64,000 bases of DNA from a virus. A program made the position numbers and the translations under genes. The DNA is taken from positions 1-64,000 of IMG/VR virus record IMGVR_UViG_3300034105_003151. One strand, 5' to 3'. Shown here in pieces: positions 1-64,000 of this stretch. Every line of letters begins with the position of its first letter. Within the stretch, counting starts at the first letter, position 1. The notes below the pieces were generated by a model. That model did not search any database and was not told the DNA's origin. It saw nothing but the letters and a program-made list of their open reading frames with translations.

Positions 1-1
1 T

Positions 2-202
2 GATGGATGCTTAAAAGATCATATTGAATTAGATTACTCCCCCGAATATCTTCACTCAGCCAAGGAGTTGACAAGCGAGGGGTGCTGTGATACACTCAAG
101 GAGGCTAAGGTCTGTGTGGAGGCAGTAACCAAACTATGCTCTAAAGCAAAGCGGAGTGTTAAGCTAAAAGGAAAACCCAAACCAGAATGGATCGTGAAAT
201 GA
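2..202 (+). CDS. 3' part of unidentified protein (truncated by window edge)
   Basis: The frame is open from the window edge to a TGA at 200-202 and gives 66 residues without a recognisable domain. The product is rich in Lys and Cys and ends in a basic tail. A promoter-like TTGACA-17-TACACT lies inside the frame and is followed by AAGGAGG and an in-frame GTG at 116. The true gene could therefore be a short 28-residue product starting there rather than the tail of a longer gene. Only the open frame is seen; no function is proposed. Confidence 0.45.
   Translation, partial: DGCLKDHIELDYSPEYLHSAKELTSEGCCDTLKEAKVCVEAVTKLCSKAKRSVKLKGKPKPEWIVK
68..96 (+). promoter_or_regulatory. Sigma70-type promoter candidate
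   Basis: TTGACA at 68-73 and TACACT at 91-96 are separated by 17 nt, and an AAGGAGG follows immediately. The layout matches the other promoters in this window. It overlaps an open reading frame, so it is less certain than the intergenic ones. Confidence 0.45.
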
Positions 203-243
203 CTGCTGATACGATTATAACAATGAAATTTTGAGGAGGAATA

Positions 244-714
244 ATGGGTGTTAAATATGTTATAAGAGTTGGGCCATATATCGAGCTAAGTAATTTGTCT
301 GTTGATTCCAAAAAAGACATTACAGCTTGCCTCAATAAATCTTGTCCTGAAAATACCAAACCAGCATCTGGTAAGTTTTGTCCTAATTGTGGAGACAAAC
401 TTTCTCATGCGGAGCTAACTCAAAAGAGAAAGCTATCAAGTGCCGAGATTGTGGAAGACTACGTCTGGGTATGCCCCAACAGTTCAGTGTTCTATGATCA
501 CGATGCTGATGATGGAAGCTATTACTTTTATAGTCGAGAACTGATGTATGAGGTGGATTATTTTGGTGAGGTTATAAAAATCGAACCAGACGGTATTAAG
601 AAATCCTTGATCGAATTCACTAAGGATTTTAAAGACACTATAGCTAGACTAAAAGAAGTGTTTGGCGAAGATCATGTGACTGTGTCCTATGGTATTGTTA
701 CAATTGTGTGTTAA
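244..714 (+). CDS. Zinc-ribbon protein of unknown function
   Basis: A 156-residue protein preceded by a strong GAGGAGG ribosome binding site. Four cysteines in the pattern C-x4-C ... C-x2-C at about residues 35-57 (CLNKSC, then CPNCG) suggest a zinc ribbon near the N terminus. The rest is acidic and aromatic with no recognised fold. It sits just upstream of a promoter-headed UV endonuclease gene. A nucleic-acid or protein-binding role is only inferred from the zinc ribbon. Confidence 0.7.
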   Translation: MGVKYVIRVGPYIELSNLSVDSKKDITACLNKSCPENTKPASGKFCPNCGDKLSHAELTQKRKLSSAEIVEDYVWVCPNSSVFYDHDADDGSYYFYSRELMYEVDYFGEVIKIEPDGIKKSLIEFTKDFKDTIARLKEVFGEDHVTVSYGIVTIVC

Positions 715-728
715 TGATCAAAACGAGC

Positions 729-756
729 TTGACAACCAAGAAGGATGTGGTAAAAT
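729..756 (+). promoter_or_regulatory. Sigma70-type promoter for the UV endonuclease gene
   Basis: TTGACA at 729-734, a 16 nt spacer and TAAAAT at 751-756 lie in the short gap after the zinc-ribbon gene. AAGGAG and the start codon follow about 20 nt downstream. Confidence 0.75.
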
Positions 757-780
757 CACGTTTAGCATAAATAAGGAGTA

Positions 781-1725
781 ATGATGAAAATCGGCCTCTG
801 CTGCATCTCTCTAGAATTAAAAGATCGGGGCATCGGCCACCAGACCATGACCTTTAAACGATTCGCTTCCCTGCCTCGCCAGGAGGCTTTAACAGTGCTT
901 GGCGACCGCATCCTCAACAACCTACGGACAACAGATGAAACAATTAGATATTGTGGTACTAATGGCTGGACCTATCGTGTCAGCAGTGATATATTTCCAC
1001 TTATTACTTATGATCTGGCTAATGTCTCGTTAGACGATTTGCCTAACCATGACGAGATTCAAGACGAGTTTGACAATATCGAACAGACTATTATTGATAC
1101 TGGTGTGCGTGTCTCAGCTCATCCATCAGAGTTTAATGTGCTAGCTTCAACTAACGAAAAAGCAGTAGAGAAAACAATCACAGAATTGAATTTCTTTAGT
1201 AGTTTTTTTGATCGTATTGGTTTGCCCGCAGACTATTCGGCCCCGATGAATCTTCATGTTCATAATAAGAGTGGTAGTTATGATGAGATTATCAATCGAT
1301 TTATGTTAAACTTCGATAAACTTGACGAGAACTGTCGTAAACGCCTAGTAATAGAGAATGACGATAAGATCAATTGCTGGAGTGTAGAAGAACTGACCAC
1401 GATCTTTCATACCCACACTAACATCCCCATCACATTCGATTATCTGCATCATAAGTGTCATCCTAATGGTTTAGATGAAGAGACTGCGATCAAGCGTTGT
1501 TCTGAGACATGGGGTGAGCATAAGCCTCTTTTTCATTATAGCGAATCAGCACCGGGTAATAATCCTCGTAAACACGCAGACTATGCTACTCAACCAATAG
1601 ATACCTATGGATTAGATTTCCATTTAGATTTTGAGATCAAACAAAAAGACTTAGCTATCAAAAAATATCAGGAACTTTATCCGACTTTCGGATGTTGTCC
1701 GCTTCCCATAGGGGCTGTAAATTAG
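781..1725 (+). CDS. uvsE: UV damage endonuclease (UvsE/UVDE family)
   Basis: This 314-residue protein matches the UVDE TIM-barrel endonuclease family, which nicks DNA 5' of UV photoproducts independently of UvrABC. Visible family motifs are RVSSD (66-70), AHPSEFNV (113-120), LHVHNKSG (158-165), IENDDK (191-196) and DYLHH (220-224); these carry metal-binding His, Glu and Asp residues. The start is ATGATG two bases after AAGGAG, with its own promoter. The last 68 bases overlap the convergent HNH gene, and the C-terminal tail looks unlike the rest of the family. The phage probably uses it for repair of its own genome. Confidence 0.93.
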   Translation: MMKIGLCCISLELKDRGIGHQTMTFKRFASLPRQEALTVLGDRILNNLRTTDETIRYCGTNGWTYRVSSDIFPLITYDLANVSLDDLPNHDEIQDEFDNIEQTIIDTGVRVSAHPSEFNVLASTNEKAVEKTITELNFFSSFFDRIGLPADYSAPMNLHVHNKSGSYDEIINRFMLNFDKLDENCRKRLVIENDDKINCWSVEELTTIFHTHTNIPITFDYLHHKCHPNGLDEETAIKRCSETWGEHKPLFHYSESAPGNNPRKHADYATQPIDTYGLDFHLDFEIKQKDLAIKKYQELYPTFGCCPLPIGAVN

Positions 1726-2404
1726 TATAATGAAAACAGGTATTTTGCTGTTCTAATTTAGTTAAATCGAAACTAGCACATGGAATAATATGGTCTATAT
1801 GCCATCCATTTCTCCCGTAATTATCCCAAGTCATACCTTCTGTAAATCTTGACTCTAAATACTGTTTGAGATAATCCGCAGTGCATCCTATGAGTTCTAC
1901 TGTTGTTATACCGTTCTTTTTTATTAATCCTCGCATTCTTCTTGATAAAGTCATTTTGATTCTAAATGCAGGATCGTTATGGTATCTATTAAGAACATAA
2001 TTAGCTGAGTATTTCCTTCTTTTTTCTTTATTCTTTGTTTGATATTCCTTAACATCTGCCAATCTTTTTTCCCTATGTTTAATATATTGTTCTTTTCTTC
2101 TTTGTTTAATTTTTTCGGGATATAGTTTTAATTCTATTCTTTTTTCTTCAAGTCTCTTATCTCTGTGTTTTTTATAACATTCCCTGCTAGATTGCAAGAC
2201 TTTATCATGATATCTTTCTCTGTATTTTCTTTTTTCTGTAACTCTTTTTTGTTGGTGCTTTTGATACATAGTCTTATTATAAGTTTTATAACAAGATTTA
2301 CACTTGGCGGCAACTCCATATTTTCCTCCGATTTTTTTAGGAAAATATTCATTCGTTGCTAGAAATGTCTCTTGACAAACGGCACAGGTTTTGGTATGAT
2401 TCAT
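1658..2404 (-). CDS. HNH (homing-type) endonuclease
   Basis: This is the only convincing minus-strand gene in the window. The ATG at 2404 gives 248 residues; an upstream in-frame TTG at 2437 is possible. An N-terminal zinc finger (CAVC ... CKSC) is followed by a long, very Lys/Arg-rich helical middle. The C terminus carries the HNH motif GWHIDHIIP with downstream NLQPLW and N residues. This architecture is typical of free-standing phage homing endonucleases. It overlaps the end of uvsE convergently, consistent with insertion as a mobile gene. Confidence 0.88.
   Translation of the reverse strand: MNHTKTCAVCQETFLATNEYFPKKIGGKYGVAAKCKSCYKTYNKTMYQKHQQKRVTEKRKYRERYHDKVLQSSRECYKKHRDKRLEEKRIELKLYPEKIKQRRKEQYIKHREKRLADVKEYQTKNKEKRRKYSANYVLNRYHNDPAFRIKMTLSRRMRGLIKKNGITTVELIGCTADYLKQYLESRFTEGMTWDNYGRNGWHIDHIIPCASFDLTKLEQQNTCFHYTNLQPLWEADNIRKSDKVPDIF
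2372..2400 (+). promoter_or_regulatory. Promoter-like sequence inside the 5' end of the HNH gene, reading the other way
   Basis: On the + strand TTGACA (2372-2377) and TATGAT (2395-2400) are spaced by 17 nt. They lie within the zinc-finger codons of the minus-strand HNH gene and would drive the + strand gene at 2543 through a leader of about 140 nt. Spacing and hexamers fit the window's promoter pattern, but coincidence with coding sequence is possible. Confidence 0.45.
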
Positions 2405-2440
2405 CGGTGACTCAAATAAAAAACGCCCAAGAAACAATTA

Positions 2441-2500
2441 GTGCGAGTAATTGAATCAAGAGCGTTTAGTTGTTTTGTCTTATTTTGAAACGTCTCGCAC
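2441..2500. repeat. Inverted repeat in the HNH flanking region
   Basis: GTGCGAG (2441-2447) and its exact complement CTCGCAC (2494-2500) flank a 46 nt AT-rich interval. It lies between the divergent HNH start and the next + strand gene. It could be a weak RNA stem in the leader or a protein-binding site; no function is shown. Confidence 0.3.
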
Positions 2501-2542
2501 ACGCCTCAATTTATTATACACCATATTCGGGAGGAAGATAGT

Positions 2543-2758
2543 ATGATTGACTTTAAAAACATTGTTGATAGAATGAATTCCATATCGCTCCATCAGTGCA
2601 ATCGTGAAAAAGATGGTTCTCCAAGATGGGCAATGCATCCACTAACTTGTGGAAATAATTCATCCCATCCTCCGTTATTTCCCTGGTTCGATGGTGAACA
2701 GATTTGTTTAATATGTTCAGAATGTGATTATACCCAAAAGAACTCCTCTATATTTTAA
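2543..2758 (+). CDS. Small cysteine-rich protein
   Basis: A 71-residue product with GGGAGGA upstream of the ATG. It has spaced cysteines (HQC, LTC, CLIC, SEC) and an ICSECDY segment suggesting one zinc site. It overlaps the next start codon (TAATG), so the two genes are probably translated together. Function is unknown. Confidence 0.6.
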   Translation: MIDFKNIVDRMNSISLHQCNREKDGSPRWAMHPLTCGNNSSHPPLFPWFDGEQICLICSECDYTQKNSSIF

Positions 2759-2958
2759 TGGAACAAATAATGAATAAATATGAAGAAGTAATTAAAAGAC
2801 TTGAAAGTGTTAAATATCTTACAGATATATCAGACGCTATGATTCTTGCTCGTAAATGGTATACGGAGGGAGAGATCAGTCGGGACGATTATACGCAACT
2901 GACGATGGTTGCGGGAATGATGGAAGCTGATTGGCCTAATATCAGAAAAATCAAATGA
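2758..2958 (+). CDS. Small hypothetical protein
   Basis: A 66-residue, mostly helical acidic protein starting within the previous stop (TAATG). A second in-frame ATG four codons later is also possible. It overlaps the nucleoside hydrolase start by four bases (ATGA). No family was recognised. Confidence 0.55.
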   Translation: MEQIMNKYEEVIKRLESVKYLTDISDAMILARKWYTEGEISRDDYTQLTMVAGMMEADWPNIRKIK

Positions 2959-3830
2959 ACCTAATTGTAGAAACAGATATAGGTCATGATCCTGATGATT
3001 TTTTTGCTATCTGCTATTTAATAGCGGCTGGTGTTAATGTTAGAGCAATACTCATTTCCCCAGGCGACCCAGACCAAATAGCTATTGCTCGACTAATATG
3101 TAAAGAGACAGGTCTAGATATTCCAATAGGAACGAGTAAAACAGATCGAAATAAATTATCCTCTGGCTCTATTCATCATCAATTACTAAAAGAATACAAA
3201 TGTCCCCTTGAGCAAAAAGCAGATGGACTAGGAGTAGATATTATACAAGATATTATTACTTCCTATCCTAATAGTGAGCTATTTATTATTGGGCCAGTTT
3301 CTAGTATTGGTGCTTATATGAGTAGATATCCTGAGACTCACTTTAAAAGGGCTACAATGCAGGGAGGCTTTCTTCCCTACAGTCTATATAATCCTAAATA
3401 TCCACATCTAGATTTTATTGATAAAGTCTATATGCCTACTTTTAATCTGGCTGGTGATCCAAATGCAGGCATAATGTTTTTATCTGGCAATATTGGTCAA
3501 AGACAAATGGTTGGTAAAAATATATGTCATACAGTATTATTTAGTAGAGATATATGGAGTAATAATTTATGTCACAAGTCTAATAATCCTGCTCATACGC
3601 TATTTTGCAAAGCTGCTGATTTGTACTTTAAAAAACATAAGTCTAAAAAATTTCATGATCCTACTGCTGCCGTTTGTCATTTGTATCCAGAAATTGCACA
3701 ATGGTTTCGTGGTAATACAGTTAAAGTGAAGGAAGGCTGGACTACTAACAAAAATCTTGATGGAGACTATATTTTAGCAGATATTGATCGTGATCAGCTT
3801 TGGTCTAAATTATTTTTTTGCAACTCTTAA
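2955..3830 (+). CDS. Inosine-uridine-preferring nucleoside hydrolase-like protein
   Basis: This 291-residue protein carries the nucleoside hydrolase (IUNH) signature. ETDIGHDPDD at 6-15 is the Asp-rich calcium and ribose site, FNLAGDPNAG at 163-172 matches the family's second site, and HDPTAAV at 234-240 supplies the C-terminal His/Asp. The family cleaves the N-glycosidic bond of nucleosides to base and ribose; here it could feed base and ribose salvage. It is near family length. Substrate specificity cannot be read from the sequence. It overlaps its upstream neighbour by ATGA. Confidence 0.85.
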   Translation: MNLIVETDIGHDPDDFFAICYLIAAGVNVRAILISPGDPDQIAIARLICKETGLDIPIGTSKTDRNKLSSGSIHHQLLKEYKCPLEQKADGLGVDIIQDIITSYPNSELFIIGPVSSIGAYMSRYPETHFKRATMQGGFLPYSLYNPKYPHLDFIDKVYMPTFNLAGDPNAGIMFLSGNIGQRQMVGKNICHTVLFSRDIWSNNLCHKSNNPAHTLFCKAADLYFKKHKSKKFHDPTAAVCHLYPEIAQWFRGNTVKVKEGWTTNKNLDGDYILADIDRDQLWSKLFFCNS

Positions 3831-3844
3831 AGAAAGATTATGTA

Positions 3845-4111
3845 ATGGAACGTAAAGAGATTCTTGAAAAAAGTCGGTCAATAGATTTTGAAGGCAGTAT
3901 TGACGAAGCTATCAGTATGCTCTTAAATAAGAAGCAGGATGGGTGGACTGATATTGATACAAGATATACTGGAGACTATGTAGAGTATTTTTGTTACAAA
4001 TATAGGCCGGAGACAGATGACGAATATAATGTTCGTTTGAAAGCTATAGAAGATCAAAAAAACAATCTTCGCAAACAATATGAAGAATTAAAGAAAGAGT
4101 TTGGTGAATAA
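3845..4111 (+). CDS. Hypothetical acidic helical protein
   Basis: The ATG at 3845 gives 88 residues. An upstream in-frame ATG at 3818 would run into the hydrolase gene and is less likely. The C-terminal third is charged and probably coiled-coil. No family was recognised. Confidence 0.55.
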   Translation: MERKEILEKSRSIDFEGSIDEAISMLLNKKQDGWTDIDTRYTGDYVEYFCYKYRPETDDEYNVRLKAIEDQKNNLRKQYEELKKEFGE

Positions 4112-4112
4112 G

Positions 4113-4415
4113 ATGTCTATATTAAGAGGAATAAGAAAAAGTATAGATACTATAGACATAATTATTTCTGATTTTCCTTCTATAGTTAAAACAACAAAAG
4201 TATTACCAGATTGGCCGTTTACTATTTTTGAAGATAAAGATATAGAATGGTTAACCGCCCTAAATCTTATGGAAGAAAAAACAGTAACAACGGATGCATA
4301 CATGATTCATACCAATCCTCCTAAATTAGTTATGACTCAAAAGGTGTATGATGCTTTTATACAACATTGTAAAGAAAACAAATCTGACTGGATTAAACCA
4401 TTAAATGAGCGGTAA
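4113..4415 (+). CDS. Hypothetical protein
   Basis: The ATG at 4113 lies one base after the previous stop and gives 100 residues; a TTG at 4101 is the alternative. The product is a soluble mixed alpha/beta sequence without recognised motifs. Its 3' end overlaps the start of a small membrane protein gene. Confidence 0.55.
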   Translation: MSILRGIRKSIDTIDIIISDFPSIVKTTKVLPDWPFTIFEDKDIEWLTALNLMEEKTVTTDAYMIHTNPPKLVMTQKVYDAFIQHCKENKSDWIKPLNER

Positions 4416-4551
4416 TTTAATACTTTTTACGGCGTGTATTTACGCCTATATTTCTTTTGAACAGTTCTATAAGGGGAACCCCGGAATGGGAATCGCCTAT
4501 ACTGGATATGCGTTCAGTAATATCGGCCTTTATATGTTAGCAACCAAATAA
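4405..4551 (+). CDS. Small membrane protein, 48 aa
   Basis: An ATG at 4405, overlapping the previous gene by 11 bases, opens a 48-codon frame to TAA at 4549-4551. The product has an N-terminal hydrophobic stretch, a KGNPGMG turn and a second hydrophobic segment ending in YMLA. It could be a one- or two-pass inner membrane protein, as is common in phage early regions. Confidence 0.5.
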   Translation: MSGNLILFTACIYAYISFEQFYKGNPGMGIAYTGYAFSNIGLYMLATK

Positions 4552-4562
4552 TAAGAAGAGGG

Positions 4563-4590
4563 TTGACTCTCCGATAACCTGTGGTATGAT
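4563..4590 (+). promoter_or_regulatory. Sigma70-type promoter
   Basis: TTGACT (4563-4568), a 16 nt spacer and TATGAT (4585-4590) are followed by AGGAGG and the ATG at 4614. Confidence 0.7.
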
Positions 4591-4613
4591 GACGAAATAC
4601 CCAGGAGGTCAAT

Positions 4614-4832
4614 ATGGACTGTATTTACTGCAAAAATGAGATTGATTTTGATCGATACGAGTTTCTTGTTGAAACTAATCGTTCTATGGTTTGTATAAGT
4701 TGCTCATCAGAAAATCGTGCTGTGGGATTTCTATCATATAGTCATAAAACAGCACCGGAATTAGTAATGATTCCAGCGAATAATAAAGAAAAAATTAGAA
4801 GATGCGAAAGAGTGAATCGTCGTGCTAGGTAA
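4614..4832 (+). CDS. Small zinc-ribbon protein
   Basis: A 72-residue product with its own promoter and a perfect AGGAGG site. CIYC near residue 3 and CISC near residue 27 form a two-knuckle zinc site around a short beta hairpin, followed by a basic tail (RRCERVNRRAR). It is likely an early regulatory or host-takeover protein, but only the zinc fold is supported. Confidence 0.65.
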   Translation: MDCIYCKNEIDFDRYEFLVETNRSMVCISCSSENRAVGFLSYSHKTAPELVMIPANNKEKIRRCERVNRRAR

Positions 4833-5031
4833 AACAAGAGATCAAATCAAAGCTATTTTGGGCGAACCAGACGATATCGGTGGAACTAGTAGAAAATACA
4901 AATCTCCTATGGTCTATAAATATGCTAACATAGAGTATTGGTTTATCCCATATAAAGATGGAATTTGTTTTGAGATTGTTGATGCCGATACTCGTTTAGT
5001 TATCGACAAGATTAAGAAGGAAAATTCATGA
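4822..5031 (+). CDS. Small BamE/SmpA-like fold protein (tentative)
   Basis: A GTG start overlaps the previous gene by 11 bases and gives 69 residues. The opening TRDQIKAILGEPD followed by alternating beta strands resembles the SmpA/BamE-like fold, in which G-x-t-x-x-v-x-x-l-G-x-P-d is common. No signal peptide is present. The next gene encodes a lipoprotein, but a partnership is only inferred. Confidence 0.5.
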   Translation: MLGKTRDQIKAILGEPDDIGGTSRKYKSPMVYKYANIEYWFIPYKDGICFEIVDADTRLVIDKIKKENS

Positions 5032-5321
5032 AAAAATTACTACTATTAGGACTGCTATTTTTGGTTGGGTGTGATAATTCCAAAGAAGAGGAAATAGCTA
5101 AAAATAATAAAGAATTAGCTAGTGGAGGAACGGTTGTTGGCATTTTTCCAGATGGAACAAAAGTTAGAAGTTATCATATAACGGCTCCCCGCCGAACACC
5201 ATCTGGTGAAGCGTGGAATAATGAAATTCTTTTTGTTATTGATAAAAAAGAAGACAAAGATGCGAGTATTCTAATCAATGGACAATTATACGCACCTGCG
5301 GAGAACGTAAATGACAAATAA
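5028..5321 (+). CDS. Predicted lipoprotein
   Basis: This 97-residue protein begins with MKKLLLLGLLFLVGC. That is a short Lys-charged N region, a hydrophobic core and an LVGC lipobox with the lipidated Cys at residue 15. The mature part is acidic and beta-rich. It would be anchored in the cell envelope and could act in superinfection exclusion, as some phage lipoproteins do; that role is inference. Confidence 0.7.
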   Translation: MKKLLLLGLLFLVGCDNSKEEEIAKNNKELASGGTVVGIFPDGTKVRSYHITAPRRTPSGEAWNNEILFVIDKKEDKDASILINGQLYAPAENVNDK

Positions 5322-5330
5322 AGTTCTCTC

Positions 5331-5358
5331 TTGACAACGCCGATACCTAGTGTATAAT
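5331..5358 (+). promoter_or_regulatory. Sigma70-type promoter
   Basis: TTGACA (5331-5336), a 16 nt spacer and a perfect TATAAT (5353-5358) are followed by AAGGAG and the ATG at 5385. Confidence 0.8.
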
Positions 5359-5384
5359 GACAGCATACCTCAAGGAGAAAAATT

Positions 5385-5792
5385 ATGCCACGCGGCGTTA
5401 AACTTTGCCCGTCATGTCAGTGTTCGAATGGACCCCGAGCTTTTGTTTGCAAGTCTTGCAATCAACCTTTCGCTTTCAAAGCAAAAAGCAAAGAGCAAAA
5501 GAACACCAAAATTATTCAGAATGTGAACTGGAAAGAATTGCAGCCGGGAGATCGTATTAAAGTTGCTGGTGGTCCGTACTACTTTAGCAAGGGTGATTTT
5601 ATCCCTATGGGCTACAAGGGTCGATTCCAAGTTTATTCTTTGGATGATAAGGGAATTATTGCAACCGGCCTAGATAAGCACACTGGCTTTGCTCATATCT
5701 ATATGGGTAAAGACTATCAGAGTAAAGAAACAGGCGTATGGAAAGTTAGACATAAGCTGGTTAAGCTTAAGACTAAGGTGACAAATGAATAA
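5385..5792 (+). CDS. Zinc-ribbon protein
   Basis: A 135-residue protein behind a consensus promoter. CPSC and CKSC near the N terminus form a zinc ribbon followed by a Lys-rich linker. The C-terminal half is beta-rich, with PGDRIKV and KGRFQVY suggestive of an SH3-like barrel. It overlaps the next gene by 8 bases. Strong expression signals suggest an early host-takeover role, but no function is recognised. Confidence 0.65.
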   Translation: MPRGVKLCPSCQCSNGPRAFVCKSCNQPFAFKAKSKEQKNTKIIQNVNWKELQPGDRIKVAGGPYYFSKGDFIPMGYKGRFQVYSLDDKGIIATGLDKHTGFAHIYMGKDYQSKETGVWKVRHKLVKLKTKVTNE

Positions 5793-6096
5793 AATTGTTG
5801 CTATTAAAGATATGGAAGGCGTGTGTAAAAAAATAAGGAACAAAGTATATAAGTATTTGGAAATTAAAGTTTCTGATTATGAATATGTTACTTTGAAGCA
5901 AATATCTTCACTAGTTAAGAAAAATAGCTTAGGACTAAATGAAGATGATCGATATTTAATAGATCAAGAAGTTTTAAGCAACGTATCTTACATTGTTGAA
6001 CAAATGGTCGTTGGATTTATGCTTGCTCAAGATTTAGCTAATGGTGAGATGGATTGTTATTGGGATGATAAATCTAATGATCTAATGATATTGTAA
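5785..6096 (+). CDS. Hypothetical protein
   Basis: A 103-residue, mainly helical acidic protein translated by overlap from the zinc-ribbon gene. No signal peptide, membrane segment or known motif was found. Confidence 0.55.
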   Translation: MNKIVAIKDMEGVCKKIRNKVYKYLEIKVSDYEYVTLKQISSLVKKNSLGLNEDDRYLIDQEVLSNVSYIVEQMVVGFMLAQDLANGEMDCYWDDKSNDLMIL

Positions 6097-6124
6097 TTGA
6101 CAACAGTTTGTTAGGAAGTATAAT
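6097..6124 (+). promoter_or_regulatory. Sigma70-type promoter for the lipoprotein-prs-nadV operon
   Basis: TTGACA (6097-6102), a 16 nt spacer and TATAAT (6119-6124) lead into AAGGAGG. The overlapping genes that follow suggest it transcribes the lipoprotein, Prs, NAMPT and possibly the tmRNA. Confidence 0.78.
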
Positions 6125-6135
6125 AAGGAGGAAAG

Positions 6136-6390
6136 ATGAAAAAAATTTATGTAGTAATTTGTGCTAGTTGTTTACTGTTCACAGGATGTACTAAAGCTGA
6201 ATATTCTCAGTTAACAGGATTTGGTAAGGACTATAATATTTCTGTTTACTCTGGTGGACAAAAAGTAAAAGAGTTTATCTCTAGTGGCAAGGTTCTAACG
6301 GAAAAAGAATCTGATGGTTGGTTTTTTATGGATAGAGAAACAGGTAAGTTGGTTAGAATTTCTGGCACCGTAATTGTGGAGGAACGCTGA
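6136..6390 (+). CDS. Predicted lipoprotein
   Basis: An 84-residue protein with a signal peptide and LFTGC lipobox (Cys at about residue 18). The mature domain is small and beta-rich. Its stop TGA overlaps the ATG of the Prs gene, so it is co-translated with the NAD+ pair. Whether it has a role in that pathway is unknown. Confidence 0.68.
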   Translation: MKKIYVVICASCLLFTGCTKAEYSQLTGFGKDYNISVYSGGQKVKEFISSGKVLTEKESDGWFFMDRETGKLVRISGTVIVEER

Positions 6391-7277
6391 TGATTAGTCT
6401 AATTGGTAATGACAGCCCTATTGAATTTATGAACTTCCCAGATGGCGAAAGCTTTGTGAAGTTTGACTATAATAACCGCCCAATTAATATTCTCTGGCAA
6501 TATGAGAATGATGCGGAGTTCATGACCCTTGCTCAAATGTACTGGGTTATGGATGGCATAGATCGGGACGCTAGAATGCCCAAGAATCTATTTATTCCTT
6601 ACCTACCTCACGCCAGACAAGATCGTGAAGCAGCAAGTAATCAGCCGTTTTCTCTTGCGACCGCAATGCTGTTTTTGCATAATATCATTGAATTTACTAA
6701 TACTAAAGTATTTCTTCTTGATGCTCATTCCTTAGAGTTTGCCAAACTTGAAGAATACTTGAAAGATTTGGGTAAGAATATCCTAGACACCCAATCTATT
6801 GACTCGTCCGTATACTCCCCCCACTTGCAAAACGAGGGGTACGATGCTATCATCTGTCCAGACAAGGGAGCTTTGCGGAGAGCAAGCTTGTGGTACGATG
6901 CTTTTCTTGGATATGGTAAAAGAGTAGATTTTATTGAATGTACCAAGGTTCGTGATCCTAATACCGGCAATCTGTCTGAACCAAAACTAAGTGAAGTATA
7001 TGAGGACAGACTTCGTAAGACTAATAAGGCTTTGCTTGTTGACGATATCGGGACAGGATTTGGGACTCACATTCAACTAGGAAGGGTTCTTAAGAAGATT
7101 AATCCTAATCTGGAACTTGACTTGTTCGTTACTCACTCTAGCTTTACCCGTGGAAAAGAACCAGTACTAGAAATCTTTAACAAGGTTTATACTACAAATA
7201 GTCTTCCACAAGGCTTGAAGCAACAGGATGATCGTATTATCAGATTTGATTGCACCGAATTTTTGCCAAAAGTTTGA
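6390..7277 (+). CDS. prs: Ribose-phosphate pyrophosphokinase homologue (Prs; possible ADP-ribose pyrophosphate synthetase)
   Basis: A 295-residue PRPP synthetase-family protein. YLPHARQDRE at 71-80 is the ATP-binding region, LLDAHS at 109-114 and CPDKGA at 156-161 match family segments, and VDDIGTGFGT at 217-226 occupies the ribose-phosphate loop. That loop differs from the usual DDxxDTxGT: the second Asp-Thr is missing. Housekeeping Prs makes PRPP from ribose-5-phosphate and ATP. In the phage NARP1 pathway the homologue pyrophosphorylates ADP-ribose. The altered loop and the NAMPT neighbour 22 bases downstream favour the second role, but substrate choice is inference. Confidence 0.9.
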   Translation: MISLIGNDSPIEFMNFPDGESFVKFDYNNRPINILWQYENDAEFMTLAQMYWVMDGIDRDARMPKNLFIPYLPHARQDREAASNQPFSLATAMLFLHNIIEFTNTKVFLLDAHSLEFAKLEEYLKDLGKNILDTQSIDSSVYSPHLQNEGYDAIICPDKGALRRASLWYDAFLGYGKRVDFIECTKVRDPNTGNLSEPKLSEVYEDRLRKTNKALLVDDIGTGFGTHIQLGRVLKKINPNLELDLFVTHSSFTRGKEPVLEIFNKVYTTNSLPQGLKQQDDRIIRFDCTEFLPKV

Positions 7278-7299
7278 ATAGAAAACGAGGAAATAAAAA

Positions 7300-8784
7300 A
7301 TGACACTTGAAATTAACCCGATTCTTTTGAGCGATAGTTATAAGCAGTCTCATTGGATGATGTACCCCGAAGGTATTATCAAACTGTACTCCAATTTTAC
7401 CGCTCGTTCTTTCAAGCATCTTAAGACTGATAAGGCTGTATTTTTTGGCCTACAGTATTATCTTAAGGAATATCTTATAGATCAATGGCAGCGTAATTTC
7501 TTCGACAAGCCTTTTGAGGAAGTAGAGAAGGAATTCAAACGATTCCACAAGCATTTCAGCCAGTACGATATGCCAACAGAGCATATTCGTAAGCTGCATA
7601 ATCTTGGATATCTTCCTATTCGTATTAAGGCTTTGCCAGAAGGATGCAAGGTTAAGGAAAAGGTTCCCTTTTTCACTATTACTAACACTCATCCAGATTT
7701 TGCTTGGCTGGTCAATTTTCTAGAAACTCAGATGAGTACTTCTATTTGGGACTACTGTGTTAATGCAACCATTGCTAATGAATATCGCCAGATTCTAAAC
7801 AGGTGGGCGGATAAGACTTGTGAGGATCGAAACTTTGTTCAGTGGCAGGGACATGATTTTAGTCAGCGTGGACGCAGCAGCACTGAAAGCACCTTTAATC
7901 AGATGGGGCATCTTCTGTCTTTTACTGGAACGGATACTATCCCATCGGTGATTGCAGCAGAAAAGTATTACAACGCAAATATGGAAAATGAACTGATTGC
8001 TGCTAGTGTTCCCGCAACAGAACATAGTGTTATGACTAGCTATGGAAAAGAAGAAGAGATTGTGGCTTTCGAAAGAATGCTTGATCTTTTCCCAACTGGA
8101 ATTGTCAGCATTGTTAGTGATAGCTTTGATCTCTGGCAGGTTTGTACTACTTTCGTTACCCAGCTTAAGGACAAGATTCTAGCCCGAAATGGCAAGCTGG
8201 TTATTCGTCCAGATAGCGGTGATCCGGTGGATATTGTTTGCGGAGTAAATCCTTGTGGGCCAGACTTTGACGAGAACTGTCAAGTCTACTCTTTGGAACA
8301 AACTAAGGGAGTTGTCGAACTTCTTTGGGAAGTATTTGGTGGAACAATTAATAGCAAGGGCTATAAGGTTCTTGATAGTCATATCGGAGTAATCTATGGA
8401 GATAGCATTAGTCGTGAACGTGCGGAAGCTATTTGCCGTAGGCTTGAGGCTAAGGGTTTTGCAAGCAACAATGTTGTATTCGGAATTGGTAGCTATACTT
8501 ACAACTACAATACGCGAGATAGTCTTGGTATTGCTGTAAAGAGTACTTACTGTGAAGTTGATGGAGAAGCGCGAAATATCTTCAAAGACCCAGTTACTGA
8601 TGATGGTATGAAGAAGAGTGCCCGTGGACTTCTAAGGATTGATCTTGTGGATGGAGAATATGTTCTCCGTGACGAGGTAACTCCAGAAGAGGAAGCTGGC
8701 GGCGAATTCAAGGTGGTGTATGAGGACGGTAAGTTACTTGTGGATCATACTCTACAAGAAATTAGAGATAGGCTTAATAAATAA
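7300..8784 (+). CDS. nadV: Nicotinamide phosphoribosyltransferase homologue (NAMPT/NadV; possible nicotinamide ADP-ribose transferase)
   Basis: This 494-residue full-length NAMPT-family enzyme joins nicotinamide to an activated ribose. Motifs include SDSYKQSHW (11-19), GHDFSQRG (184-191), GTDTI with the substrate Asp (210-214), PATEHS with the catalytic His at about 242, SDSFD (273-277) and RPDSGDP (303-309). Classical NAMPT uses PRPP and makes NMN. In NARP1 the homologue uses ADPR-pyrophosphate and makes NAD+ directly. No NMN adenylyltransferase was found in the window, which suits NARP1. AGGAAATAAAA precedes the start and the tmRNA follows immediately. Confidence 0.93.
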   Translation: MTLEINPILLSDSYKQSHWMMYPEGIIKLYSNFTARSFKHLKTDKAVFFGLQYYLKEYLIDQWQRNFFDKPFEEVEKEFKRFHKHFSQYDMPTEHIRKLHNLGYLPIRIKALPEGCKVKEKVPFFTITNTHPDFAWLVNFLETQMSTSIWDYCVNATIANEYRQILNRWADKTCEDRNFVQWQGHDFSQRGRSSTESTFNQMGHLLSFTGTDTIPSVIAAEKYYNANMENELIAASVPATEHSVMTSYGKEEEIVAFERMLDLFPTGIVSIVSDSFDLWQVCTTFVTQLKDKILARNGKLVIRPDSGDPVDIVCGVNPCGPDFDENCQVYSLEQTKGVVELLWEVFGGTINSKGYKVLDSHIGVIYGDSISRERAEAICRRLEAKGFASNNVVFGIGSYTYNYNTRDSLGIAVKSTYCEVDGEARNIFKDPVTDDGMKKSARGLLRIDLVDGEYVLRDEVTPEEEAGGEFKVVYEDGKLLVDHTLQEIRDRLNK

Positions 8785-9137
8785 GGGGGTGAAAGGTTTC
8801 GACTAGATATAGATACTAACATTAGCAAGTAGTGGTTGATCGGCAGGCCACTTTAAAAGTCGATCAAAACGCTTTAACTGGCGAAACTCAGTTAGCTCTC
8901 GCTGCCTGATAAAAAGGGCATCGGCGGACTACGATACCTATGGAGAGAGGGTATCAAAAGTCTGACGCAAATCTCTCTGCTATTAGAATATCCAATATAT
9001 TCTAGTCTAAGATTAATTGGTGCTGGCAGAAGAGTTTGCTTACTTTGCAATCTGCCCTAAGACTTATGAGTAAGATAAACTTGTAGAAAGTGTTTTTAGA
9101 AATATCCTAGGACGGGGCTTCGATGCCCCCACCTCCA
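8785..9137 (+). ncRNA. ssrA: Transfer-messenger RNA (tmRNA)
   Basis: The 353 nt RNA starts with GGGGGTG and ends with CACCTCC plus discriminator A, which pair as a 7 bp acceptor stem with one G-U. The 3' end has a TTCGAT-type T arm, and the 5' end has the D-like GGTTTCGACTAG. An internal tag frame at about 8871-8909 reads ALTGETQLALAA followed by TGA TAA, ending in the ALAA proteolysis signal. CCA is not encoded. tmRNA rescues stalled ribosomes and tags the product for ClpXP-type degradation. It follows the NAMPT stop directly and has no SmpB gene nearby, so it would use host SmpB. Confidence 0.93.
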
Positions 9138-9155
9138 CTTAATAAGGAATAGTAT

Positions 9156-9374
9156 ATGAATCGCAGACAGTGGCTTGCAATATTAACTGGACTAGTTCTA
9201 TCTCCATCTTTGTCTTTAGTACCAACTAAATCTAGAATTTTTTGGGCAACCAAAGAAATAGAGTTCATTGGTCCAAAACCAAAAACTACTCGCGTAGGAT
9301 ATTATGGTTGGGCTGAACAGGGTTTTGCTATTATAGATAGTTCTAGATTCAATTCCGGCCTACCCCCACTTTAA
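9156..9374 (+). CDS. Small exported or membrane-anchored protein
   Basis: A 72-residue product that begins with MNRRQWLAILTG and a hydrophobic stretch to about residue 24, resembling a signal sequence with a twin-arginine-like start. The short mature part is basic and aromatic. AATAAGGA precedes the start. No family was recognised. Confidence 0.5.
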   Translation: MNRRQWLAILTGLVLSPSLSLVPTKSRIFWATKEIEFIGPKPKTTRVGYYGWAEQGFAIIDSSRFNSGLPPL

Positions 9375-9384
9375 CATATAAACA

Positions 9385-9717
9385 ATGAGAAAAGTTTGTA
9401 TCTATTGTAACAAAAGTAAAAACCCTAAATCATTTGCTAAACACTCTCATTCTAAAGATAATTTAGACAGTAGATGTAAGCGATGTATTAGAAATCAAAC
9501 AAAACTAAGAGAAAAACTTAGAGAAAATTCTCCATCCAAACCTGATGTTTGTGAATGTTGTGGTAAAGTTCCAGATAAATGGTGTCTTGATCATGATCAT
9601 AAAAACAATTCTTTCAGGGGATGGTTGTGTTCAAGTTGCAATACAGCTATAGGACAATTAGGAGATGATTTAAAAGGCGTAATTAATGCTGTCAATTACC
9701 TTTTGAGTAGAGCTTGA
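9385..9717 (+). CDS. Recombination endonuclease VII-like nuclease
   Basis: A 110-residue protein with two zinc-knuckle pairs (CIYC, CKRC) and then the endonuclease VII core: CECCGK, the catalytic LDHDHKN segment (about 70-77) and WLCSSCNTAIG. T4 gp49 of this family resolves Holliday junctions and branched DNA before packaging. This copy is shorter than gp49, with the extra zinc finger at the N terminus, like many free-standing phage His-Me nucleases. Resolution or a homing-type activity are both possible. Confidence 0.88.
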   Translation: MRKVCIYCNKSKNPKSFAKHSHSKDNLDSRCKRCIRNQTKLREKLRENSPSKPDVCECCGKVPDKWCLDHDHKNNSFRGWLCSSCNTAIGQLGDDLKGVINAVNYLLSRA

Positions 9718-9741
9718 CAAACGATCTGTCGATGGTATACT
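9714..9741 (+). promoter_or_regulatory. Sigma70-type promoter for the DNA ligase gene
   Basis: TTGACA (9714-9719) overlaps the endonuclease VII stop codon. After a 16 nt spacer comes TATACT (9736-9741), with CAGGAG before the ligase ATG. Confidence 0.78.
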
Positions 9742-9765
9742 AGGAGCAACACAGGAGAAAAATCG

Positions 9766-10932
9766 ATGATTACAAAATTTGCTACTCTTTATTGCCGCGA
9801 CAGTATGGGTCGAGTCCGCGAATGGCGAATGGAACAAGAGGATTGTAAATATAGAACTGTTGCTGGATTAATGACCGGCGAACAGGTTACTAGCGAGTGG
9901 ACTGTGGCTAAGGCTAAGAATATTGGTCGTTCTAACGAGACTTCTTGTGAAGAACAAGCCACAAAAGAAATTGAGAATAAGTATAAGAAGCAGCTCAAGA
10001 CCGGCTATTATAGATCATTGGCAGAAATTGATAACTTTCAATATGTCCAACCAATGCTTGCTAAAAAGTATAAGGATTACGCTGCTAAAATCGATTTCTC
10101 TAAAAAGTGCTGGGTGGCTCAGTGCAAGTTTAATGGGATGAGATGCATTGCTACTAAGGATGGTCTTTTTACTCGAAAGGGTGAAAGATATATGACTTGC
10201 CAGCATATTGAAAAGGCTCTTGAGCCATTCTTTAAGGATCATCCCGATGCTGTTCTTGACGGCGAACTTTTTAATGAAGAGTATCGTCAACAACTTAATG
10301 AGATTAGCAAGTTGATTCGTAAGACCGTGCATATTAGTCAGGATGATCTTGACCAGTGTGCGAAACTCGTTAAGTATTATGTGTATGATGGATATAATTT
10401 GCGTGATCCAAGACATATTTATAGCAAATATACTCCAGATCAACCATATAAAACCCGTAAATATCTTATAGACTATTTGATTAATGAACTTTTTCACACA
10501 AATGAACACATACAGTCTGTGGATAATCATTCTATTTCTAGTCAAGATGATCTAGATAAAATCTACACTCAGTATGTTGATGATGGTCACGAAGGAATTA
10601 TGCTCCGTAATTGTAATTCTCCATATGAGAACAAACGTAGTAAACATCTACTAAAGTTAAAGCCCGAGGATGACGATGAAGGCGTTATCGTTAAGATTAT
10701 TGAGGGAGAGGGCAACTGGAGCGGTTCTGGTAAAACCATGACGCTCCGCTGGAATAATCAGGAGTTTGACGCGACATTTAAAGGAACATACGAACAAGCT
10801 GTTCAATTCCTCAAAGATCAAGACAAGTGGATTGGCAAGACCGTCACGTTTCTGTATAATGGATTTACGGGTTTAGGAACGCCTAATCATGCCCGCGTAG
10901 ATATCAACAATTGCGTTAAAGGAGACAAGTAA
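9766..10932 (+). CDS. ATP-dependent DNA ligase
   Basis: A 388-residue nucleotidyltransferase-fold ligase. Motif I is KFNGMR with the AMP-accepting Lys at 121, motif III is LDGELF (164-169), motif IV is EGIMLRN (276-282) and motif V is LLKLKP (295-300). An OB-like C-terminal domain follows from about 305. The first 85 residues look like a WGR-type region (REWRMEQEDCKYRTVAG). Motif I normally reads KxDGxR; here Asp is replaced by Asn. The enzyme would seal nicks in recombination-dependent replication and repair. It has its own promoter. Confidence 0.9.
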   Translation: MITKFATLYCRDSMGRVREWRMEQEDCKYRTVAGLMTGEQVTSEWTVAKAKNIGRSNETSCEEQATKEIENKYKKQLKTGYYRSLAEIDNFQYVQPMLAKKYKDYAAKIDFSKKCWVAQCKFNGMRCIATKDGLFTRKGERYMTCQHIEKALEPFFKDHPDAVLDGELFNEEYRQQLNEISKLIRKTVHISQDDLDQCAKLVKYYVYDGYNLRDPRHIYSKYTPDQPYKTRKYLIDYLINELFHTNEHIQSVDNHSISSQDDLDKIYTQYVDDGHEGIMLRNCNSPYENKRSKHLLKLKPEDDDEGVIVKIIEGEGNWSGSGKTMTLRWNNQEFDATFKGTYEQAVQFLKDQDKWIGKTVTFLYNGFTGLGTPNHARVDINNCVKGDK

Positions 10933-11129
10933 TGAGAGACGAAGGTCTTACTACTGGTTTTGGTTTTTTCATAGGAATATTGTTTGGCATATTAATAGCA
11001 ATGCCTTTAGAATATTATCTTCAGGCAAGTAGATATCAAAAACAGGCTATACAGCACAAAGCCGGTCAGTATAATTCCACTACGGGAAAGTTTGAGTGGA
11101 TTAATAAATCAATTGGAGAAGCTCAATGA
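10932..11129 (+). CDS. Small membrane protein
   Basis: A 65-residue product starting in the ligase stop (TAATG). One strong transmembrane helix (about residues 9-29, FGFFIGILFGILIAMPL) is followed by a polar cytoplasmic or periplasmic tail. Function unknown. Confidence 0.6.
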   Translation: MRDEGLTTGFGFFIGILFGILIAMPLEYYLQASRYQKQAIQHKAGQYNSTTGKFEWINKSIGEAQ

Positions 11130-11142
11130 ACAAGATAATCGG

Positions 11143-11171
11143 TTGACAAGATAAGAATTCATTCTTACAAT
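11143..11171 (+). promoter_or_regulatory. Sigma70-type promoter
   Basis: TTGACA (11143-11148), a 17 nt spacer and TACAAT (11166-11171) lie upstream of the small gene at 11223 and could also transcribe the tRNA-Leu. Confidence 0.65.
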
Positions 11172-11222
11172 AATCGTTGATCGCTGTGATCAATGTTGTT
11201 TTTTAAATTTGGAGGAAGTCTA

Positions 11223-11423
11223 ATGAGCGATATTGTTGTCGATAAGAAGAAAAGAGTTCGTGTTAGTGCTGAAACTTTTTTGCAGGCTGTTCTTTCCAGT
11301 TCTACATATGCCGAATTGGCAGCCAAGACTGGTCAAAAGTTAAATAGTACCATCGCCAAATATAATCGTTTGCGTAAGGATTATGAGAGTCGTGGAGAAA
11401 CTCTGCATAAGATAAATAAGTGA
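11223..11423 (+). CDS. Small HTH-like protein
   Basis: The ATG at 11223 follows GGAGGAAG at ideal spacing; a longer reading from 11193 would lack a ribosome site. The 66-residue product is basic. The segment TYAELAAKTGQKLNSTIAKY (about 28-47) resembles a helix-turn-helix of the type seen in small phage regulators. DNA binding is inferred. Confidence 0.6.
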   Translation: MSDIVVDKKKRVRVSAETFLQAVLSSSTYAELAAKTGQKLNSTIAKYNRLRKDYESRGETLHKINK

Positions 11424-11453
11424 ATAATATGCCTGGAATAAAATCTAGGCAAT

Positions 11454-11537
11454 GGGATTGTGGCGGAATTGGCAGACGCGAAGGATTCAAAATTCTTTGT
11501 TCGCAAGAGCGTGTGGGTCCGAGTCCCACCTATCCCA
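11454..11537 (+). tRNA. tRNA-Leu (anticodon CAA)
   Basis: An 84 nt class II tRNA. Its acceptor arms GGGATTG/CTATCCC pair with one T-T mismatch at position 6-67. It has a D arm with GGCAGAC, an anticodon stem AAGGA/TTCTT around TTCAAAA (anticodon CAA, reading UUG), a long variable arm and a T arm GTGGG-TCCGAGT-CCCAC. CCA is not encoded. It would supplement host decoding of leucine UUG codons. Confidence 0.92.
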
Positions 11538-11632
11538 CTGATACATGGTCTGGTATTACTTCCGAATGGGAAATGGATTGGGGAAGTGAACCACTATCTA
11601 ATTTTTTCGAATAATTTATATAGAAAGAAACT

Positions 11633-11950
11633 ATGCCATATATTTCAGAAGATGAACGCAATGAGTTAGATGTAAAGATTTGGGAATTATCTCAAGCTAT
11701 CGTAAACACTAATACTGCTCTAGTAAACCGAGATGATTTTAGTCATTTTCTTGGTCGCCTAAACTACTGTTTTACCCGCATAATAATGCAAGTTATGGGT
11801 GCTGTTAGATATTCTAAAATCGCTATGGCTACTGGTGTATTAGAGAATGTTAAACAAGAACTTTATAGACGATTAGCTAGTCAATATGAAGACGTTAAAA
11901 TAGTCCAACATGGTGACGTACCAGAATATAAAAATCAACGGAGTAATTAA
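11633..11950 (+). CDS. DUF6899-like phage protein
   Basis: A 105-residue protein that opens with MPYISEDERNELD. The pattern GRLNYCFTRI...GVLENVKQELYRR...YED.K...HGDV is a conserved phage family, which I recall as DUF6899. It is probably helical. No activity is known. It follows the tRNA gene and precedes an acidic small protein. Confidence 0.7.
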   Translation: MPYISEDERNELDVKIWELSQAIVNTNTALVNRDDFSHFLGRLNYCFTRIIMQVMGAVRYSKIAMATGVLENVKQELYRRLASQYEDVKIVQHGDVPEYKNQRSN

Positions 11951-11952
11951 AA

Positions 11953-12174
11953 ATGAAGGATATTAGTAAGCAAATCATTAGTGATATTGATTTCTTAAAG
12001 AAAGAAGTATCCCTTATTTCTGCTAAAGTTGATCAAGCTCTAGAAATTCTAGCTTCTTTTGTTGTTGAACCAGAAACCGACGAATATGCAGATACCGACA
12101 GTAATGAAGGCTGGGTATCTAGTGAAAGATGGTTTGACGAAGAAGAAAATGAGGACGAAGACGAAGAAGATTGA
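11953..12174 (+). CDS. Acidic small protein
   Basis: A 73-residue protein with a helical, possibly coiled-coil first half (about 1-38) and an extremely acidic tail of Asp/Glu. Such tails occur in DNA mimics and in proteins that interact with basic partners. No family was recognised. Confidence 0.6.
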   Translation: MKDISKQIISDIDFLKKEVSLISAKVDQALEILASFVVEPETDEYADTDSNEGWVSSERWFDEEENEDEDEED

Positions 12175-12177
12175 GGC

Positions 12178-12205
12178 TTGACAGGACCGAATGACGATGT
12201 ATACT
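12178..12205 (+). promoter_or_regulatory. Sigma70-type promoter for rIIA-rIIB
   Basis: TTGACA (12178-12183), a 16 nt spacer and TATACT (12200-12205) lie directly upstream of the rIIA-like gene. Confidence 0.78.
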
Positions 12206-12247
12206 TGTACCAGAGTGGCAAATTGAAACAATCTTGGAGCTTAGGAA

Positions 12248-14803
12248 ATGAAACTGGCTGATCGTGTTATTGGTGTGCATTCTGCTGGGGTTCAGAGCAG
12301 TTCAAAGTTCACCATTGCTCAAAATAGCAAAATGTTTAAGATTCTATCGGATTATCTTTATTCCGATAAGATAATGGCAGTGATTCGTGAGCTTTCTACT
12401 AATGCTTACGATGCTCATATTGCTGCCCACAATCCCAATCCATTTCTTGTTAAGTTGCCCAATTATTCTGATCCGAATTTTACTATTCGTGATTACGGCA
12501 CTGGTCTTAGTCAAGATGACATGGAAGGTCTGTACAAGACTATTGGTGCTAGCAACAAAAATGATAGTAATGATTTTATTGGTTGTCTTGGATTGGGTAG
12601 TAAGAGTCCATTCGCTTATTCTAAGAGTTTTACCAGTACATCATATTTCAATAGAATGAAATTTGTTTATGTTGCTTCGCTAGATGAAGCGGGCGAACCT
12701 TCGTTGAATCTGTTTCATACTGAGAAGACTAATGAACCAAATGGTCTGGAAATTAGTTTTGCAGTAAAGAGCTGTGACTATAATGAATTTACTTCTAAAT
12801 CTAAGAGGATTTTTCATTACTTCAAAAATAAGCCTACCATTTTGGGTGGGGTATGTTCTTCTCTGAGTGGTCATTCTTATTCGACTAAGAATATTATTCT
12901 GAGTGGTACGGGGTGGCGAATTTGTCGCATGGGTCAGCAGTCTACTGATTTTCCTAGTGTGTCTAATAATGCTGACAGTAGGGTTGTTGCTATCATGGGT
13001 AATATTGCTTATCCTGTAGAAATTAGCAAGATTATTTCTGAAAAGAAGCAAACTAGTGACGAAATTGCTAAGTGGAATAAGGTTTTTGGTAAGAATATCG
13101 ATATCCTTGGTTGGGAAAGATTCCTCACTATGATTAGTGGAGATATTTATCTTGAACTGGATTATGATATTGGCGAACTTGATATGGAACCTTCCCGCGA
13201 AGGTCTGCAATATACAAAAGACGTAATCAATAAGCTCAAGATTAAGACCCAGCATATCTTTACAGAAACTCAGCAAATGATTTCTGATAAGATCAAGGGG
13301 GCCACTTGTCTCTTAGATGCTATTCGTATGTATAGCCAACTGTCAGAGGTTAGCACAGGATGGGGTACAGGTGCCCAATGGCTCGACTCTCAGGGTGTGT
13401 CTCATAAGATTGGAGATATTGATCTCAAGTATACCTTGGGACCAGATAAGGCTTTGTATGTTTTTGGATATAAGTATACTAGTTATAGAAGCAAGAGATT
13501 AGTTTACCAGACTGATAAGATTTACTATGATACTATTTCTGGTAAAACTATTGGTTATCATAGCACTTCAAAGAGTGGTAGTGTTGTCTTTTTAAACTGT
13601 GATCTTAATGATCTTGAAAAGGCTAAGAAAATTGCTCTAGCTTATTCTTCAGTTCATGATTGTTATTGTTATCTGTTAGTCGATACTAAAGATTCGACTC
13701 AGAGCATGGAAGGTTTTGATAAGCTAATTAGTGAAATTGGTGGTCAGAATAATATCAAAAATGTTTCTGATTATAAGGACTTGATTAAGAAAACTCGAAA
13801 TCCCATAACTGGAGTAAAGCGTGGAAGCGTAAGTGACGAAGATATTTTTGTTGTTATTAATCACGATATTGATGACACAGTATCCTTGAATGCTAGTTAT
13901 GGAGAATCCATTCAGTTAAAGGGTCTACCACAGGAACATTTGGATAATTTACCAACAACTATTGTTTATGCACCTATCAATAGATATCGTTCTATTGCTA
14001 ATTATCCGTCTTTATCTAAAATTGGTAGTTGGAAACATATAAACATTTTCAAAAATACTAATGTATATGCTATTAAGCAAGGGTCTGTTTCGGATCTGGC
14101 TTCTGATGGTCATAATATGATAGATATTAATAGCTATATTAAGGAAAAGTTGGATACTTTCAAGAATTCTAGCGAATTTGATGAACTACAGACCGTTAAT
14201 TGTTTGATTCAAGAAGCAGGGAAAAGCTGTATGAAATCGAATACTTATCTTGTAAATCATCCTAATGTTTTTGTTAACCATATGATAAATATCTTTGGAT
14301 ACGATTATGATAAGTTTGTGACAAATACTGATCTAGTGAATGCTATAGATAATGTTATACTGGTTCACTATTTTAATAAAGTTAAGATATCTAAACTTTC
14401 TGAAGATTTTACAAAGTTTATTGCTACACTAATTCTAAAGCATAATATTCCAGTAAATAATATTGATAAACTGATTAATTTAGGAGTAACATATAATGAA
14501 ATTTATTTTCATCAATATGGAAAACAGGTTTGGGATACAACTAAAACAACCAAATACTTAATGAGTTATAATGATATGAGTGATTGTATCAAAAAAGAGC
14601 TTGACAACAGCCCCGTGATGAAGTATATTATGACCATGAGTAGTGATAAACAATCTTTGAACGTAGATACGGTTGAAGACGTTGCTAAGAACTACAGAGA
14701 TAATGCTAATCATTATTATGGACGTACAAGAAAAGTCGAGTGGTTCGAAAAGATTGATAATTTGAATGAGTTTCGTAATGATATTGCTAGCGTGATTAAG
14801 TAA
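12248..14803 (+). CDS. rIIA: rIIA-like protein (GHKL ATPase)
   Basis: This 851-residue protein has a GHKL/Hsp90-type ATPase N terminus. The N box is RELSTNAYDAH (47-57), the G1 box RDYGTGLS (81-88) and the G2-like GCLGLGSKSP (112-121). This is the rIIA organisation of T4-like phages. rIIA with rIIB is membrane-associated and blocks exclusion by prophage systems such as RexAB; the wider biochemical role is unsettled. It has its own promoter, and rIIB follows after 19 bases. The length exceeds T4 rIIA (725 residues). Confidence 0.88.
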   Translation: MKLADRVIGVHSAGVQSSSKFTIAQNSKMFKILSDYLYSDKIMAVIRELSTNAYDAHIAAHNPNPFLVKLPNYSDPNFTIRDYGTGLSQDDMEGLYKTIGASNKNDSNDFIGCLGLGSKSPFAYSKSFTSTSYFNRMKFVYVASLDEAGEPSLNLFHTEKTNEPNGLEISFAVKSCDYNEFTSKSKRIFHYFKNKPTILGGVCSSLSGHSYSTKNIILSGTGWRICRMGQQSTDFPSVSNNADSRVVAIMGNIAYPVEISKIISEKKQTSDEIAKWNKVFGKNIDILGWERFLTMISGDIYLELDYDIGELDMEPSREGLQYTKDVINKLKIKTQHIFTETQQMISDKIKGATCLLDAIRMYSQLSEVSTGWGTGAQWLDSQGVSHKIGDIDLKYTLGPDKALYVFGYKYTSYRSKRLVYQTDKIYYDTISGKTIGYHSTSKSGSVVFLNCDLNDLEKAKKIALAYSSVHDCYCYLLVDTKDSTQSMEGFDKLISEIGGQNNIKNVSDYKDLIKKTRNPITGVKRGSVSDEDIFVVINHDIDDTVSLNASYGESIQLKGLPQEHLDNLPTTIVYAPINRYRSIANYPSLSKIGSWKHINIFKNTNVYAIKQGSVSDLASDGHNMIDINSYIKEKLDTFKNSSEFDELQTVNCLIQEAGKSCMKSNTYLVNHPNVFVNHMINIFGYDYDKFVTNTDLVNAIDNVILVHYFNKVKISKLSEDFTKFIATLILKHNIPVNNIDKLINLGVTYNEIYFHQYGKQVWDTTKTTKYLMSYNDMSDCIKKELDNSPVMKYIMTMSSDKQSLNVDTVEDVAKNYRDNANHYYGRTRKVEWFEKIDNLNEFRNDIASVIK
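14601..14629 (+). promoter_or_regulatory. Intragenic promoter-like site in rIIA
   Basis: TTGACA (14601-14606), 17 nt and TATATT (14624-14629) lie in the last 200 bases of rIIA and could give extra rIIB transcription. Because it is inside coding sequence it may be chance. Confidence 0.3.
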
Positions 14804-14822
14804 TTAAACAAGGAGAATTGAA

Positions 14823-15656
14823 ATGAGTGTTCCTTTTATTAAGTCCGGTGAAGTTCTGACTCTTATTCTTAAGGGTAGTAGTTATCAAATTTTGCCAGAT
14901 CATATTAGTAGAAAGTTGATTATGGAAGCTTTGCCAACAGCAACAGAAGACGATCTTCTTAAGTTGGTAAATGTAGAGCGAGCCATCTCAACCTATACCA
15001 CAGGTCTGGTTGAAGTGGTTAATGATCAGGTTCTTTATGAGGGTGAGGTTGTGCATGGAACGATCTCAAAGAGAATTGTCGAGTTTATGAAGAATGGGTT
15101 GCCTTTTGACCCCCTTGTGAAATTCCTGCAAAACTTGATGAAGAATCCTAGTATGCAGAGTCAGAAGGAGTGCTATGATTTTCTTGAACATAAGAATCTT
15201 GCTATCACAGAAGATGGGTGCTTTCTTGCGTATAAGGCTGTTAGAAAAGATTTTAAGGATAAGTATAGTGGTAATTTTGACAATAGCGTGGGTGCTGTTG
15301 TTGAAATGCCTAGAGCGAAAGTTAATGATAACCGTGAGGTAGGATGTTCTAAGGGTCTTCACGTTGGTGCCCTTGACTACGTTGTGGGGTATGGTAGAAT
15401 CGAACAGGAAGACAGGATCGTGATCGTGAAGGTCAATCCACAGGACGTTGTAAGTGTTCCTCTTGATTGTTCTCATCAAAAGATGCGTGTTTGTAAGTAT
15501 GAAGTTGTTGGCGAATATCAAGGAGAACTTCTAAAGCCTCTTTATTCTGCTGATTTCTCATATGAAGACGAAGACGAAGATGATGACTATGATTATTATG
15601 CAAATTATGGGGACGATGATGAAGAGGACGAAGAATATTGGAATCAGTTCAACTGA
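14823..15656 (+). CDS. rIIB: rIIB-like protein
   Basis: A 277-residue protein matching the rIIB family. The conserved middle reads FLQNLMKNPS ... ECYDFLEH ... ITEDGCFLAYKAVR, followed by GCSKGLHVGAL and VNPQDVVSVPLD. The last 35 residues are a strongly acidic Asp/Glu/Tyr tail. AAGGAGAATTGAA precedes the ATG. It pairs with the upstream rIIA. Confidence 0.88.
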   Translation: MSVPFIKSGEVLTLILKGSSYQILPDHISRKLIMEALPTATEDDLLKLVNVERAISTYTTGLVEVVNDQVLYEGEVVHGTISKRIVEFMKNGLPFDPLVKFLQNLMKNPSMQSQKECYDFLEHKNLAITEDGCFLAYKAVRKDFKDKYSGNFDNSVGAVVEMPRAKVNDNREVGCSKGLHVGALDYVVGYGRIEQEDRIVIVKVNPQDVVSVPLDCSHQKMRVCKYEVVGEYQGELLKPLYSADFSYEDEDEDDDYDYYANYGDDDEEDEEYWNQFN

Positions 15657-15662
15657 TTAAAT

Positions 15663-15730
15663 AAACCTGGACTCTGGCGAGACTACTGTCGCTGATTGAT
15701 AGAAGTGGGTGTTAGATTCCCCTCCAGTAT
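15663..15730 (+). ncRNA. Degenerate tRNA-like element
   Basis: About 65 nt between rIIB and a second tRNA-like gene. CTGGA (15667-15671) and TCCAG (15723-15727) could close a stem. CTGTC-GCTGATT-GATAG (15686-15702) has the shape of an anticodon arm, and GGGTG-TTAGATT-CCCCT resembles a T arm with one mismatch. The acceptor is short and the expected U33 is absent. It may be a decayed tRNA or a non-tRNA structured RNA. Confidence 0.3.
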
Positions 15731-15738
15731 TTTAAAGA

Positions 15739-15839
15739 AAGCTAGTGGTTACAATAGTTGCGTGTATCTAAAGGGTAAAGGCATCTCATCGCCAGCAGCA
15801 ACGGCGATAACTTTGTGGGTTCGAATCCCACCTAGCTTT
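15739..15839 (+). ncRNA. Atypical tRNA-like RNA (perfect acceptor and T arm, unusual middle)
   Basis: AAGCTAG (15739-15745) pairs perfectly with CTAGCTT (15832-15838). GTGGG-TTCGAAT-CCCAC (15815-15831) is a textbook T arm. Between them, ATCGCC/GGCGAT (15788-15793 with 15803-15808) makes a 6 bp hairpin with a 9 nt loop, AGCAGCAAC. No clear D arm or 7 nt anticodon loop was found in the remaining 40 nt. At 101 nt it is too long for a class I tRNA. It could be a tRNA carrying an insertion or a tRNA mimic. Confidence 0.55.
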
Positions 15840-15864
15840 TTAACTTTTACTAAAGGAATGTTGT

Positions 15865-16059
15865 ATGTACAGTGAAGAATATATAGTATCGGCATTCTAT
15901 TCTATAGACGAAAAGACCAAGACTAAAGAAGCGTGGAGATCACACTACTTTAAAAGAGATCAAGCTAAAATAGATAAAACTCTACATTTGCGAGATCATG
16001 GGGCTTATCAGGTTACTCTTCCGTATTATTATCGTGGTATGTTGGAAATCTTAAACTGA
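15865..16059 (+). CDS. Small hypothetical protein
   Basis: A 64-residue soluble protein rich in aromatic and charged residues, placed between the tRNA-like RNA and ruvB. AAAGGA precedes the ATG. No family was recognised. Confidence 0.55.
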   Translation: MYSEEYIVSAFYSIDEKTKTKEAWRSHYFKRDQAKIDKTLHLRDHGAYQVTLPYYYRGMLEILN

Positions 16060-16066
16060 GGAAAAA

Positions 16067-16960
16067 ATGTCTAATTATTTGAGGCCGTCTTCTTTTGATG
16101 AAATTATTGGTCAGGATGAAACGATCAGTAATCTAAAGATTGCTATTGCTGGTTGCGAAGATGGAGGAGTATTGAGTCATACTTTGATCGACGGTCCTCC
16201 TGGCCTTGGAAAAACCACTATTGCCAAAGCTATTGCTAGAGAACTAGACGAAAAACTTACAGTACTTAATGCTGCTAGTATTAGGTCTGTTGCTAATCTA
16301 ACACCTTATTTACTGGCAGCAACACAGCGATCAGTTTTGTTTATTGACGAAATTCATCGCTTGCCTAAAATTGTGGAAGAATTTCTTTATCCTGTGATGG
16401 AAGATTTTATTGTCACAATTGTTCAGGAAAAGGTTCCAGAAACTATTGATCTTCCTAGATTCACGATTATTGGTGCTACTACTAGTGGTGGTAGTTTGAG
16501 CCGTCCTTTTTATGATCGTTTTACAATTAAGGAACATCTGAGTTTTTATAGCTCTGATGAACTAGCTAATCTAGCAAGGTTAAATGCTCCAAAGTTCGGA
16601 CTAAGTTTGTCTGATGAACAAGCATTGAAGATTGCTAGTAGAAGTAAGGGAACTCCTAGAGTTCTTAATGCAAGAATTCAGAGATATAAGGACTATACTA
16701 AGTTCTATAAGGATAGAGATGTATCTGTTGAGGAAGTTTTTGATTCCCAGGGAATTAATTCTTTGGGTTTTGACAAGAACGACACAGCTTATATCAACTG
16801 TCTAAAGAATAACAGGAATAATCCCCTCGGTGTAAAAAGTATATCAGTGATGACAGGTATTCCTATTGAAACAGTAGAGAATAATATCGAACCATATATG
16901 ATTCGTATGGGATATGTTGTTAGAACTTCTAAAGGAAGGGTATTAGGTAAGAATGTTTAA
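16067..16960 (+). CDS. ruvB: RuvB-like Holliday junction branch migration ATPase
   Basis: A 297-residue AAA+ protein with RuvB motifs: LRPSSFDEIIGQ (5-16), Walker A GPPGLGKT (43-50), Walker B FIDEIH (92-97), sensor 1 GATTS (136-140), arginine-finger region RPFYDRF (146-152) and a sensor 2-like GTPR. The C-terminal winged helix ends with MIRMGYVVRTSKGRV. It is somewhat shorter than bacterial RuvB (about 335). RuvB drives branch migration with RuvA; no RuvA gene is visible here, so it may use host RuvA or act alone. Endonuclease VII could resolve the junctions. Confidence 0.9.
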   Translation: MSNYLRPSSFDEIIGQDETISNLKIAIAGCEDGGVLSHTLIDGPPGLGKTTIAKAIARELDEKLTVLNAASIRSVANLTPYLLAATQRSVLFIDEIHRLPKIVEEFLYPVMEDFIVTIVQEKVPETIDLPRFTIIGATTSGGSLSRPFYDRFTIKEHLSFYSSDELANLARLNAPKFGLSLSDEQALKIASRSKGTPRVLNARIQRYKDYTKFYKDRDVSVEEVFDSQGINSLGFDKNDTAYINCLKNNRNNPLGVKSISVMTGIPIETVENNIEPYMIRMGYVVRTSKGRVLGKNV

Positions 16961-17342
16961 AAAACTAGCCCTGATCCTCTGTTTAAGTACGAGTGTAATT
17001 TATGCAGAAGATGGTGTGTTTATAGATGATCCTGAGCGAGCTTTTGTTTTTGCTAAAGATCATAAGAAAGATGTTCTTCTAGTATTTACTGCTGATTGGT
17101 GCAAATATTGCAAGATTATGCAGGATGATATTCGTGGTGATCTTAAAGTGGTTGATGATATGGTGGTTTGTTATGTTGATTTTGATTCTAGAAAAGACTT
17201 GGTGGAAAACTACAAAGTTGGGACCATACCAGATAGCATGGTCTACGAGGCTGGTCAGGTAGAGCTAGGAAGGCGTCTAGGATACACGGGACTGGATTCA
17301 TTTAGAGCTTGGCTACGAGACTGCAAGAGAATTAAAAAGTAG
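16953..17342 (+). CDS. Periplasmic thioredoxin-fold protein
   Basis: This 129-residue protein has a signal peptide (MFKKLALILCLSTSVIYA) and a thioredoxin-like domain. The redox motif WCKYC sits at 49-53, and a cis-Pro-like TIPDS loop lies near residue 90. It resembles the small thioredoxin_7/DsbD-gamma class and would act in the periplasm on disulfides. It overlaps ruvB by 8 bases. A role in envelope or disulfide handling during infection is inferred. Confidence 0.8.
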   Translation: MFKKLALILCLSTSVIYAEDGVFIDDPERAFVFAKDHKKDVLLVFTADWCKYCKIMQDDIRGDLKVVDDMVVCYVDFDSRKDLVENYKVGTIPDSMVYEAGQVELGRRLGYTGLDSFRAWLRDCKRIKK

Positions 17343-17551
17343 GTTCCTGAGCGATCCTAGGAGTTGAGAGACAAGAGAGTAGAATAAGAACGAAGAATAC
17401 CATAAGAAGATATACTACTCTCCCCCGCTGCATAATATTTATCCTAATCCCGTATTTTTGGCAAGGTTAAAAACTAATATTTGGGTGGTTGACAAGCGAT
17501 GATCGAGTGCTATAATACGTTGGTTATTTCCTTTTTTAATACATCAAAGAC
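17343..17551 (+). other. Intergenic leader with hairpin and promoter
   Basis: A 209-base non-coding gap. GAGAGTAG (17375-17382) and CTACTCTC (17415-17422) can form an 8 bp stem with a 32 nt loop. It is followed by a C-run and an AT-rich stretch, and then the promoter at 17489. It may separate the rII-ruvB transcription unit from the next one. Confidence 0.4.
17489..17516 (+). promoter_or_regulatory. Sigma70-type promoter
   Basis: TTGACA (17489-17494), a 16 nt spacer and TATAAT (17511-17516) form one of the strongest promoter matches in the window. It heads the unit that includes the macrodomain, GMP reductase and glycan genes. Confidence 0.82.
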
Positions 17552-17749
17552 ATGAACGACAACGAAAACGAATTTCAAGACCGTAAAACTAATCGTAGAG
17601 AAAATCTATCTAAAAAAAGTAAAAGTCATCATGATAATGATACATACTTAAACAAGGCTCACAAAAGCATTAAAAGAGCCTTTAAGCAACAAAAAGAAAG
17701 AATGATAGAAGAGGAAAGCGATGAAGACATGGAAAACTATAGGTTCTAG
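17552..17749 (+). CDS. Small highly charged protein
   Basis: A 65-residue product composed largely of Lys, Arg, Glu, Asp, Asn and His, likely helical or disordered. It is the first gene after a strong promoter, but lacks a clear Shine-Dalgarno site. It overlaps the next gene by 29 bases. Confidence 0.5.
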   Translation: MNDNENEFQDRKTNRRENLSKKSKSHHDNDTYLNKAHKSIKRAFKQQKERMIEEESDEDMENYRF

Positions 17750-17984
17750 ACTGAAGATGTTTTGTAAATCGTTAGTATTTCATATTTGGTCTGGTTTACC
17801 AAAATCTACCAAAAAACAAATTCATGAAAGATTTGTGACTTGTTTTGGGTGTGATAAATATGATAAGATTAAAAGTCAGTGTTTGGTGTGTGGATGCAAT
17901 GTGAATAACAAAAAAGTATTTTTAAACAAATTAGCTTGGGCAGATCAAGAATGTCCTTTAGGAAAATGGGGGAAGATAAAATGA
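17721..17984 (+). CDS. Cysteine-rich zinc-binding protein
   Basis: An 87-residue protein with the pattern CFGCDKY ... CLVCGC ... CPLGKW (about 42-83), typical of a small phage/bacterial zinc-binding family. The N terminus is basic and amphipathic. GAGGAAAG precedes the ATG. Function is unknown; the next gene is the macrodomain. Confidence 0.65.
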   Translation: MKTWKTIGSRLKMFCKSLVFHIWSGLPKSTKKQIHERFVTCFGCDKYDKIKSQCLVCGCNVNNKKVFLNKLAWADQECPLGKWGKIK

Positions 17985-18526
17985 CAACTCTAAATAAAAT
18001 ACCTGCTTATATTGAAGCAAAGGGCGATATTTTCCATTATTCTGCAAATAGAATTAATGAGGGTGTGAACGGTTGCCATGTTATTATTCCTCATGTTTGC
18101 AATAATGTTAATGGTTTTGGATCAGGCTTTGCAAGAGATGTGTCTATTAAGTATCACACTGTAAAAGATAACTTTCATTTACTGGGTAACAAGGCTCAGT
18201 TAGGATATGTTCAATTTGTGGAAGTAGCTAAAGATAATAAATATGGACATAAGTTATTTTTTGCTAATATGATCGCCCAAAATGGTACTATTAATAAATT
18301 CAATAATCCTAGACCACTAAATTATCTAGCTTTGGCTAAAAGTATGGAGAAGGTAAAGGATTTTGCAAAAGAATTATCTAAGTTTACAGATGGTACTAAA
18401 GTAGAAATTCATGCTCCGAAGTTTGGTAGCGGGTTAGCTGGTGGACAATGGGCTTTTATCACTGATCTTATCGAAGATATCTGGTCTGCGAAAAATGGCC
18501 TTAACGTTTATGTTTATTCAAAATGA
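17981..18526 (+). CDS. Macrodomain protein (ADP-ribose binding or processing)
   Basis: The ATG at 17981 follows GGGGGAAG and gives 181 residues; a frame reading from 17936 would overlap the zinc gene. The sequence fits a macrodomain: KGDIFHYSA near the N terminus, HVCNNVNGFGSGFA (38-51) as the ADP-ribose loop, and a second glycine-rich loop, KFGSGLAGG. Family members bind ADP-ribose, remove it from targets or hydrolyse ADPR derivatives. With the Prs-NAMPT pair in the same genome, a role in ADPR handling or anti-defence is an attractive inference. Confidence 0.82.
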   Translation: MTTLNKIPAYIEAKGDIFHYSANRINEGVNGCHVIIPHVCNNVNGFGSGFARDVSIKYHTVKDNFHLLGNKAQLGYVQFVEVAKDNKYGHKLFFANMIAQNGTINKFNNPRPLNYLALAKSMEKVKDFAKELSKFTDGTKVEIHAPKFGSGLAGGQWAFITDLIEDIWSAKNGLNVYVYSK

Positions 18527-18702
18527 TTACCAATATTGATAGCGTCTATTATAATTTTCTAATCTTCTGTATCTGCGTAGGAGTATTCAAATCAATTTAT
18601 GAATCGTTTAAAGGGTCAAAGAACATATCTAGCAGGACCGATAGACAGATGTCCCAACGGGGGACTTACATGGAGAGAGTCTATAACGCCATTTTTGACT
18701 GA
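18523..18702 (+). CDS. Possible small membrane protein overlapping the next gene
   Basis: An ATG overlapping the macrodomain stop (ATGA) opens 59 codons ending at TGA 18700-18702. The N-terminal half is hydrophobic (YYNFLIFCICVGVF), the rest polar. It overlaps the following gene by 104 bases in another frame, which is unusual here. The real gene may be a shorter or non-coding spacer. Confidence 0.3.
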   Translation: MITNIDSVYYNFLIFCICVGVFKSIYESFKGSKNISSRTDRQMSQRGTYMERVYNAIFD

Positions 18703-19126
18703 TCTAGGAGTCATCGTACTTAATCCATTAAACAAACCTACAGAAATTGCTAAAGAAGATATAGATTCTCGCAAGGCCCGAAAAGCCCTAAAAGCTAATG
18801 GTGATTTTGATGGCATGAGAGCGGCCATGAAACCAATTAGAAATGTCGATCTTAGAATGGTAGATATTAGTGATTTTCTTATAGTTCATTTAGATTTAGA
18901 AGTATATCCTTGTGGATCAATAGAAGAAATTGTCTTGGCAAATCGTCAAAAGAAACCTATCATACTACATATGGAACAAGGTAAAAATCAAGTTCCAGAC
19001 TGGTGTTTTGCTATGTTTCCTCACGAAACTATGTTTGGTAATTGGAACGAACTCAAAGATCACCTATTGGGCATAAATAACGGAACACTAACCAACACAG
19101 ATAGATGGTATTTCTTTAATATCTAA
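18599..19126 (+). CDS. Nucleoside 2-deoxyribosyltransferase-like protein
   Basis: This 175-residue protein has YLAGPID at 10-16, a conserved Asp-rich centre (NVDLRMVDISDFLIVHLD) and CGSIEEIVLA, matching the nucleoside 2-deoxyribosyltransferase fold. The Glu of GSIEE corresponds to the usual nucleophile position. The family swaps bases between deoxynucleosides or hydrolyses dNMPs (as in DNPH1/Rcl). GMP reductase follows after one base, so a purine-recycling role fits. Confidence 0.8.
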   Translation: MNRLKGQRTYLAGPIDRCPNGGLTWRESITPFLTDLGVIVLNPLNKPTEIAKEDIDSRKARKALKANGDFDGMRAAMKPIRNVDLRMVDISDFLIVHLDLEVYPCGSIEEIVLANRQKKPIILHMEQGKNQVPDWCFAMFPHETMFGNWNELKDHLLGINNGTLTNTDRWYFFNI

Positions 19127-19127
19127 T

Positions 19128-20252
19128 ATGCAAAAAATAATAGACGGCCTAAAATTAGACTATGATGATGTAGTAATAGTTCCCAAACGATCTAGATTAG
19201 ATAGTCGATCACAAGTTAATCTAATTAGAGAATATAAGTTTAAATATTCGCCTAGAATCTTAAAAAGTTCTCCAGTTGTTGTCGCAAATATGGATACGAC
19301 TGGAACTTTTGCTATGGCAAAATCATTATCTCCTTCTGATGCTATAGTTTGCTTACACAAGCACTATAGTGTGGATGATTTGGTATATTTCTACACTACC
19401 AGCCCACATATAAAAGATAATGTATTTTATTCTTTAGGAATTAGTTCTAGTGATTTAGAAAAACTACACGCTGTTTTTTCTATTTTATCAAATAAAGGTA
19501 TATCCTATCCTAATATTTGTGTTGATGTTGCAAATGGATACATAGAAAAGTTTGTGGGAACATTGGCCGAAATCAGAAATAACTATCCTGATTGTATAAT
19601 AATGGCAGGAAATGTAGTTACAGACAATATGGCGGAAGAGATCATTATTCACGGCGGGGCGGATATTGTGAAGATTGGCATAGGCCCAGGTGCTGTTTGT
19701 ACGACCAGACTTAAAACTGGAGTAGGATATGGTCAGTTGTCGGCTTGTTTAGAATGTGCCGACGCTGCTCATGGTCTTGGTGGTCATATTTGTGCCGATG
19801 GAGGATGTAAAAACCCTGGTGATATAGCAAAAGCTCTAGGTGCTAATAGTGACTTTGTTATGCTCGGTAATATGTTTGCTGGAACAGATGAATGTGAAGG
19901 TGATTGGCAATATGAATATACAAATGTAGTATATGATAAAGGATTCATGGCAATTCCAATGCCAAATTTAGAGAAAAGTAAAAAAGTAAAACAATCACTA
20001 AAGTTTTATGGTATGAGTAGTAAAGAAGCTATGGATAAGCACTATGGAGGCATGGCACAATACAGGACTAGTGAAGGTAGATGTGTTTCTGTGCCATATA
20101 AAGGATTAGCTATTAAAACTTTGGAAGATATTTACGGAGGATTAGTAAGTTCATGCTCATATATTGGAGCTGAAAATATTAAAGACTTTGGTAAAAAAAC
20201 AACATTTGCAAGAGTAAACAATACCCACACAAGGACATACGAAAAGCAATGA
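19128..20252 (+). CDS. guaC: GMP reductase
   Basis: A 374-residue IMPDH/GMPR-family TIM barrel. GIGPGAVCTTR at 184-194 holds the catalytic Cys191, and CADGGCKNPGDI and MLGNMFAG follow. The flap region GMSSKEAMDKHYGGMAQYRT is the GMP reductase type. No CBS domains are present, as expected for GuaC. It converts GMP to IMP with NADPH, shifting guanine nucleotides toward the common purine pool. It overlaps the first glycosyltransferase by 4 bases. Confidence 0.92.
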   Translation: MQKIIDGLKLDYDDVVIVPKRSRLDSRSQVNLIREYKFKYSPRILKSSPVVVANMDTTGTFAMAKSLSPSDAIVCLHKHYSVDDLVYFYTTSPHIKDNVFYSLGISSSDLEKLHAVFSILSNKGISYPNICVDVANGYIEKFVGTLAEIRNNYPDCIIMAGNVVTDNMAEEIIIHGGADIVKIGIGPGAVCTTRLKTGVGYGQLSACLECADAAHGLGGHICADGGCKNPGDIAKALGANSDFVMLGNMFAGTDECEGDWQYEYTNVVYDKGFMAIPMPNLEKSKKVKQSLKFYGMSSKEAMDKHYGGMAQYRTSEGRCVSVPYKGLAIKTLEDIYGGLVSSCSYIGAENIKDFGKKTTFARVNNTHTRTYEKQ

Positions 20253-21322
20253 AGCTTAATATAAACACCCCAATTGGATTTACTGGTTACGGAGTAGCGG
20301 GACTCAACTTATGTAAAGAGTTATCTAAAGACTCCAAGATATCATTATTCCCTATTGGTAATGTAAATGTAGAATCACAAGAAGATTACGATATAGTATC
20401 ATATCTAATAGATAATCAACAGTCTTGTGAATATGAAGCAAAAAGCATAAAGATATGGCACCAATTTGATCTGCTTAACCATATTGGTCGAGGTGAATAT
20501 ACAGCTTTTCCTTTCTTTGAACTAGATACTTTAAAGCCAAATGAGATTCATCATCTAAATTTTCCAGACAAAATTATTGTGGCTTCGCAATGGGCAAAAG
20601 ACGTATTGATAAATAATGGAATTAAAAAACCCATATATGTTGTACCTCTTGGCGTTGATCGTTCTATTTTTCATGAAAATCAACCAGAGATTCCAGAATT
20701 AAAAACAAACGCCTATAAATTCTTGATGGCAGGAAAATGGGAAGTAAGAAAAGGCTACGATATATTAGTAAATCTATTCAATTCTGCTTTTACAGAACAA
20801 GATGATGTAGAATTATGGATATTAGGATCTTCTCATGAAAGCTGTTTTCAAAAGAAAGAGCTTGATGAATGGCATGGTCACTATATGAATAGTAAACTAA
20901 AAAATAAGATTAAGATTTTGCCAAGAGTTCCTTCTCAAAAAGATGTTGCTAGAATTATGGGCAATGCTGACTGCGGCATATTTATTAGTAGAGCAGAAGG
21001 ATGGAATCTAGAATTATTGGAAATGATGAGTACTGGTAAATCTGTTATAACAACAAACTATTCAGCACATACAGAATTTGCAACTAAAGATAACTCTATG
21101 CTTATAGATATTGATTTTACTGAAAAAGCATATGATGGTAAATGGTTTCACGGTGATGGTAATTGGGCCAAATTGGGAAAAGTTCAACAAGATAGTATTA
21201 TTAATTATATGAGACAATGTTATAATAACAGGAACCAGCAGAATATCGAAGGAATAGAAACAGCCAAGGCTTTTTCTTGGAAAAATAGTGCAGAAAAACT
21301 AATAGAGGCTCTCAATGACTAA
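20249..21322 (+). CDS. Glycosyltransferase, GT4-like (GT-B fold)
   Basis: A 357-residue GT-B enzyme. It has an N-terminal GFTGYGVAG loop, a middle VVPLGVDRSIF motif and a C-terminal domain with AGKWEVRKGYD and the donor-binding AEGWNLELLEMMSTGK segment (E-x7-E type). Donor and acceptor are unknown. It opens a long run of ATGA-overlapping glycan genes, indicating one operon. Confidence 0.88.
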   Translation: MKLNINTPIGFTGYGVAGLNLCKELSKDSKISLFPIGNVNVESQEDYDIVSYLIDNQQSCEYEAKSIKIWHQFDLLNHIGRGEYTAFPFFELDTLKPNEIHHLNFPDKIIVASQWAKDVLINNGIKKPIYVVPLGVDRSIFHENQPEIPELKTNAYKFLMAGKWEVRKGYDILVNLFNSAFTEQDDVELWILGSSHESCFQKKELDEWHGHYMNSKLKNKIKILPRVPSQKDVARIMGNADCGIFISRAEGWNLELLEMMSTGKSVITTNYSAHTEFATKDNSMLIDIDFTEKAYDGKWFHGDGNWAKLGKVQQDSIINYMRQCYNNRNQQNIEGIETAKAFSWKNSAEKLIEALND

Positions 21323-22196
21323 TAGCATACCAGTTTCAGTTTTAGCCTTATGGAGAGATTCCGGGGCACATATTGATAGAGTATTAGGACAGTTAGATCA
21401 GCTTATTCAAGATAGACGAGATATTAATTTTGAGTTTTATTTTTATGAAAATGATTCTAAGGATAATACTAAAGAAAAATTAGAAGAATGGTTAAAAAAC
21501 AAAAACGGTAAGCTATTATCTGAAACATTACATACTCCTAAATTTGGATCTGTTCCATATATTGAAAGACTGATATTATTAGCTTACTATCGTAATAAGC
21601 TTAAGAAATTAGCAGAAAACACAACAAGTCACTATACTTTATATATTGATTCTGATATGATTTTTAATACGGATCACTTCAATCAATTACTAAAACTAAT
21701 GCATAAACGTATGTATGGTGATGAAATTGCTATGATTATCTCTAATACAAGACAAGAAGGAATTCCTGATATAATCGATAATCGTACAGAAGATAGTTTT
21801 CATGATGCTTTTACATTAAAAGATTATTACTTTAATGATGCTTTATATTTTGCAGATTGTCCATTTGTATTAGAAAGAGATAGACAGCAATGGCTGACAG
21901 AAGATTTAATTAGGGTTAGATCGGGCTTTGGTGGTTTTTCTATGATATTGACAGAAGCACTGAAAGAATGTTCTTGGTCATCATGGGGTAATTGTGAACA
22001 CGTTAATTTTTGTTTAGAAGTAGAAAAGTTTGGTAATATTTATATAGCTCCACAATGTAAACCTATAACTCCTATTGAAATTGGTGTTAGAGATATTCAA
22101 CAATGGTCACAACAAAAAGAATCTCAGATCAAACGTATAAACTCAATTAATCAGGCTCATAAGTTTTCTATCTCAGATAGTATTAAATATGCTTAA
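21315..22196 (+). CDS. GT-A type glycosyltransferase (Anp1/GT2-like)
   Basis: A 293-residue protein with FYENDSKDNTKEKLEEW near the N terminus and a DSDM (DxD) metal/sugar-nucleotide motif at about residue 112, as in GT-A enzymes including the Anp1/Mnn9 class. It overlaps neighbours on both sides by 8 bases. Linkage is unknown. Confidence 0.8.
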   Translation: MTNSIPVSVLALWRDSGAHIDRVLGQLDQLIQDRRDINFEFYFYENDSKDNTKEKLEEWLKNKNGKLLSETLHTPKFGSVPYIERLILLAYYRNKLKKLAENTTSHYTLYIDSDMIFNTDHFNQLLKLMHKRMYGDEIAMIISNTRQEGIPDIIDNRTEDSFHDAFTLKDYYFNDALYFADCPFVLERDRQQWLTEDLIRVRSGFGGFSMILTEALKECSWSSWGNCEHVNFCLEVEKFGNIYIAPQCKPITPIEIGVRDIQQWSQQKESQIKRINSINQAHKFSISDSIKYA

Positions 22197-23130
22197 ACCA
22201 ATCAAAGATCAAATAAATCAATATTTTGCAATAACTAAAACTCATACAGATATTTTGACTACAAATCTAGATTTAGAAGATGTTATAATAACTAAAAAAA
22301 ACAATCAGATATTTGTAGAATTTTATAATGAAGATCTTGTTAGTCCCGGTATTTATACAAGATTAGATGTTATTCTTCCTTATATCATGCAGTTTTCTAA
22401 AGAGAACCCTAATAATAATTTTAAAATCATCTTGAGCTTGGGCGACGAACAAAAAAAGGATTATAACACAACTATTCCTCATGTGTGTTTTACAAAACCT
22501 AAATCTATGTCAGGAATTTTGATTCCTAATATCGATTTTTTTACTGGTCATATGAAAACATATTTTGATATTGCCAGAAGCGTTAAGCCTGGAGATATTA
22601 GTAGATCTATCTTTTGTGGTGCTTCTACTGGTCCTTTAAAAAACAACACTAGAATTGAATATTGTTTATGGAGTTTAGATCAACCAGAACATGAGGGATA
22701 TATTACTCATTTAGTTCAACATAGCTTAATGGATTTTTACAATGAATATCCTGCAATTAAATCGGTATTAACTCCTTATAAAAGCCTACAAGATCAATTA
22801 CGTTATGATACTTTAGTTAATATTGATGGAAATACATTATGTTGGTCTAGATTATACTGGCAGATAGCATCTTCGTCATTGCCCGTATATATTAATCGTA
22901 CCCTTGACTATATTCAGTTTTTTGACTATTATGATCCGTCAGGATGCTATATCGAATTGACCCTAGAAGATTGCAAGCAAGGTAAATTTGATATCAATAA
23001 TTTTGATGTAAAACAAATTATCAAAAATGGTCAGAATTACTATACCAAAGTGTTCTCTGAATATGTAGAGAATCCAACCCAATACCTACAAAGTATCATA
23101 GACAGAGTCCTCCTATCATGCATAAATTAA
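22189..23130 (+). CDS. GT90/CAP10-like glycosyltransferase
   Basis: A 313-residue protein with the GT90 signatures SIFCGASTGP followed by R-x(1-5) and, later, YDTLVNIDGNTLCWSRLYWQ and SSLPVY. GT90 enzymes include fungal CAP10 xylosyltransferases, animal POGLUTs and bacterial LpsA-type proteins. Bacteriophage examples are uncommon. The donor is unknown, but glucose or xylose are frequent in the family. Confidence 0.82.
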   Translation: MLKPIKDQINQYFAITKTHTDILTTNLDLEDVIITKKNNQIFVEFYNEDLVSPGIYTRLDVILPYIMQFSKENPNNNFKIILSLGDEQKKDYNTTIPHVCFTKPKSMSGILIPNIDFFTGHMKTYFDIARSVKPGDISRSIFCGASTGPLKNNTRIEYCLWSLDQPEHEGYITHLVQHSLMDFYNEYPAIKSVLTPYKSLQDQLRYDTLVNIDGNTLCWSRLYWQIASSSLPVYINRTLDYIQFFDYYDPSGCYIELTLEDCKQGKFDINNFDVKQIIKNGQNYYTKVFSEYVENPTQYLQSIIDRVLLSCIN

Positions 23131-24482
23131 TAATATTCGATATGGATGGTGTTTTAGTAGACATTAAAGATATTCACTACAGTACTCTAAATAAAGCCAT
23201 AGAACAAGAGGCTGGAGATTTGTTTTCAATTAGTTATAATGAACATATTGCTTATTATGACGGTCTAAAAACTTTTGATAAATTAAACTTACTCACAGAA
23301 AAAAAAGGATTGTATAAATCTTCACATCAGAAAATATGGCTAACTAAACAAACTTTGACTCAAGAGTATATAAAAAATTTAAAAGGCGATAAGAATATAC
23401 TAGATACTTTAGAAAAACTTAAAAATGATGGATATATTTTGTGTGTCGCTTCAAATTCTATAAGAGAAACTATTAAGCAAGTCTTATTAGCAACTGGCTA
23501 TATGAAATATATTGATTTCTTTTTATCTAACGAAGATGTAAAGAATGCTAAACCAAATAGTGAGATATATTTACAAGCAATGATCAAAGCTGGTGTGGCT
23601 CCATCAGAAACATTAATTTTAGAAGATTCTCCCGCTGGTGTTACCGGGGCATCTAATACTGGTGCAGATGTCATGATAGTTCAATCTAGTGAAAATGTAA
23701 CATATGACAATATCACTAATATTACAACTAAAAATAGTCAATCTAAACTTAAGAAATGGATTAATCCATCACTAAATATAGTTATACCGATGGCTGGTGC
23801 AGGATCAAGATTCCAACAAGCAGGATATTCTTTTCCTAAACCGTTAATTGATGTACGGGGCGAACCCATGATCAAACGAGTTGTAGATAATCTAAATATA
23901 GAGGCAAAATATACCTATATTGTACAAAAAGAACACTATAATAAGTTCAATCTCTACTCTTTGCTAAATCTTATAACTCCTAATTGTAATATTGTACAAG
24001 TAGAAGATTTGACAGAAGGTGCCGCATGTACCGTATTATTAGCTGAACAATATATTAATAATAATGATCCTTTACTAATAGTTAATTCTGATCAGTTTAT
24101 AGAGTGGCAGAGTGATTTGTTTTATTACAAAATGTCAAACTCAACACTAGATGGATCTATTTTAACTTTTACATCAAGTCATCCTAAATGGTCATTTGTA
24201 AAATTGGATGATGAAAAATTAGTTAATCATGTAGCAGAAAAAGAACCAATTTCCGACATAGCAACAGTTGGTATTTATTATTGGAGAAAGGGTAAAGATT
24301 TTGTTAATTATGCAAAAACAATGATAGATAAAAATTGCCGTATTAATAATGAATTTTATGTTTGTCCGGTTTTTAACTTTGCTATTGAAGACAATAAGAA
24401 ATTTGGAATATTTCCCATCGAAAAAATGTGGGGACTAGGAACACCAGAAGACTTAAGCTATTTCTTAGAAAATTATCGATAA
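23118..24482 (+). CDS. HAD phosphatase/phosphomutase fused to a sugar nucleotidyltransferase
   Basis: A 454-residue two-domain fusion. Residues 1-195 are a HAD hydrolase of the beta-phosphoglucomutase/phosphatase type, with FDMDGVLVD (Asp8, Asp10), SNSIRET, KPNSEIY and EDSPAGVTGA. From about 218 a nucleotidyltransferase domain begins with IPMAGAGSRF (223-232), then FPKPLIDV (the signature Lys), NSDQF and CPVFN. The protein could make a nucleotide-activated sugar from a phosphosugar with dephosphorylation or isomerisation in the same chain. The substrate is unknown. Confidence 0.85.
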   Translation: MHKLIIFDMDGVLVDIKDIHYSTLNKAIEQEAGDLFSISYNEHIAYYDGLKTFDKLNLLTEKKGLYKSSHQKIWLTKQTLTQEYIKNLKGDKNILDTLEKLKNDGYILCVASNSIRETIKQVLLATGYMKYIDFFLSNEDVKNAKPNSEIYLQAMIKAGVAPSETLILEDSPAGVTGASNTGADVMIVQSSENVTYDNITNITTKNSQSKLKKWINPSLNIVIPMAGAGSRFQQAGYSFPKPLIDVRGEPMIKRVVDNLNIEAKYTYIVQKEHYNKFNLYSLLNLITPNCNIVQVEDLTEGAACTVLLAEQYINNNDPLLIVNSDQFIEWQSDLFYYKMSNSTLDGSILTFTSSHPKWSFVKLDDEKLVNHVAEKEPISDIATVGIYYWRKGKDFVNYAKTMIDKNCRINNEFYVCPVFNFAIEDNKKFGIFPIEKMWGLGTPEDLSYFLENYR

Positions 24483-25246
24483 TGGATACAACCTTATTAA
24501 TTCAGGGAAAGCTTGATAGTAGAGTTTATGACTTCTATTGCTATCATTATCAAGATTATCCAAAGATTTTTTCAACATGGTATAATAATGATGTTTCAAA
24601 TAGCATTTGGGTAAATAATTTATATTTGAAGGATTTCCATAAATACAATACTAAAGTACTACTTAATGATTATCCCCCAGATATATTTATTAGTAAGGAA
24701 CAAAATAGACATCTACAAATATGGTCCACTATTAAAGGTTTACAGCAGGTAAAAACAGAAAAAGTAATTAAATTACGAGGTGACGAGGTCTACTCCAACC
24801 TCAATACTATAAAAATACACGAAAATAAAATTACATGCGCCCCAATATATTTCAAATCATGGAGACAATATCCATATCATATAAGTGATCATATAATAGC
24901 TGGATATACTGAAAATCTAGAAAAAATGTTTTATGGAGCATTAAGTAAAATATATGATAAGGATGAAATTAATAGAATCACTCCTGAGTATAAAAATCTC
25001 GTTACCGAAACACTATTAGGAATATCTTATCTAGAAGAAAAATTTAATATTCAATTTGATTTCTCTGATAAGTCTAGACAAATATTCGTAGAAAATTTCG
25101 ATATACTAAATTTAGAATCCCTAAAACCTTATTGTGTAACTGCAAACTATATCAAAAAAACATGGTACAGTGATTTTATTCCAGAACATAATGATAGTAT
25201 ATCTAATATAGAAGACTCATATATAATTAGAAGAAAAAAAATATGA
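24482..25246 (+). CDS. WavE-like LPS biosynthesis glycosyltransferase
   Basis: The ATG at 24482 overlaps the previous stop (TAATG) and gives 254 residues. The N-terminal LLIQGKLDSRVYDFYC, then STWYNND and KVIKLRGDEVYSN, resembles the WavE family named from Vibrio LPS core synthesis. It likely has a GT-A-like fold. It continues the glycan operon. Confidence 0.68.
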   Translation: MDTTLLIQGKLDSRVYDFYCYHYQDYPKIFSTWYNNDVSNSIWVNNLYLKDFHKYNTKVLLNDYPPDIFISKEQNRHLQIWSTIKGLQQVKTEKVIKLRGDEVYSNLNTIKIHENKITCAPIYFKSWRQYPYHISDHIIAGYTENLEKMFYGALSKIYDKDEINRITPEYKNLVTETLLGISYLEEKFNIQFDFSDKSRQIFVENFDILNLESLKPYCVTANYIKKTWYSDFIPEHNDSISNIEDSYIIRRKKI

Positions 25247-25560
25247 AGACTTACAACATAGACAAAATGATTAATGGATGGTTTGTTGGTAATTTTTTTC
25301 CATCTGCATTTAATACTGATCTTTGTGAAGTTGCTGTAAAAAAATATAAAAAGGATGAACTTAATCTTTCTCATTATCATAAAATATCTACAGAAATAAC
25401 ACTAGTATTAACAGGCATTATACAAATGAATGATCAAATCTTTAATACTGGAGATATTATTGTAGTTTCTCCCGGAGAAAAAACAACTTTTCGCTCAATA
25501 ACAGATAGTGTATTAGTTGTAGTAAAAACTCCCGGTGCTATTAATGATAAATTCATATGA
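25243..25560 (+). CDS. Small cupin-fold protein
   Basis: A 105-residue single-domain cupin. Residues LSHYHKISTEITLVLTG (about 41-57) contain the metal-site His/Glu pattern, and GDIIVVSPGEKTTFRS forms the second motif. Such cupins in sugar operons are often epimerases, isomerases or sugar binders. The exact activity is not readable. Confidence 0.8.
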   Translation: MKTYNIDKMINGWFVGNFFPSAFNTDLCEVAVKKYKKDELNLSHYHKISTEITLVLTGIIQMNDQIFNTGDIIVVSPGEKTTFRSITDSVLVVVKTPGAINDKFI

Positions 25561-26246
25561 GAACAGCAATAATATTAACAGGATTTGTTAGAACTTATAA
25601 AACTACATTTGATTTTTTAGATTATTATTTACTATCTAAATATCCTAATACAGATTTATATTTAATGACTTGGGATCATACTCAAAATAATCCTAAGATT
25701 ACAAATTTAGATACTTATGATAAAATAGATCAAAATGATATACTAGAAACATATAATAAGCAAAGAGTCATATCATATGCTTTTGAAGATTATCTTGGTT
25801 TCATACAAACTAAAGAAAAATTATCCCTTATTTCAGATAATAAACAATACAAATATGGAGATTTTTGGGTAGATAGACTCAAGGATCAATGGAGAATAGT
25901 TCAAAAAGGATGGAATTTAATTAAAAATCCAGAACAATATGATATTATTGGTAGAATAAGATACGATATAATGTTTCTAGCAACGCCAGTATTAAAAGAA
26001 AAAGAATTATGTATCCCTCCTGCTCCAACTAATATGTTTGATATTATAAAATACTCTGATCATATGGCTTTTGGTGATCCTGCTCAAATGCAAAAATATT
26101 GTAATCTTTATTCAAGTATATCAGATATGTCAGACAAAGTAGATATTAGTGATGCAGATAAGATGTTGAAATATTATTTAGAAAATCATAATGATCCAAT
26201 TGTTCCAATTATAAATAAAACTCTTAAATATACAATAATGAGATAG
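25557..26246 (+). CDS. GT-like family protein, paralogue 1
   Basis: A 229-residue protein of a family repeated three times in this cluster. It starts with AIILTGFVRTYK, has DLYLMTWDHT and then YDIIGRIRYDIMF (the R-x-R-x-D signature), and ends with a conserved GD-containing segment. The family resembles GT-A-like phage/LPS glycosyltransferases, but no catalytic assignment is secure. It overlaps the cupin gene by 4 bases. Confidence 0.6.
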   Translation: MRTAIILTGFVRTYKTTFDFLDYYLLSKYPNTDLYLMTWDHTQNNPKITNLDTYDKIDQNDILETYNKQRVISYAFEDYLGFIQTKEKLSLISDNKQYKYGDFWVDRLKDQWRIVQKGWNLIKNPEQYDIIGRIRYDIMFLATPVLKEKELCIPPAPTNMFDIIKYSDHMAFGDPAQMQKYCNLYSSISDMSDKVDISDADKMLKYYLENHNDPIVPIINKTLKYTIMR

Positions 26247-26254
26247 GAATTCAT

Positions 26255-26878
26255 ATGAATATAATGTTTGATGTTGGAGCTAACTGGGGAACAGATTCAC
26301 TAGATTTTATAAGAAATAATAATGATTGGGTGTGTTTTGCTTTTGAGCCAACTCCCCAATTGTTTAGTCATTTGGTAAATGTTTCTGCAAGTTTTAAGGA
26401 TAGATATTTTGTTTATCCATATGCTATTAGTGACTTTGTGGGCAAAGCTAATTTTAATGTAGCTGGTCAATCCGATTGGGGATGTAGTTCTTTATTAGAA
26501 TTTTCTGATAACCTAGATAAGACATGGCCGGGTAGAACAGATTTTGTAGTAACAGAAAATATAGAAGTAGATGTTATTAGTCTGAAATACTTTATCGAAA
26601 ATATCGTTCCAAATATCAAAATAGAAAAAATAGACCGTTTTCATTGTGATACTCAAGGAAATGATCTTAAGGTTTTAAAAGGTATGGCAGAATATGTATC
26701 TATAATTCAGCATGGTGTTATAGAGGTGCCACAAAGTACCGAAGTAATGCTATATAAGAATCAACACTCTTTTGAAGAAGCTGTAGAATTTTTACAAAAT
26801 AATGGATTCAAAATATCAAACATCAATTCTCAGCAAAATGAGCTGAATTTATGTTTTGATAGAAAGGAAGTTATATGA
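26255..26878 (+). CDS. FkbM-family methyltransferase
   Basis: A 207-residue SAM-dependent methyltransferase of the FkbM type: FDVGANWG (5-12, SAM loop), FAFEPTPQLF, YAISDFVGKANF and the family's DRFHCDTQGNDLKVLKGM. FkbM enzymes O-methylate sugars and polyketides. Here it probably methylates the glycan made by the surrounding genes. Confidence 0.88.
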   Translation: MNIMFDVGANWGTDSLDFIRNNNDWVCFAFEPTPQLFSHLVNVSASFKDRYFVYPYAISDFVGKANFNVAGQSDWGCSSLLEFSDNLDKTWPGRTDFVVTENIEVDVISLKYFIENIVPNIKIEKIDRFHCDTQGNDLKVLKGMAEYVSIIQHGVIEVPQSTEVMLYKNQHSFEEAVEFLQNNGFKISNINSQQNELNLCFDRKEVI

Positions 26879-27360
26879 AATATATAGCTCATAGAGGCAA
26901 CCTATTTGGTCCTAGTCCACTTGAAAATACTATACCTAGAATTCGAACGTGCTTACACGATGGGTACGATGTGGAAATAGATGTACATTATGTAGACGGT
27001 CAATTTTGGCTAGGACACGATGAACCTAAAGATATCATTGATGTCAAATTTATGCTGGAGCATCGTGACAAATTATGGATTCATGCTAAAAATAAAGAAG
27101 CCTTATTTCAACTACAGCTAACTAATGACTATAACGAATATACTAAATTCCAGACGCTAAATTACTTTTGGCATAATAAAGATGATTACACACTGACTTC
27201 TCATCGGCATATTTGGGCATATCCGGGTTCCGCTGTTAATAACCAAACAGTTGTAGTAATGCCTGAATGGTATGATTCTAGTGAAGATATAGAAAAAGCA
27301 TATGCAATTTGTTCTGATTATATAGTTAAGTATTCAAACAAAAGATTCATTAATAAATGA
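26875..27360 (+). CDS. Glycerophosphodiester phosphodiesterase-like protein
   Basis: A 161-residue protein with HRGN (6-9), LENTIPRIRTC and VEIDVHYV (33-40), the metal-binding His/Glu/Asp set of the GDPD TIM barrel, and LGHDEP. It is about two thirds the usual length, so the barrel is compact or partial. It could process a glycerophosphoryl group on the glycan or a lipid. Confidence 0.78.
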   Translation: MKYIAHRGNLFGPSPLENTIPRIRTCLHDGYDVEIDVHYVDGQFWLGHDEPKDIIDVKFMLEHRDKLWIHAKNKEALFQLQLTNDYNEYTKFQTLNYFWHNKDDYTLTSHRHIWAYPGSAVNNQTVVVMPEWYDSSEDIEKAYAICSDYIVKYSNKRFINK

Positions 27361-28127
27361 ACATAGCATTTTGCATATCTGGTCATGCCAGAACATACAA
27401 ACATCTACATCAGAATTACTTGGATTTTTATTCTCATATAAGTAAATATGGAAATATAGATGTATTTGCGGCTCTATGGGATACTCAAAATACTTTTCAT
27501 AGTTGGTCGGCTGCTCATGGATTATTAGATGGTAGAACATGCGGAGAATATCTAAATGAAGATGAGATTAAAAAACATTTTCAGGCTTCCAAAGTTGTTT
27601 TATTTCCTTATTCGTTTTATGACTCCCCCTGGTCGCCCCTGTGTTGTCATAAATTAACGTCAGTCCCTTATTCCTGGGATGCTCGCGGTATTTCGCCCAA
27701 TGGAATAGTTCATTCTGCAAAAATGCTATTCTTAATTTTTCAAGCCAATATGCTCAAAAGTTATTCTGAACAATTTACTACTTATGACTTAGTATTTCGC
27801 TTAAGACCAGATATGATACTAAATAAAGAAGTATATGTCAGAATAGATTTTAATAATTTAGACTTCAATAATTTATACAGATTTAATAATGATGATAGAT
27901 TTGCATTTGGTTCCTCTCAAATAATGGATAAATACTCTAGTTCAATTTTACAAATAGCTCATGCGTACAATAATAATATCTTTGGAGATCCAGAATCAGT
28001 ACAGCAAACCTGTATCGAAATGTGCATTCATAAAGATCAACTAAAAACAATAGAAGATTTCGGACCATTACTTGGTGATAATATGCAGATTCGTGTTCAA
28101 AAAAATGATACAGGAATTCAAAAATGA
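27357..28127 (+). CDS. GT-like family protein, paralogue 2
   Basis: A 256-residue protein related to the genes at 25557 and 28124. It has NIAFCISGHARTYK at the start, DVFAALWDT, then YDLVFRLRPDMIL (R-x-R-x-D) and RFAFGSSQIMDKY. The middle contains an insertion with several Cys and Trp. It is probably a glycosyltransferase by context. Confidence 0.6.
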   Translation: MNIAFCISGHARTYKHLHQNYLDFYSHISKYGNIDVFAALWDTQNTFHSWSAAHGLLDGRTCGEYLNEDEIKKHFQASKVVLFPYSFYDSPWSPLCCHKLTSVPYSWDARGISPNGIVHSAKMLFLIFQANMLKSYSEQFTTYDLVFRLRPDMILNKEVYVRIDFNNLDFNNLYRFNNDDRFAFGSSQIMDKYSSSILQIAHAYNNNIFGDPESVQQTCIEMCIHKDQLKTIEDFGPLLGDNMQIRVQKNDTGIQK

Positions 28128-28762
28128 GGGTTGCATTAATATATTCAGGTCTTGTCAATTTTACTCAAAAAACGCTAGATAATCATCACAAGTTTTTAAT
28201 AGATAATTATGATACAGATATATACATAAGCTCATATGGAGATAGGGTTACTACGCCAAAACCAAAATCAGTCGAGCAAATGGACGATCTACAGGACTGG
28301 ACTTCATATTTTAAGACGGTTATAAATGATCCCAATATTATAGCTAGATCAGAAACAAATCCGGTCAATACCCTATCTATGTTCTACAAGATTTATAGAG
28401 GATTTTGTATGGTTCGTGACTCGGGTAACTCCTACGATATAATTGTTCGTTGTAGATCAGATATAACGTTTGATGCTCCTGTAAATCTAATTATCAATGA
28501 TTCATTAAATGTACCAAAAGGCGGTGATCATCATGGCGGCTTGATGGACTTATTTGCTTATGGTAATTATCCTATCATGAATATGCATTCCAAGCTACAT
28601 TTATTTATCGGTAAATACTTATATTTGGATCGTATAGTACTGCACCCAGAAACACTACTACGCTATCATTGTAATTGCTTAAATATTCCGATTAACCGTT
28701 TTGACCAGAATATTTATTTAAGAAACAGTCTTTTTACATCTACAGCACCCACGGTGTATTGA
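28124..28762 (+). CDS. GT-like family protein, paralogue 3
   Basis: A 212-residue member of the same family: RVALIYSGLVNFTQ, DIYISSYGD, then YDIIVRCRSDITF (R-x-R-x-D) and DLFAYGNYPIM. It is the last gene of the first glycan operon and overlaps its neighbour by ATGA. Catalysis is not assigned. Confidence 0.6.
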   Translation: MRVALIYSGLVNFTQKTLDNHHKFLIDNYDTDIYISSYGDRVTTPKPKSVEQMDDLQDWTSYFKTVINDPNIIARSETNPVNTLSMFYKIYRGFCMVRDSGNSYDIIVRCRSDITFDAPVNLIINDSLNVPKGGDHHGGLMDLFAYGNYPIMNMHSKLHLFIGKYLYLDRIVLHPETLLRYHCNCLNIPINRFDQNIYLRNSLFTSTAPTVY

Positions 28763-28784
28763 GCCTTATTCAAAGGAGTATATT

Positions 28785-29339
28785 ATGCCTATGCCATCAC
28801 CAGAAAATAACGAAGATAAAAGAAAATTTATAGAACGCTGTATGAGCAGCGAAGTAATGAAAAAGGATTATCCAGATTCTAAGCAACGAGTTGCTGTTTG
28901 CTATGGTCAAACTAGAAAAAAATCTAGAGGATCTATCCTAGTAGATTGTGCAGAACTGTATGCTATACAGGCGGGAATTGCTTCATGGGATGATGATTGG
29001 AATGAATTTACTTATGAAGAAGATATCTTAGATATTATTGATGAAGATGGAAGAATTGTTGCCAAAGATAAAAAAGCAGAAAAGAAAAGAGTTACGCTTA
29101 ACAAACCCTTTCGCACTCCAGACGGCCCCAAAAAATTCGCCGTATACGTCAAAAATGAGTCTGGCAACACGGTTATTGTTAGGTTTGGTGATCCCAACAT
29201 GGAAATTAAACGGGACGATCCTGAGAGGAAAAAGGCTTTTAGAGATCGAATGAATTGCGATAATCCAGGCCCAAAATGGAAAGCGAATTATTGGAGTTGT
29301 AAAATGTGGTCAAGTACAAATGTTAGTGATTTAACTTAA
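28785..29339 (+). CDS. Phage virion-associated-type hypothetical protein
   Basis: A 184-residue protein. Its N terminus (MPMPSPENNEDKRKFIERCMS and QRVAVCYGQ) and its C-terminal block (TLNKPFRTPDGPKKFAVYV, RFGDPNMEIKRDD and the final WSCKMWS) recur in phage head-region proteins. AAGGAG precedes the ATG. It opens the probable structural and lysis block. Function is unknown; a head or scaffold association is inferred from family context only. Confidence 0.6.
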   Translation: MPMPSPENNEDKRKFIERCMSSEVMKKDYPDSKQRVAVCYGQTRKKSRGSILVDCAELYAIQAGIASWDDDWNEFTYEEDILDIIDEDGRIVAKDKKAEKKRVTLNKPFRTPDGPKKFAVYVKNESGNTVIVRFGDPNMEIKRDDPERKKAFRDRMNCDNPGPKWKANYWSCKMWSSTNVSDLT

Positions 29340-29348
29340 GGAGAAAAG

Positions 29349-29882
29349 ATGTCAGACCAAACGACAATAGAAGAATTATTAAAAGAAGAACCAGTAAAAG
29401 CACAGGAAACAGAAGAATATTCCTCAAATCCCGTTATTGAACTTCTCAAGAAATCCTTAAATATACATTGGCAACAGACTACATCACTATCTGCTCAAGC
29501 TGTTCATCTTGATAGATGGGGATATAAGAAACTAGCTGCTGTTATTAAAGAAGACGCTCTAGAAGAACATCAACACGCTATGGTAAATATAGCAAGATTA
29601 GAATTTTTTGATGAAGACTACCAACCATTAGTAGTTGCTCCAGCTTCTTGGTCAAGACACGATATGTTAGCTATGATTAAATACAATCTTGACTCTGTTA
29701 GAGAAGCTTCACTAGCAGAAAGAGCCACTATTGTAGCAGCAAGATCGGTTGGTGATGAAATCACTGCTCAAATTATGATTCCTCTTCTTCAGGGTAGCGA
29801 AAATGGAATAGAATTATATGAGGGGTATCTAAAGTTAATTGATCAAATGGGCCTAGATAATTTCTTATCAATACAAGTATAA
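29349..29882 (+). CDS. Ferritin-like diiron protein
   Basis: A 177-residue four-helix protein. IHWQQTTSLSAQAVHLDRWGY, then KEDALEEHQHAMV (E-x2-H) and a second helix with EITAQIMIPLLQGSENGIE fit the bacterioferritin/Dps-like diiron fold. The N-terminal 25 residues are an acidic extension. It could store iron, protect against oxidants or bind DNA. In phage genomes such proteins are rare. Confidence 0.75.
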   Translation: MSDQTTIEELLKEEPVKAQETEEYSSNPVIELLKKSLNIHWQQTTSLSAQAVHLDRWGYKKLAAVIKEDALEEHQHAMVNIARLEFFDEDYQPLVVAPASWSRHDMLAMIKYNLDSVREASLAERATIVAARSVGDEITAQIMIPLLQGSENGIELYEGYLKLIDQMGLDNFLSIQV

Positions 29883-29893
29883 AGGAATAAATA

Positions 29894-30328
29894 ATGAGCA
29901 GACTAATAGAAATAATGAAAGCTGTTTCAGAAGAAATAGTTCGTCCTCTAAAAGCTGATCAAGAAGAGGAATTTCAAGAATATAAAAATGAACTATATGA
30001 AATGAATATATCAGCACTTAAAATCATGCTAAATAACATTAGTACAATATTGAACAATATAAAAGATCCCAAAGTCATGGAAAACTTGACAGAACCTTGG
30101 CTACAGGGTAAAATCTCTGTAGCAGAGGATTACATCAGTACGTTGCACGATTTCGTCATGTACGCCCAGGAATCAGACGATAGTGTAATAGCTGCTGATA
30201 AACCCGGCTTGTGGGAAAATATCAGAAAGAAAAAGGAAAAAGAAGGTAAGAAGTATCGCCCTGCTAAACCGGGAGATAAAGATAGACCGGACCCTGAACA
30301 ATGGAACAAGCTCACAAAAAAAGACTGA
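29894..30328 (+). CDS. Hypothetical virion-associated-type protein
   Basis: A 144-residue helical protein with a Lys-rich C-terminal segment (NIRKKKEKEGKKYRPAKPGD followed by RPDPEQWNKL). This pattern recurs at the ends of phage head-region proteins. AAAGGA precedes the ATG. No enzymatic motif was seen. Confidence 0.58.
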   Translation: MSRLIEIMKAVSEEIVRPLKADQEEEFQEYKNELYEMNISALKIMLNNISTILNNIKDPKVMENLTEPWLQGKISVAEDYISTLHDFVMYAQESDDSVIAADKPGLWENIRKKKEKEGKKYRPAKPGDKDRPDPEQWNKLTKKD

Positions 30329-30370
30329 CGATTGTTTTTGATTTAATTGATTGACACCAAAGGAGACACC

Positions 30371-30928
30371 ATGGAATTTGATACATTGGTTGAGTATTAC
30401 ACTATTGCTAAGAAGACAATTTCTAAACTAGGTAGAAGATATTACCCATCTCTTGTAAAAGAAATGCTTAATAATGAAGATGCTATTAGTACTGTGGCAT
30501 CTGCAATTATGACAGCGGACTGGAAGTGGGACGCTACTAAGAAAGGCAAAATATCTGGGCTTAGTAAAAGTAAATATTCTTTTAGAAATCAATATGTTAT
30601 CTGGGCATTGAAAGATTATATCAGTGCTAAGTATAATAAAAATCACAAACAAGAAAAGCTTATTGAACACGCCAAGAATAATAAAACTAACGAATTTTCA
30701 TCAGACCCCGCAGAAATATATGAAGAAAAAGAAGAACGGGGCGATCTAATTAATAAGATCAATAATTGTGGTATGACAACGCTACAAAAAAATCAACTCA
30801 TAGAATATTACTTAAATGAGAGAACATATGAAGAGATAGGTTCGGAATATGGTGTGACAAGAGAAGCCGTTAGGCTGAATGTCAAAAAGGGATTGGAAAA
30901 ATTAAGAGGATTAATGAATGCAGTGTAA
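30371..30928 (+). CDS. RNA polymerase sigma factor-like protein
   Basis: The ATG at 30371 follows AAGGAGA and gives 185 residues. The C terminus has a region 4 helix-turn-helix, with TYEEIGSEYGVTREAVR then LEKLR at about 150-177. A region 2-like helical part is present (YSFRNQYVIWALKDYIS). The size and layout fit a phage alternative sigma (as with T4 gp55 or SPO1-type factors), directing host RNA polymerase to middle or late promoters. Confidence 0.82.
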   Translation: MEFDTLVEYYTIAKKTISKLGRRYYPSLVKEMLNNEDAISTVASAIMTADWKWDATKKGKISGLSKSKYSFRNQYVIWALKDYISAKYNKNHKQEKLIEHAKNNKTNEFSSDPAEIYEEKEERGDLINKINNCGMTTLQKNQLIEYYLNERTYEEIGSEYGVTREAVRLNVKKGLEKLRGLMNAV

Positions 30929-31244
30929 TATTCATGTTTTTTTCTACACATATTATGCAGAACAAATACTCGTTTTATCAAAAGATGACAAAGACCTTTT
31001 GCTGCCTTCAACATCATTAGAGAATCACGATTCATTAGATTCTGCAATACGCAATTTACTTTTAGATATTAATCATCTCAGCTCTCCAAAATTAGTATCG
31101 ATGGAATACAGTAAAGGAAAATCATTAGATTTATTTTATAGTATCCACATACCAAACAATAGAGTATATAAAGAAAAATTCTTGGACATCTCGCCCTATA
31201 TACCAGAAAATCAGATTGTGAGAAAATTTCTATGCGTAATTTGA
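30918..31244 (+). CDS. Hypothetical protein
   Basis: A 108-residue protein translated by overlap from the sigma factor. The alternating strands at the start (CNIHVFFYTYYAEQILVL) and a following acidic helix resemble a Nudix-like opening, but a Nudix box is not visible. Function unknown. Confidence 0.55.
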   Translation: MQCNIHVFFYTYYAEQILVLSKDDKDLLLPSTSLENHDSLDSAIRNLLLDINHLSSPKLVSMEYSKGKSLDLFYSIHIPNNRVYKEKFLDISPYIPENQIVRKFLCVI

Positions 31245-31621
31245 TTCAAAAATTGAGAAGTTATTTTCTCAAACAAGAGATCAAGCAACCAAAATCTAAA
31301 GAGTCGGATCTTTATTGTTTAACTATTATATGTAATAAGAACACATATGAGATGGCTATGTATATTGATTATGACCTTATATTGAAAAATAGTCAAGATC
31401 CAGTGACAGATCCTGAAAAATTTGCTGCTTTTTTGCATACTCTTTATTCAGATAAGGAGTTATTTGGTACTATGATAAAGAATAATCTAGAAGTTAATAA
31501 TAATGATTTTACTAATACTGTAAGTAAATATCTAAATTTCTGGTTCAGTGAAGACCTGAAAAAGAAAAAGAAGAAAAAAGAACCACTCATTGACCCACTA
31601 CAGGTGTTTAAACATGGATAA
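31232..31621 (+). CDS. Hypothetical protein with poly-Lys tail
   Basis: A 129-residue protein with a soluble alpha/beta body and a run of eight Lys near the C terminus. It overlaps both neighbours. No family was recognised. Confidence 0.55.
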   Translation: MRNLIQKLRSYFLKQEIKQPKSKESDLYCLTIICNKNTYEMAMYIDYDLILKNSQDPVTDPEKFAAFLHTLYSDKELFGTMIKNNLEVNNNDFTNTVSKYLNFWFSEDLKKKKKKKEPLIDPLQVFKHG

Positions 31622-32039
31622 TTTAATTATTTGGGAAAAATGGAGAGATCCTTTTTTGGGATATGACGAAAATGAGATAGATGTAGAACATCAAAATCAG
31701 AAAGCCGTTATAGACGCGGTTAATGATCATACCGATGAACCAGCGCCCGTGGCTAATTCTACTAAAGATGTTCGGGTTTTATCTACTCCTCTAGGTATTA
31801 TTCCTTTTAATGAGTTTACTGCTTCTGGAAAAATCTTTAATTTCTGGACAGGTCATACTAATTTTGATATTAGTGAAGACATTTGCAGAATAATGAAACG
31901 AACAGAAGGAGTTGAGACATTAACTATCTTTACAAGATATAGATTTAGAGTCTCTGTGGGTAAAGCTTTTGATGAAGCATCCATAAAAAGTAAGTTTTGT
32001 GAAAACGTATACAAATATCTTGATCAACAAAATGATTAA
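31614..32039 (+). CDS. Hypothetical protein
   Basis: The ATG at 31614 overlaps the previous stop and gives 141 residues. The segment VLSTPLGIIPFNEFT followed by NFWTGHTNFDIS and TLTIFTRYRFRVSVG suggests a compact alpha/beta domain. It lies directly upstream of the ClpP-like gene and overlaps it, so the two may work together; function unknown. Confidence 0.58.
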   Translation: MDNLIIWEKWRDPFLGYDENEIDVEHQNQKAVIDAVNDHTDEPAPVANSTKDVRVLSTPLGIIPFNEFTASGKIFNFWTGHTNFDISEDICRIMKRTEGVETLTIFTRYRFRVSVGKAFDEASIKSKFCENVYKYLDQQND

Positions 32040-32715
32040 CGATAACGATACTGAACTAAGTAATATCCATACGTTCAATATTGATGATGCCTCAAGAGAA
32101 ATATATCTTCATCCATACATTGATTCATTAGAAGAACCTAGTGAAGCAACAATAGATTTTAGATGTGCAGTTAACTTGGAAAAAAATATTAGATATCTGG
32201 ATAGTAAGTCTATTGAGCCTATTTTAGTACATATGCATTTGCCGGGCGGTAATTGGGAAGATGCATTAGGGATGTATGACTGTATTAAATTATGCAAGAG
32301 TAGGGTGATTATTCTTGCTTATGGTAAAGTAGAATCTTCTAGTAGCATTATCTTACAGTCGGCTGGTTTAAGAATACTGATGCCTAATACATATGTGTTA
32401 ATTCACTATGGGTCTTTTGGGTTAACAGAGAGTGACCACCCCGGCACTGCTATAAGCCACGCCCACTGGAATGAAAAAGAATTAGATAAAACACTAAATA
32501 TCTTTACAGATAAGTGTATGGAAAGCCAATTAGCCAAAGAGAAAAAATGGAAAAGATTAATAACTAAGAAACATATTGCTGGTCAATTAAGAAGTAAAAG
32601 TGATTGGATACTATCAGCAGAAGAGGCGGTGTATTATGGTTTTGCAGATGGGGTTTTGGGTACTAAAAAATTCCCCAATATAGACTATCTAAAAACCTTT
32701 ATTAAGAAGCAATAA
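32032..32715 (+). CDS. ClpP-like serine protease
   Basis: The ATG at 32032 overlaps the previous gene and gives 227 residues. The ClpP/crotonase fold is visible: HMHLPGGNWEDALGMYD, then GKVESSSS with the likely nucleophile Ser102, and YVLIHYGS with His125. An oxyanion-type GG is present. A phage ClpP-like protein may mature capsid proteins or tune host proteolysis. The active-site loop (GKVESSSS for the usual GxAASMGS) is divergent. Its partner ATPase is unknown. Confidence 0.8.
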   Translation: MINDNDTELSNIHTFNIDDASREIYLHPYIDSLEEPSEATIDFRCAVNLEKNIRYLDSKSIEPILVHMHLPGGNWEDALGMYDCIKLCKSRVIILAYGKVESSSSIILQSAGLRILMPNTYVLIHYGSFGLTESDHPGTAISHAHWNEKELDKTLNIFTDKCMESQLAKEKKWKRLITKKHIAGQLRSKSDWILSAEEAVYYGFADGVLGTKKFPNIDYLKTFIKKQ

Positions 32716-33374
32716 TGAATATAGAATATGCCAACTATGATATCGCATCAAACGAACAAGAATTCAAAGAAAACATAAACGCGGCCATAAAATATAAACT
32801 ATCTGTAATTTCTGTATTACCCTCGTTTATAAAACTAGCTAAATCTAGTCTGGCCACTGAAACAGACTCTCTAATAAAATTAGCCGCAATTATAGATTAT
32901 CCTTTAGGTGTTATGGATAATATAGAGAGAAAAAACTGTTTAATCCGTGCTATGGATAATGGTGCCCAAATTATCGAAATGGTAGTACCATCCTATTTAT
33001 TGTGTAATCGCAGATATGAGAAATTAAAACAGGACATCGTATCCTCTGCTGAGTTATGCGAGGCGGCAAAAGTTGAAGTCAGATATGTATTTGATTATAG
33101 TGTTTTTAATCAAGAAACAGTCTTAAAAGCCTCACACCTACTACATAATAATAAAATTAATACCATTTTAATGTCTACGGCTTTTAGACTAGATGATATA
33201 GCTGATCATATAATAGCCGCTTCCGTAGTAAAGAAAAAAATAAAAGATCTAAATATTATTATCAACGGTAATATTTGGAATAGTAGGCACATAGAACTCA
33301 TTAAAAAAATAGAAAATCTAGAAAGTGTTAGATGTTATTCTATTAATTCTCTAGATAAATTGGCTAATATGTAG
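32715..33374 (+). CDS. DeoC-like aldolase-fold protein lacking the Schiff-base lysine
   Basis: A 219-residue TIM-barrel protein resembling deoxyribose-phosphate aldolase. It has IDYPLGVMD (60-68), NGAQIIEMVV (82-91) and VRYVFDY (122-128). The catalytic loop that is usually KTSTGF reads LMSTAF at 152-157, with the Schiff-base Lys replaced by Leu. It is therefore probably not a normal aldolase and may be a repurposed or structural homologue. It overlaps the ClpP-like stop by one base. Confidence 0.68.
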   Translation: MNIEYANYDIASNEQEFKENINAAIKYKLSVISVLPSFIKLAKSSLATETDSLIKLAAIIDYPLGVMDNIERKNCLIRAMDNGAQIIEMVVPSYLLCNRRYEKLKQDIVSSAELCEAAKVEVRYVFDYSVFNQETVLKASHLLHNNKINTILMSTAFRLDDIADHIIAASVVKKKIKDLNIIINGNIWNSRHIELIKKIENLESVRCYSINSLDKLANM

Positions 33375-33450
33375 TTAAATTATTTTTACGCTTTATGGAT
33401 TTTTAGGGGTATTATTATTTACAGATTACATCTTTTACATGGAGCAAAAT

Positions 33451-34026
33451 ATGGCCGAATTAAAACCAACTACAGGTGCTGCTTATACCGTTCCTTCTAA
33501 TGTTAAGGGTAGCGGAGCCGTAAATAATCGCGGAGTTGCTACAAGAACTGGCTCTGCCGCTTCTGGTAAACTATCTAACGTTGCTGTTAGCAGATATAGT
33601 GCTGGCGGATTCGGATCAGTAGTAATTGACAACTCATGGGTTGATAAAGCATTGAGTGCTGGTACTTTTCTTTCTAATACTCAAAGACCAATTGGAATAA
33701 GAGTAACTAGTACTTTAGCTGGTGTTGCTAATACAATTCTAAGATCAGGTGCTGATACTCCAGCATTTTTCAGAAGTATTCACAAGAGAGAAGTATGGAG
33801 AACTCATCTCTATACAACTGCTATTAGAGCAGGCGCTTGGAATATTACTACTGGTAGATGGACTAGCGGTATGGCTGGAATTAGTGGTGCTGGTTATGTA
33901 AGCGGAATTACTGATTCCGTTAATAGTGACGTTGCTGCTAATCCTAGTAGAACTGTCCCTGGTAGATTAGTGTTTAGAGGCGGTGCCGATCCAGTATCTA
34001 GAAACTATGCTAAAAAAACAGGCTGA
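33451..34026 (+). CDS. Probable virion protein (glycine/serine-rich)
   Basis: GGAG at 33441-33444 makes the ATG at 33451 the better start (191 residues); an ATG at 33439 is possible. The sequence is rich in Gly, Ala, Ser and Thr, with regular short repeats such as SGAGYVSG and TGRWTSGMAGISG, and a conserved Trp/His/Arg central region. It is followed by a strong terminator. Such composition fits a capsid decoration or tail protein, but this is inference. Confidence 0.55.
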   Translation: MAELKPTTGAAYTVPSNVKGSGAVNNRGVATRTGSAASGKLSNVAVSRYSAGGFGSVVIDNSWVDKALSAGTFLSNTQRPIGIRVTSTLAGVANTILRSGADTPAFFRSIHKREVWRTHLYTTAIRAGAWNITTGRWTSGMAGISGAGYVSGITDSVNSDVAANPSRTVPGRLVFRGGADPVSRNYAKKTG

Positions 34027-34062
34027 TAGTCGAATATAATCAAATTTAAATCAAGGAAATAG

Positions 34063-34093
34063 GCCAATGATATTATATCGTTGGCTTATTTTA
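34063..34093 (+). terminator. Rho-independent terminator
   Basis: GCCAATGATA (34063-34072) pairs with TATCGTTGGC (34076-34085) as a 10 bp stem (one G-U) around a TTA loop, followed by TTATTTTA. It lies between the probable virion gene and the next small membrane gene. Confidence 0.75.
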
Positions 34094-34109
34094 CTAATGG
34101 AGACAAGCA

Positions 34110-34415
34110 ATGGATCATATTTGGCAGTATATTGCCACAACTAGTATGGGTATTATAATAAGTGGTATTAGTTTTTGGTTAGTAATAGCTAAAAATATAG
34201 TAACCAAAGAAGAAGTTAAGCATATGATTGAACATCAATCTCCATATATAAGTGACAAACAGTTTATCATGGAGAAATTAGCAACACATAAAGAAATGCA
34301 GAGTCAATTTGCTAATGCTTTGCAACGTAACACAGAAGTTATGGTGGAACTAAAAACACAAATAGCTGTTTTAGGAGAAACATTAAAAGCCTTAGAAAAA
34401 AGAGTAGAAAATTAA
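34110..34415 (+). CDS. Membrane-anchored coiled-coil protein
   Basis: A 101-residue protein with one N-terminal transmembrane helix (about 9-29, ATTSMGIIISGISFWLVIA) and a long coiled-coil tail ending in LKTQIAVLGETLKALEKRV. It may be a spanin-, holin-partner- or injection-type protein. Only the topology is supported. Confidence 0.6.
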   Translation: MDHIWQYIATTSMGIIISGISFWLVIAKNIVTKEEVKHMIEHQSPYISDKQFIMEKLATHKEMQSQFANALQRNTEVMVELKTQIAVLGETLKALEKRVEN

Positions 34416-34432
34416 TATAAAGGGTAAAAACT

Positions 34433-34693
34433 ATGCCAAGACCATTCACAGATATCCAAGCTTGTATTAGTGGTAATGTTGTAAAAAACGGATCTATAGT
34501 AACTAATGCTAGACCCGGTGGAATTTTTTCAAAAGAATTAATAGGAGCAGAATCATTTGGAGGATTAACATTAGGTTTTCATAATAATATTTCTAGCTTA
34601 CCAACAATCGCAACATTGTCTAACAAGTATGGTAATAGATTCTATAATGGCGTTTTTGTTAGAATTGCATCAGCTTCTGGCGTAATAGGATAA
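34433..34693 (+). CDS. Small hypothetical protein (possible virion component)
   Basis: An 86-residue protein with a soluble, Gly/Ser/Asn-rich beta-like sequence. AAGGGT precedes the ATG. Its composition resembles the probable virion gene at 33451. No family was recognised. Confidence 0.5.
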   Translation: MPRPFTDIQACISGNVVKNGSIVTNARPGGIFSKELIGAESFGGLTLGFHNNISSLPTIATLSNKYGNRFYNGVFVRIASASGVIG

Positions 34694-34697
34694 ATAT

Positions 34698-35069
34698 ATG
34701 GCACTAATTAAACCGGGGTATAAAACTAGTGAATTCTGGTTTACTATGGTTTCTTTTCTTTTTAGCGGACTATATCTACTCGGTGTAATAGGAGATATAC
34801 AACATAAAGATGAATTGATTTCAAATGTAAGTCATGCCGTAGAGTCTTGCATATTGATCGGCGGTCAAACACTCGTTCTTTACAATTACATCAAAGGACG
34901 AAACCATATCAAAGAAACATGGTGGAGTTCAGCATCAGAAGAAGATAAGAAAGAACTAAAAGAATTCTATTATCGTAAAAAGAAAAAGAAAAAACCAACC
35001 AATGCAACTAAAAAAACTAGTACAAGAAAAAATATTGCTCCTAATAAACCAAGCGAAAGTGACGGCTAA
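34698..35069 (+). CDS. Holin-like membrane protein
   Basis: A 123-residue protein opening with KPGYKTSEFWFT, two hydrophobic segments (about 14-32 and 47-62) and a very basic Lys/Thr C-terminal tail. The K-x-TSEFW start with paired helices is typical of phage holin-like proteins. It is probably part of a lysis or membrane module with the neighbouring genes. Confidence 0.62.
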   Translation: MALIKPGYKTSEFWFTMVSFLFSGLYLLGVIGDIQHKDELISNVSHAVESCILIGGQTLVLYNYIKGRNHIKETWWSSASEEDKKELKEFYYRKKKKKKPTNATKKTSTRKNIAPNKPSESDG

Positions 35070-35394
35070 TACTAGTCACATAAGTCTACGAGATGCTTGG
35101 AAAATACTAGATAATAACATTAGTGATGTTGTAGTCATTTTACAATACTTTGCTTATGACTTATCTAAGCCAGAAAAAAAAGCAAAAGCTATGGAGATAA
35201 TGAGTAATTTCTATGATAGTGTTTTTACTGTTGTAGATTTTCCTTTTGTTCCAAAACTTTTACAACCTGTAATGCAAAAATATGTAAAAATAATACTTAT
35301 GGCACTAGTTGATGCTGCAATTGACTCTTCTGTTAGAGATATGCACAGAAAACTAAACCCAGAGTTAATGATTGTGCAAAGTGGCGTTAATTAA
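35002..35394 (+). CDS. Hypothetical helical protein
   Basis: A 130-residue, mostly helical protein whose start overlaps the holin-like gene by 68 bases in another frame. The ATG at 35002 lies after a Lys codon run. It has no membrane helix of clear strength. The large overlap makes the exact start uncertain. Confidence 0.5.
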   Translation: MQLKKLVQEKILLLINQAKVTANTSHISLRDAWKILDNNISDVVVILQYFAYDLSKPEKKAKAMEIMSNFYDSVFTVVDFPFVPKLLQPVMQKYVKIILMALVDAAIDSSVRDMHRKLNPELMIVQSGVN

Positions 35395-35406
35395 AAAGGA
35401 AATAAA

Positions 35407-35817
35407 ATGAAAGATACATTATTTACTGTTAACTATGATGAATTTAGCAAAGGAATGAATTCTACTAATCTATTACTATATGCGGGCATTGGGCTTGCTG
35501 TTTTTGTACTATTTAATAAAGACCCACTAAATTATGCAAAAAGTGTGGTGGATTTTATCAAATCGAAGTTATCTGGGGTAACACGCTCTGTTACGCCTTT
35601 AGTTATTACAGATACAGCAACCGATCCAAAGCTTCCAGTATCTCTTCCTGCATATGAACCATCTAAGGATGAGTTATTTTTTACTCTTATTGAAAGCTGG
35701 AAAAAAACACGCGACTTAGCAGTAAAAACAAACTGTACGGAAGCTGTTAAGGTTGCCGATCAAATGTTTCCTTTTTTAAGTCCAAATGGTTGTAAGAAAA
35801 TCGAGGAAAAAGCATGA
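35407..35817 (+). CDS. Membrane protein
   Basis: A 136-residue protein with one transmembrane helix (about 20-36, TNLLLYAGIGLAVFVLF) near the N terminus, followed by a soluble tail that contains two Cys (NCTEAV, NGCKK). AAAGGA precedes the ATG, and the stop overlaps the next gene. Confidence 0.58.
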   Translation: MKDTLFTVNYDEFSKGMNSTNLLLYAGIGLAVFVLFNKDPLNYAKSVVDFIKSKLSGVTRSVTPLVITDTATDPKLPVSLPAYEPSKDELFFTLIESWKKTRDLAVKTNCTEAVKVADQMFPFLSPNGCKKIEEKA

Positions 35818-36302
35818 ATAAAACAACTCTATTAATCGTCGCCGCTGTATTAATTTTTCTTGGAATATTTAAACCAGACCTCTCTAATCTGCTAAATAGA
35901 CCAGATCAGTCTGTAGTGGTGGAAGTTGTAGAATTAGCTGTTCCCGGTGATGACCTTAAAGTTGTCACGGAAAAACTGGTAAAAGTTATCAGTAGTAATG
36001 AAATTGACAAACAGACCAGCAATAGACTAAGAGATCTATATATTGATCTTGCCAAATTAACAGAACTTGACGAGGCAAATCAAATTATCACTAGTACAGA
36101 AGAAGTTCGTCAAGCTAATAGTATTTCTGGAATGATGCTAGGATTAGATATTAAGGGTAAATATAAAGATCTAGCAGAAGCCTCTAGACAAGTAATAGTA
36201 GAAGCTATTGGAGATGATCACATTCCTCTAAACAAAGATTTAAGACCAAAAGCTGTTAAAGCATTTTTAGCTTTAGCTTGGGCATACAACAACGTAAAGT
36301 GA
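35814..36302 (+). CDS. Membrane-anchored protein
   Basis: A 162-residue protein with an N-terminal hydrophobic anchor (LLIVAAVLIFLGIF, about 6-19) and a soluble helical domain. It is translated by overlap from the previous membrane gene and precedes the papain-like protease, so the three may form an envelope-associated unit. No family was recognised. Confidence 0.58.
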   Translation: MNKTTLLIVAAVLIFLGIFKPDLSNLLNRPDQSVVVEVVELAVPGDDLKVVTEKLVKVISSNEIDKQTSNRLRDLYIDLAKLTELDEANQIITSTEEVRQANSISGMMLGLDIKGKYKDLAEASRQVIVEAIGDDHIPLNKDLRPKAVKAFLALAWAYNNVK

Positions 36303-36310
36303 GGTAGATA

Positions 36311-37237
36311 ATGCCAAAATATACTCCAGAACAATGGTATAACGAATACAAAAAGGGTTATTCTAGTTGTATTTTTGAGCCTCATCATTTTGAACACTTA
36401 ATGCAAACACTGAAGTATCCCTTATTTGGTGATGCTAGTGGTAGAATTAAAGGTAGTGGAAAAGGTAAATTATCTACTCCATATAAAAGTGTATTAAAGT
36501 TTGATAAAAAGGCTTACGAAGAAAGACAAACTACTGGAGACTGTGTAAGTCATGGTACTCGTAATGCTTGTGATATTGTAAGAGCCACAGAAATAGATAT
36601 TGGTGGAGAAAGAGAAGCATGGATCGCCCGTGGTGCTACAGAAGCAATATATGGTGCGCGTGGTTTTAGTGGAGAAGGAATGAGTTGTAGTCGTGCTGCC
36701 GAATTCGTAAGTAAGATCGGTGGTATTATTCTTCGTAAAAACTATCCAGGCATTGCCGATTTTAGTAAATACAATGGTAGTCTAGGAGCAGGTTGGGGAG
36801 GTCGTGGCCTTCCCGACAAGGTATTAGACCTTGCTAATGACCACCAGATTAAAACAGTAAGTTTAATAAAGACTATAGAAGAAGCTAGAGATGCACTAGC
36901 TAATAATTATTCTATAGCTGTATGTTCTAATTATGGCTTTAGTGATAAAAGAGATAAGAAAGGATATGCTCGCAGACAAGGCAATTGGGGTCATTGTATG
37001 GCTTGGACAGCGGCAGACGATACTGGTAATGATTGTGGATTTTTAGTCCAAAATAGTTGGGGCAAATGGAATGATGGTGGGCATCCAGATTGGGGTCCAA
37101 TTCCTGATGGGGCATTCTTAATTCATAGTGATGATGCGGCAGGAATGTTGGCACAAAATGGTGCATACGCATTTTCTAATTTCGATGGCTTTCCTGTACA
37201 AAAACTATTAAGTTATGGCTTTGAGGATTACCTATGA
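36311..37237 (+). CDS. Papain-like (C1-type) cysteine protease
   Basis: A 308-residue papain-fold protease. QTTGDCVSHG at 73-82 gives the oxyanion Gln73 and catalytic Cys78. NWGHCMAW holds catalytic His228, and VQNSWGKWN holds Asn248. No signal peptide or pro-region resembling eukaryotic C1 enzymes is present. Gene neighbours are membrane and virion-type proteins, so roles in virion maturation, cell-envelope attack or cleavage of host proteins are all possible. C1-type proteases are uncommon in phages. Confidence 0.85.
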   Translation: MPKYTPEQWYNEYKKGYSSCIFEPHHFEHLMQTLKYPLFGDASGRIKGSGKGKLSTPYKSVLKFDKKAYEERQTTGDCVSHGTRNACDIVRATEIDIGGEREAWIARGATEAIYGARGFSGEGMSCSRAAEFVSKIGGIILRKNYPGIADFSKYNGSLGAGWGGRGLPDKVLDLANDHQIKTVSLIKTIEEARDALANNYSIAVCSNYGFSDKRDKKGYARRQGNWGHCMAWTAADDTGNDCGFLVQNSWGKWNDGGHPDWGPIPDGAFLIHSDDAAGMLAQNGAYAFSNFDGFPVQKLLSYGFEDYL

Positions 37238-37410
37238 GACTAATAGATAAGATTGCTCTAAATAGTGCTATCAGAACATTAACTAAATTTCTACTTGATC
37301 TAATCAAATTATTTCAAGCTAAGAAAATTAACAGTCCATCTATTCCTTCTCCTATTGTAAAACCTAAAAAGAGAAAAAAGATACTTCCTTGGAGAAATAC
37401 AGATGAATAA
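37234..37410 (+). CDS. Small basic protein, 58 aa
   Basis: An ATG overlapping the protease stop (ATGA) opens 58 codons to TAA at 37408-37410. The product has an amphipathic helix followed by a proline/lysine-rich tail (PKKRKKILPWR). It is basic enough to bind nucleic acid or membranes. Confidence 0.5.
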   Translation: MRLIDKIALNSAIRTLTKFLLDLIKLFQAKKINSPSIPSPIVKPKKRKKILPWRNTDE

Positions 37411-37729
37411 AGTATTGATGGTTTTAGCTTTATCAACATTAATTGTAGGATCAAATAGTTTATACAATGGATCAACTACTGCTCCTGTGGTATTAGCTGG
37501 TGCTATTATAAAAACTAAACATGGAGATGTTGATGTTAAAAAATATAAACGCAAAGATTGTCCTGTCTGTAAGGGTAAGGGATGGTATATGAGTGGAGAC
37601 AATATTAGTAAGGTTGATTGTGGATATTGTGAGCCAGATAATGGAAAAACAGAAGAAGTATTAGCAGAAAAAATACCAGCTCAAACAAAACCTATTATTC
37701 CATCAAGAGGTAGTCATGGCGGAAAATAA
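37403..37729 (+). CDS. Secreted cysteine-pair (zinc) protein
   Basis: A 108-residue protein with a signal-type N terminus (MNKVLMVLALSTLIVGS) and the two-Cys-pair motif CPVCKGKGWY ... CGYC, like a DnaJ-type zinc knuckle. The C terminus is low complexity. It overlaps both neighbours. Confidence 0.6.
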   Translation: MNKVLMVLALSTLIVGSNSLYNGSTTAPVVLAGAIIKTKHGDVDVKKYKRKDCPVCKGKGWYMSGDNISKVDCGYCEPDNGKTEEVLAEKIPAQTKPIIPSRGSHGGK

Positions 37730-38108
37730 AGAACTAGAAAATATTGCCAAAAGAATTATTCAAAACGCTAATGTAACCGATCCCAAGTGTGGTAGTGTTA
37801 TTCTAGTCTTAACCGTTATTAGTGTTATCTTAAGTTTAGTAAGAGTTATTCAAGAGTGTAATAAAAAAGAAACATCCTCATTAAGTTCATCACAAGAAAA
37901 AACAACTGTTTATCAATCTGAAATTAAATCTTTGAGTGTTCGCCGTGGTTGGTTTACAAAAATGAGAATCAAAAAATTACTTAAAAAAGAATTATCATCC
38001 GAAGATTTTGAAAAATATGGATTAAGTTTAGTTGATTCTATTATTACTGCTGGAGAAAATATAACAGCAGAAGATACCCAAACTCTTATAGGTGCTGCAA
38101 ATGTTTAA
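37716..38108 (+). CDS. Membrane protein
   Basis: A 130-residue protein with one transmembrane helix (VILVLTVISVILSLVRVI, about 28-45) and a polar helical tail. It overlaps the previous gene by 14 bases. Function unknown. Confidence 0.55.
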   Translation: MAENKELENIAKRIIQNANVTDPKCGSVILVLTVISVILSLVRVIQECNKKETSSLSSSQEKTTVYQSEIKSLSVRRGWFTKMRIKKLLKKELSSEDFEKYGLSLVDSIITAGENITAEDTQTLIGAANV

Positions 38109-38343
38109 TATTCTAATATGGATAGTTTATGGATTATTTGTTGGAAGTATAGCAAAAAGCTTGGTTTCTGGCGATGAAAACTTCGGATTTTGGAAAACTA
38201 TAGCTTTGGGGGTTGCGGGAAGTTACGCAGGAGGTATTATATCGTACCTGCTCAACCTAGGACCGATGGAACCCACAGGGGTTATTCTAGGTGTTTTGGG
38301 AGCGGTCATATCCCTAATCCTATATAAAAAATTAGATACCTAA
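38101..38343 (+). CDS. GlsB/YeaQ/YmgE-family membrane protein
   Basis: The ATG at 38101 overlaps the previous stop and gives 80 residues. Three hydrophobic segments with Gly-rich turns (VYGLFVGSIAKSL, ALGVAGSYAGGIISYLL, GVILGVLGAVISLILY) match the transglycosylase-associated GlsB/YeaQ family. It probably sits in the inner membrane with the lysis-type genes upstream. Confidence 0.75.
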   Translation: MFNILIWIVYGLFVGSIAKSLVSGDENFGFWKTIALGVAGSYAGGIISYLLNLGPMEPTGVILGVLGAVISLILYKKLDT

Positions 38344-38349
38344 AACACA

Positions 38350-38832
38350 ATGCGGAACAGACCAGATTGGACTTCTTACTTCCTTGGATTAGCCAAGGTT
38401 GTTTCTCAGCGTAGTCATGATGTTGATACACAGCATGGTTGTATAATAACAGATTCCTCTCATAATATTATAGGAACAGGATATAATGGTTTTGCTAGAG
38501 GAGGAAAGAGAGATGATACTCTACCTTTAACTAGACCAGAAAAATATTCATGGATGTTACACTCTGAAAGAAATGCTCTGGCTAATTGTGTAGTTAGACC
38601 AACTGGCGGCATCGCGTATGTAACAGGTCAATGCTGTAATGATTGCATTCAAGCCCTCTGGCAGCACGGCATAGACACTGTTTATATGATTGACGCTCAC
38701 GGATCGCATCTTTTAAATAACGCCGAACAGAAGGCAATATTCAGTAGATTTGTTGAGGATCATGATATCAAGATACATTATGTTAATCCAGATTTGTCTT
38801 GGTTGAAAACCCTAATCGATGGTGTATCCTGA
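38350..38832 (+). CDS. dCMP deaminase
   Basis: A 160-residue zinc deaminase. HSE at 71-73 provides the zinc His and catalytic Glu, and CNDC at 96-99 completes the PCxxC-type site. Conserved segments HDVDTQHGCIIT and GTGYNGFARG match deoxycytidylate deaminase, which converts dCMP to dUMP for dTMP synthesis. It precedes the ribonucleotide reductase genes in the same unit. Confidence 0.9.
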   Translation: MRNRPDWTSYFLGLAKVVSQRSHDVDTQHGCIITDSSHNIIGTGYNGFARGGKRDDTLPLTRPEKYSWMLHSERNALANCVVRPTGGIAYVTGQCCNDCIQALWQHGIDTVYMIDAHGSHLLNNAEQKAIFSRFVEDHDIKIHYVNPDLSWLKTLIDGVS

Positions 38833-38855
38833 CTTATTAAATAAAGGAGACAATC

Positions 38856-39830
38856 ATGATTTTCAACGAACAAATTTCTCGTAAGCCCGACTACTATCCT
38901 TGGACTCAAGAGTTCATGACTGCTATGCATAATGGTCATTGGACTCATACAGAGTTCACTTTTAGCAGCGATATACAAGATTTTAAGGTACATCTTTCTG
39001 ATATAGAAAAAGATATCATTATTCGCGCTCTATCTACTATCGGTCAATTAGAAATCAGTGTTAAAAAATTCTGGGCCAAACTCGGAGATAATCTCCCTCA
39101 TCCATCCATAAATGATATGGGATATGTTATGGCTAATATTGAAGTTATTCATGGCGATGCTTATGAAAGGCTATTGGAAGTTTTAGGTATTGATGGTAGT
39201 TTTGAAGAAATACTTGAACTAGATATTGTTAAAGGTAGAGTCAATTACTTACGCAAGCATCTTCATAAATTTCATTCTGATAATAAAAAGCAGTTTATTT
39301 ATTCTTTAATTCTGTTTACATTATTTGTAGAGAATATTGCTCTGTTTTCACAGTTTTATACTATCAGTTGGTTTATGAAGTATAAAAACTTACTAAAGGA
39401 CACTAATAAACAAGTAGAATATACCAGCAGAGAAGAAAACCTTCATGCACAAATTGGTATTAAGTTAATTAATGTTCTAAGATCAGAATATCCCGAACTA
39501 TTCGACGATGAACTCAAGAAAAAAATAGAATATGAAGCCAAAGAAGCAGTTAAATACGAGTGCGAGATTATCGAATGGATTGTGAATGGTTATAACCATG
39601 AATATCTTAATAGTACTCTTCTAGAACAATTTATCAAAAATAGAATGAATGAATCTCTAGTTCAAATTGGATATGATAAAGCTTTTGATATTAATGAACA
39701 AGAACTAGCTAAAACTATATGGTTTGATGAACAGGTATTGGGTAATGGCAAAACAGACTTTTTTCATAGCAAGCCTGTAGAATATTCTAGACACGGCCAG
39801 AGTTTTGATGAAACAGATTTATTCTCTTAA
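38856..39830 (+). CDS. nrdB: Ribonucleotide reductase small subunit (class I, NrdB)
   Basis: A 324-residue diiron/radical subunit. E-x2-H-x3-Y in IEVIHGDAYERL keeps the iron-ligand Glu and His and the radical Tyr; EENLHAQIG and VKYECEIIEW supply further ligands. It supplies the radical for NDP-to-dNDP reduction together with the NrdA encoded next. AAAGGAG precedes the ATG. Confidence 0.93.
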   Translation: MIFNEQISRKPDYYPWTQEFMTAMHNGHWTHTEFTFSSDIQDFKVHLSDIEKDIIIRALSTIGQLEISVKKFWAKLGDNLPHPSINDMGYVMANIEVIHGDAYERLLEVLGIDGSFEEILELDIVKGRVNYLRKHLHKFHSDNKKQFIYSLILFTLFVENIALFSQFYTISWFMKYKNLLKDTNKQVEYTSREENLHAQIGIKLINVLRSEYPELFDDELKKKIEYEAKEAVKYECEIIEWIVNGYNHEYLNSTLLEQFIKNRMNESLVQIGYDKAFDINEQELAKTIWFDEQVLGNGKTDFFHSKPVEYSRHGQSFDETDLFS

Positions 39831-39858
39831 TATAATTTAAACTAGAAACTAAGCATCT

Positions 39859-41514
39859 ATGAATGACAAAAAATATTACTGGCTTAACACTAATAGCAGA
39901 ACCTTCTTAAAAAGAGACTATTTATTAGAAGGTGTTACTCCAGAACAAAGAATAAGAGAAATAGCAGAGAATGCTGAGAAGATACTCAAAATAAAAGGTT
40001 TTGCCGATAAGTTCGAAGACTATATGAGTAGAGGATTTTACTCATTAAGTACTCCTGTGTGGACTAACTTTGGAACAAAAAGAGGTTCTCCTGTTAGTTG
40101 TTTTAATTCTTATATTCCAGATACCATGCACGGCATTTTACAAAAAACTGCTGAAATTGGTATGATGAGTAAAATTGGTGGGGGAACTAGTGGATATTTT
40201 GGTGATGTTCGCCCTAGAGGCGCTATTATAAAATCTGACGGAGGTCAATCTAGTGGCCCCGTTCATTTTATGGAACTATTTGATAAGGCCGCAGAAGTAG
40301 TTTCTCAAGGTTCCACCAGAAGAGGTTCTTTTGCTGCATATTTACCAATAGATCATCCAGATATTGAAGAATTCTTACAGGTTCGTTCAGAAGGTCATCC
40401 TATCAAAAATATGAGTATCGGAGTAACAATCTCCGATGAATGGATGAAATCTGCCAAAGATGGAGATAAGGAAAAACGTAAAATTTGGGCGAAGGTGATA
40501 AAGAAAAGATTTGAATCGGGATACCCATATTTATTCTTTACAGATAACGCAAATAACCAAGCTCCACAAGTATATAAAGATAAAAATCTACTAATAAATG
40601 CTAGTAATCTTTGTACAGAAATCTTTTTACCCTCTAATGATTACTGGTCATTTGTATGCGTTCTATCTTCTTATAATCTTGCTATGTGGGATGAAATTGT
40701 TAAAACAGATGCTATAGAAGTCTTAATTTATTTCCTAGATGCAGTTGATGAAGAGTTTATAACTAAATGCGAGGGTGTTCCCTTCATGGAATCTGCATAT
40801 AATTTTGCAAAAGATAATAGGGCATTGGGTGCGGGCGTGTTAGGATGGCATACGTTACTCCAAACTAAAATGATTCCTTTTGACAGTATGCAGGCCAAAC
40901 TTTTAAATACCTCTATCTGGAAGACCATCAGAGAGCGAACAGACAAAGCTACTGTCGAACTGGCTCAAATTTTTGGTGAACCTCCGATACTTAAGGGTTA
41001 TGGTCGTAGAAACACAACAACATTAGCAGTCGCTCCTACTACTTCTAGTTCATTTATATTAGGTCAAGTAAGTCCTAGTATTGAACCATATAATAGTAAT
41101 TATTATGTCGAAAAATTAGCTAAAGGCAACTTTACGATTAAGAATCCTCAACTCAAAAAACTTCTTAAAGAAAAGAATAAAAATACAGAAGAAGTATGGA
41201 AAGATATTTTAGTTCGCGGAGGATCAGTTCAACATCTTAGTTTCTTAACGCAAGAAGAAAAAGATGTATTCAAAACTTTTGGTGAGATTAGTCAAAAAGA
41301 AATTGTTATTCAAGCCGCCCAAAGACAAAAATATATTGATCAGGGAATATCTCTCAATCTAACAATACCACCCACCTGTTCTGCAAAAGAAGTTAGTGAT
41401 CTGTTATTTTTTGGATGGGAAAATGGAATTAAGAGTTTTTATTATCAAAGATCGGCTAATCCTGCCCAAGAGTTAATGCGTAATATTTCAAATTGTACAT
41501 CATGTGAAGGATAA
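39859..41514 (+). CDS. nrdA: Ribonucleotide reductase large subunit (class I, NrdA)
   Basis: A 551-residue catalytic subunit. It starts at the core and lacks an N-terminal ATP-cone, so dATP inhibition may be reduced. Motifs include STPVWTNFGT and SPVSCFNSYIPD (radical-domain Cys), the active-site NLCTEIFLP (Asn-Cys-Glu), GSTRRGSF and the C-terminal SNCTSCEG, whose Cys pair receives electrons. It works with NrdB upstream to make deoxyribonucleotides. Confidence 0.93.
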   Translation: MNDKKYYWLNTNSRTFLKRDYLLEGVTPEQRIREIAENAEKILKIKGFADKFEDYMSRGFYSLSTPVWTNFGTKRGSPVSCFNSYIPDTMHGILQKTAEIGMMSKIGGGTSGYFGDVRPRGAIIKSDGGQSSGPVHFMELFDKAAEVVSQGSTRRGSFAAYLPIDHPDIEEFLQVRSEGHPIKNMSIGVTISDEWMKSAKDGDKEKRKIWAKVIKKRFESGYPYLFFTDNANNQAPQVYKDKNLLINASNLCTEIFLPSNDYWSFVCVLSSYNLAMWDEIVKTDAIEVLIYFLDAVDEEFITKCEGVPFMESAYNFAKDNRALGAGVLGWHTLLQTKMIPFDSMQAKLLNTSIWKTIRERTDKATVELAQIFGEPPILKGYGRRNTTTLAVAPTTSSSFILGQVSPSIEPYNSNYYVEKLAKGNFTIKNPQLKKLLKEKNKNTEEVWKDILVRGGSVQHLSFLTQEEKDVFKTFGEISQKEIVIQAAQRQKYIDQGISLNLTIPPTCSAKEVSDLLFFGWENGIKSFYYQRSANPAQELMRNISNCTSCEG

Positions 41515-41519
41515 ATTAT

Positions 41520-41882
41520 ATGGGAAATCCGTTTATAGACCAAAAAAGATTCATGCAAGCCTGCGATCAAAGCGTATCAATATATGATCCCGCACAATTC
41601 GATCTTTATGTTAATCTTATGAGAGAAGAATGGGACGAATTAAATACGGCTATTGCAGAAGAAGATAAGGTAGAAACATTGGATGCCTTGATTGATTTTA
41701 TAGTTGTTACTGTTGGTGCTATTCATTCTATGGGTGCCAATGCTCAGGGTGCTTGGGATGAAGTAATGCATACTAATTTTGCTAAAGTAGATAATGATAC
41801 TGGTAAGGTAAGAAAAAGAGAAGATGGAAAGGTTTTAAAGCCAGATAATTGGAAAGCTCCAGATCTGAAACCCTTTATATAG
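41520..41882 (+). CDS. MazG-like nucleotide pyrophosphohydrolase
   Basis: A 120-residue all-alpha NTP-PPase domain. EEWDEL (about 36-41), E-x3-DALID (about 50-57) and a following Asp provide the metal-binding acidic set, and the C terminus has the phage-typical NFAKVDNDTGKVRKREDGKV segment. It may hydrolyse (d)NTPs or alarmone-like nucleotides. It sits between RNR and PhoH. Confidence 0.85.
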   Translation: MGNPFIDQKRFMQACDQSVSIYDPAQFDLYVNLMREEWDELNTAIAEEDKVETLDALIDFIVVTVGAIHSMGANAQGAWDEVMHTNFAKVDNDTGKVRKREDGKVLKPDNWKAPDLKPFI

Positions 41883-41946
41883 TCGGTGTATTACATACTG
41901 AGTCCTGTACTAATTAACTGCCTTATTTTATAGAAAAGGGTGGGCA

Positions 41947-42684
41947 TTGAAAAAAAACACCAACAGAAAAGCATCTAAGAAAAGAGTTATCGACCTAACT
42001 AATGAAATTAAAGGTAAAGAACTCACAAGGACATTTAGACAGACTTTAAGACCTCGTACTGAAAATCAAAAAGAATACATTAGAAGTATTGTAGAGAATG
42101 ATATAGTTATTTGTCAAGGATTAGCAGGTACGGGTAAAACCCACATAGCTATCGGTTTAGCACTAGAATATCTAATGGCTGATAAGGTTAAAAAGATCAT
42201 CATTACTAGACCGTGTGTAGAATCAGGCGAAAAAATGGGCTATCTACCGGGTTCAGCAGAAGAAAAGCTACATCCTTATCTATTGCCAATTTTAGATGAA
42301 ATTATGCACTTTATTAGTAAAGACCTTTATAATTCATTCAAGTTACATGAGAAGATTGAAATTGTACCACTTGCTCATATGAGAGGTCGTAACTTTCATC
42401 ATTCTTTTATTGTGGCTGACGAGTGTCAAAATGCTAAATACAAACAATTGAAAATGCTCTTGACAAGACTAGGCATGGGCAGTAAAATGATTCTGACAGG
42501 TGATGTTGGACAATCAGACCTAGATTGGAGAGACGCTGGAGGTTTCTCAACTGTGTTAAATGAACTAAGAACAATTGATCGTCTTGATATCGTCCAATTA
42601 CACGCATCAGATATTGTTAGAAATCCTATAATAGCAAGCATACTATCTAGACTAGATACTTATGAACAAACATCGAAAGGTTAA
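41947..42684 (+). CDS. phoH: PhoH-like ATPase
   Basis: A TTG start after AAAAGGGTGGG gives 245 residues; no closer ATG fits. The P-loop is GLAGTGKTH, and TRPCVESGEKMGYLPGS and VADECQNAKYKQLKMLLTR followed by TGD complete the PhoH ATPase pattern. PhoH proteins are common phage metabolic genes, often linked to RNA or phosphate metabolism; the role is unsettled. Confidence 0.9.
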   Translation: MKKNTNRKASKKRVIDLTNEIKGKELTRTFRQTLRPRTENQKEYIRSIVENDIVICQGLAGTGKTHIAIGLALEYLMADKVKKIIITRPCVESGEKMGYLPGSAEEKLHPYLLPILDEIMHFISKDLYNSFKLHEKIEIVPLAHMRGRNFHHSFIVADECQNAKYKQLKMLLTRLGMGSKMILTGDVGQSDLDWRDAGGFSTVLNELRTIDRLDIVQLHASDIVRNPIIASILSRLDTYEQTSKG

Positions 42685-42695
42685 TTTGATTTAAA

Positions 42696-43256
42696 ATGAA
42701 AATTGGTCACTCAAAGTGTTTGGTTTTAAATTCTGATTATACTCCAATGAGGATTATAGATTGGAAACGGGCACAAAAGTGGTATGCAAAGTATTTTGAA
42801 ACACCACTAGGTATTGAATTTATTGATTTCTATAAAGACGATTTTATCACTCGTTCTGGAAACAGATATGAACCAATACCAGCGATAGCTAAAACATTAT
42901 CTTATTTCGCTATGAAACACGGGGAAGTTAAGTTCTCTAGAAAAAACCTATTCACTAGAGATGATTTTACCTGTCAGTATTGTGGTGCAAAATTTGATGA
43001 TTTTAAGAAACTAACTTATGATCATGTAATTCCTAGATCAAAGTGGGATAAGAATACTTCACCTACAACTTGGACCAATATCGTGACAGCCTGCTATCCA
43101 TGTAATTCTAAGAAAGACAGTATGACACTTAAAGAAGCGGGTATGAAACTAAGAAATCTACCTAAAAAGCCATCGGGCGGTAAGAAGTATCTTGCTATCT
43201 ATGAATTCCTAGACAACATGACTAATATTCCAGAAGAATGGAAGCCATATGTCTGA
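42696..43256 (+). CDS. HNH endonuclease
   Basis: A 186-residue protein. After an N-terminal WYAKYFETP-type domain it has CQYCGAKF, the HNH core TYDHVIPRSKW, then CYPCNSKK. The second CxxC pair makes a zinc-stabilised HNH. It stands free among replication genes and could be a homing or restriction-type nuclease. It overlaps a short downstream frame. Confidence 0.88.
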   Translation: MKIGHSKCLVLNSDYTPMRIIDWKRAQKWYAKYFETPLGIEFIDFYKDDFITRSGNRYEPIPAIAKTLSYFAMKHGEVKFSRKNLFTRDDFTCQYCGAKFDDFKKLTYDHVIPRSKWDKNTSPTTWTNIVTACYPCNSKKDSMTLKEAGMKLRNLPKKPSGGKKYLAIYEFLDNMTNIPEEWKPYV

Positions 43257-43362
43257 TAATGAAAAAAAGAAGATAAGAGAACAGGCGATATTAAGATGGA
43301 AAATAATGGGAGCCGCATCGTCAACAAAATACTGGACCGAAATACATAATAAGAAAGATTAA
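43249..43362 (+). CDS. Small basic peptide, 37 aa
   Basis: An ATG overlapping the HNH stop opens 37 codons ending at TAA 43360-43362. The product is Lys-rich and amphipathic. It is small but tightly packed between genes, which favours real coding. No function is proposed. Confidence 0.4.
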   Translation: MSDNEKKKIREQAILRWKIMGAASSTKYWTEIHNKKD

Positions 43363-43363
43363 T

Positions 43364-43756
43364 ATGCCAGAGTACACTTTTGTTTGCGAAAAATGCAACC
43401 ATAAATTCACAGATATCTTATCATTCTCACAATACGATGCCAAGGCATATAAGTGTGAAAAATGTAAAAACAAAAAACTAAACAGATGCTACCAAGATGA
43501 CTGTATTAATATCGCTGGTTCTATAAAAAAGTCTGATAGTGAATTAGGCACTGTTGGAGATTTAGCAGATAGAAATAGAGATAGAATGAGCGAAGACCAT
43601 AAGGAACATCTATTTAGAAAACATAATGAATACAGATTCAATAAACCAGACGATCCGCTACCAACAGGAATGAGTAGGTTAAAAAAGCCCTCAAAAAGAA
43701 AATGGAAATGGACAGAGAATCAGACAACCAGCAAGAAAAGAAAGAAGTTAAGCTAG
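43364..43756 (+). CDS. FmdB-like zinc-ribbon protein
   Basis: A 130-residue protein. The N terminus (MPEYTFVCEKCNHKF then CEKCKNKK) is an FmdB/CxxC-type zinc ribbon, and the tail is rich in Lys and Arg. It lies upstream of several unassigned replication-block genes and overlaps the next by 55 bases. A transcription or recombination accessory role is only inferred. Confidence 0.65.
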   Translation: MPEYTFVCEKCNHKFTDILSFSQYDAKAYKCEKCKNKKLNRCYQDDCINIAGSIKKSDSELGTVGDLADRNRDRMSEDHKEHLFRKHNEYRFNKPDDPLPTGMSRLKKPSKRKWKWTENQTTSKKRKKLS

Positions 43757-44094
43757 AAGAATTACATGAGATAATTTCTCCACAAGAAATGGAACAGTTC
43801 TATATCTTACTAGAAAAAATGCAAAAACTATCTAGTGCGGTAGAAAACTCTAACGAATCCTCTTCTGAAAAACCTTCTAGTATCACAATTACTGTTAATG
43901 CTTCATTAATCAAACAGGGTGAATCAGTCACAGTAGCGGACGAATTATTAGAAAAAATTCAAAAACATTATCAGATACCTATCTATGATAATAGTGATGA
44001 GTTTTTAATAAAACTATTTTCATCTATAGAAATTTCTCTGGAAAAGACCTGTTCAGAATACTTTATTAATCAAAAGAAGGGGAACAATGAGTGA
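43702..44094 (+). CDS. Hypothetical acidic helical protein
   Basis: A 130-residue protein with a Ser/Glu-rich N-terminal part and a probable coiled-coil. It overlaps the previous gene by 55 bases and the next by 8. Two in-frame ATGs (43702, 43708) are possible starts. Confidence 0.52.
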   Translation: MEMDRESDNQQEKKEVKLEELHEIISPQEMEQFYILLEKMQKLSSAVENSNESSSEKPSSITITVNASLIKQGESVTVADELLEKIQKHYQIPIYDNSDEFLIKLFSSIEISLEKTCSEYFINQKKGNNE

Positions 44095-44482
44095 ATTTGC
44101 AATTAATCATCAGGAAGAATATCTTAAAGACGTAGAATATTTTACTGTACTTGGTAGTCAGGAATATTTGGATAATGATAAAAATCCACGAATAACAACA
44201 GACAACAACAAAGTACTTGCTAAAAGAATACATTATTACAATAGCGAAAAACAAATAGTTAAATCAAAGACTCGTCACTTGATAAAGGTGGGGGCACATG
44301 GTAGAATATATAATCCTATTGGACTGTATACAGAAGGTAGAGCAAATGTTGTAAATAAAAAAATAGGTAGAGAAGAATTTAGAATGAAAGAAGTAAATGA
44401 AAATACCTTTAATCTTTATTTATCTTTTCTGAGAACAAAAAATCCCGGTCATCTTACTTTAGCAGAAAGAGGAATGCAATGA
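44087..44482 (+). CDS. Hypothetical protein
   Basis: A 131-residue basic protein with a beta-rich middle (RHLIKVGAHGRIYNPIG). The ATG overlaps the previous gene by 8 bases and follows AAGGGGAA. No family was recognised; it belongs to a run of unassigned genes ahead of uvsX. Confidence 0.55.
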   Translation: MSEFAINHQEEYLKDVEYFTVLGSQEYLDNDKNPRITTDNNKVLAKRIHYYNSEKQIVKSKTRHLIKVGAHGRIYNPIGLYTEGRANVVNKKIGREEFRMKEVNENTFNLYLSFLRTKNPGHLTLAERGMQ

Positions 44483-44811
44483 AGAAAATAGAAAAATACG
44501 CCATATTATATTTGGCTCTGTCTGGTAAAGAAGCGGAACAGATATCTAAGGAGCTAAAACTACCCATCAAAGCAGTGCAAAAAATAGTAGAAGAAACACA
44601 AAAGGTTGTGGAAACTGTTGTTGCAGAGAAGGATAATCCTACAAATCTTAATAAACCAGATAAGTTTATGATTAAACAAAGCGTTGCTGGTAAAGATCGT
44701 GGTGTTGCTGTTATGACACAGCAAGCATCTATGTTAGGAGACGCTTTAATGAAGAACATAGATCGTACAAGTAACAGATCTACTGATCATATTTTTAGAC
44801 CGAAGGGTTAA
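44479..44811 (+). CDS. HTH-like hypothetical protein
   Basis: A 110-residue protein. The first 35 residues (KYAILYLALSGKEAEQISKE followed by LKLPIKAVQKIVEE) resemble a sigma-region 4 type helix-turn-helix. The C-terminal half is polar, with DRTSNRSTDHIF. It may bind DNA or RNA polymerase, but this is inference. It overlaps its upstream neighbour by ATGA. Confidence 0.58.
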   Translation: MKKIEKYAILYLALSGKEAEQISKELKLPIKAVQKIVEETQKVVETVVAEKDNPTNLNKPDKFMIKQSVAGKDRGVAVMTQQASMLGDALMKNIDRTSNRSTDHIFRPKG

Positions 44812-44812
44812 T

Positions 44813-45235
44813 GTGGCTAAAAAATATCCATCGAAATACTCCAATGGCAAAGAAGTGTCCGCTGCTCAATATATTACAGAGGTCATATGTGAGAAAAAAG
44901 CCCAGTATGAACGAAAAGACTTGCATTATCGTTTTTGGGTGAGTAAAGAATGGTCTGCTTATTATCGTAATCAAATAGCATCAGCCCACAAACTATTAAA
45001 ACAGTTTAGTGAAACAGCTATTGTAAAAGCATTATATCACGATAAAGCATCCAGAATTTACTCTTTGCGGGCACCTCACTTGCTTCCTATAATAAAAGAG
45101 GAGCAGGATAGGCTGGATGCAATGCCAGCACCAGTTGTTCCCAAAATAGACAGATTCGCTAATTCTGTTGGAAAAAATAGAACAGTCAAAAAGAACTCAC
45201 TAGATATATTAAGGGACATAGATAATGGGAATTAA
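44813..45235 (+). CDS. Hypothetical basic protein
   Basis: A GTG start gives 140 residues; the frame has no better ATG. The middle is rich in Tyr, Trp, Lys and Arg (YRFWVSKEWSAYYRNQ) and the end overlaps uvsX by 11 bases. Family unknown; co-expression with the recombinase is likely. Confidence 0.55.
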   Translation: MAKKYPSKYSNGKEVSAAQYITEVICEKKAQYERKDLHYRFWVSKEWSAYYRNQIASAHKLLKQFSETAIVKALYHDKASRIYSLRAPHLLPIIKEEQDRLDAMPAPVVPKIDRFANSVGKNRTVKKNSLDILRDIDNGN

Positions 45236-46229
45236 AGAGACTATTACAAAGGAATTTGGCGATAATGTAATCATAGGAGGCAACCATCTTGTAGAAAAGA
45301 AATTAACTGTTATTCCTGTTAGTCCCGCAGTAGATATGATTTTGGGTGGAGGTATTCCAGAAGGTAGTTTTGTAACATTTACGGGTCAACCAAAATGCGG
45401 CAAAACATTAACCAGTTTAGATTTTGCATCTAATGCACAGAAAAAAGAATATGGTTCTCGCCCCGTGTACTATCTAAACATTGAGGGTCGTTTAAAACGC
45501 CGCGATCTCTTAGGTATCAAGGGATTAGACCTAGAGAATTTCAATATCATAGAATCTACTCAGGGTAATATCTTAACTGGTGAAAAATATCTAGAAATAG
45601 CCACCCAGATCATCAGCACTGTCCCTAACTGTATAATGATCATAGACTCATACTCTGCTATTTGTACAGAAGCAGAGATGACAAGTGGAATGGATAAAAT
45701 GCAACGAGCCGATGGTGCAAAACTCTTATCAAAGTTCTGTAGAAAAGCGGCCAACATCATTCCAGTCAACAAGAATATTGTCATTGGTATTACTCACTTA
45801 ATGGGTAATCCAACAGGATATGGTGCAGAATTTAAAGAGAAGAGTGGTCAATCTATCGGTTATCAATGCGATGTAAAGCTTCGTGCCAAAACATCTAAGC
45901 CTTGGTTATTAGGTACAGAGAATATTGAAATAGGAAAAGAAGTTGAATGGAAAGCAGAGTGGACAGCCATAGCTCCCCCTGGTGGTATTTGTACAAGTTA
46001 TATCAGATACGGTCAAGGGATTGATAGATATATGGAGATTATTGTATTAGGTTGCGATTTGGGTTTAATTGATAAGGCTGGTGCTTGGTATACACTATCT
46101 TATTTAGGGGATGAAACGAAAGCTAAGTTTCAGGGTACTGAAAAGATAAGAAATTTCTTACTAGAAAACGAAGAAGCTTATAATAAACTATTCAACGAAA
46201 TTCAAAAGATGATGGGGTTTACTAAGTGA
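45225..46229 (+). CDS. uvsX: RecA/UvsX-type recombinase
   Basis: A 334-residue RecA-fold ATPase. PEGSFVTFTGQPKCGKT holds Walker A (about 57-66), IMIIDSYSAI is the Walker B-like strand, and IVIGITHLMGN fits the loop preceding L2. The C-terminal domain resembles UvsX of T4-like phages. It forms filaments on single-stranded DNA and drives strand exchange for repair and recombination-dependent replication. Replication genes follow directly. Confidence 0.9.
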   Translation: MGIKETITKEFGDNVIIGGNHLVEKKLTVIPVSPAVDMILGGGIPEGSFVTFTGQPKCGKTLTSLDFASNAQKKEYGSRPVYYLNIEGRLKRRDLLGIKGLDLENFNIIESTQGNILTGEKYLEIATQIISTVPNCIMIIDSYSAICTEAEMTSGMDKMQRADGAKLLSKFCRKAANIIPVNKNIVIGITHLMGNPTGYGAEFKEKSGQSIGYQCDVKLRAKTSKPWLLGTENIEIGKEVEWKAEWTAIAPPGGICTSYIRYGQGIDRYMEIIVLGCDLGLIDKAGAWYTLSYLGDETKAKFQGTEKIRNFLLENEEAYNKLFNEIQKMMGFTK

Positions 46230-46624
46230 TTAAAGTACGCGATCTAGATAATAATCTTATCAACTGGAATATTAATGGATGCTATCCGGGTAATGCTGCT
46301 AAATCTAGTTATCACTTATCGGCTAGGTCTTTAATCAAAGACTGTTATCCAACTATGCAGATATTAGAAGAGGTTCCTGTTTATCTCAGAAAAAATGAAA
46401 TAGTATACCTTGATTTCTACATACCTTTATTAAAAAAGTGCATAGAAATACACGGTGAACAACATTATAAATACGTTCCTCATTTTCATGGCAATGTCCT
46501 ATCTTTTGCAAAAGCACAGAAAAGAGATAAGGATAAAAAATACTGGTGCGAATTGAATGGAATATCTTTTGTAGAACTAGCTTACGATAAACAAGAAGAA
46601 TGGAAGGAATGCGTAATCAAATGA
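46226..46624 (+). CDS. PD-(D/E)XK-like nuclease
   Basis: A GTG start overlaps the uvsX stop and gives 132 residues. The core pattern YLDFYIP (Asp63) followed by CIEIHGEQHYK (Glu74, His80) is the Vsr/restriction-endonuclease-like fold, in which a conserved E-x-H or E-x-D-G-x-x-H motif cuts DNA. Placement between uvsX and helicase genes suits a junction or repair nuclease. Confidence 0.7.
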   Translation: MIKVRDLDNNLINWNINGCYPGNAAKSSYHLSARSLIKDCYPTMQILEEVPVYLRKNEIVYLDFYIPLLKKCIEIHGEQHYKYVPHFHGNVLSFAKAQKRDKDKKYWCELNGISFVELAYDKQEEWKECVIK

Positions 46625-47109
46625 GAACGGCAAAAGAAGATATCGCTTATTGGGATAATATTCTAGATGATTATGAAAAAAGCATAGGACTACCCAAATA
46701 CAATAAATCTGCATTACCAGAAGAAGAACTAGAGTCTTATCTAACAATGGATAGACAAGTATTGGAAAAATTGACAAAAGAGGGTTGTGCGGAGATATGT
46801 TATAGACTGGCTCAGTTTGGTTTTCACATCCAGCGAACAATCAACAGAGAACACGCTAGACATAATTGGGCAGAGAATGAGATTAAGAAAACTATCGCTG
46901 ATGAGATTCAACAACAAAAGGGTTATGGCTATGTTGAAAAATCATTACAAGCCATTAAACACAATGAGCGAGCTTCAGCGTTAGATAGTATTAGAATTTA
47001 TTCTCAACAAAGAATAGATAGATTGTCTTATTTAGCCGGTGGTATTAAAAACCTATCTGATGCCGTTAGAACTATAGAAATGAACAGGGTGAGAAATAAT
47101 GGACATTGA
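46621..47109 (+). CDS. Helical protein of unknown function (possible recombination mediator)
   Basis: The ATG at 46621 overlaps the nuclease stop and gives 162 residues; earlier ATGs are at 46600 and 46609. The protein is mostly helical with a Gln/Arg-rich C-terminal half. It sits in the position occupied by UvsY-type mediators in some T4-like genomes. No homology to UvsY was visible by eye, so that is only a positional guess. Confidence 0.55.
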   Translation: MRTAKEDIAYWDNILDDYEKSIGLPKYNKSALPEEELESYLTMDRQVLEKLTKEGCAEICYRLAQFGFHIQRTINREHARHNWAENEIKKTIADEIQQQKGYGYVEKSLQAIKHNERASALDSIRIYSQQRIDRLSYLAGGIKNLSDAVRTIEMNRVRNNGH

Positions 47110-47530
47110 AAAATTAATAAAAGAAAATCCAGAACTATTACTAGCTATAGCAAATTTAATAGCCAAAGCTGGCGGGGATGAACAAGCGAATTCTGAACCT
47201 AAGCCTAAAAAAGCAAAACGTTCGCGTTCTAAAAAACCCGCCGTTAGTGTTGTAGAAGAAGATACTAAAATTAGGGTCAAGAGTACTAAATTCAGAAAGT
47301 CTAATAGACCAAATCTATTTGATAGTATGGAGATAAAAAACTCCCATAAGGCCGATGCTAAGACAGATAAAAAACTACTTAAAAATAGACGCCCATCAGA
47401 AAGAAGAGAAGCTCTGGATTTAATTAATGTAGTTTGTAGATGTTGTGGAAAAAAGGAAAAGATTAATCCCGGCATAGTTTACGATGTTGGAAGATATAAG
47501 TGCAATCAATGTTCTACGAGTAGTGGCTGA
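47099..47530 (+). CDS. Zinc-ribbon protein
   Basis: A 143-residue protein with a helical N terminus, a Lys/Arg-rich centre (KPKKAKRSRSKKP) and a C-terminal C-R-C-C-G ... C-N-Q-C zinc ribbon. It overlaps the previous gene by 11 bases and stands upstream of dnaB. It may bind single-stranded DNA or a replication partner. Confidence 0.62.
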   Translation: MDIEKLIKENPELLLAIANLIAKAGGDEQANSEPKPKKAKRSRSKKPAVSVVEEDTKIRVKSTKFRKSNRPNLFDSMEIKNSHKADAKTDKKLLKNRRPSERREALDLINVVCRCCGKKEKINPGIVYDVGRYKCNQCSTSSG

Positions 47531-47547
47531 TAACAGAAAGGTTTATT

Positions 47548-49011
47548 GTGAATATTCTAAGCGACCCATCGGCAGAACGAGCAGTATTAGCTATTATTTG
47601 CCGTCATGGTGATATAGCTTATACTGAAGTTGCTGATATTATTTGTGAACAGTCATTTACTATCGATAGTAATCTTATTATATTTAAGTGTATACAGAAA
47701 ATATGTAATAGTAATGAATCAAATCAAATAGACGTTGCCTCCATCTACTCTGCGGCAAAAGAACTTAATCTGGACCATAAGTTAGAAAAGAAAGAAGAAG
47801 TTCAACACCTAAAAGCTATTATCGATTTTCCTGCAAAAATAGAGAATCTGCGTAAGTTTGCCGCTAAAATCAAAAAGCTAGAAATTGCCCGAAAGCTCCA
47901 CGCTAAAGTAGAGCAGATCAAGGATAGGTTATTAGATATCGATGGGTCTGAATCTATTACTGAAATTATGAGTTTGGCAGAGGAGCCAATCCTAAGTTTT
48001 AGTACAACTCTAGATGACTCTGATAATAATCCGGTCCCTATTGCCACAAATCTGACCGAATATCTAAAACAACTTAAAGAAAATCCAACAGACCAAATTG
48101 GTATTTCTACAGGGTTTTCAGCTTATGATTTTGCTATTGGGGGCGGATTAAGAGGTGGTACTATTAATGTTGTGGGTGCCCGTCCTAAAACTGGTAAAAC
48201 AGTATTTGCTGATAATGTTGGTTGTCATATTGCTATTAATCTTAATATTCCTGTACTAAATCTAGATACAGAAATGACAAAAGAAGATCATCTTCATAGA
48301 ATATTAGCGATGTTAACAGAAATAGAAATCAATAAGATCGAAACTGGAAAGTTCGCAGAGTCATCTATTCTAGAGGCTAAGATCAATGATGCTGCTGAAA
48401 AATTAAGTAAAGCACCATTGTATATTAAGAGTATTGCCGGAAAAGCTTTTGATGAACAGCTTAGTCTTATGCGTAGATGGATTATCAAACAGGTGGGATT
48501 AAATAGTGATGGCACAGCTAAACCCTGTGTTATTATTTATGACTATCTGAAGCTTATGGATAGTGCGGGTATCTCCCAGGATATGAAAGAATATCAAATC
48601 CTTGGATTTATGATGACTCATTTACATAACTTCGCCCACAAATATAAAATTCCTATCCTAGCATTTATGCAGCTAAATAGAGATGGTATTACTAAAGAGA
48701 CTACAGACTCTGCCAGTATGTCTGATCGTATTATCTGGCTATGTAGTAATTTCAGTATTTTTAAGCGTAAGAGCGATGAGGAAATAGCTCAGGACGGACC
48801 TACAAATGGTAATAGAAAGCTAATTACCCTAATTGCTAGACATGGTGGAGGTCTTGATGACAACGATTATATTAATTGTCATATGAAGGGTTGGTGTGCG
48901 AAGATTACAGAAGGTAAAACAAAATTGGAACTGCTAGGAAATAATAATGGTGAAGACAATGGATTCAAAATGGACGGAGAACAATCAGGGGACGAAGTTC
49001 CGTTCGATTGA
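47548..49011 (+). CDS. dnaB: Replicative DNA helicase (DnaB family)
   Basis: A GTG start follows AGAAAGG and gives 487 residues. The N-terminal DnaB domain opens with SDPSAERAVLAIICRHGDI. The RecA-like core has GISTGFSAYDFAIGGG, Walker A GARPKTGKT, LNLDTEMTKEDH, Walker B VIIYDYLKLMD and LAFMQLNRD. It unwinds the replication fork as a hexamer. No intein or separate loader was noticed. It overlaps the primase gene. Confidence 0.92.
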   Translation: MNILSDPSAERAVLAIICRHGDIAYTEVADIICEQSFTIDSNLIIFKCIQKICNSNESNQIDVASIYSAAKELNLDHKLEKKEEVQHLKAIIDFPAKIENLRKFAAKIKKLEIARKLHAKVEQIKDRLLDIDGSESITEIMSLAEEPILSFSTTLDDSDNNPVPIATNLTEYLKQLKENPTDQIGISTGFSAYDFAIGGGLRGGTINVVGARPKTGKTVFADNVGCHIAINLNIPVLNLDTEMTKEDHLHRILAMLTEIEINKIETGKFAESSILEAKINDAAEKLSKAPLYIKSIAGKAFDEQLSLMRRWIIKQVGLNSDGTAKPCVIIYDYLKLMDSAGISQDMKEYQILGFMMTHLHNFAHKYKIPILAFMQLNRDGITKETTDSASMSDRIIWLCSNFSIFKRKSDEEIAQDGPTNGNRKLITLIARHGGGLDDNDYINCHMKGWCAKITEGKTKLELLGNNNGEDNGFKMDGEQSGDEVPFD

Positions 49012-50077
49012 TCAAGATAAGCTAAATGTTGTTTGCGACAGCTTATGCAATAGAATTACCGATCTGTTATCTGTGCTAAATATCGATTCTGATGAATATA
49101 CCGATACTAACGATAGAATTTCTATGTGCTGTCCTATTCATGGTGGAGACAATCCATCTGCCTTGAATTTATATCATACTGGCGATTCTTATAGAGGAAA
49201 TTGGAAGTGTAGAACTCATCAGTGTGAAAAGATATTCTTGCCTTCAATTGTTGGTTTTATTAGGGGCGTTTTATCTAAGCAAAAACTAAACTGGCAAAAA
49301 AGAGGTGATGATACTGTGTCTTTCAAGGACACTATGTTATTCGCCATGAAGTTCTTATCTATTAAGGACATCAATTCTATAAAAGTAGAACATAATCCTA
49401 ATGCTAGTTTTGTTAAGAATACTAATATTCTAAGTACTAAAGCTAAAAAAACTAATCTTGTACCCAGAAGCAAAATAGTATCATCATTACAAATTCCTAG
49501 TAAATACTTTCTTAATAGAGGGTTTTCAAAAGATATTCTGACAAAATATGATGTGGGCGACTGTTTTACTTCTGGAAAAGAAATGGTTGGTAGAGCAGTA
49601 GCTCCGATATATGATATGGACTATAAAGGCATGATAGGGTGTACCGGACGCACGATAAATAATGAATATTCTCCAAAGTGGCGACATAGTAAAGGATTTG
49701 TTGCAGAAGATCACTTGTACAATGTCTGGTTTGCAAAAGAAAGTATTCTGGACACTGGTAATGTTATTTTAGTGGAAAGCCCCGGCAATGTTTGGACTTT
49801 AGAACAGGCTGGTATTCATAATAGTTTAGCTACATTTGGTAGTCATCTTACAGATCGTCAAAAGATGATGTTAGATATGACAGGGGCTATGAAGATAATT
49901 ACGATAATGGATGGTGATGAAGCGGGCGAACTTGGCAGAAAGCAGATTGACGAAAAATGCTCTAAAACCTATAATATTGAACATATCATAATGCCCGCCA
50001 AAATGGACGTTGCTGAACTTTACAAGACTGACAAAGACTTATTCAAATCTCTAATTCTAGACAGGATCAAAAAATGA
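48947..50077 (+). CDS. dnaG: DNA primase (DnaG-type)
   Basis: A 376-residue primase. The N-terminal zinc-binding block (MCCPIHGGDNPSALNLY with WKCRTHQCEK) is followed by TOPRIM residues: VILVESPGNVWTL with the catalytic Glu, and IMDGDEAGELG with the DxD acidic pair. The N-terminal zinc site and TOPRIM order fit phage DnaG/T7-like primases. It makes RNA primers and works with DnaB upstream; its frame overlaps dnaB by 65 bases. Confidence 0.88.
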   Translation: MVKTMDSKWTENNQGTKFRSIDQDKLNVVCDSLCNRITDLLSVLNIDSDEYTDTNDRISMCCPIHGGDNPSALNLYHTGDSYRGNWKCRTHQCEKIFLPSIVGFIRGVLSKQKLNWQKRGDDTVSFKDTMLFAMKFLSIKDINSIKVEHNPNASFVKNTNILSTKAKKTNLVPRSKIVSSLQIPSKYFLNRGFSKDILTKYDVGDCFTSGKEMVGRAVAPIYDMDYKGMIGCTGRTINNEYSPKWRHSKGFVAEDHLYNVWFAKESILDTGNVILVESPGNVWTLEQAGIHNSLATFGSHLTDRQKMMLDMTGAMKIITIMDGDEAGELGRKQIDEKCSKTYNIEHIIMPAKMDVAELYKTDKDLFKSLILDRIKK

Positions 50078-50850
50078 CAAAAATCATAGCATTCTCAGGT
50101 AAGAAAACAAGTGGTAAAAACACCAGTGCCAACTTCATGTACTCACTATTTCTGCTTCACTCTGGACTCTTTAAAGAAGTAGATATTGCAGATAATGGAT
50201 TTATTAGAGTTTTGAAGCAAAATGATCAGGAGGTTATTTTTGATCCACAACAGTATTATCTGGGTATTGGTGAAATTGATCTTGAAATAGCAGAAACAAT
50301 ATTCAAATTAACTCCAACTTTAACTATTTATAGTCTAGCAGACGCTTTGAAAAATGATGTCTGTATGAATATCTTGGGATTAACATATGAACAATGTTAT
50401 GATGAACAAGGTAAGAACCAAGAAACACATCTTAAATGGTCAGATATGCCGGGGATTGTAAAGTCTAAAAGAGGGCATATGACCGGCAGAGAGGTTATGG
50501 AGTATATAGGCACAGATGTATTTCGTGGTATAAGGAACAATGTTTGGAGTGACTGTACTATTAGAAGAATCGAAAGAGAATCTCCACAATTTGCTATTAT
50601 AACAGATGTGAGATTTCCAGACGAAGTAGATTCAATTTTTAAACATAATGAAGCTAATGAGGTGATTCGTCTAACTAGAAATCCAGTAGATTCAAAGTCA
50701 AAACCAGAGTGTGCATTAGATAAAGATAATTTTGACTGGAGTAATTTTAGTCACGTTATCGATAATGAAAACATGACAATTCAGGAACAAACAGACGCAT
50801 TACATCCTATTATTATGAATTTTATAGGTGCAACTAATGAACCCTCTTGA
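50074..50850 (+). CDS. Deoxynucleoside monophosphate kinase-like protein
   Basis: A 258-residue P-loop kinase. GKKTSGKNT (9-17) is the Walker A, SLADALKNDV and GREVMEYIGTDVFRGIR are characteristic of the T4 gp1-type dNMP kinase family, and ITDVRFPDEV is near the C-terminal half. It phosphorylates dNMPs to dNDPs, feeding NrdA/NrdB products into dNTPs. It overlaps dnaG by 4 bases. Confidence 0.85.
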   Translation: MTKIIAFSGKKTSGKNTSANFMYSLFLLHSGLFKEVDIADNGFIRVLKQNDQEVIFDPQQYYLGIGEIDLEIAETIFKLTPTLTIYSLADALKNDVCMNILGLTYEQCYDEQGKNQETHLKWSDMPGIVKSKRGHMTGREVMEYIGTDVFRGIRNNVWSDCTIRRIERESPQFAIITDVRFPDEVDSIFKHNEANEVIRLTRNPVDSKSKPECALDKDNFDWSNFSHVIDNENMTIQEQTDALHPIIMNFIGATNEPS

Positions 50851-50974
50851 GAATTTTATTGCCATATCACTCTACTTATGGGTTATGTTTCCGGTAGTAG
50901 GCTGGTCAATATTTTTATCTGTAATAGTTGCTATTTGTTATTTTTTCTACTACTTAGGTAAACATCATAAATGA
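50837..50974 (+). CDS. Small membrane protein, 45 aa
   Basis: An ATG inside the end of the kinase gene opens 45 codons ending TGA 50972-50974, where the next gene starts (ATGA). The product is largely hydrophobic (YLWVMFPVVGWSIFLSVIV), consistent with one long transmembrane helix. Confidence 0.48.
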   Translation: MNPLENFIAISLYLWVMFPVVGWSIFLSVIVAICYFFYYLGKHHK

Positions 50975-52014
50975 TAATTACATACTTTAGAAGTTCTTCC
51001 TATAACACCCATTCTAGCTGCGAACATCAGTACTTTATGGAGTATGTACTAGGGTGGCGAGGTAAAAGTGGGCTCAAAGCTGATAAAGGCACAATTGTTC
51101 ATAAAGTTTTAGAGATATTAGCCTTTATAAAATATAACAAGCAAAATAAAGAACAATATTTTACTGATGATATTGTTGGCACAATAGATATTAAAAAATA
51201 TGATCTAGATAAAATCATTAATATCGTATATGATTATTATAGTTTAGGCAATCCACATCATAAATGGACAGACAAGGATCGCCGTGACTGTAAAGACTGG
51301 ACTTACAAGACTATAGATTTCAACAATGGAATGTTCGATCCTAGAAATAGGGAAATAGTTTGTCCAGAACAAAAGTTTGATTTTGAGATCAAAAAACCCT
51401 GGGCTAAATATACTTTTGATACTCCCGAAGGTAAAATAACTGGACACTTAGCTCTCAAAGGGACCGTTGATCTTATAACTAAAGTTGATGATGGTTTTTA
51501 TGAGATTATAGATTGGAAAACGGGACGTAGAAAAAACTGGACAACTGGAGAGGAAAAAACCCAGGAAGTTCTTCAAAATGATCCACAGTTAAAAATCTAC
51601 CACTATGCTGTCCAACATTTGTATCCAGATGTTGAGAATATTATGGTTACCATTAACTATATCAATGATGGTGGTCCTTTTAGTATTTGTTTTGATAAGA
51701 ATGATTTATTAAAAACAGAATCTATGATAAGAGATAAATTTGAGAAGATTAAACACACAACAGTTCCCCGACTACATAAATCTTGGATGTGTAATAGGTT
51801 GTGTCATTTTGGAAAAAACACATTTGACACGGAAGGAATCGACGGTATAATTGAGTACCGCAGGGGACAAACAACACCGCTACACCAACCAATGACCATG
51901 TGTGAACAAATTAAGCATGATGTTGAGGTCAAAGGTATAGATGAAGTTGTTAAAGAATATACAAAGCCAAACTTTAGTGTGGGACATTATAAAGCCCCAG
52001 GAAGCATAGAATGA
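50971..52014 (+). CDS. PD-(D/E)XK nuclease of the RecB/Cas4 type
   Basis: A 347-residue nuclease. GTIVHKVLEIL gives the motif His, GTVDLITK the catalytic Asp, and YEIIDWKTGR the E-x-D-x-K active site, with a downstream Gln/Tyr helix (NDPQLKIYHYA). Cysteines near the end (SWMCNRLCHFG) resemble the Fe-S cluster region of Cas4/AddB-type nucleases. It probably processes DNA ends during recombination. Confidence 0.85.
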   Translation: MIITYFRSSSYNTHSSCEHQYFMEYVLGWRGKSGLKADKGTIVHKVLEILAFIKYNKQNKEQYFTDDIVGTIDIKKYDLDKIINIVYDYYSLGNPHHKWTDKDRRDCKDWTYKTIDFNNGMFDPRNREIVCPEQKFDFEIKKPWAKYTFDTPEGKITGHLALKGTVDLITKVDDGFYEIIDWKTGRRKNWTTGEEKTQEVLQNDPQLKIYHYAVQHLYPDVENIMVTINYINDGGPFSICFDKNDLLKTESMIRDKFEKIKHTTVPRLHKSWMCNRLCHFGKNTFDTEGIDGIIEYRRGQTTPLHQPMTMCEQIKHDVEVKGIDEVVKEYTKPNFSVGHYKAPGSIE

Positions 52015-52196
52015 CGAAAAAGGAATTAAAAAGAAAACTCAATGTCATAATAGATCAGTTAGATTCTGTTTCGACTGATCTAGCACGAACTAATTGTGAT
52101 GATAAATTTGCTAATGAAGAACGAATTAGAGACTGGTTCAATGGAATTTATGCGGCTACCACCGGATTAGTTAGAATAGTTAAGGATGAAATATGA
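52011..52196 (+). CDS. Small hypothetical protein
   Basis: A 61-residue helical acidic protein, translated by overlap from the nuclease (ATGA) and overlapping the next gene by ATGA. No family was recognised. Confidence 0.55.
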   Translation: MTKKELKRKLNVIIDQLDSVSTDLARTNCDDKFANEERIRDWFNGIYAATTGLVRIVKDEI

Positions 52197-52597
52197 GCAA
52201 GCCGTGGATTCATGCTAAAAATAGTGCCCGAAAATTTGGAGGGGTTCCCGAAGATTATATGGCTATTCATAATCTAATGGATAGTAGCAAAGGAGCTATT
52301 GCAGATAATAGACATAGAACATTGACTCATAATAGCTGGTTTATTAGTGCCGATGGACCACTTGAAAAGATTTTTGGTGCGGTTATAAAGAACTCTGATA
52401 ATAAAGAAGTTTCTGTTAGAGATATCGGAGAACAGCATATCCTTGAAGATTTCGGTATGAAATTTATTCCCACGGCCCAAGACTATCTTCAAGAGATGGA
52501 AATCAAGAACTGGATGAATAATGGTAAGGAGGGTGTTCCTTCTTCTTTTACAAAGATTGAGAAAACTAAAACTCGTAAGGTTATTAACTTAGACTAA
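52193..52597 (+). CDS. DUF6915-like protein
   Basis: A 134-residue protein with IHAKNSARKFGGVPEDY, IHNLMDSSKGAIAD, NRHRTLTHNSWF and IGEQHILEDFG, a conserved pattern I recall as DUF6915. These are widespread in phages and bacteria and have no known activity. The conserved His and Asp residues could bind metal. Confidence 0.72.
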   Translation: MSKPWIHAKNSARKFGGVPEDYMAIHNLMDSSKGAIADNRHRTLTHNSWFISADGPLEKIFGAVIKNSDNKEVSVRDIGEQHILEDFGMKFIPTAQDYLQEMEIKNWMNNGKEGVPSSFTKIEKTKTRKVINLD

Positions 52598-52607
52598 AGG
52601 AAATACT

Positions 52608-53048
52608 ATGAAAACTGAAACAAAACTAAAGTTAGAAGAACTCCACCTTGCTATTAGTGAGGCAAAGAAAAAGATGTTGAAAGAGTCAAACGCTATTTTC
52701 AATACTGTTGCAAAAGAACTTTTTGAAACACATGAGCAACTAGAAGAGTTTTCTTGGACACAATATACTCCATATTGGAGTGATGGAGAGACTTGTTATT
52801 TTAATGTTAATGATGCCATGATTAACGGAGAAGAGGGGATAAGTGATTGGGAGGTTAAAGACGCCAGAAAAAATAAAGAAAGTCAAGAGAAAATTGCGGT
52901 TTTAGAAAATCTTGTAGAGATTACTTCCGATGTTCAAGAACTACTCGACTCTATAGGGGAAGAATGTCTTGAGGAAATGTTTGGAGATCACGCACAAATT
53001 ACAGTAACAAAAGATTCTGTTGTTGTTGATAGTTTTGATCATGACTGA
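52608..53048 (+). CDS. Hypothetical acidic coiled-coil protein
   Basis: A 146-residue protein with helical ends and a central aromatic segment (WTQYTPYWSDGETCYFNV) that may form a small beta domain. AAAGGAAA precedes the ATG. No family was recognised. Confidence 0.58.
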   Translation: MKTETKLKLEELHLAISEAKKKMLKESNAIFNTVAKELFETHEQLEEFSWTQYTPYWSDGETCYFNVNDAMINGEEGISDWEVKDARKNKESQEKIAVLENLVEITSDVQELLDSIGEECLEEMFGDHAQITVTKDSVVVDSFDHD

Positions 53049-53089
53049 AAAGATTTTCATATGTTACTAGGACGTAAAAAGGAGAAAAA

Positions 53090-53149
53090 ATGACTAAGAG
53101 AGAGATTTTCAATCAAGAGAATATGCTACCGAAGAACATAAAATTATGA
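53090..53149 (+). CDS. Possible 19-aa leader peptide
   Basis: AGGAGAAAAA precedes an ATG that opens 19 codons and ends by overlapping the next start (TTATGAAG, stop TGA 53147-53149). It could couple translation of the downstream coiled-coil gene. There is no independent evidence that the peptide itself has a function. Confidence 0.3.
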   Translation: MTKREIFNQENMLPKNIKL

Positions 53150-53550
53150 AGAATCAATTCTTTAAATTTTTGGAAGACGCCACACAACTAGATGGAATAG
53201 AAGCCCTGAATCTTGCAAAACAGAGGGAAAAAGATTTCAAAGACTCTATTAGCAAAGTTTGTGAACAAGAAGGCTATAAGGTCTTACTATCTGAAATAAA
53301 AGCACAGAATAAAATTATTGACAAACTCAAAGCTCGCGTGGTCGAACTGGAAAAGCAGTTGAATACTCTTCTAGAGTCTCAATTGTGGGGGGTAAATTGC
53401 AAGCCGTCCGGGACCGACTGGTTAACGAAGGAGGATCGGGAAAAGCTTCTGCATCTCTCCTACAGTCTAGATTACGTTCAATATGCGACATCAGCAGACT
53501 TCATTCGATCCCTTCTCGCCCGTTTGACGCCTCCAGAGGTTAGAGAATAA
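53146..53550 (+). CDS. Coiled-coil hypothetical protein
   Basis: A 134-residue protein with a long central coiled coil (about 28-75, e.g. DKLKARVVELEKQLNTLL), then a soluble segment with LTKEDREKLLHLS. It overlaps the following membrane gene by one base. No function is known. Confidence 0.55.
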   Translation: MKNQFFKFLEDATQLDGIEALNLAKQREKDFKDSISKVCEQEGYKVLLSEIKAQNKIIDKLKARVVELEKQLNTLLESQLWGVNCKPSGTDWLTKEDREKLLHLSYSLDYVQYATSADFIRSLLARLTPPEVRE

Positions 53551-53735
53551 TGGACAAAGGAAACACCACAGGTAAAACAGTGGGTGATGCGATTGTTTTT
53601 GGGGTTTTGCTAATAGACGCTCTACAGAAAGCATTAATAACACTAATGATTATTAGTATCGTCTTATTTCCACTAGGAATATGGAAAGCTATCGAAATAA
53701 TTCTTTGGATTTGGGAGAGATATAATGGCAATTAA
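53550..53735 (+). CDS. Small membrane protein
   Basis: A 61-residue protein with a long hydrophobic stretch (about 12-54; LITLMIISIVLFPLGIWKAIEI), probably one or two membrane helices. It overlaps both neighbours and belongs to a string of small proteins before the polymerase. Confidence 0.55.
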   Translation: MDKGNTTGKTVGDAIVFGVLLIDALQKALITLMIISIVLFPLGIWKAIEIILWIWERYNGN

Positions 53736-54057
53736 AAAAGGCTGTGTTGCTAGATGTAAAGCGGGGATGTTAGGATTAGTAACTAGCGATTCGCCCCAAA
53801 TGACTCGTTATGGTAAAATGGCATGGATAGGAGTTCAGCTATCGCCAGACAAAGCTGGTGGTGAATGGTGTTCTCAAGATCCAGAACTTATTAGTGAGTC
53901 TGTAGAAGACCTTATTTTCTCTCGTCAAGCCACCACTTTCTTTACTAAGGAAAAGATTATAGTCGAGGATCTTTCTAACGAGGATAAGAAATCTATACTT
54001 TTGAATGGATGGATTATTGACAGTATGAAAGACAAGTTCTCAGGAGAAACAAAATGA
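53725..54057 (+). CDS. Small beta-barrel-like hypothetical protein
   Basis: A 110-residue protein. Its N-terminal KKGCVARCKAGMLGLVTSD and WIGVQLSPDKAGGEWCSQDP match a small SH3-like family found in phages. The C-terminal half is a helical extension. It overlaps the previous gene. Confidence 0.58.
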   Translation: MAIKKGCVARCKAGMLGLVTSDSPQMTRYGKMAWIGVQLSPDKAGGEWCSQDPELISESVEDLIFSRQATTFFTKEKIIVEDLSNEDKKSILLNGWIIDSMKDKFSGETK

Positions 54058-54260
54058 TAGGACAGGTTTTACAAATTATCGGAATTTTAGCTATAGGACT
54101 TGGATTAGCAGCTTCAATCCTTGGAGCGATATGGAGAATGGAGACTATAATTAGACTTGAAGAACAATCAAAACAAACTGATACAAACATAAAGTTATTG
54201 TCTCAAAGTCAAATAAATATAGAGGAAAGACTTATTAAGTTGGAGGGGAAACAATCATGA
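54054..54260 (+). CDS. Small membrane coiled-coil protein
   Basis: A 68-residue protein with one transmembrane helix (about 4-24, VLQIIGILAIGLGLAASILGA) and a coiled-coil tail. Translated by ATGA overlap. It resembles phage injection- or spanin-type small membrane proteins only in topology. Confidence 0.55.
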   Translation: MIGQVLQIIGILAIGLGLAASILGAIWRMETIIRLEEQSKQTDTNIKLLSQSQINIEERLIKLEGKQS

Positions 54261-54601
54261 TTCCAGAAGAGTGGGTAAAATCTCATAAGACAGAATTTGA
54301 ATTATTCGGCGTTCAATTAGAAGAGTGGAGTAGAGACGAATTACTAGCCGCTATTGGATGGTTAAATAATAATCTCGAATGGGAGAGAGAAAATCATGAC
54401 AAATGTATGAATCGTATACTACGGTTGGTCGAATTGAACGTGCAACTTCATCAACTTATCAAAGAGGGCAAGGATGAAGAGGATGAAGGAGAAAAGATTC
54501 GTGATGAATTAGACCAATATTGGTATAGTTTTTCAGAGATTGATCAAGAGTGGTTGAGGAAGTTTTCAGCTAGCCTATACAAACTATGGGAGAGTAAATG
54601 A
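54257..54601 (+). CDS. Hypothetical coiled-coil protein
   Basis: A 114-residue acidic helical protein with Glu/Arg repeats. It overlaps the previous gene by ATGA and precedes two short frames leading into the polymerase gene. No family was recognised. Confidence 0.52.
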   Translation: MIPEEWVKSHKTEFELFGVQLEEWSRDELLAAIGWLNNNLEWERENHDKCMNRILRLVELNVQLHQLIKEGKDEEDEGEKIRDELDQYWYSFSEIDQEWLRKFSASLYKLWESK

Positions 54602-54675
54602 ACGATCTATTAGAAGAAATTATTAATAAAGGACCATCTAATGGGATATCCAATGACCTATCCGAGAGTAATTAA
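54598..54675 (+). CDS. Possible 25-aa peptide
   Basis: An ATG that overlaps the previous stop (ATGA) opens 25 codons ending at TAA near 54675, overlapping the next gene. The size and overlap make its reality doubtful. Confidence 0.25.
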   Translation: MNDLLEEIINKGPSNGISNDLSESN

Positions 54676-54889
54676 CCGCAATCATTTAATTGGTGGATAT
54701 AGCGTTGAACCCAACACCTATCCTGCACAAAGATTAATAGCTGGTGATTTGCGACGATTTGAGCAAGACGCTAGAGATAATAGATACGGTCAACAGATTG
54801 CTGATGCCGCAGGAGTACCTCTTGAAGTAGCACAGCGAGTTTTAACAGCATTATTTACAGATTGTGGACATACACAGGAACCCAAATGA
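54641..54889 (+). CDS. Small hypothetical protein
   Basis: An 82-residue protein with NTYPAQRLIAGDLRRFE and a helical C-terminal half ending in CGHTQEPK. It overlaps the polymerase start by ATGA. A DNA polymerase accessory role is only suggested by position. Confidence 0.5.
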   Translation: MGYPMTYPRVINRNHLIGGYSVEPNTYPAQRLIAGDLRRFEQDARDNRYGQQIADAAGVPLEVAQRVLTALFTDCGHTQEPK

Positions 54890-56754
54890 AAAACTATATT
54901 CCCCTTCACGCACATAGTCATGACTCATTACTCGACGGGCTGAGTCGCCCCGAGCAAATAGCCGCCCGTTGTAAAAAAATAGCAGCATCGGCCTGTGCTT
55001 TAACGGATCATGGAACTATCTCTGGTACTGTAAAGTTTCATAATGTGATGAAAAAGGCTGGAATCAAACCTATCTTGGGTTGTGAACTATATATCAGTGA
55101 TCAAGATTGTAAGATCAAAACTCCCGAGAATAGAAAACTAAGCCATCTAGTGGTTTTAGCTAAGAATAAAAAAGGATGGAAGAATCTTATTAAGATAGTA
55201 TCAGAAAGTAATAAATTAGAAAATCTCTATTATAAACCAAGACTAGATCTCAAAACTCTAGGAGAATTAGTAGACGGTAATCTAATAGCTTTTGCTGGAC
55301 ACTTAGGATCAACATTGTCTAATAAGATTATGCAGTTAGATGATTCTGATTGGAAAAATCAAGGGCTGTCTCATGTGGGGCTATTAACTGATATTTTTGG
55401 AAAAGAAAACTTCTTCCTAGAAGCACAGTTAATGGATAAGCAGTATAATCCAGATCAAGTGATCGTGACAGAAAAAGTGCGTGAACTTGCTAAATTAACA
55501 GGATTGAAAGTCATATGCACACCAGACGCCCACTATGCTGAAAAGAGCGATAGTGTTGATCAGAGGATTTTGTTATGTAATAATCTTAAGACTACTATAG
55601 CTGATGTTAATAAGAAAATCATTGAGAATGAGAGTTTTGGAATGGACTGTTTTTTCCGTTCTGATAACTATCATATTCTAGATAGTTTTGAAATGTCGGC
55701 CCTACATACAGAAGAAGAGATTGAGAATACCAATCTGATCAATAGTATGATAGAGCTTTATGATGTTAATTCAAAGCCCCTATTGCCATCATTTCCTTGT
55801 CCACCAGAATTCGACCAAGATGAATATTTAAGACATCTTTGTAGAGCAGGATGGAAAACTAAAATAGATTCGATCATCCCTAAAGAAGATCACGAACAAT
55901 ATGTTGACAGAATAAAGATGGAGTTGGGTGTTCTCCAGGGAGCCGGATTGTCTAGTTACTTTTTAATCCTGCAAGACGTACTAAACTACGTTCGACAAAA
56001 CAATTGGCTTCCGGGGCCAGGAAGAGGAAGTGCTGCGGGCTGTCTGGTGTCGTATCTGGTTAGCATCACGGCTATTGATCCAATCAAGTATGATCTAATG
56101 TTTGAAAGATTTTATAACTCTGGTCGTAATACGGTTGATCATATATCTCTACCAGATATTGACGTAGACATTCCTATTAGACAAAGAGGGAATATTATCA
56201 ACTATATTAAGGATAAATATGGTCATGATAAAGTATCTCAAATGATTACTTTTAATAAGATGAAGGGACGAGGAGCAATTAAAGACGTTCTAAGAGTATA
56301 TGGAAACGTCTCTTTTGCCGAAATGAATGAGATTACTAAGTTTATTCCTGATGAATCTAAAATCTCTGACGAACTACAACAAATGAAAGAAGATGGTGGT
56401 GAGGCATCTATTATTCGATGGGCACTAGAGAATAATTCTAAGGAACTATCTCCATGGTGTCAATTAGAAGAGGATGGAACTCTATCGGGTCCACTATCTA
56501 AGAGATTTGAGCAGGCAATTAGATTAGAGGGTACTAAAACAAACCAGAGTAAACACGCTGCTGGTCTAGCAATTAGCTCAACCCCACTTGCTGAAATCTG
56601 CCCGATGATTTATGATAGTAAGACAGGAAATCCTATTGCGGGTATGGAAATGGCAGATTTAGAAAGTCTTGGTATAGTTAAGATGGATATTCTTGGCGTG
56701 GCAATGTTAGATAAAATGATGGCTATTAGAGATATGTTAAAAATAGGAGCATAA
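54886..56754 (+). CDS. dnaE: DNA polymerase III alpha subunit, N-terminal part (PHP and palm)
   Basis: The ATG at 54886 overlaps the previous stop and gives 622 residues. The PHP domain begins at residue 1 with LHAHSHDSLLDG (7-18) and ALTDHGTISG, retaining most metal-binding His/Asp residues. The palm has GPGRGSAAGCLVSY, PDIDVDIP (the two catalytic Asp) and VKMDILGVAMLD (third Asp). The chain stops soon after the palm, lacking fingers, OB and tail, which are encoded at 57629 as a separate gene. It copies phage DNA as the N-terminal half of the replicative polymerase. Confidence 0.92.
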   Translation: MKNYIPLHAHSHDSLLDGLSRPEQIAARCKKIAASACALTDHGTISGTVKFHNVMKKAGIKPILGCELYISDQDCKIKTPENRKLSHLVVLAKNKKGWKNLIKIVSESNKLENLYYKPRLDLKTLGELVDGNLIAFAGHLGSTLSNKIMQLDDSDWKNQGLSHVGLLTDIFGKENFFLEAQLMDKQYNPDQVIVTEKVRELAKLTGLKVICTPDAHYAEKSDSVDQRILLCNNLKTTIADVNKKIIENESFGMDCFFRSDNYHILDSFEMSALHTEEEIENTNLINSMIELYDVNSKPLLPSFPCPPEFDQDEYLRHLCRAGWKTKIDSIIPKEDHEQYVDRIKMELGVLQGAGLSSYFLILQDVLNYVRQNNWLPGPGRGSAAGCLVSYLVSITAIDPIKYDLMFERFYNSGRNTVDHISLPDIDVDIPIRQRGNIINYIKDKYGHDKVSQMITFNKMKGRGAIKDVLRVYGNVSFAEMNEITKFIPDESKISDELQQMKEDGGEASIIRWALENNSKELSPWCQLEEDGTLSGPLSKRFEQAIRLEGTKTNQSKHAAGLAISSTPLAEICPMIYDSKTGNPIAGMEMADLESLGIVKMDILGVAMLDKMMAIRDMLKIGA

Positions 56755-56757
56755 ATT

Positions 56758-56934
56758 ATGACTAAGCAATTTTCAGAATTAGCTGTTGGCGATAAGTTCA
56801 AATGGGTAGATGGTGAAGTCTATACAAAGATAGAGCAAGAGCCGATTAATTGCTGCACATATAATAGTGCTGTGAATGATCAGGGTGGTAAGATTCAAGT
56901 TGAACCAATTAAGGATGTAGAGGTATTGGAATGA
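56758..56934 (+). CDS. Small protein between the polymerase halves, 58 aa
   Basis: An ATG after ATAAATT opens 58 codons ending TGA 56932-56934 and overlaps the exonuclease ATG (ATGA). The sequence (FSELAVGDKFKWVDGEVYTKIE) resembles a small SH3-like phage family. It is wedged into the polymerase operon; its role is unknown. Confidence 0.55.
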   Translation: MTKQFSELAVGDKFKWVDGEVYTKIEQEPINCCTYNSAVNDQGGKIQVEPIKDVEVLE

Positions 56935-57632
56935 TATCTTATAATAAGATTGCTGTATTTGATTTTGAAACAGACGGAAGTAATCCCAAAGTATGTAGCC
57001 CCGTCCAACTAGCTTGTGTAATGATAGATCCTATTAAGAACGAGATTCTAGAAGGATCTGAGTTTAATATAGAGATGAAACCTGACAAACTAGAACAAGA
57101 TTCCTCTTACTCATATAAGAATGAGGCAGACGGTAATATTTTGGAGTGGCACTCTAAGGTTAGAGCTTGTTCAGAAGCGGATATTTTAGATAGATGGAAA
57201 AATGCAGCACCTCAAAAACAGGCTTGGCAGATGTTTATTCAATATCTAGACAAGTATCACTGTAGGGCAAGTAAGAAGACTAAGTTCTCATCTCCCATAG
57301 CGGCTGGATATAACATACAAAGATTTGACTTAAAGATCATAGAGCGATTAAGTTTGAAATATGATAATGCCTCTAAAGAGGGTGAAAGCGAAATATTTCA
57401 TCCAAGAGACAATCTAGATGTTATGTTTATGCTTTATCCTTGGTTTAGAAACTTAGATGATGTTAAAAGTCTATCTCTAGATAATGTTAGACAATATCTT
57501 GGCATACCAACCGAAGGGGGACACGATGCCTTGAAAGACGTTCGTGATACTGCTGATATATTAATTAGACTACTAAAACTACATAAGAGCTTATCTCAAA
57601 AAATTCTATTCAAGGATTCTTGCAAAAAATGA
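56931..57632 (+). CDS. dnaQ: DnaQ-like 3'-5' exonuclease
   Basis: A 233-residue DEDD-family exonuclease. FDFETDG (10-16) supplies the first Asp/Glu pair (ExoI), GYNIQRFDL the second Asp (ExoII), and HDALKDVRDTADIL the His-x4-Asp motif of the DEDDh class (ExoIII). It probably serves as the proofreading epsilon-like subunit for the split PolIII alpha, because it lies between the two polymerase genes and overlaps the second. Confidence 0.9.
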   Translation: MISYNKIAVFDFETDGSNPKVCSPVQLACVMIDPIKNEILEGSEFNIEMKPDKLEQDSSYSYKNEADGNILEWHSKVRACSEADILDRWKNAAPQKQAWQMFIQYLDKYHCRASKKTKFSSPIAAGYNIQRFDLKIIERLSLKYDNASKEGESEIFHPRDNLDVMFMLYPWFRNLDDVKSLSLDNVRQYLGIPTEGGHDALKDVRDTADILIRLLKLHKSLSQKILFKDSCKK

Positions 57633-59191
57633 CAATATTTGATGGCGATATTTCTAAGATAGATCTAGACGATGCTGCAACCTGGGATTTGATTGGCTCC
57701 GGTAATACTAAAGGATGCTTTCAATTAGAAAGTCGCCTCGGTAGAACTATGGCAAAAAAGTTAAAACCAGAAAATATAGAGCAGCTTTCTGCTTTAATTG
57801 CTGTTCTGCGACCGGGAAGTTTAAATGCTATACGAGATGGTAAAAGCGTTAGTAATCACTATATAGACAAGAAAAATGGCAATGAATCTGTAGACTTTTT
57901 CCATGAGTCTTTAATACCAATATTAAACACTACTTATGGTGAGATGATTTATCAGGAACAAGCCATCCGTATTGCTAAAGAAATAGCGGGATTCAATCCA
58001 GAAGAAGCAGATAATCTAAGAAAGGCTATTGGTAAGAAACAAGCCAATGTTATGGCGGCTCTTAAACAAAGCTTTCTGGATGGATGTAAAAGATTAGGAT
58101 ATGTGAATGATAATGAAGCAGAACAGATTTTTGGATGGATAGAAAAGAGTCAAAAATATTCATTCAATAAAAGTCATTCTGTATGCTATTGTTCTAGTTC
58201 TTACTTATCGGCATACGCCAAAGCTCATCATCCTATACAGTTCTTTACTGCTTATCTACAATTTGCTGAAGATAAGATGGACCCTCATGCAGAGATTAAG
58301 GAGTTGTATCAGAATGCCACAGAAATGGGAATATCTATAGAAAAACCTGATCTTAGATTACTAAATAGTACATTTATTCTCAAGAATAATAAGATTTATT
58401 TTGGTCTTACTAATATCAAAGGATTTGGTGATTCTGCATACGATAAGCTGGTTAATGAAGTAAACAACAATAAACTTGTAATAGACAATATGAAGTGGAT
58501 GAATTTATTACATCTATTATCCAAGCTAAACTCTACGTCTGCAAAAGCTATATTACAGTCTGGTGCTGCTGATTTTATAGGCTTGAGCAGAAATAAGATG
58601 ATGTTCGATTATGATATTTTCTGTGAGTTAACTAATAAAGAATCTAGTTTTGTTATTGGTCATATTGATATTGTTGGGTCAGATAAGAAATTAGAAGACC
58701 ATATATCTAATTTGATTAATAATGGTAAGATTGCAGCAAAAAGAAAAGATGTCATAAATAATCTACTTTCTAGTTTGTATCATCCTCCCTATTCTATGGA
58801 CGATCATATAGACTGGATTGTTGACACAGAACACACCTTATTAGGCTGTAATATTACTTGCTCCAAAGTAGATCGATATGATACCAGTATGATTAATTAC
58901 TCTTGTCAGGACTTCAAACAGGGTAATACTAGTTCTAATTTGCTATTGGTTGGCGAGATAGAAAATATGAATGTGACCAAGGTAAAAAACGGTCAAAGTA
59001 AAGGTAAGGAAATGGCATTTCTTACTATTACAGACGGGACAGCAGTTATAGATTCTGTTATCTGTTTTGCTGAAAAGTTTAAAGAATTCAGAAATCAGTT
59101 ATTCGTTGGTAATGTTCTAGTTTTCAGTGGAAATAAGTCTAAGGATAAAGATTCGTTTGTAGTTGATAAAATCTTTTTACCTAGAACTTGA
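57629..59191 (+). CDS. dnaE: DNA polymerase III alpha subunit, C-terminal part (fingers and OB)
   Basis: The ATG at 57629 overlaps the exonuclease stop and gives 520 residues. It begins with the family segment DLDDAATWDLIGSGNTKGCFQLES and continues with LRPGSLNAI, TYGEMIYQEQAIRIAKEIAGF, LRKAIGKK and the fingers signature FNKSHSVCY. The chain ends with an OB-fold region. The alignment to bacterial DnaE starts exactly where the 54886 product stops, so the two genes together encode one complete PolIII alpha. No intein was recognised. Confidence 0.92.
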   Translation: MTIFDGDISKIDLDDAATWDLIGSGNTKGCFQLESRLGRTMAKKLKPENIEQLSALIAVLRPGSLNAIRDGKSVSNHYIDKKNGNESVDFFHESLIPILNTTYGEMIYQEQAIRIAKEIAGFNPEEADNLRKAIGKKQANVMAALKQSFLDGCKRLGYVNDNEAEQIFGWIEKSQKYSFNKSHSVCYCSSSYLSAYAKAHHPIQFFTAYLQFAEDKMDPHAEIKELYQNATEMGISIEKPDLRLLNSTFILKNNKIYFGLTNIKGFGDSAYDKLVNEVNNNKLVIDNMKWMNLLHLLSKLNSTSAKAILQSGAADFIGLSRNKMMFDYDIFCELTNKESSFVIGHIDIVGSDKKLEDHISNLINNGKIAAKRKDVINNLLSSLYHPPYSMDDHIDWIVDTEHTLLGCNITCSKVDRYDTSMINYSCQDFKQGNTSSNLLLVGEIENMNVTKVKNGQSKGKEMAFLTITDGTAVIDSVICFAEKFKEFRNQLFVGNVLVFSGNKSKDKDSFVVDKIFLPRT

Positions 59192-59215
59192 CAAAGTTTA
59201 GTTCGACGTTACTAT
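59188..59215 (+). promoter_or_regulatory. Sigma70-type promoter for ssb
   Basis: TTGACA (59188-59193), a 16 nt spacer and TACTAT (59210-59215) overlap the polymerase stop and lead into the SSB gene. Confidence 0.65.
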
Positions 59216-59254
59216 TGAGTGTTGGGTTTACTTTTACATGGAGAAAGTTTTATT

Positions 59255-59668
59255 ATGAAGAATGAGAATTTAGTTATTTTGGTTGGTAATCTAACAAGAG
59301 ATCCAGAACTACGCTATGTTGGTACTTCTGGTAAGTCTACTGCCGTAGTAAACTTTAGACTTGCTGTGTCTGACGAATACAAGACAGCTAATGGTGAGTT
59401 TAATAAGATTACTACATATGTAAACTGCGAAGCTTGGGATAGTGCAGCAGAGCGTATCAATAATGTTTTACATAAGGGTGATCCTGTCTTTATTAGAGGG
59501 TCATTACGAATGGACGAGTGGGAAAAGGATGGTAAGAAGCAAACGTCTCTTAAAATTAGAGTGAATTCATTTACTCCTATTCTAAGAACATCTTCACCAA
59601 GACCGGAACCTGTTGGAGCTAGTTCGTCAGTGGATTCAGAACCTTTGGATGATAACCATCCATTTTGA
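59255..59668 (+). CDS. ssb: Single-stranded DNA-binding protein
   Basis: The ATG at 59255 follows GGAGAAAG and gives 137 residues; the longer reading from 59219 lacks a site. The OB fold is clear (VGNLTRDPELRY, AVVNFRLAV, VNCEAWDSAAERI, GDPVFIRGSLRMDEW), and the tail ends DDNHPF, the acidic SSB tip that binds partners. It coats single-stranded DNA at replication forks; it has its own promoter. Confidence 0.93.
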   Translation: MKNENLVILVGNLTRDPELRYVGTSGKSTAVVNFRLAVSDEYKTANGEFNKITTYVNCEAWDSAAERINNVLHKGDPVFIRGSLRMDEWEKDGKKQTSLKIRVNSFTPILRTSSPRPEPVGASSSVDSEPLDDNHPF

Positions 59669-59677
59669 TTCTAAGGA

Positions 59678-59797
59678 AAATCGGAGGCGAAAGGTAATCG
59701 CTAGAGCAATGAGTAACTGATGCTAGGTGTGTCGTTGTCCAATAAAATCATTTATTAGGAAACATCAGTGTGCGGGGTTCGATTCCCCGCCCGATTT
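59678..59797 (+). ncRNA. Atypical 120 nt tRNA-like RNA
   Basis: AAATCGG (59678-59684) pairs with CCGATTT (59791-59797). GCGA-AAGGTAA-TCGC (59687-59701) is a D arm with the GG pair, and CGGGG-TTCGATT-CCCCG (59773-59789) is a perfect T arm. Where an anticodon arm should be, ACTGATG (59716-59722) pairs with CATCAGT (59763-59769) around a second long hairpin (59738-59760). No 7 nt anticodon loop is seen. It looks like a tRNA-like structure with an extra domain, or a tRNA carrying a small insertion. No stop-free reading frame or other RNA class was recognised. Confidence 0.55.
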
Positions 59798-59829
59798 CTT
59801 ATCTAACAGTATACAACAATAGAGATATT

Positions 59830-61470
59830 ATGAAAAAGAAGATATTAGTTTGTTCAGAATCTATAAAGACCCACTCTGGTTTTGGAGTCTATAACAAACG
59901 ACTCCTAGAATCCTTGCATAATACAGGCAAATATGAGATTGCTGAATTTGCTAGTTACGGATTTATTGGGGAAAAAGAGAGTCTTAATATCCCCTGGAAG
60001 TATTATCCTAATCATGTAACAAGAGAAGATCCTCGTTCTCAAGAACTAAACTCTATACCAGAAAATCAGTTTGGAAGATGGAGATTTGATAGAGTATTAC
60101 TAGATTTTAAACCAGATATAGTAATAGATGTTAGAGATTATTGGATGAGTTATTTTGAAGGCAACAGTCCTCTCCGTAAGTATTTTAAATGGTTTTTGAT
60201 GCCAACTGTTGATAGTGCCCCACAAAAAGAAGAATGGTTAGAAACTTATCTAAATGCTGATAAAATATTTACATATTCTGATTGGGGAAGAGATGTATTA
60301 AATCAACAAACATCAAATAGTATAAACTTTGCAGATGTTGTATCTCCTGGCGTAAATCTTAACCAGTTCAATATCGATAAAGATACTTCTGGTATACGCA
60401 GAGCCTTATTAATAGACCCAGAATCTATTATTATAGGAACAGTAATGCGTAATCAACCACGCAAGCTATACCCAGAATTAATCAGAGCATTTGAGAAAAT
60501 AATAGAAAAACTAGACCCAGCTACTGCTGAAAAAACATTCCTATATTTTCACACCTGTTATCCAGACAATGGGTGGGACTTTGTTGAATTGATCAAGGGA
60601 TCAAGTGTTGCTGATAAAATCTATTTCACTTACGCATGTAGAAACTGTGGTGCTGTTTTTGCGTCACTATTCTCTGACTGCATACAACCCTGTGTAAAGT
60701 GCAAGCAAAAATCTGCATTTACTCCGAATGTTTCTAATGGATTAGATACTGAGGTCTTGATCAAGATCATCAATTCTTTTGATATCTATGTGCAATATGC
60801 TATTTGTGAGGGATTTGGTATGCCGCAAATAGAAGCTGCGGCCTGCGGACTGCCTGTTATAACAGTAGATTATAGTGCTATGATTGATGTTATAAATAAA
60901 TTAGAAGCTACTCCAGTCAAGGTGGGGGCTTATTATAAAGAATTAGCAACTTCTGCTATTAGGGTATATCCTGATGAAAATGACTTTATTGAAAAGGCTA
61001 TTGAGTTAATAAATATACCTAGACCTATTCGTAAAAAAATAGGCTATAATTCAAGAGAGCTGGTTGAGAAACACTATGATTGGGATAAGATTGTTTTATC
61101 TTGGATGAAGCATATAGATGAAGCAGAGTCTACACAACACTTGTGGAATAATCCTATTGTTTCTTTAATCCCAACAATAGACAAGAAAAGTCTACCTAAT
61201 AATAAAAATATAATAGAGTTAATGTATCATATACACAAGAACTATTTAGAAAAAATGAATGACTCTATAGGTAAATATTCTCTATTAAAACAAATAGGAT
61301 TCGCACAACGAGGGTTTATATTTGATAAACTAGATACTAGAGTATTTAATATCGAAAATATCATAGATAACATTAATATACAAATAGAAAACCATAATAA
61401 ATCAGAAATTGCTAGAGTAAATTCTAGTGTTCTTATAGAGGAGGATTACATAACTTATGCCAACCAATAA
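59830..61470 (+). CDS. GT-B glycosyltransferase with inserted zinc ribbon
   Basis: The ATG at 59830 gives 546 residues; a reading from 59770 would run into the tRNA-like RNA. An N-terminal HSGFGVYNKR loop and a C-terminal CEGFGMPQIEAAACGLPVI segment mark a GT4-like enzyme. Between about 277 and 300 four Cys (CRNCG ... CVKCK) form a zinc ribbon, an unusual insertion. A long helical C-terminal extension follows from about 430. It starts the second glycan cluster. Confidence 0.82.
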   Translation: MKKKILVCSESIKTHSGFGVYNKRLLESLHNTGKYEIAEFASYGFIGEKESLNIPWKYYPNHVTREDPRSQELNSIPENQFGRWRFDRVLLDFKPDIVIDVRDYWMSYFEGNSPLRKYFKWFLMPTVDSAPQKEEWLETYLNADKIFTYSDWGRDVLNQQTSNSINFADVVSPGVNLNQFNIDKDTSGIRRALLIDPESIIIGTVMRNQPRKLYPELIRAFEKIIEKLDPATAEKTFLYFHTCYPDNGWDFVELIKGSSVADKIYFTYACRNCGAVFASLFSDCIQPCVKCKQKSAFTPNVSNGLDTEVLIKIINSFDIYVQYAICEGFGMPQIEAAACGLPVITVDYSAMIDVINKLEATPVKVGAYYKELATSAIRVYPDENDFIEKAIELINIPRPIRKKIGYNSRELVEKHYDWDKIVLSWMKHIDEAESTQHLWNNPIVSLIPTIDKKSLPNNKNIIELMYHIHKNYLEKMNDSIGKYSLLKQIGFAQRGFIFDKLDTRVFNIENIIDNINIQIENHNKSEIARVNSSVLIEEDYITYANQ

Positions 61471-62218
61471 GACCCCAACAACAAACTGTAGTGCTTGTGA
61501 TTTTTTTAACGAAACTTGTCAGTTAGATATTCCTTCAAAATTACAAAATCAGTATCCTGATATTTATACAGTTGAGAATTTTGTAGATAACACTATCACT
61601 AATTTCTTATGTCCTGTGGGGATTAGTAAAGAGGCACTAACTGATCTCTCTAAAGAAGAGAAGCAAGAAAGAGCTATTAGGGGCAATAATGCCGGTATCT
61701 ATTTAATCTATTTCTTGGACAATAATGATATCGATACTCTGGAAAAGAACCTAGAATACTTGAAGAAATCATTTACTGTTCCCTCTTATATGTCTATTGT
61801 GAAGCCGGTGAATAGTCAACTACAATCAGAAGACATCGTAGCTCTACTACAAAAATACAATGTTTGTGCATGGAAATTGCATAATATGGTAGAAGAATTA
61901 GATAATTTTAAAACGGTGGATTTCATATTGGATACTAATATTGGTAAAAATAATACCAGATTCTATATGATTTGGGATAATCAACCACTGCCAGAATCAT
62001 ATCTAAATACTGTAAATGACGCCCTCACATACTTGTCTGCATTAAAACCTATAATAACCCCGATTACAAATTCTAAAGGAACAGTACTCTATACTGGTTG
62101 TGTGATTCCTTTTAGATTATATCGAAATGAACAGAATCAAAAGTGTCATTCTATTACTGTTTTTAATCTTTTTGACGAGAATAATATTGATCAATATCTA
62201 TCGGTGACAATACAATGA
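61457..62218 (+). CDS. Hypothetical protein with Cys pair
   Basis: A 253-residue protein with an N-terminal CSACDFFNETC zinc- or Fe-S-type cluster and an alpha/beta body that could be a divergent GT-A fold (IYLIYFLDNNDID). It overlaps the glycosyltransferase by 14 bases and the next gene by 4. Function unknown. Confidence 0.55.
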   Translation: MPTNKTPTTNCSACDFFNETCQLDIPSKLQNQYPDIYTVENFVDNTITNFLCPVGISKEALTDLSKEEKQERAIRGNNAGIYLIYFLDNNDIDTLEKNLEYLKKSFTVPSYMSIVKPVNSQLQSEDIVALLQKYNVCAWKLHNMVEELDNFKTVDFILDTNIGKNNTRFYMIWDNQPLPESYLNTVNDALTYLSALKPIITPITNSKGTVLYTGCVIPFRLYRNEQNQKCHSITVFNLFDENNIDQYLSVTIQ

Positions 62219-62856
62219 TAGACGTAGTATTACTATGTAGTGGGATTGCTAAGGGCATGAAGAGTTATGGCCCCCGATCAATTGTGCCCATTGGCAAAAC
62301 AAATAAGCCCTTTATCCTGCATCAAATAGCTTCTATTAAAAAACAGAAACCAAGAGCTAATATTTATGTGGTTGTGGGGTTTAATAGTAAAAAAATCAAA
62401 ACAATCATAGAAGATGAGTATCCTAATGTAAATTTTATATCACATGAAAACTATGAAAATGAGAACAATGGTGGAGCCTTATTAGAAGCACTTAAAGTAA
62501 TAGATAATAAATGTTTTATTTTTGATGACGGGGTGTGTTGTTCATCTTTAGTTAATAGTAAACAATCATATATCCCCATTCTCAATAAACTTAACAAAAA
62601 ATTCAATATAGGAAGCATCAGTCAAGATAATAATGTGATTAATCTATTCTATGATTTACCAAATAATTGGGCAGAATTCTTTTTTCTAACAAAAGAAGAT
62701 CTACTAAAAACAAAAAACATTATGGAAGATAAGATGAGAAATATGTTCTTATTTGAAGTTCTTAACTGTCTAATAGATAAAGATATAAGATTTTTACATT
62801 CCGAAACAGAAAACAAAAAAGTAGACAAAATTATTAATCATAAGGTGAGTGTATAA
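62215..62856 (+). CDS. Nucleotidyltransferase-like protein
   Basis: A 213-residue protein with the start VLLCSGIAKGMKSYGPRS, IVPIGKTNKPFILHQI and a following IFDDGV, matching the sugar-phosphate nucleotidyltransferase (NTP_transf) pattern, but its glycine-rich loop is altered. It could activate a sugar for the neighbouring transferases or be a degenerate homologue. Confidence 0.7.
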   Translation: MIDVVLLCSGIAKGMKSYGPRSIVPIGKTNKPFILHQIASIKKQKPRANIYVVVGFNSKKIKTIIEDEYPNVNFISHENYENENNGGALLEALKVIDNKCFIFDDGVCCSSLVNSKQSYIPILNKLNKKFNIGSISQDNNVINLFYDLPNNWAEFFFLTKEDLLKTKNIMEDKMRNMFLFEVLNCLIDKDIRFLHSETENKKVDKIINHKVSV

Positions 62857-63539
62857 TGAGCATTTTTTGGAGTCCAATAGGTTCAGATAGAGCGACTGTT
62901 TTATTAACACAGGCATTATCAAATATTGCTGGGTTTAATATTTATACTTTTGATGCAGATTCTATAGAACAAATGGTGGGTTATTATAATCCTAATTATA
63001 TAGTATTGAATGATAAGCAATATAAAGACAACATTCAAAAAATAGATTCCTTGAATAAGAACTTCCACACCAAGATTATTACTACGAATATTTCTAGTAG
63101 AAAAAGCAATAAACTAAAAACTATACAGATTGACCCGAACTCGTTTAGTTTGTATAATGAATACCATACTCCATCTAGTTCTGGTATTGGTAGTAATTAT
63201 TATTTTTGTGATTTAGATAATTCTAATCCGTCTAATAATTTATCATTAGAATCTATTACCTATCCCAAGTTTAAAACTAATATAGTTAAGTTAGTGAATT
63301 GTCCTACTTTTAATCATCCTCAAAATATCGGGATAGCATCTGAACAAGAAATACTTAATATGATTCATGGGTGCGATATCTATATCAATATCAGTAATCA
63401 ATATATAATTGATGCGCTTATGATGGATAAAAAAATACTTAATCTATCAGAATCAAATAATTATGCTGATGCTGAAATATTCCCAAAACCAGAAATCATT
63501 AAAACGTCAGAGGTAATTAAAAAATGCGTAAGAATGTAG
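62856..63539 (+). CDS. Hypothetical protein (possible glycosyltransferase)
   Basis: A 227-residue protein starting by TAATG overlap. It is Asn/Ile-rich, with an alpha/beta profile and GCDIYINISNQYIIDALMM, which resembles the GT-B donor region. Assignment is by context only. Confidence 0.5.
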   Translation: MSIFWSPIGSDRATVLLTQALSNIAGFNIYTFDADSIEQMVGYYNPNYIVLNDKQYKDNIQKIDSLNKNFHTKIITTNISSRKSNKLKTIQIDPNSFSLYNEYHTPSSSGIGSNYYFCDLDNSNPSNNLSLESITYPKFKTNIVKLVNCPTFNHPQNIGIASEQEILNMIHGCDIYINISNQYIIDALMMDKKILNLSESNNYADAEIFPKPEIIKTSEVIKKCVRM

Positions 63540-63994
63540 GAAGTATCCTAATAGAAACAAAAACAGAAAATGATAGCAATGTTGCTCATCTATTAAATGG
63601 ATTGGCTTTTAAAAAAGATATCAATTTCAGCTTGTTCACGCCCGATTTTTCAATCATTATGAACCAGCCAAAATTCTTTACAATATTACCTTTGCATGAA
63701 GCAAAGTTCTATTTTGGTTCTTTATTCATTTGGGATTTAATCATGTTGGACCTAATTACTTCTCCACCAGTTTTTCCTAATTTAGAAAAAATACTATTCT
63801 ATCAGAACGCAGATTTACCATGGATGAGAAATAAGAACGTCCCATATTCTACATGGAATAGATTTTTTAATAATCCAAGAGTACAAATATTCACAGATAA
63901 TATGTTGGCTAAAGATATTATTAACAACACTTGGAATTCTAATTGTAAATTTCTTCATCAAATTAACCCGGATACACTATATGAAATCCTATGA
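63524..63994 (+). CDS. Hypothetical protein
   Basis: A 156-residue protein with aromatic-rich strands (FWTIL-like) and no clear motif. Its stop overlaps the start of the next frame at 63991. It belongs to the second glycan cluster by position. Confidence 0.5.
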   Translation: MRKNVGSILIETKTENDSNVAHLLNGLAFKKDINFSLFTPDFSIIMNQPKFFTILPLHEAKFYFGSLFIWDLIMLDLITSPPVFPNLEKILFYQNADLPWMRNKNVPYSTWNRFFNNPRVQIFTDNMLAKDIINNTWNSNCKFLHQINPDTLYEIL

Positions 63995-64000
63995 AAAAAT
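63991..64000 (+). CDS. Start of next gene, truncated by the window
   Basis: An ATG overlapping the previous stop (ATGA) begins a frame that runs off the window after M-K-K. Only the start is visible, so nothing about the product can be said. Confidence 0.35.

What the first reader, a model, noticed from the sequence alone, without database searches (positions are those of the whole stretch)
6390..8784. Candidate NARP1-type NAD+ reconstitution pair
A PRPP-synthetase homologue and a NAMPT homologue lie side by side in one operon. In phages this is the arrangement of NARP1, in which the first enzyme makes ADP-ribose pyrophosphate and the second joins it to nicotinamide, restoring NAD+ destroyed by host defences such as Thoeris-type or SIR2-type systems. 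The Prs ribose-phosphate loop (VDDIGTGFGT) departs from the usual DDxxDT and no NMN adenylyltransferase is seen in the window. These support the ADP-ribose route over simple NMN synthesis. A preceding lipoprotein gene in the same unit is unexplained.
Basis: partly seen in the sequence, partly recalled or inferred. Interest (0 to 1): 0.85.

Follow-up and report, generated by a model that had tools for sequence, protein, structure and literature searches.

The report
Phage NAD+ repair enzyme pair (NARP1)
This phage carries two adjacent genes whose sequences match the known two-enzyme pathway (NARP1) by which phages rebuild NAD+ destroyed by bacterial defences; it is a fairly ordinary new example, with an unusual substrate loop in the first enzyme that gives a handle on how that enzyme chooses ADP-ribose.

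Summary
A 295-aa Prs-like ORF (6390-7277) and a 494-aa NAMPT-like ORF (7300-8784) lie side by side, intact, in a 151-kb phage record, behind a perfect sigma-70-type promoter. The second protein carries the full published Namat signature (GSYTYNYNTRD) and falls in the Namat clade with SPbetaL1 and ICP1, away from canonical Nampt. The first falls on the Adps side, away from six Prs. No NMN adenylyltransferase or Nudix family hit occurs in the record, and all ten relatives searched encode an Adps. In Bacteroidota, relatives sit in operons with ADP-ribose-handling genes, whereas canonical Nampt loci mostly carry an NMNAT-like gene instead. The loop VDDIGTGFGTH is indeed odd, but it differs from tested Adps too. 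A relative with DDIGDGFRTH links it to the usual Adps loop DDICDGGxTF, so it looks derived, not Prs-like. Across 40 Adps and 6 Prs, loop positions 6 and 10 separate the families. The lipoprotein gene is a common phage gene, probably not a NARP1 part. Biochemistry is untested. It is a new member of a known, common kind.

The parts
6097..6124 (+). Promoter-like site TTGACA-16-TATAAT, 12 of 12 consensus matches, just upstream of the lipoprotein-Adps-Namat unit
   Evidence: 13 exact matches in the 151-kb record against 0.7 expected from shuffles; function not tested
6136..6390 (+). Small lipoprotein-like ORF (84 aa) in the same apparent unit; probably not a NARP1 component
   Evidence: homologues in 38 phage records, none next to NARP1 in the two opened
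6390..7277 (+). Adps candidate (ADP-ribose pyrophosphate synthetase; Prs-like fold)
   Evidence: PHROG 619; Adps side of tree, 100/99 against six Prs; AlphaFold2 pLDDT 89.3, pTM 0.88; best PDB folds all PRPP synthetases
7041..7070 (+). Adps ribose-phosphate loop DDIGTGFGTH (Adps residues 218-227)
   Evidence: coordinates computed from residue numbers in alignment A3 (D218-H227)
7300..8784 (+). Namat candidate (nicotinamide ADP-ribose transferase; NAMPT-like fold)
   Evidence: PHROG 448; 510 bits to PDB 9w5x/9w5w against about 232 for human Nampt; Namat clade SH-aLRT 100
7414..7419 (+). Namat selectivity-clamp loop residues K39-H40 (SPbetaL1 R40 position and the next residue)
   Evidence: role as described in PMC12774641
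8488..8520 (+). Namat selectivity-clamp helix signature GSYTYNYNTRD (residues 397-407)
   Evidence: matches published GSX-phi-X-phi-X-phi-TRD

Best explanation
The two genes form a NARP1 pathway. ORF 6390-7277 (Adps) transfers pyrophosphate from ATP to ADP-ribose, giving ADP-ribose pyrophosphate. ORF 7300-8784 (Namat) joins that to nicotinamide, giving NAD+ directly and bypassing NMN and NMN adenylyltransferase. During infection this would rebuild NAD+ that host defences (TIR, SIR2 or SEFIR effectors) have cleaved to ADP-ribose and nicotinamide. Shown here by sequence: both ORFs intact, all Namat contact residues kept or conservatively replaced, clamp signature complete, Adps and Namat phylogenetic placement, Prs-like predicted fold. 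Inferred: substrate choice, catalysis, early expression from the consensus promoter, and the anti-defence role.
For: Namat: closest solved structures 9w5x/9w5w (510 bits) and 9ke8 (427 bits), against about 232 bits for human Nampt; the residues of 9w5x match the numbering of SPbetaL1 Namat in PMC12774641. Clamp signature GSYTYNYNTRD present; 12 canonical Nampt sequences carry GxGGxLLQ-type motifs instead. Of 20 NAD+-contact sites, 17 are identical to SPbetaL1 and the other three (K39, S369, Y399) are as in ICP1. Tree: Namat clade of 40 with SH-aLRT 100, including SPbetaL1 and ICP1. Adps: own side of the tree against six Prs, 100/99; loop positions 6 and 10 of the Adps type. No PF01467 or PF00293 match in the record. 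Adps present in 10 of 10 related records, even where not adjacent. Canonical Nampt loci carry an NMNAT-like neighbour in 10 of 12 and no Adps; Namat loci carry no such neighbour. Bacteroidota relatives pair Adps-Namat with NrtR, NADAR, KptA, macrodomain and ADP-ribosylglycohydrolase genes. SPbetaL1 NARP1 is biochemically shown (PMC12774641); cells infected by ICP1 with NrsAB keep more NAD+ (PMC11559045).
Against: No biochemistry was possible. The Adps is only about 25% identical to tested Adps enzymes and its loop differs from all of them. Namat can also make NMN from PRPP in vitro (PMC12774641), so sequence cannot exclude dual use. [quoted passage not shown] The phage's host and its defences are unknown.
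Confidence: 0.9

Rival explanations
1. Ordinary NMN salvage: the first enzyme makes PRPP from ribose-5-phosphate, the second makes NMN, and the host's NMN adenylyltransferase finishes NAD+.
For: Prs-like and NAMPT-like folds; residual PRPP use by Namat in vitro (PMC12774641); a host NMNAT would suffice.
Against: Adenine-binding clamp conserved; first enzyme groups with Adps, not Prs; canonical phage Nampt loci usually carry their own NMNAT-like gene, none here; neighbours in bacteria handle ADP-ribose.
Confidence: 0.06
2. NARP2-type or KVP40-type salvage with canonical Nampt plus a phage NMN adenylyltransferase.
For: NAMPT homologue present.
Against: No PF01467 or PF00293 match in the 151-kb record; Nampt motif GxGGxLLQ absent.
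Confidence: 0.01
3. The loop variant marks an Adps that prefers a different ADP-ribose derivative (for example 2'-phospho-ADP-ribose from NADP+), so that the pair rebuilds a different dinucleotide.
For: Loop DDIGTGFGTH is shared by four viral genomes and differs from all tested Adps.
Against: Partner Namat clamp is unchanged (GSYTYNYNTRD), also in relatives whose Adps has the usual loop, such as L014.
Confidence: 0.03

Closest known systems
NARP1 of Bacillus phage SPbetaL1 (OQ921341; Adps WIT26982.1, Namat WIT26983.1)
   Same: Adjacent Adps-Namat order; Namat 51% identical with the same clamp signature and catalytic residues; no NMNAT needed.
   Different: Adps about 25% identical; ribose-phosphate loop DDIGTGFGTH instead of DDLSSFGGTF; clamp loop K39-H40 instead of R40; followed directly by a tmRNA gene.
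NrsAB of Vibrio phage ICP1
   Same: Adjacent pair; Namat-type protein 48% identical with GSYTYQYVTRD; clamp loop lysine as here.
   Different: Adps loop DDICDGAASF; different phage lineage.
NARP1 of mycobacteriophages (DyoEdafos type) with RyDEP
   Same: Adps-Namat pair.
   Different: No RyR-domain (PF02026) match in this record.
Canonical phage NAD+ salvage (Nampt plus NadM-type NMNAT-Nudix, for example RHph_X66, VspSw_1, CcrPW)
   Same: NAMPT fold and nicotinamide chemistry.
   Different: GxGGxLLQ motif, adjacent NMNAT-Nudix and no Adps there; the reverse here.

Membership tests
NARP1 (Namat) | Selectivity-clamp helix signature GSX-phi-X-phi-X-phi-TRD | tested here: met
   GSYTYNYNTRD at residues 397-407
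NARP1 (Namat) | Clamp loop stacking residue: Arg at third position, or Lys/Tyr with the next residue stacking | tested here: met
   K39 followed by H40 at the SPbetaL1 R40 position; that H40 stacks is inferred
NARP1 (Namat) | Conserved Nampt-like catalytic core (F189, D215, R306, D308, catalytic His) | tested here: met
   F187, D212, R303, D305 and ATEHS motif present
NARP1 (Namat) | Phylogenetic placement with tested Namat, apart from Nampt | tested here: met
   SH-aLRT 100 for the Namat clade; 12 Nampt outside
NARP1 (Adps) | Adps encoded nearby | tested here: met
   Adjacent ORF 6390-7277 on the Adps side of the tree, 100/99
NARP1 (Adps) | Published Adps sequence or structural signature | not testable with these tools
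   PMC12774641 states that the Adps structure and selectivity are unresolved; profile search of the PDB found only PRPP synthetases and other phosphoribosyltransferases
NARP1 | NAD+ made from ADP-ribose, ATP and nicotinamide | not testable with these tools
   needs purified enzymes
NARP1 | Overcomes an NAD+-depleting defence in cells | not testable with these tools
   needs plaque or viability assays
Housekeeping Prs | R5P loop DDxx(D)TGGT(L/I) and placement with Prs | tested here: not met
   loop DDIGTGFGTH; outside the Prs clade
Canonical Nampt or NARP2 with own NMNAT | GxGGxLLQ motif and an NMNAT gene | tested here: not met

The most novel reading that the evidence does not exclude
The DDIGTGFGTH lineage of Adps has changed its sugar-phosphate loop (Gly to Phe at position 7, Phe to His at position 10) so that its substrate range or regulation differs from known Adps, for example accepting phosphorylated ADP-ribose, or ADP-ribose released from macromolecules by the phage's own macrodomain protein (17936-18526).
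Probability: 0.07. Interest if true: 0.6.

Novelty: new member of a known kind. Interest (0 to 1): 0.35.

Why it matters
NARP1 is already known and common in phages, so the pair itself adds one more example in a large uncultivated phage. What is useful is the comparison. PMC12774641 calls Adps selectivity obscure and its structure unresolved. The loop positions that separate 40 Adps from 6 Prs, and a lineage that varies them through a visible intermediate, give a direct mutational test of how Adps picks ADP-ribose over ribose-5-phosphate. [quoted passage not shown] The bacterial operons with NADAR, KptA and NrtR suggest a wider role in ADP-ribose recycling.

Tried and rejected
Single-protein scan of viral contigs with the Adps found no relatives; the two-row alignment found only the L016 contig again. 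The annotation of a 'bifunctional NMN adenylyltransferase/ADP-ribose pyrophosphatase' beside a Namat in Acinetobacter phage MD-2021a looked like a counterexample; the protein matches the NrtR-type Nudix regulator far better (3.4e-36) than an NMNAT-Nudix (2.9e-6), so I take it as a misnaming. The idea that the lipoprotein belongs to NARP1 was rejected: absent from relatives' loci and found away from NARP1 elsewhere. NADAR, RyR and Pfam Macro were not found in the record by family search, although a divergent macrodomain is present by sequence match to solved macrodomains. The original NARP1 paper (Osterman and colleagues, Nature 2024) was not in the library; what I say of Bas63 and NARP2 rests on PMC12774641 and on memory.

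Full report
What is there. ORF 6390-7277 encodes a 295-residue Prs-like protein and ORF 7300-8784 a 494-residue NAMPT-like protein, on the same strand, 22 bases apart. PHROG matches are ribose-phosphate pyrophosphokinase (1.2e-46) and nicotinamide phosphoribosyl transferase (8e-192). The window is bases 1-64000 of a 151,300-base linear virus record. A promoter-like site with 12 of 12 consensus matches lies at 6097-6124; the record holds 13 exact such sites against 0.7 expected, so transcription by a host sigma-70-type polymerase is a reasonable inference. One caution: the usual start site for this promoter would fall inside the ribosome-binding site of the lipoprotein ORF, so that ORF may not be what the promoter serves.

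Is the second protein Namat or Nampt? PMC12774641 defines Namat by a clamp helix, GSX-phi-X-phi-X-phi-TRD, and a clamp loop with Arg, or with Lys or Tyr followed by the stacking residue. The window protein has GSYTYNYNTRD and K39-H40. Its catalytic residues are all present. The best solved structures are 9w5x and 9w5w at 510 bits, against about 232 bits for human Nampt; the 9w5x residue numbering fits SPbetaL1 Namat as published. In the tree, 40 Namat-type proteins form one side with SH-aLRT 100, including SPbetaL1 and ICP1, and 12 Nampt-type proteins lie outside. All 12 of the latter lack the signature.

Is the first protein Adps or Prs? With six Prs as outgroup, the window protein lies among 40 Adps-type proteins at 100/99. 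A caution on circularity: most of those 40 were called Adps because they accompany a Namat-type gene; only SPbetaL1 (biochemistry, PMC12774641) and ICP1 (in cells, PMC11559045) are tested sequences, while EC6 and Wamburgrxpress stand in for relatives of tested phages. The AlphaFold2 model is confident (pLDDT 89.3, pTM 0.88) and all top solved folds are PRPP synthetases or their relatives. Residues invariant across the Adps set, D78, H113, D158, K186, R188, D218 and D219, are kept.

The loop. It also departs from the tested Adps loops. Relatives L016, L050 and L051 share it. Relative L077, from the record whose Namat is L054, has DDIGDGFRTH, and L079/L080 in the same supported clade (100/99) have the usual DDICDGGGTF. 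The series DDICDGGxTF, DDIGDGFRTH, DDIGTGFGTH suggests stepwise change from an ordinary Adps loop, with Gly to Phe at position 7 and Phe to His at position 10. Over all sequences, position 6 is G, Y, R or F in 40 of 40 Adps and T or S in 6 of 6 Prs; position 10 is F or H in 40 of 40 Adps and L, I or M in 6 of 6 Prs. This is a candidate Adps signature, found on the same sequences it describes, and needs an independent set.

Context. The record has no match to the NMN adenylyltransferase family PF01467 or to NUDIX; since it may be a fragment, this is modest evidence. All ten related records searched encode an Adps, including three where it is not next to the Namat gene. Of 12 canonical Nampt loci, ten have an NMNAT-like gene nearby and none an Adps (L065 has a Nudix gene only and Roth41 nothing within 3 kb). 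No Namat locus shows an NMNAT-like gene. Fifteen bacterial loci, mostly Bacteroidota, encode Namat-type proteins about 45-57% identical to the window's; 13 have an Adps adjacent. Their neighbours are NrtR regulators, NADAR, KptA, DUF4291, macrodomain and ADP-ribosylglycohydrolase genes. Among phages, L014/L015 have a NADAR gene between Adps and Namat, and L024/L025 and PaoP5 a macrodomain-like gene beside the pair. These families release, bind or sense ADP-ribose (established knowledge; see PMC9503650 and PMC11833690), which fits ADP-ribose as the substrate. PMC12774641 already suggests such a role for bacterial NARP1; the operon make-up described here may be known from earlier gene-neighbourhood surveys that I could not read.

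Partner exchange. Within the Namat clade of the window, L014/L015 carry a Namat 79% identical to the window's but an Adps from a distant lineage, and L055, L056 and L070 carry further Adps lineages. Adps therefore appears to be exchanged more freely than Namat. That agrees with the published lack of a stable complex (PMC12774641).

How it most likely works. ADP-ribose + ATP gives ADP-ribose pyrophosphate (Adps), and that plus nicotinamide gives NAD+ (Namat). Both substrates are the products of NAD+-cleaving defences. Steps shown: gene presence, integrity, residues, phylogeny. Steps inferred: catalysis, substrate preference, early expression, anti-defence function. The main rival, NMN salvage completed by the host, cannot be fully excluded because Namat retains PRPP activity in vitro.

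Verdict. A new member of a known, common kind: of 50,697 phage records, 1,940 hold a match to the NAMPT-like protein and 875 to the Prs-like protein. Interest is moderate, chiefly for the Adps loop.

Noticed in passing
window 8785-9140: A tmRNA gene (Rfam RF00023, 100 bits; tag GETQLALAA) starts on the base after the Namat stop codon, with no terminator-like site between on this strand; none was found in the loci of related phages.
   Followed up: partly
window 17936-18526: A divergent macrodomain protein (matches solved macrodomain 5e3b at 4.5e-13; 31% identical over 133 residues to a protein in a bacterial Adps-Namat locus). It could release or bind ADP-ribose.
   Followed up: partly
L086-L099: Bacteroidota operons with NrtR, Adps, Namat, DUF4291, NADAR, KptA and a phosphoesterase, sometimes with macrodomain or ADP-ribosylglycohydrolase genes: an apparent ADP-ribose recycling cluster.
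   Followed up: partly
L014 4693-5193: A NADAR-family gene (Pfam 8.7e-50) sits between the Adps and Namat genes of a close relative.
   Followed up: partly
L035 5362-6495: A 377-residue ORF joins an Adps-like part to the C-terminal part of a Namat, perhaps a deletion remnant or assembly effect.
   Followed up: no
L057-L059: The Namat gene is split into two ORFs by about 780 bases that hold another ORF, possibly a homing endonuclease insertion.
   Followed up: no
G000 107-151 kb and window 5-18 kb: Thirteen exact TTGACA-TATAAT sites against 0.7 expected, clustered in blocks of small genes: probable early regions.
   Followed up: partly
L004 4513-5322: Annotated as bifunctional NMN adenylyltransferase/ADP-ribose pyrophosphatase in Acinetobacter phage MD-2021a, but the sequence looks like an NrtR-type Nudix regulator.
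   Followed up: partly
window 2955-3830 and 781-1725: A nucleoside hydrolase-like gene and a UvdE-like UV endonuclease gene upstream of the pair.
   Followed up: no
G000 133130-133528: A short ORF with a type IV prepilin-like N-terminus (MKKGFTIVECLVVLAIVGTLVGLLLPA), similar from memory to proteins of Planctomycetes; a weak hint to the host.
   Followed up: no
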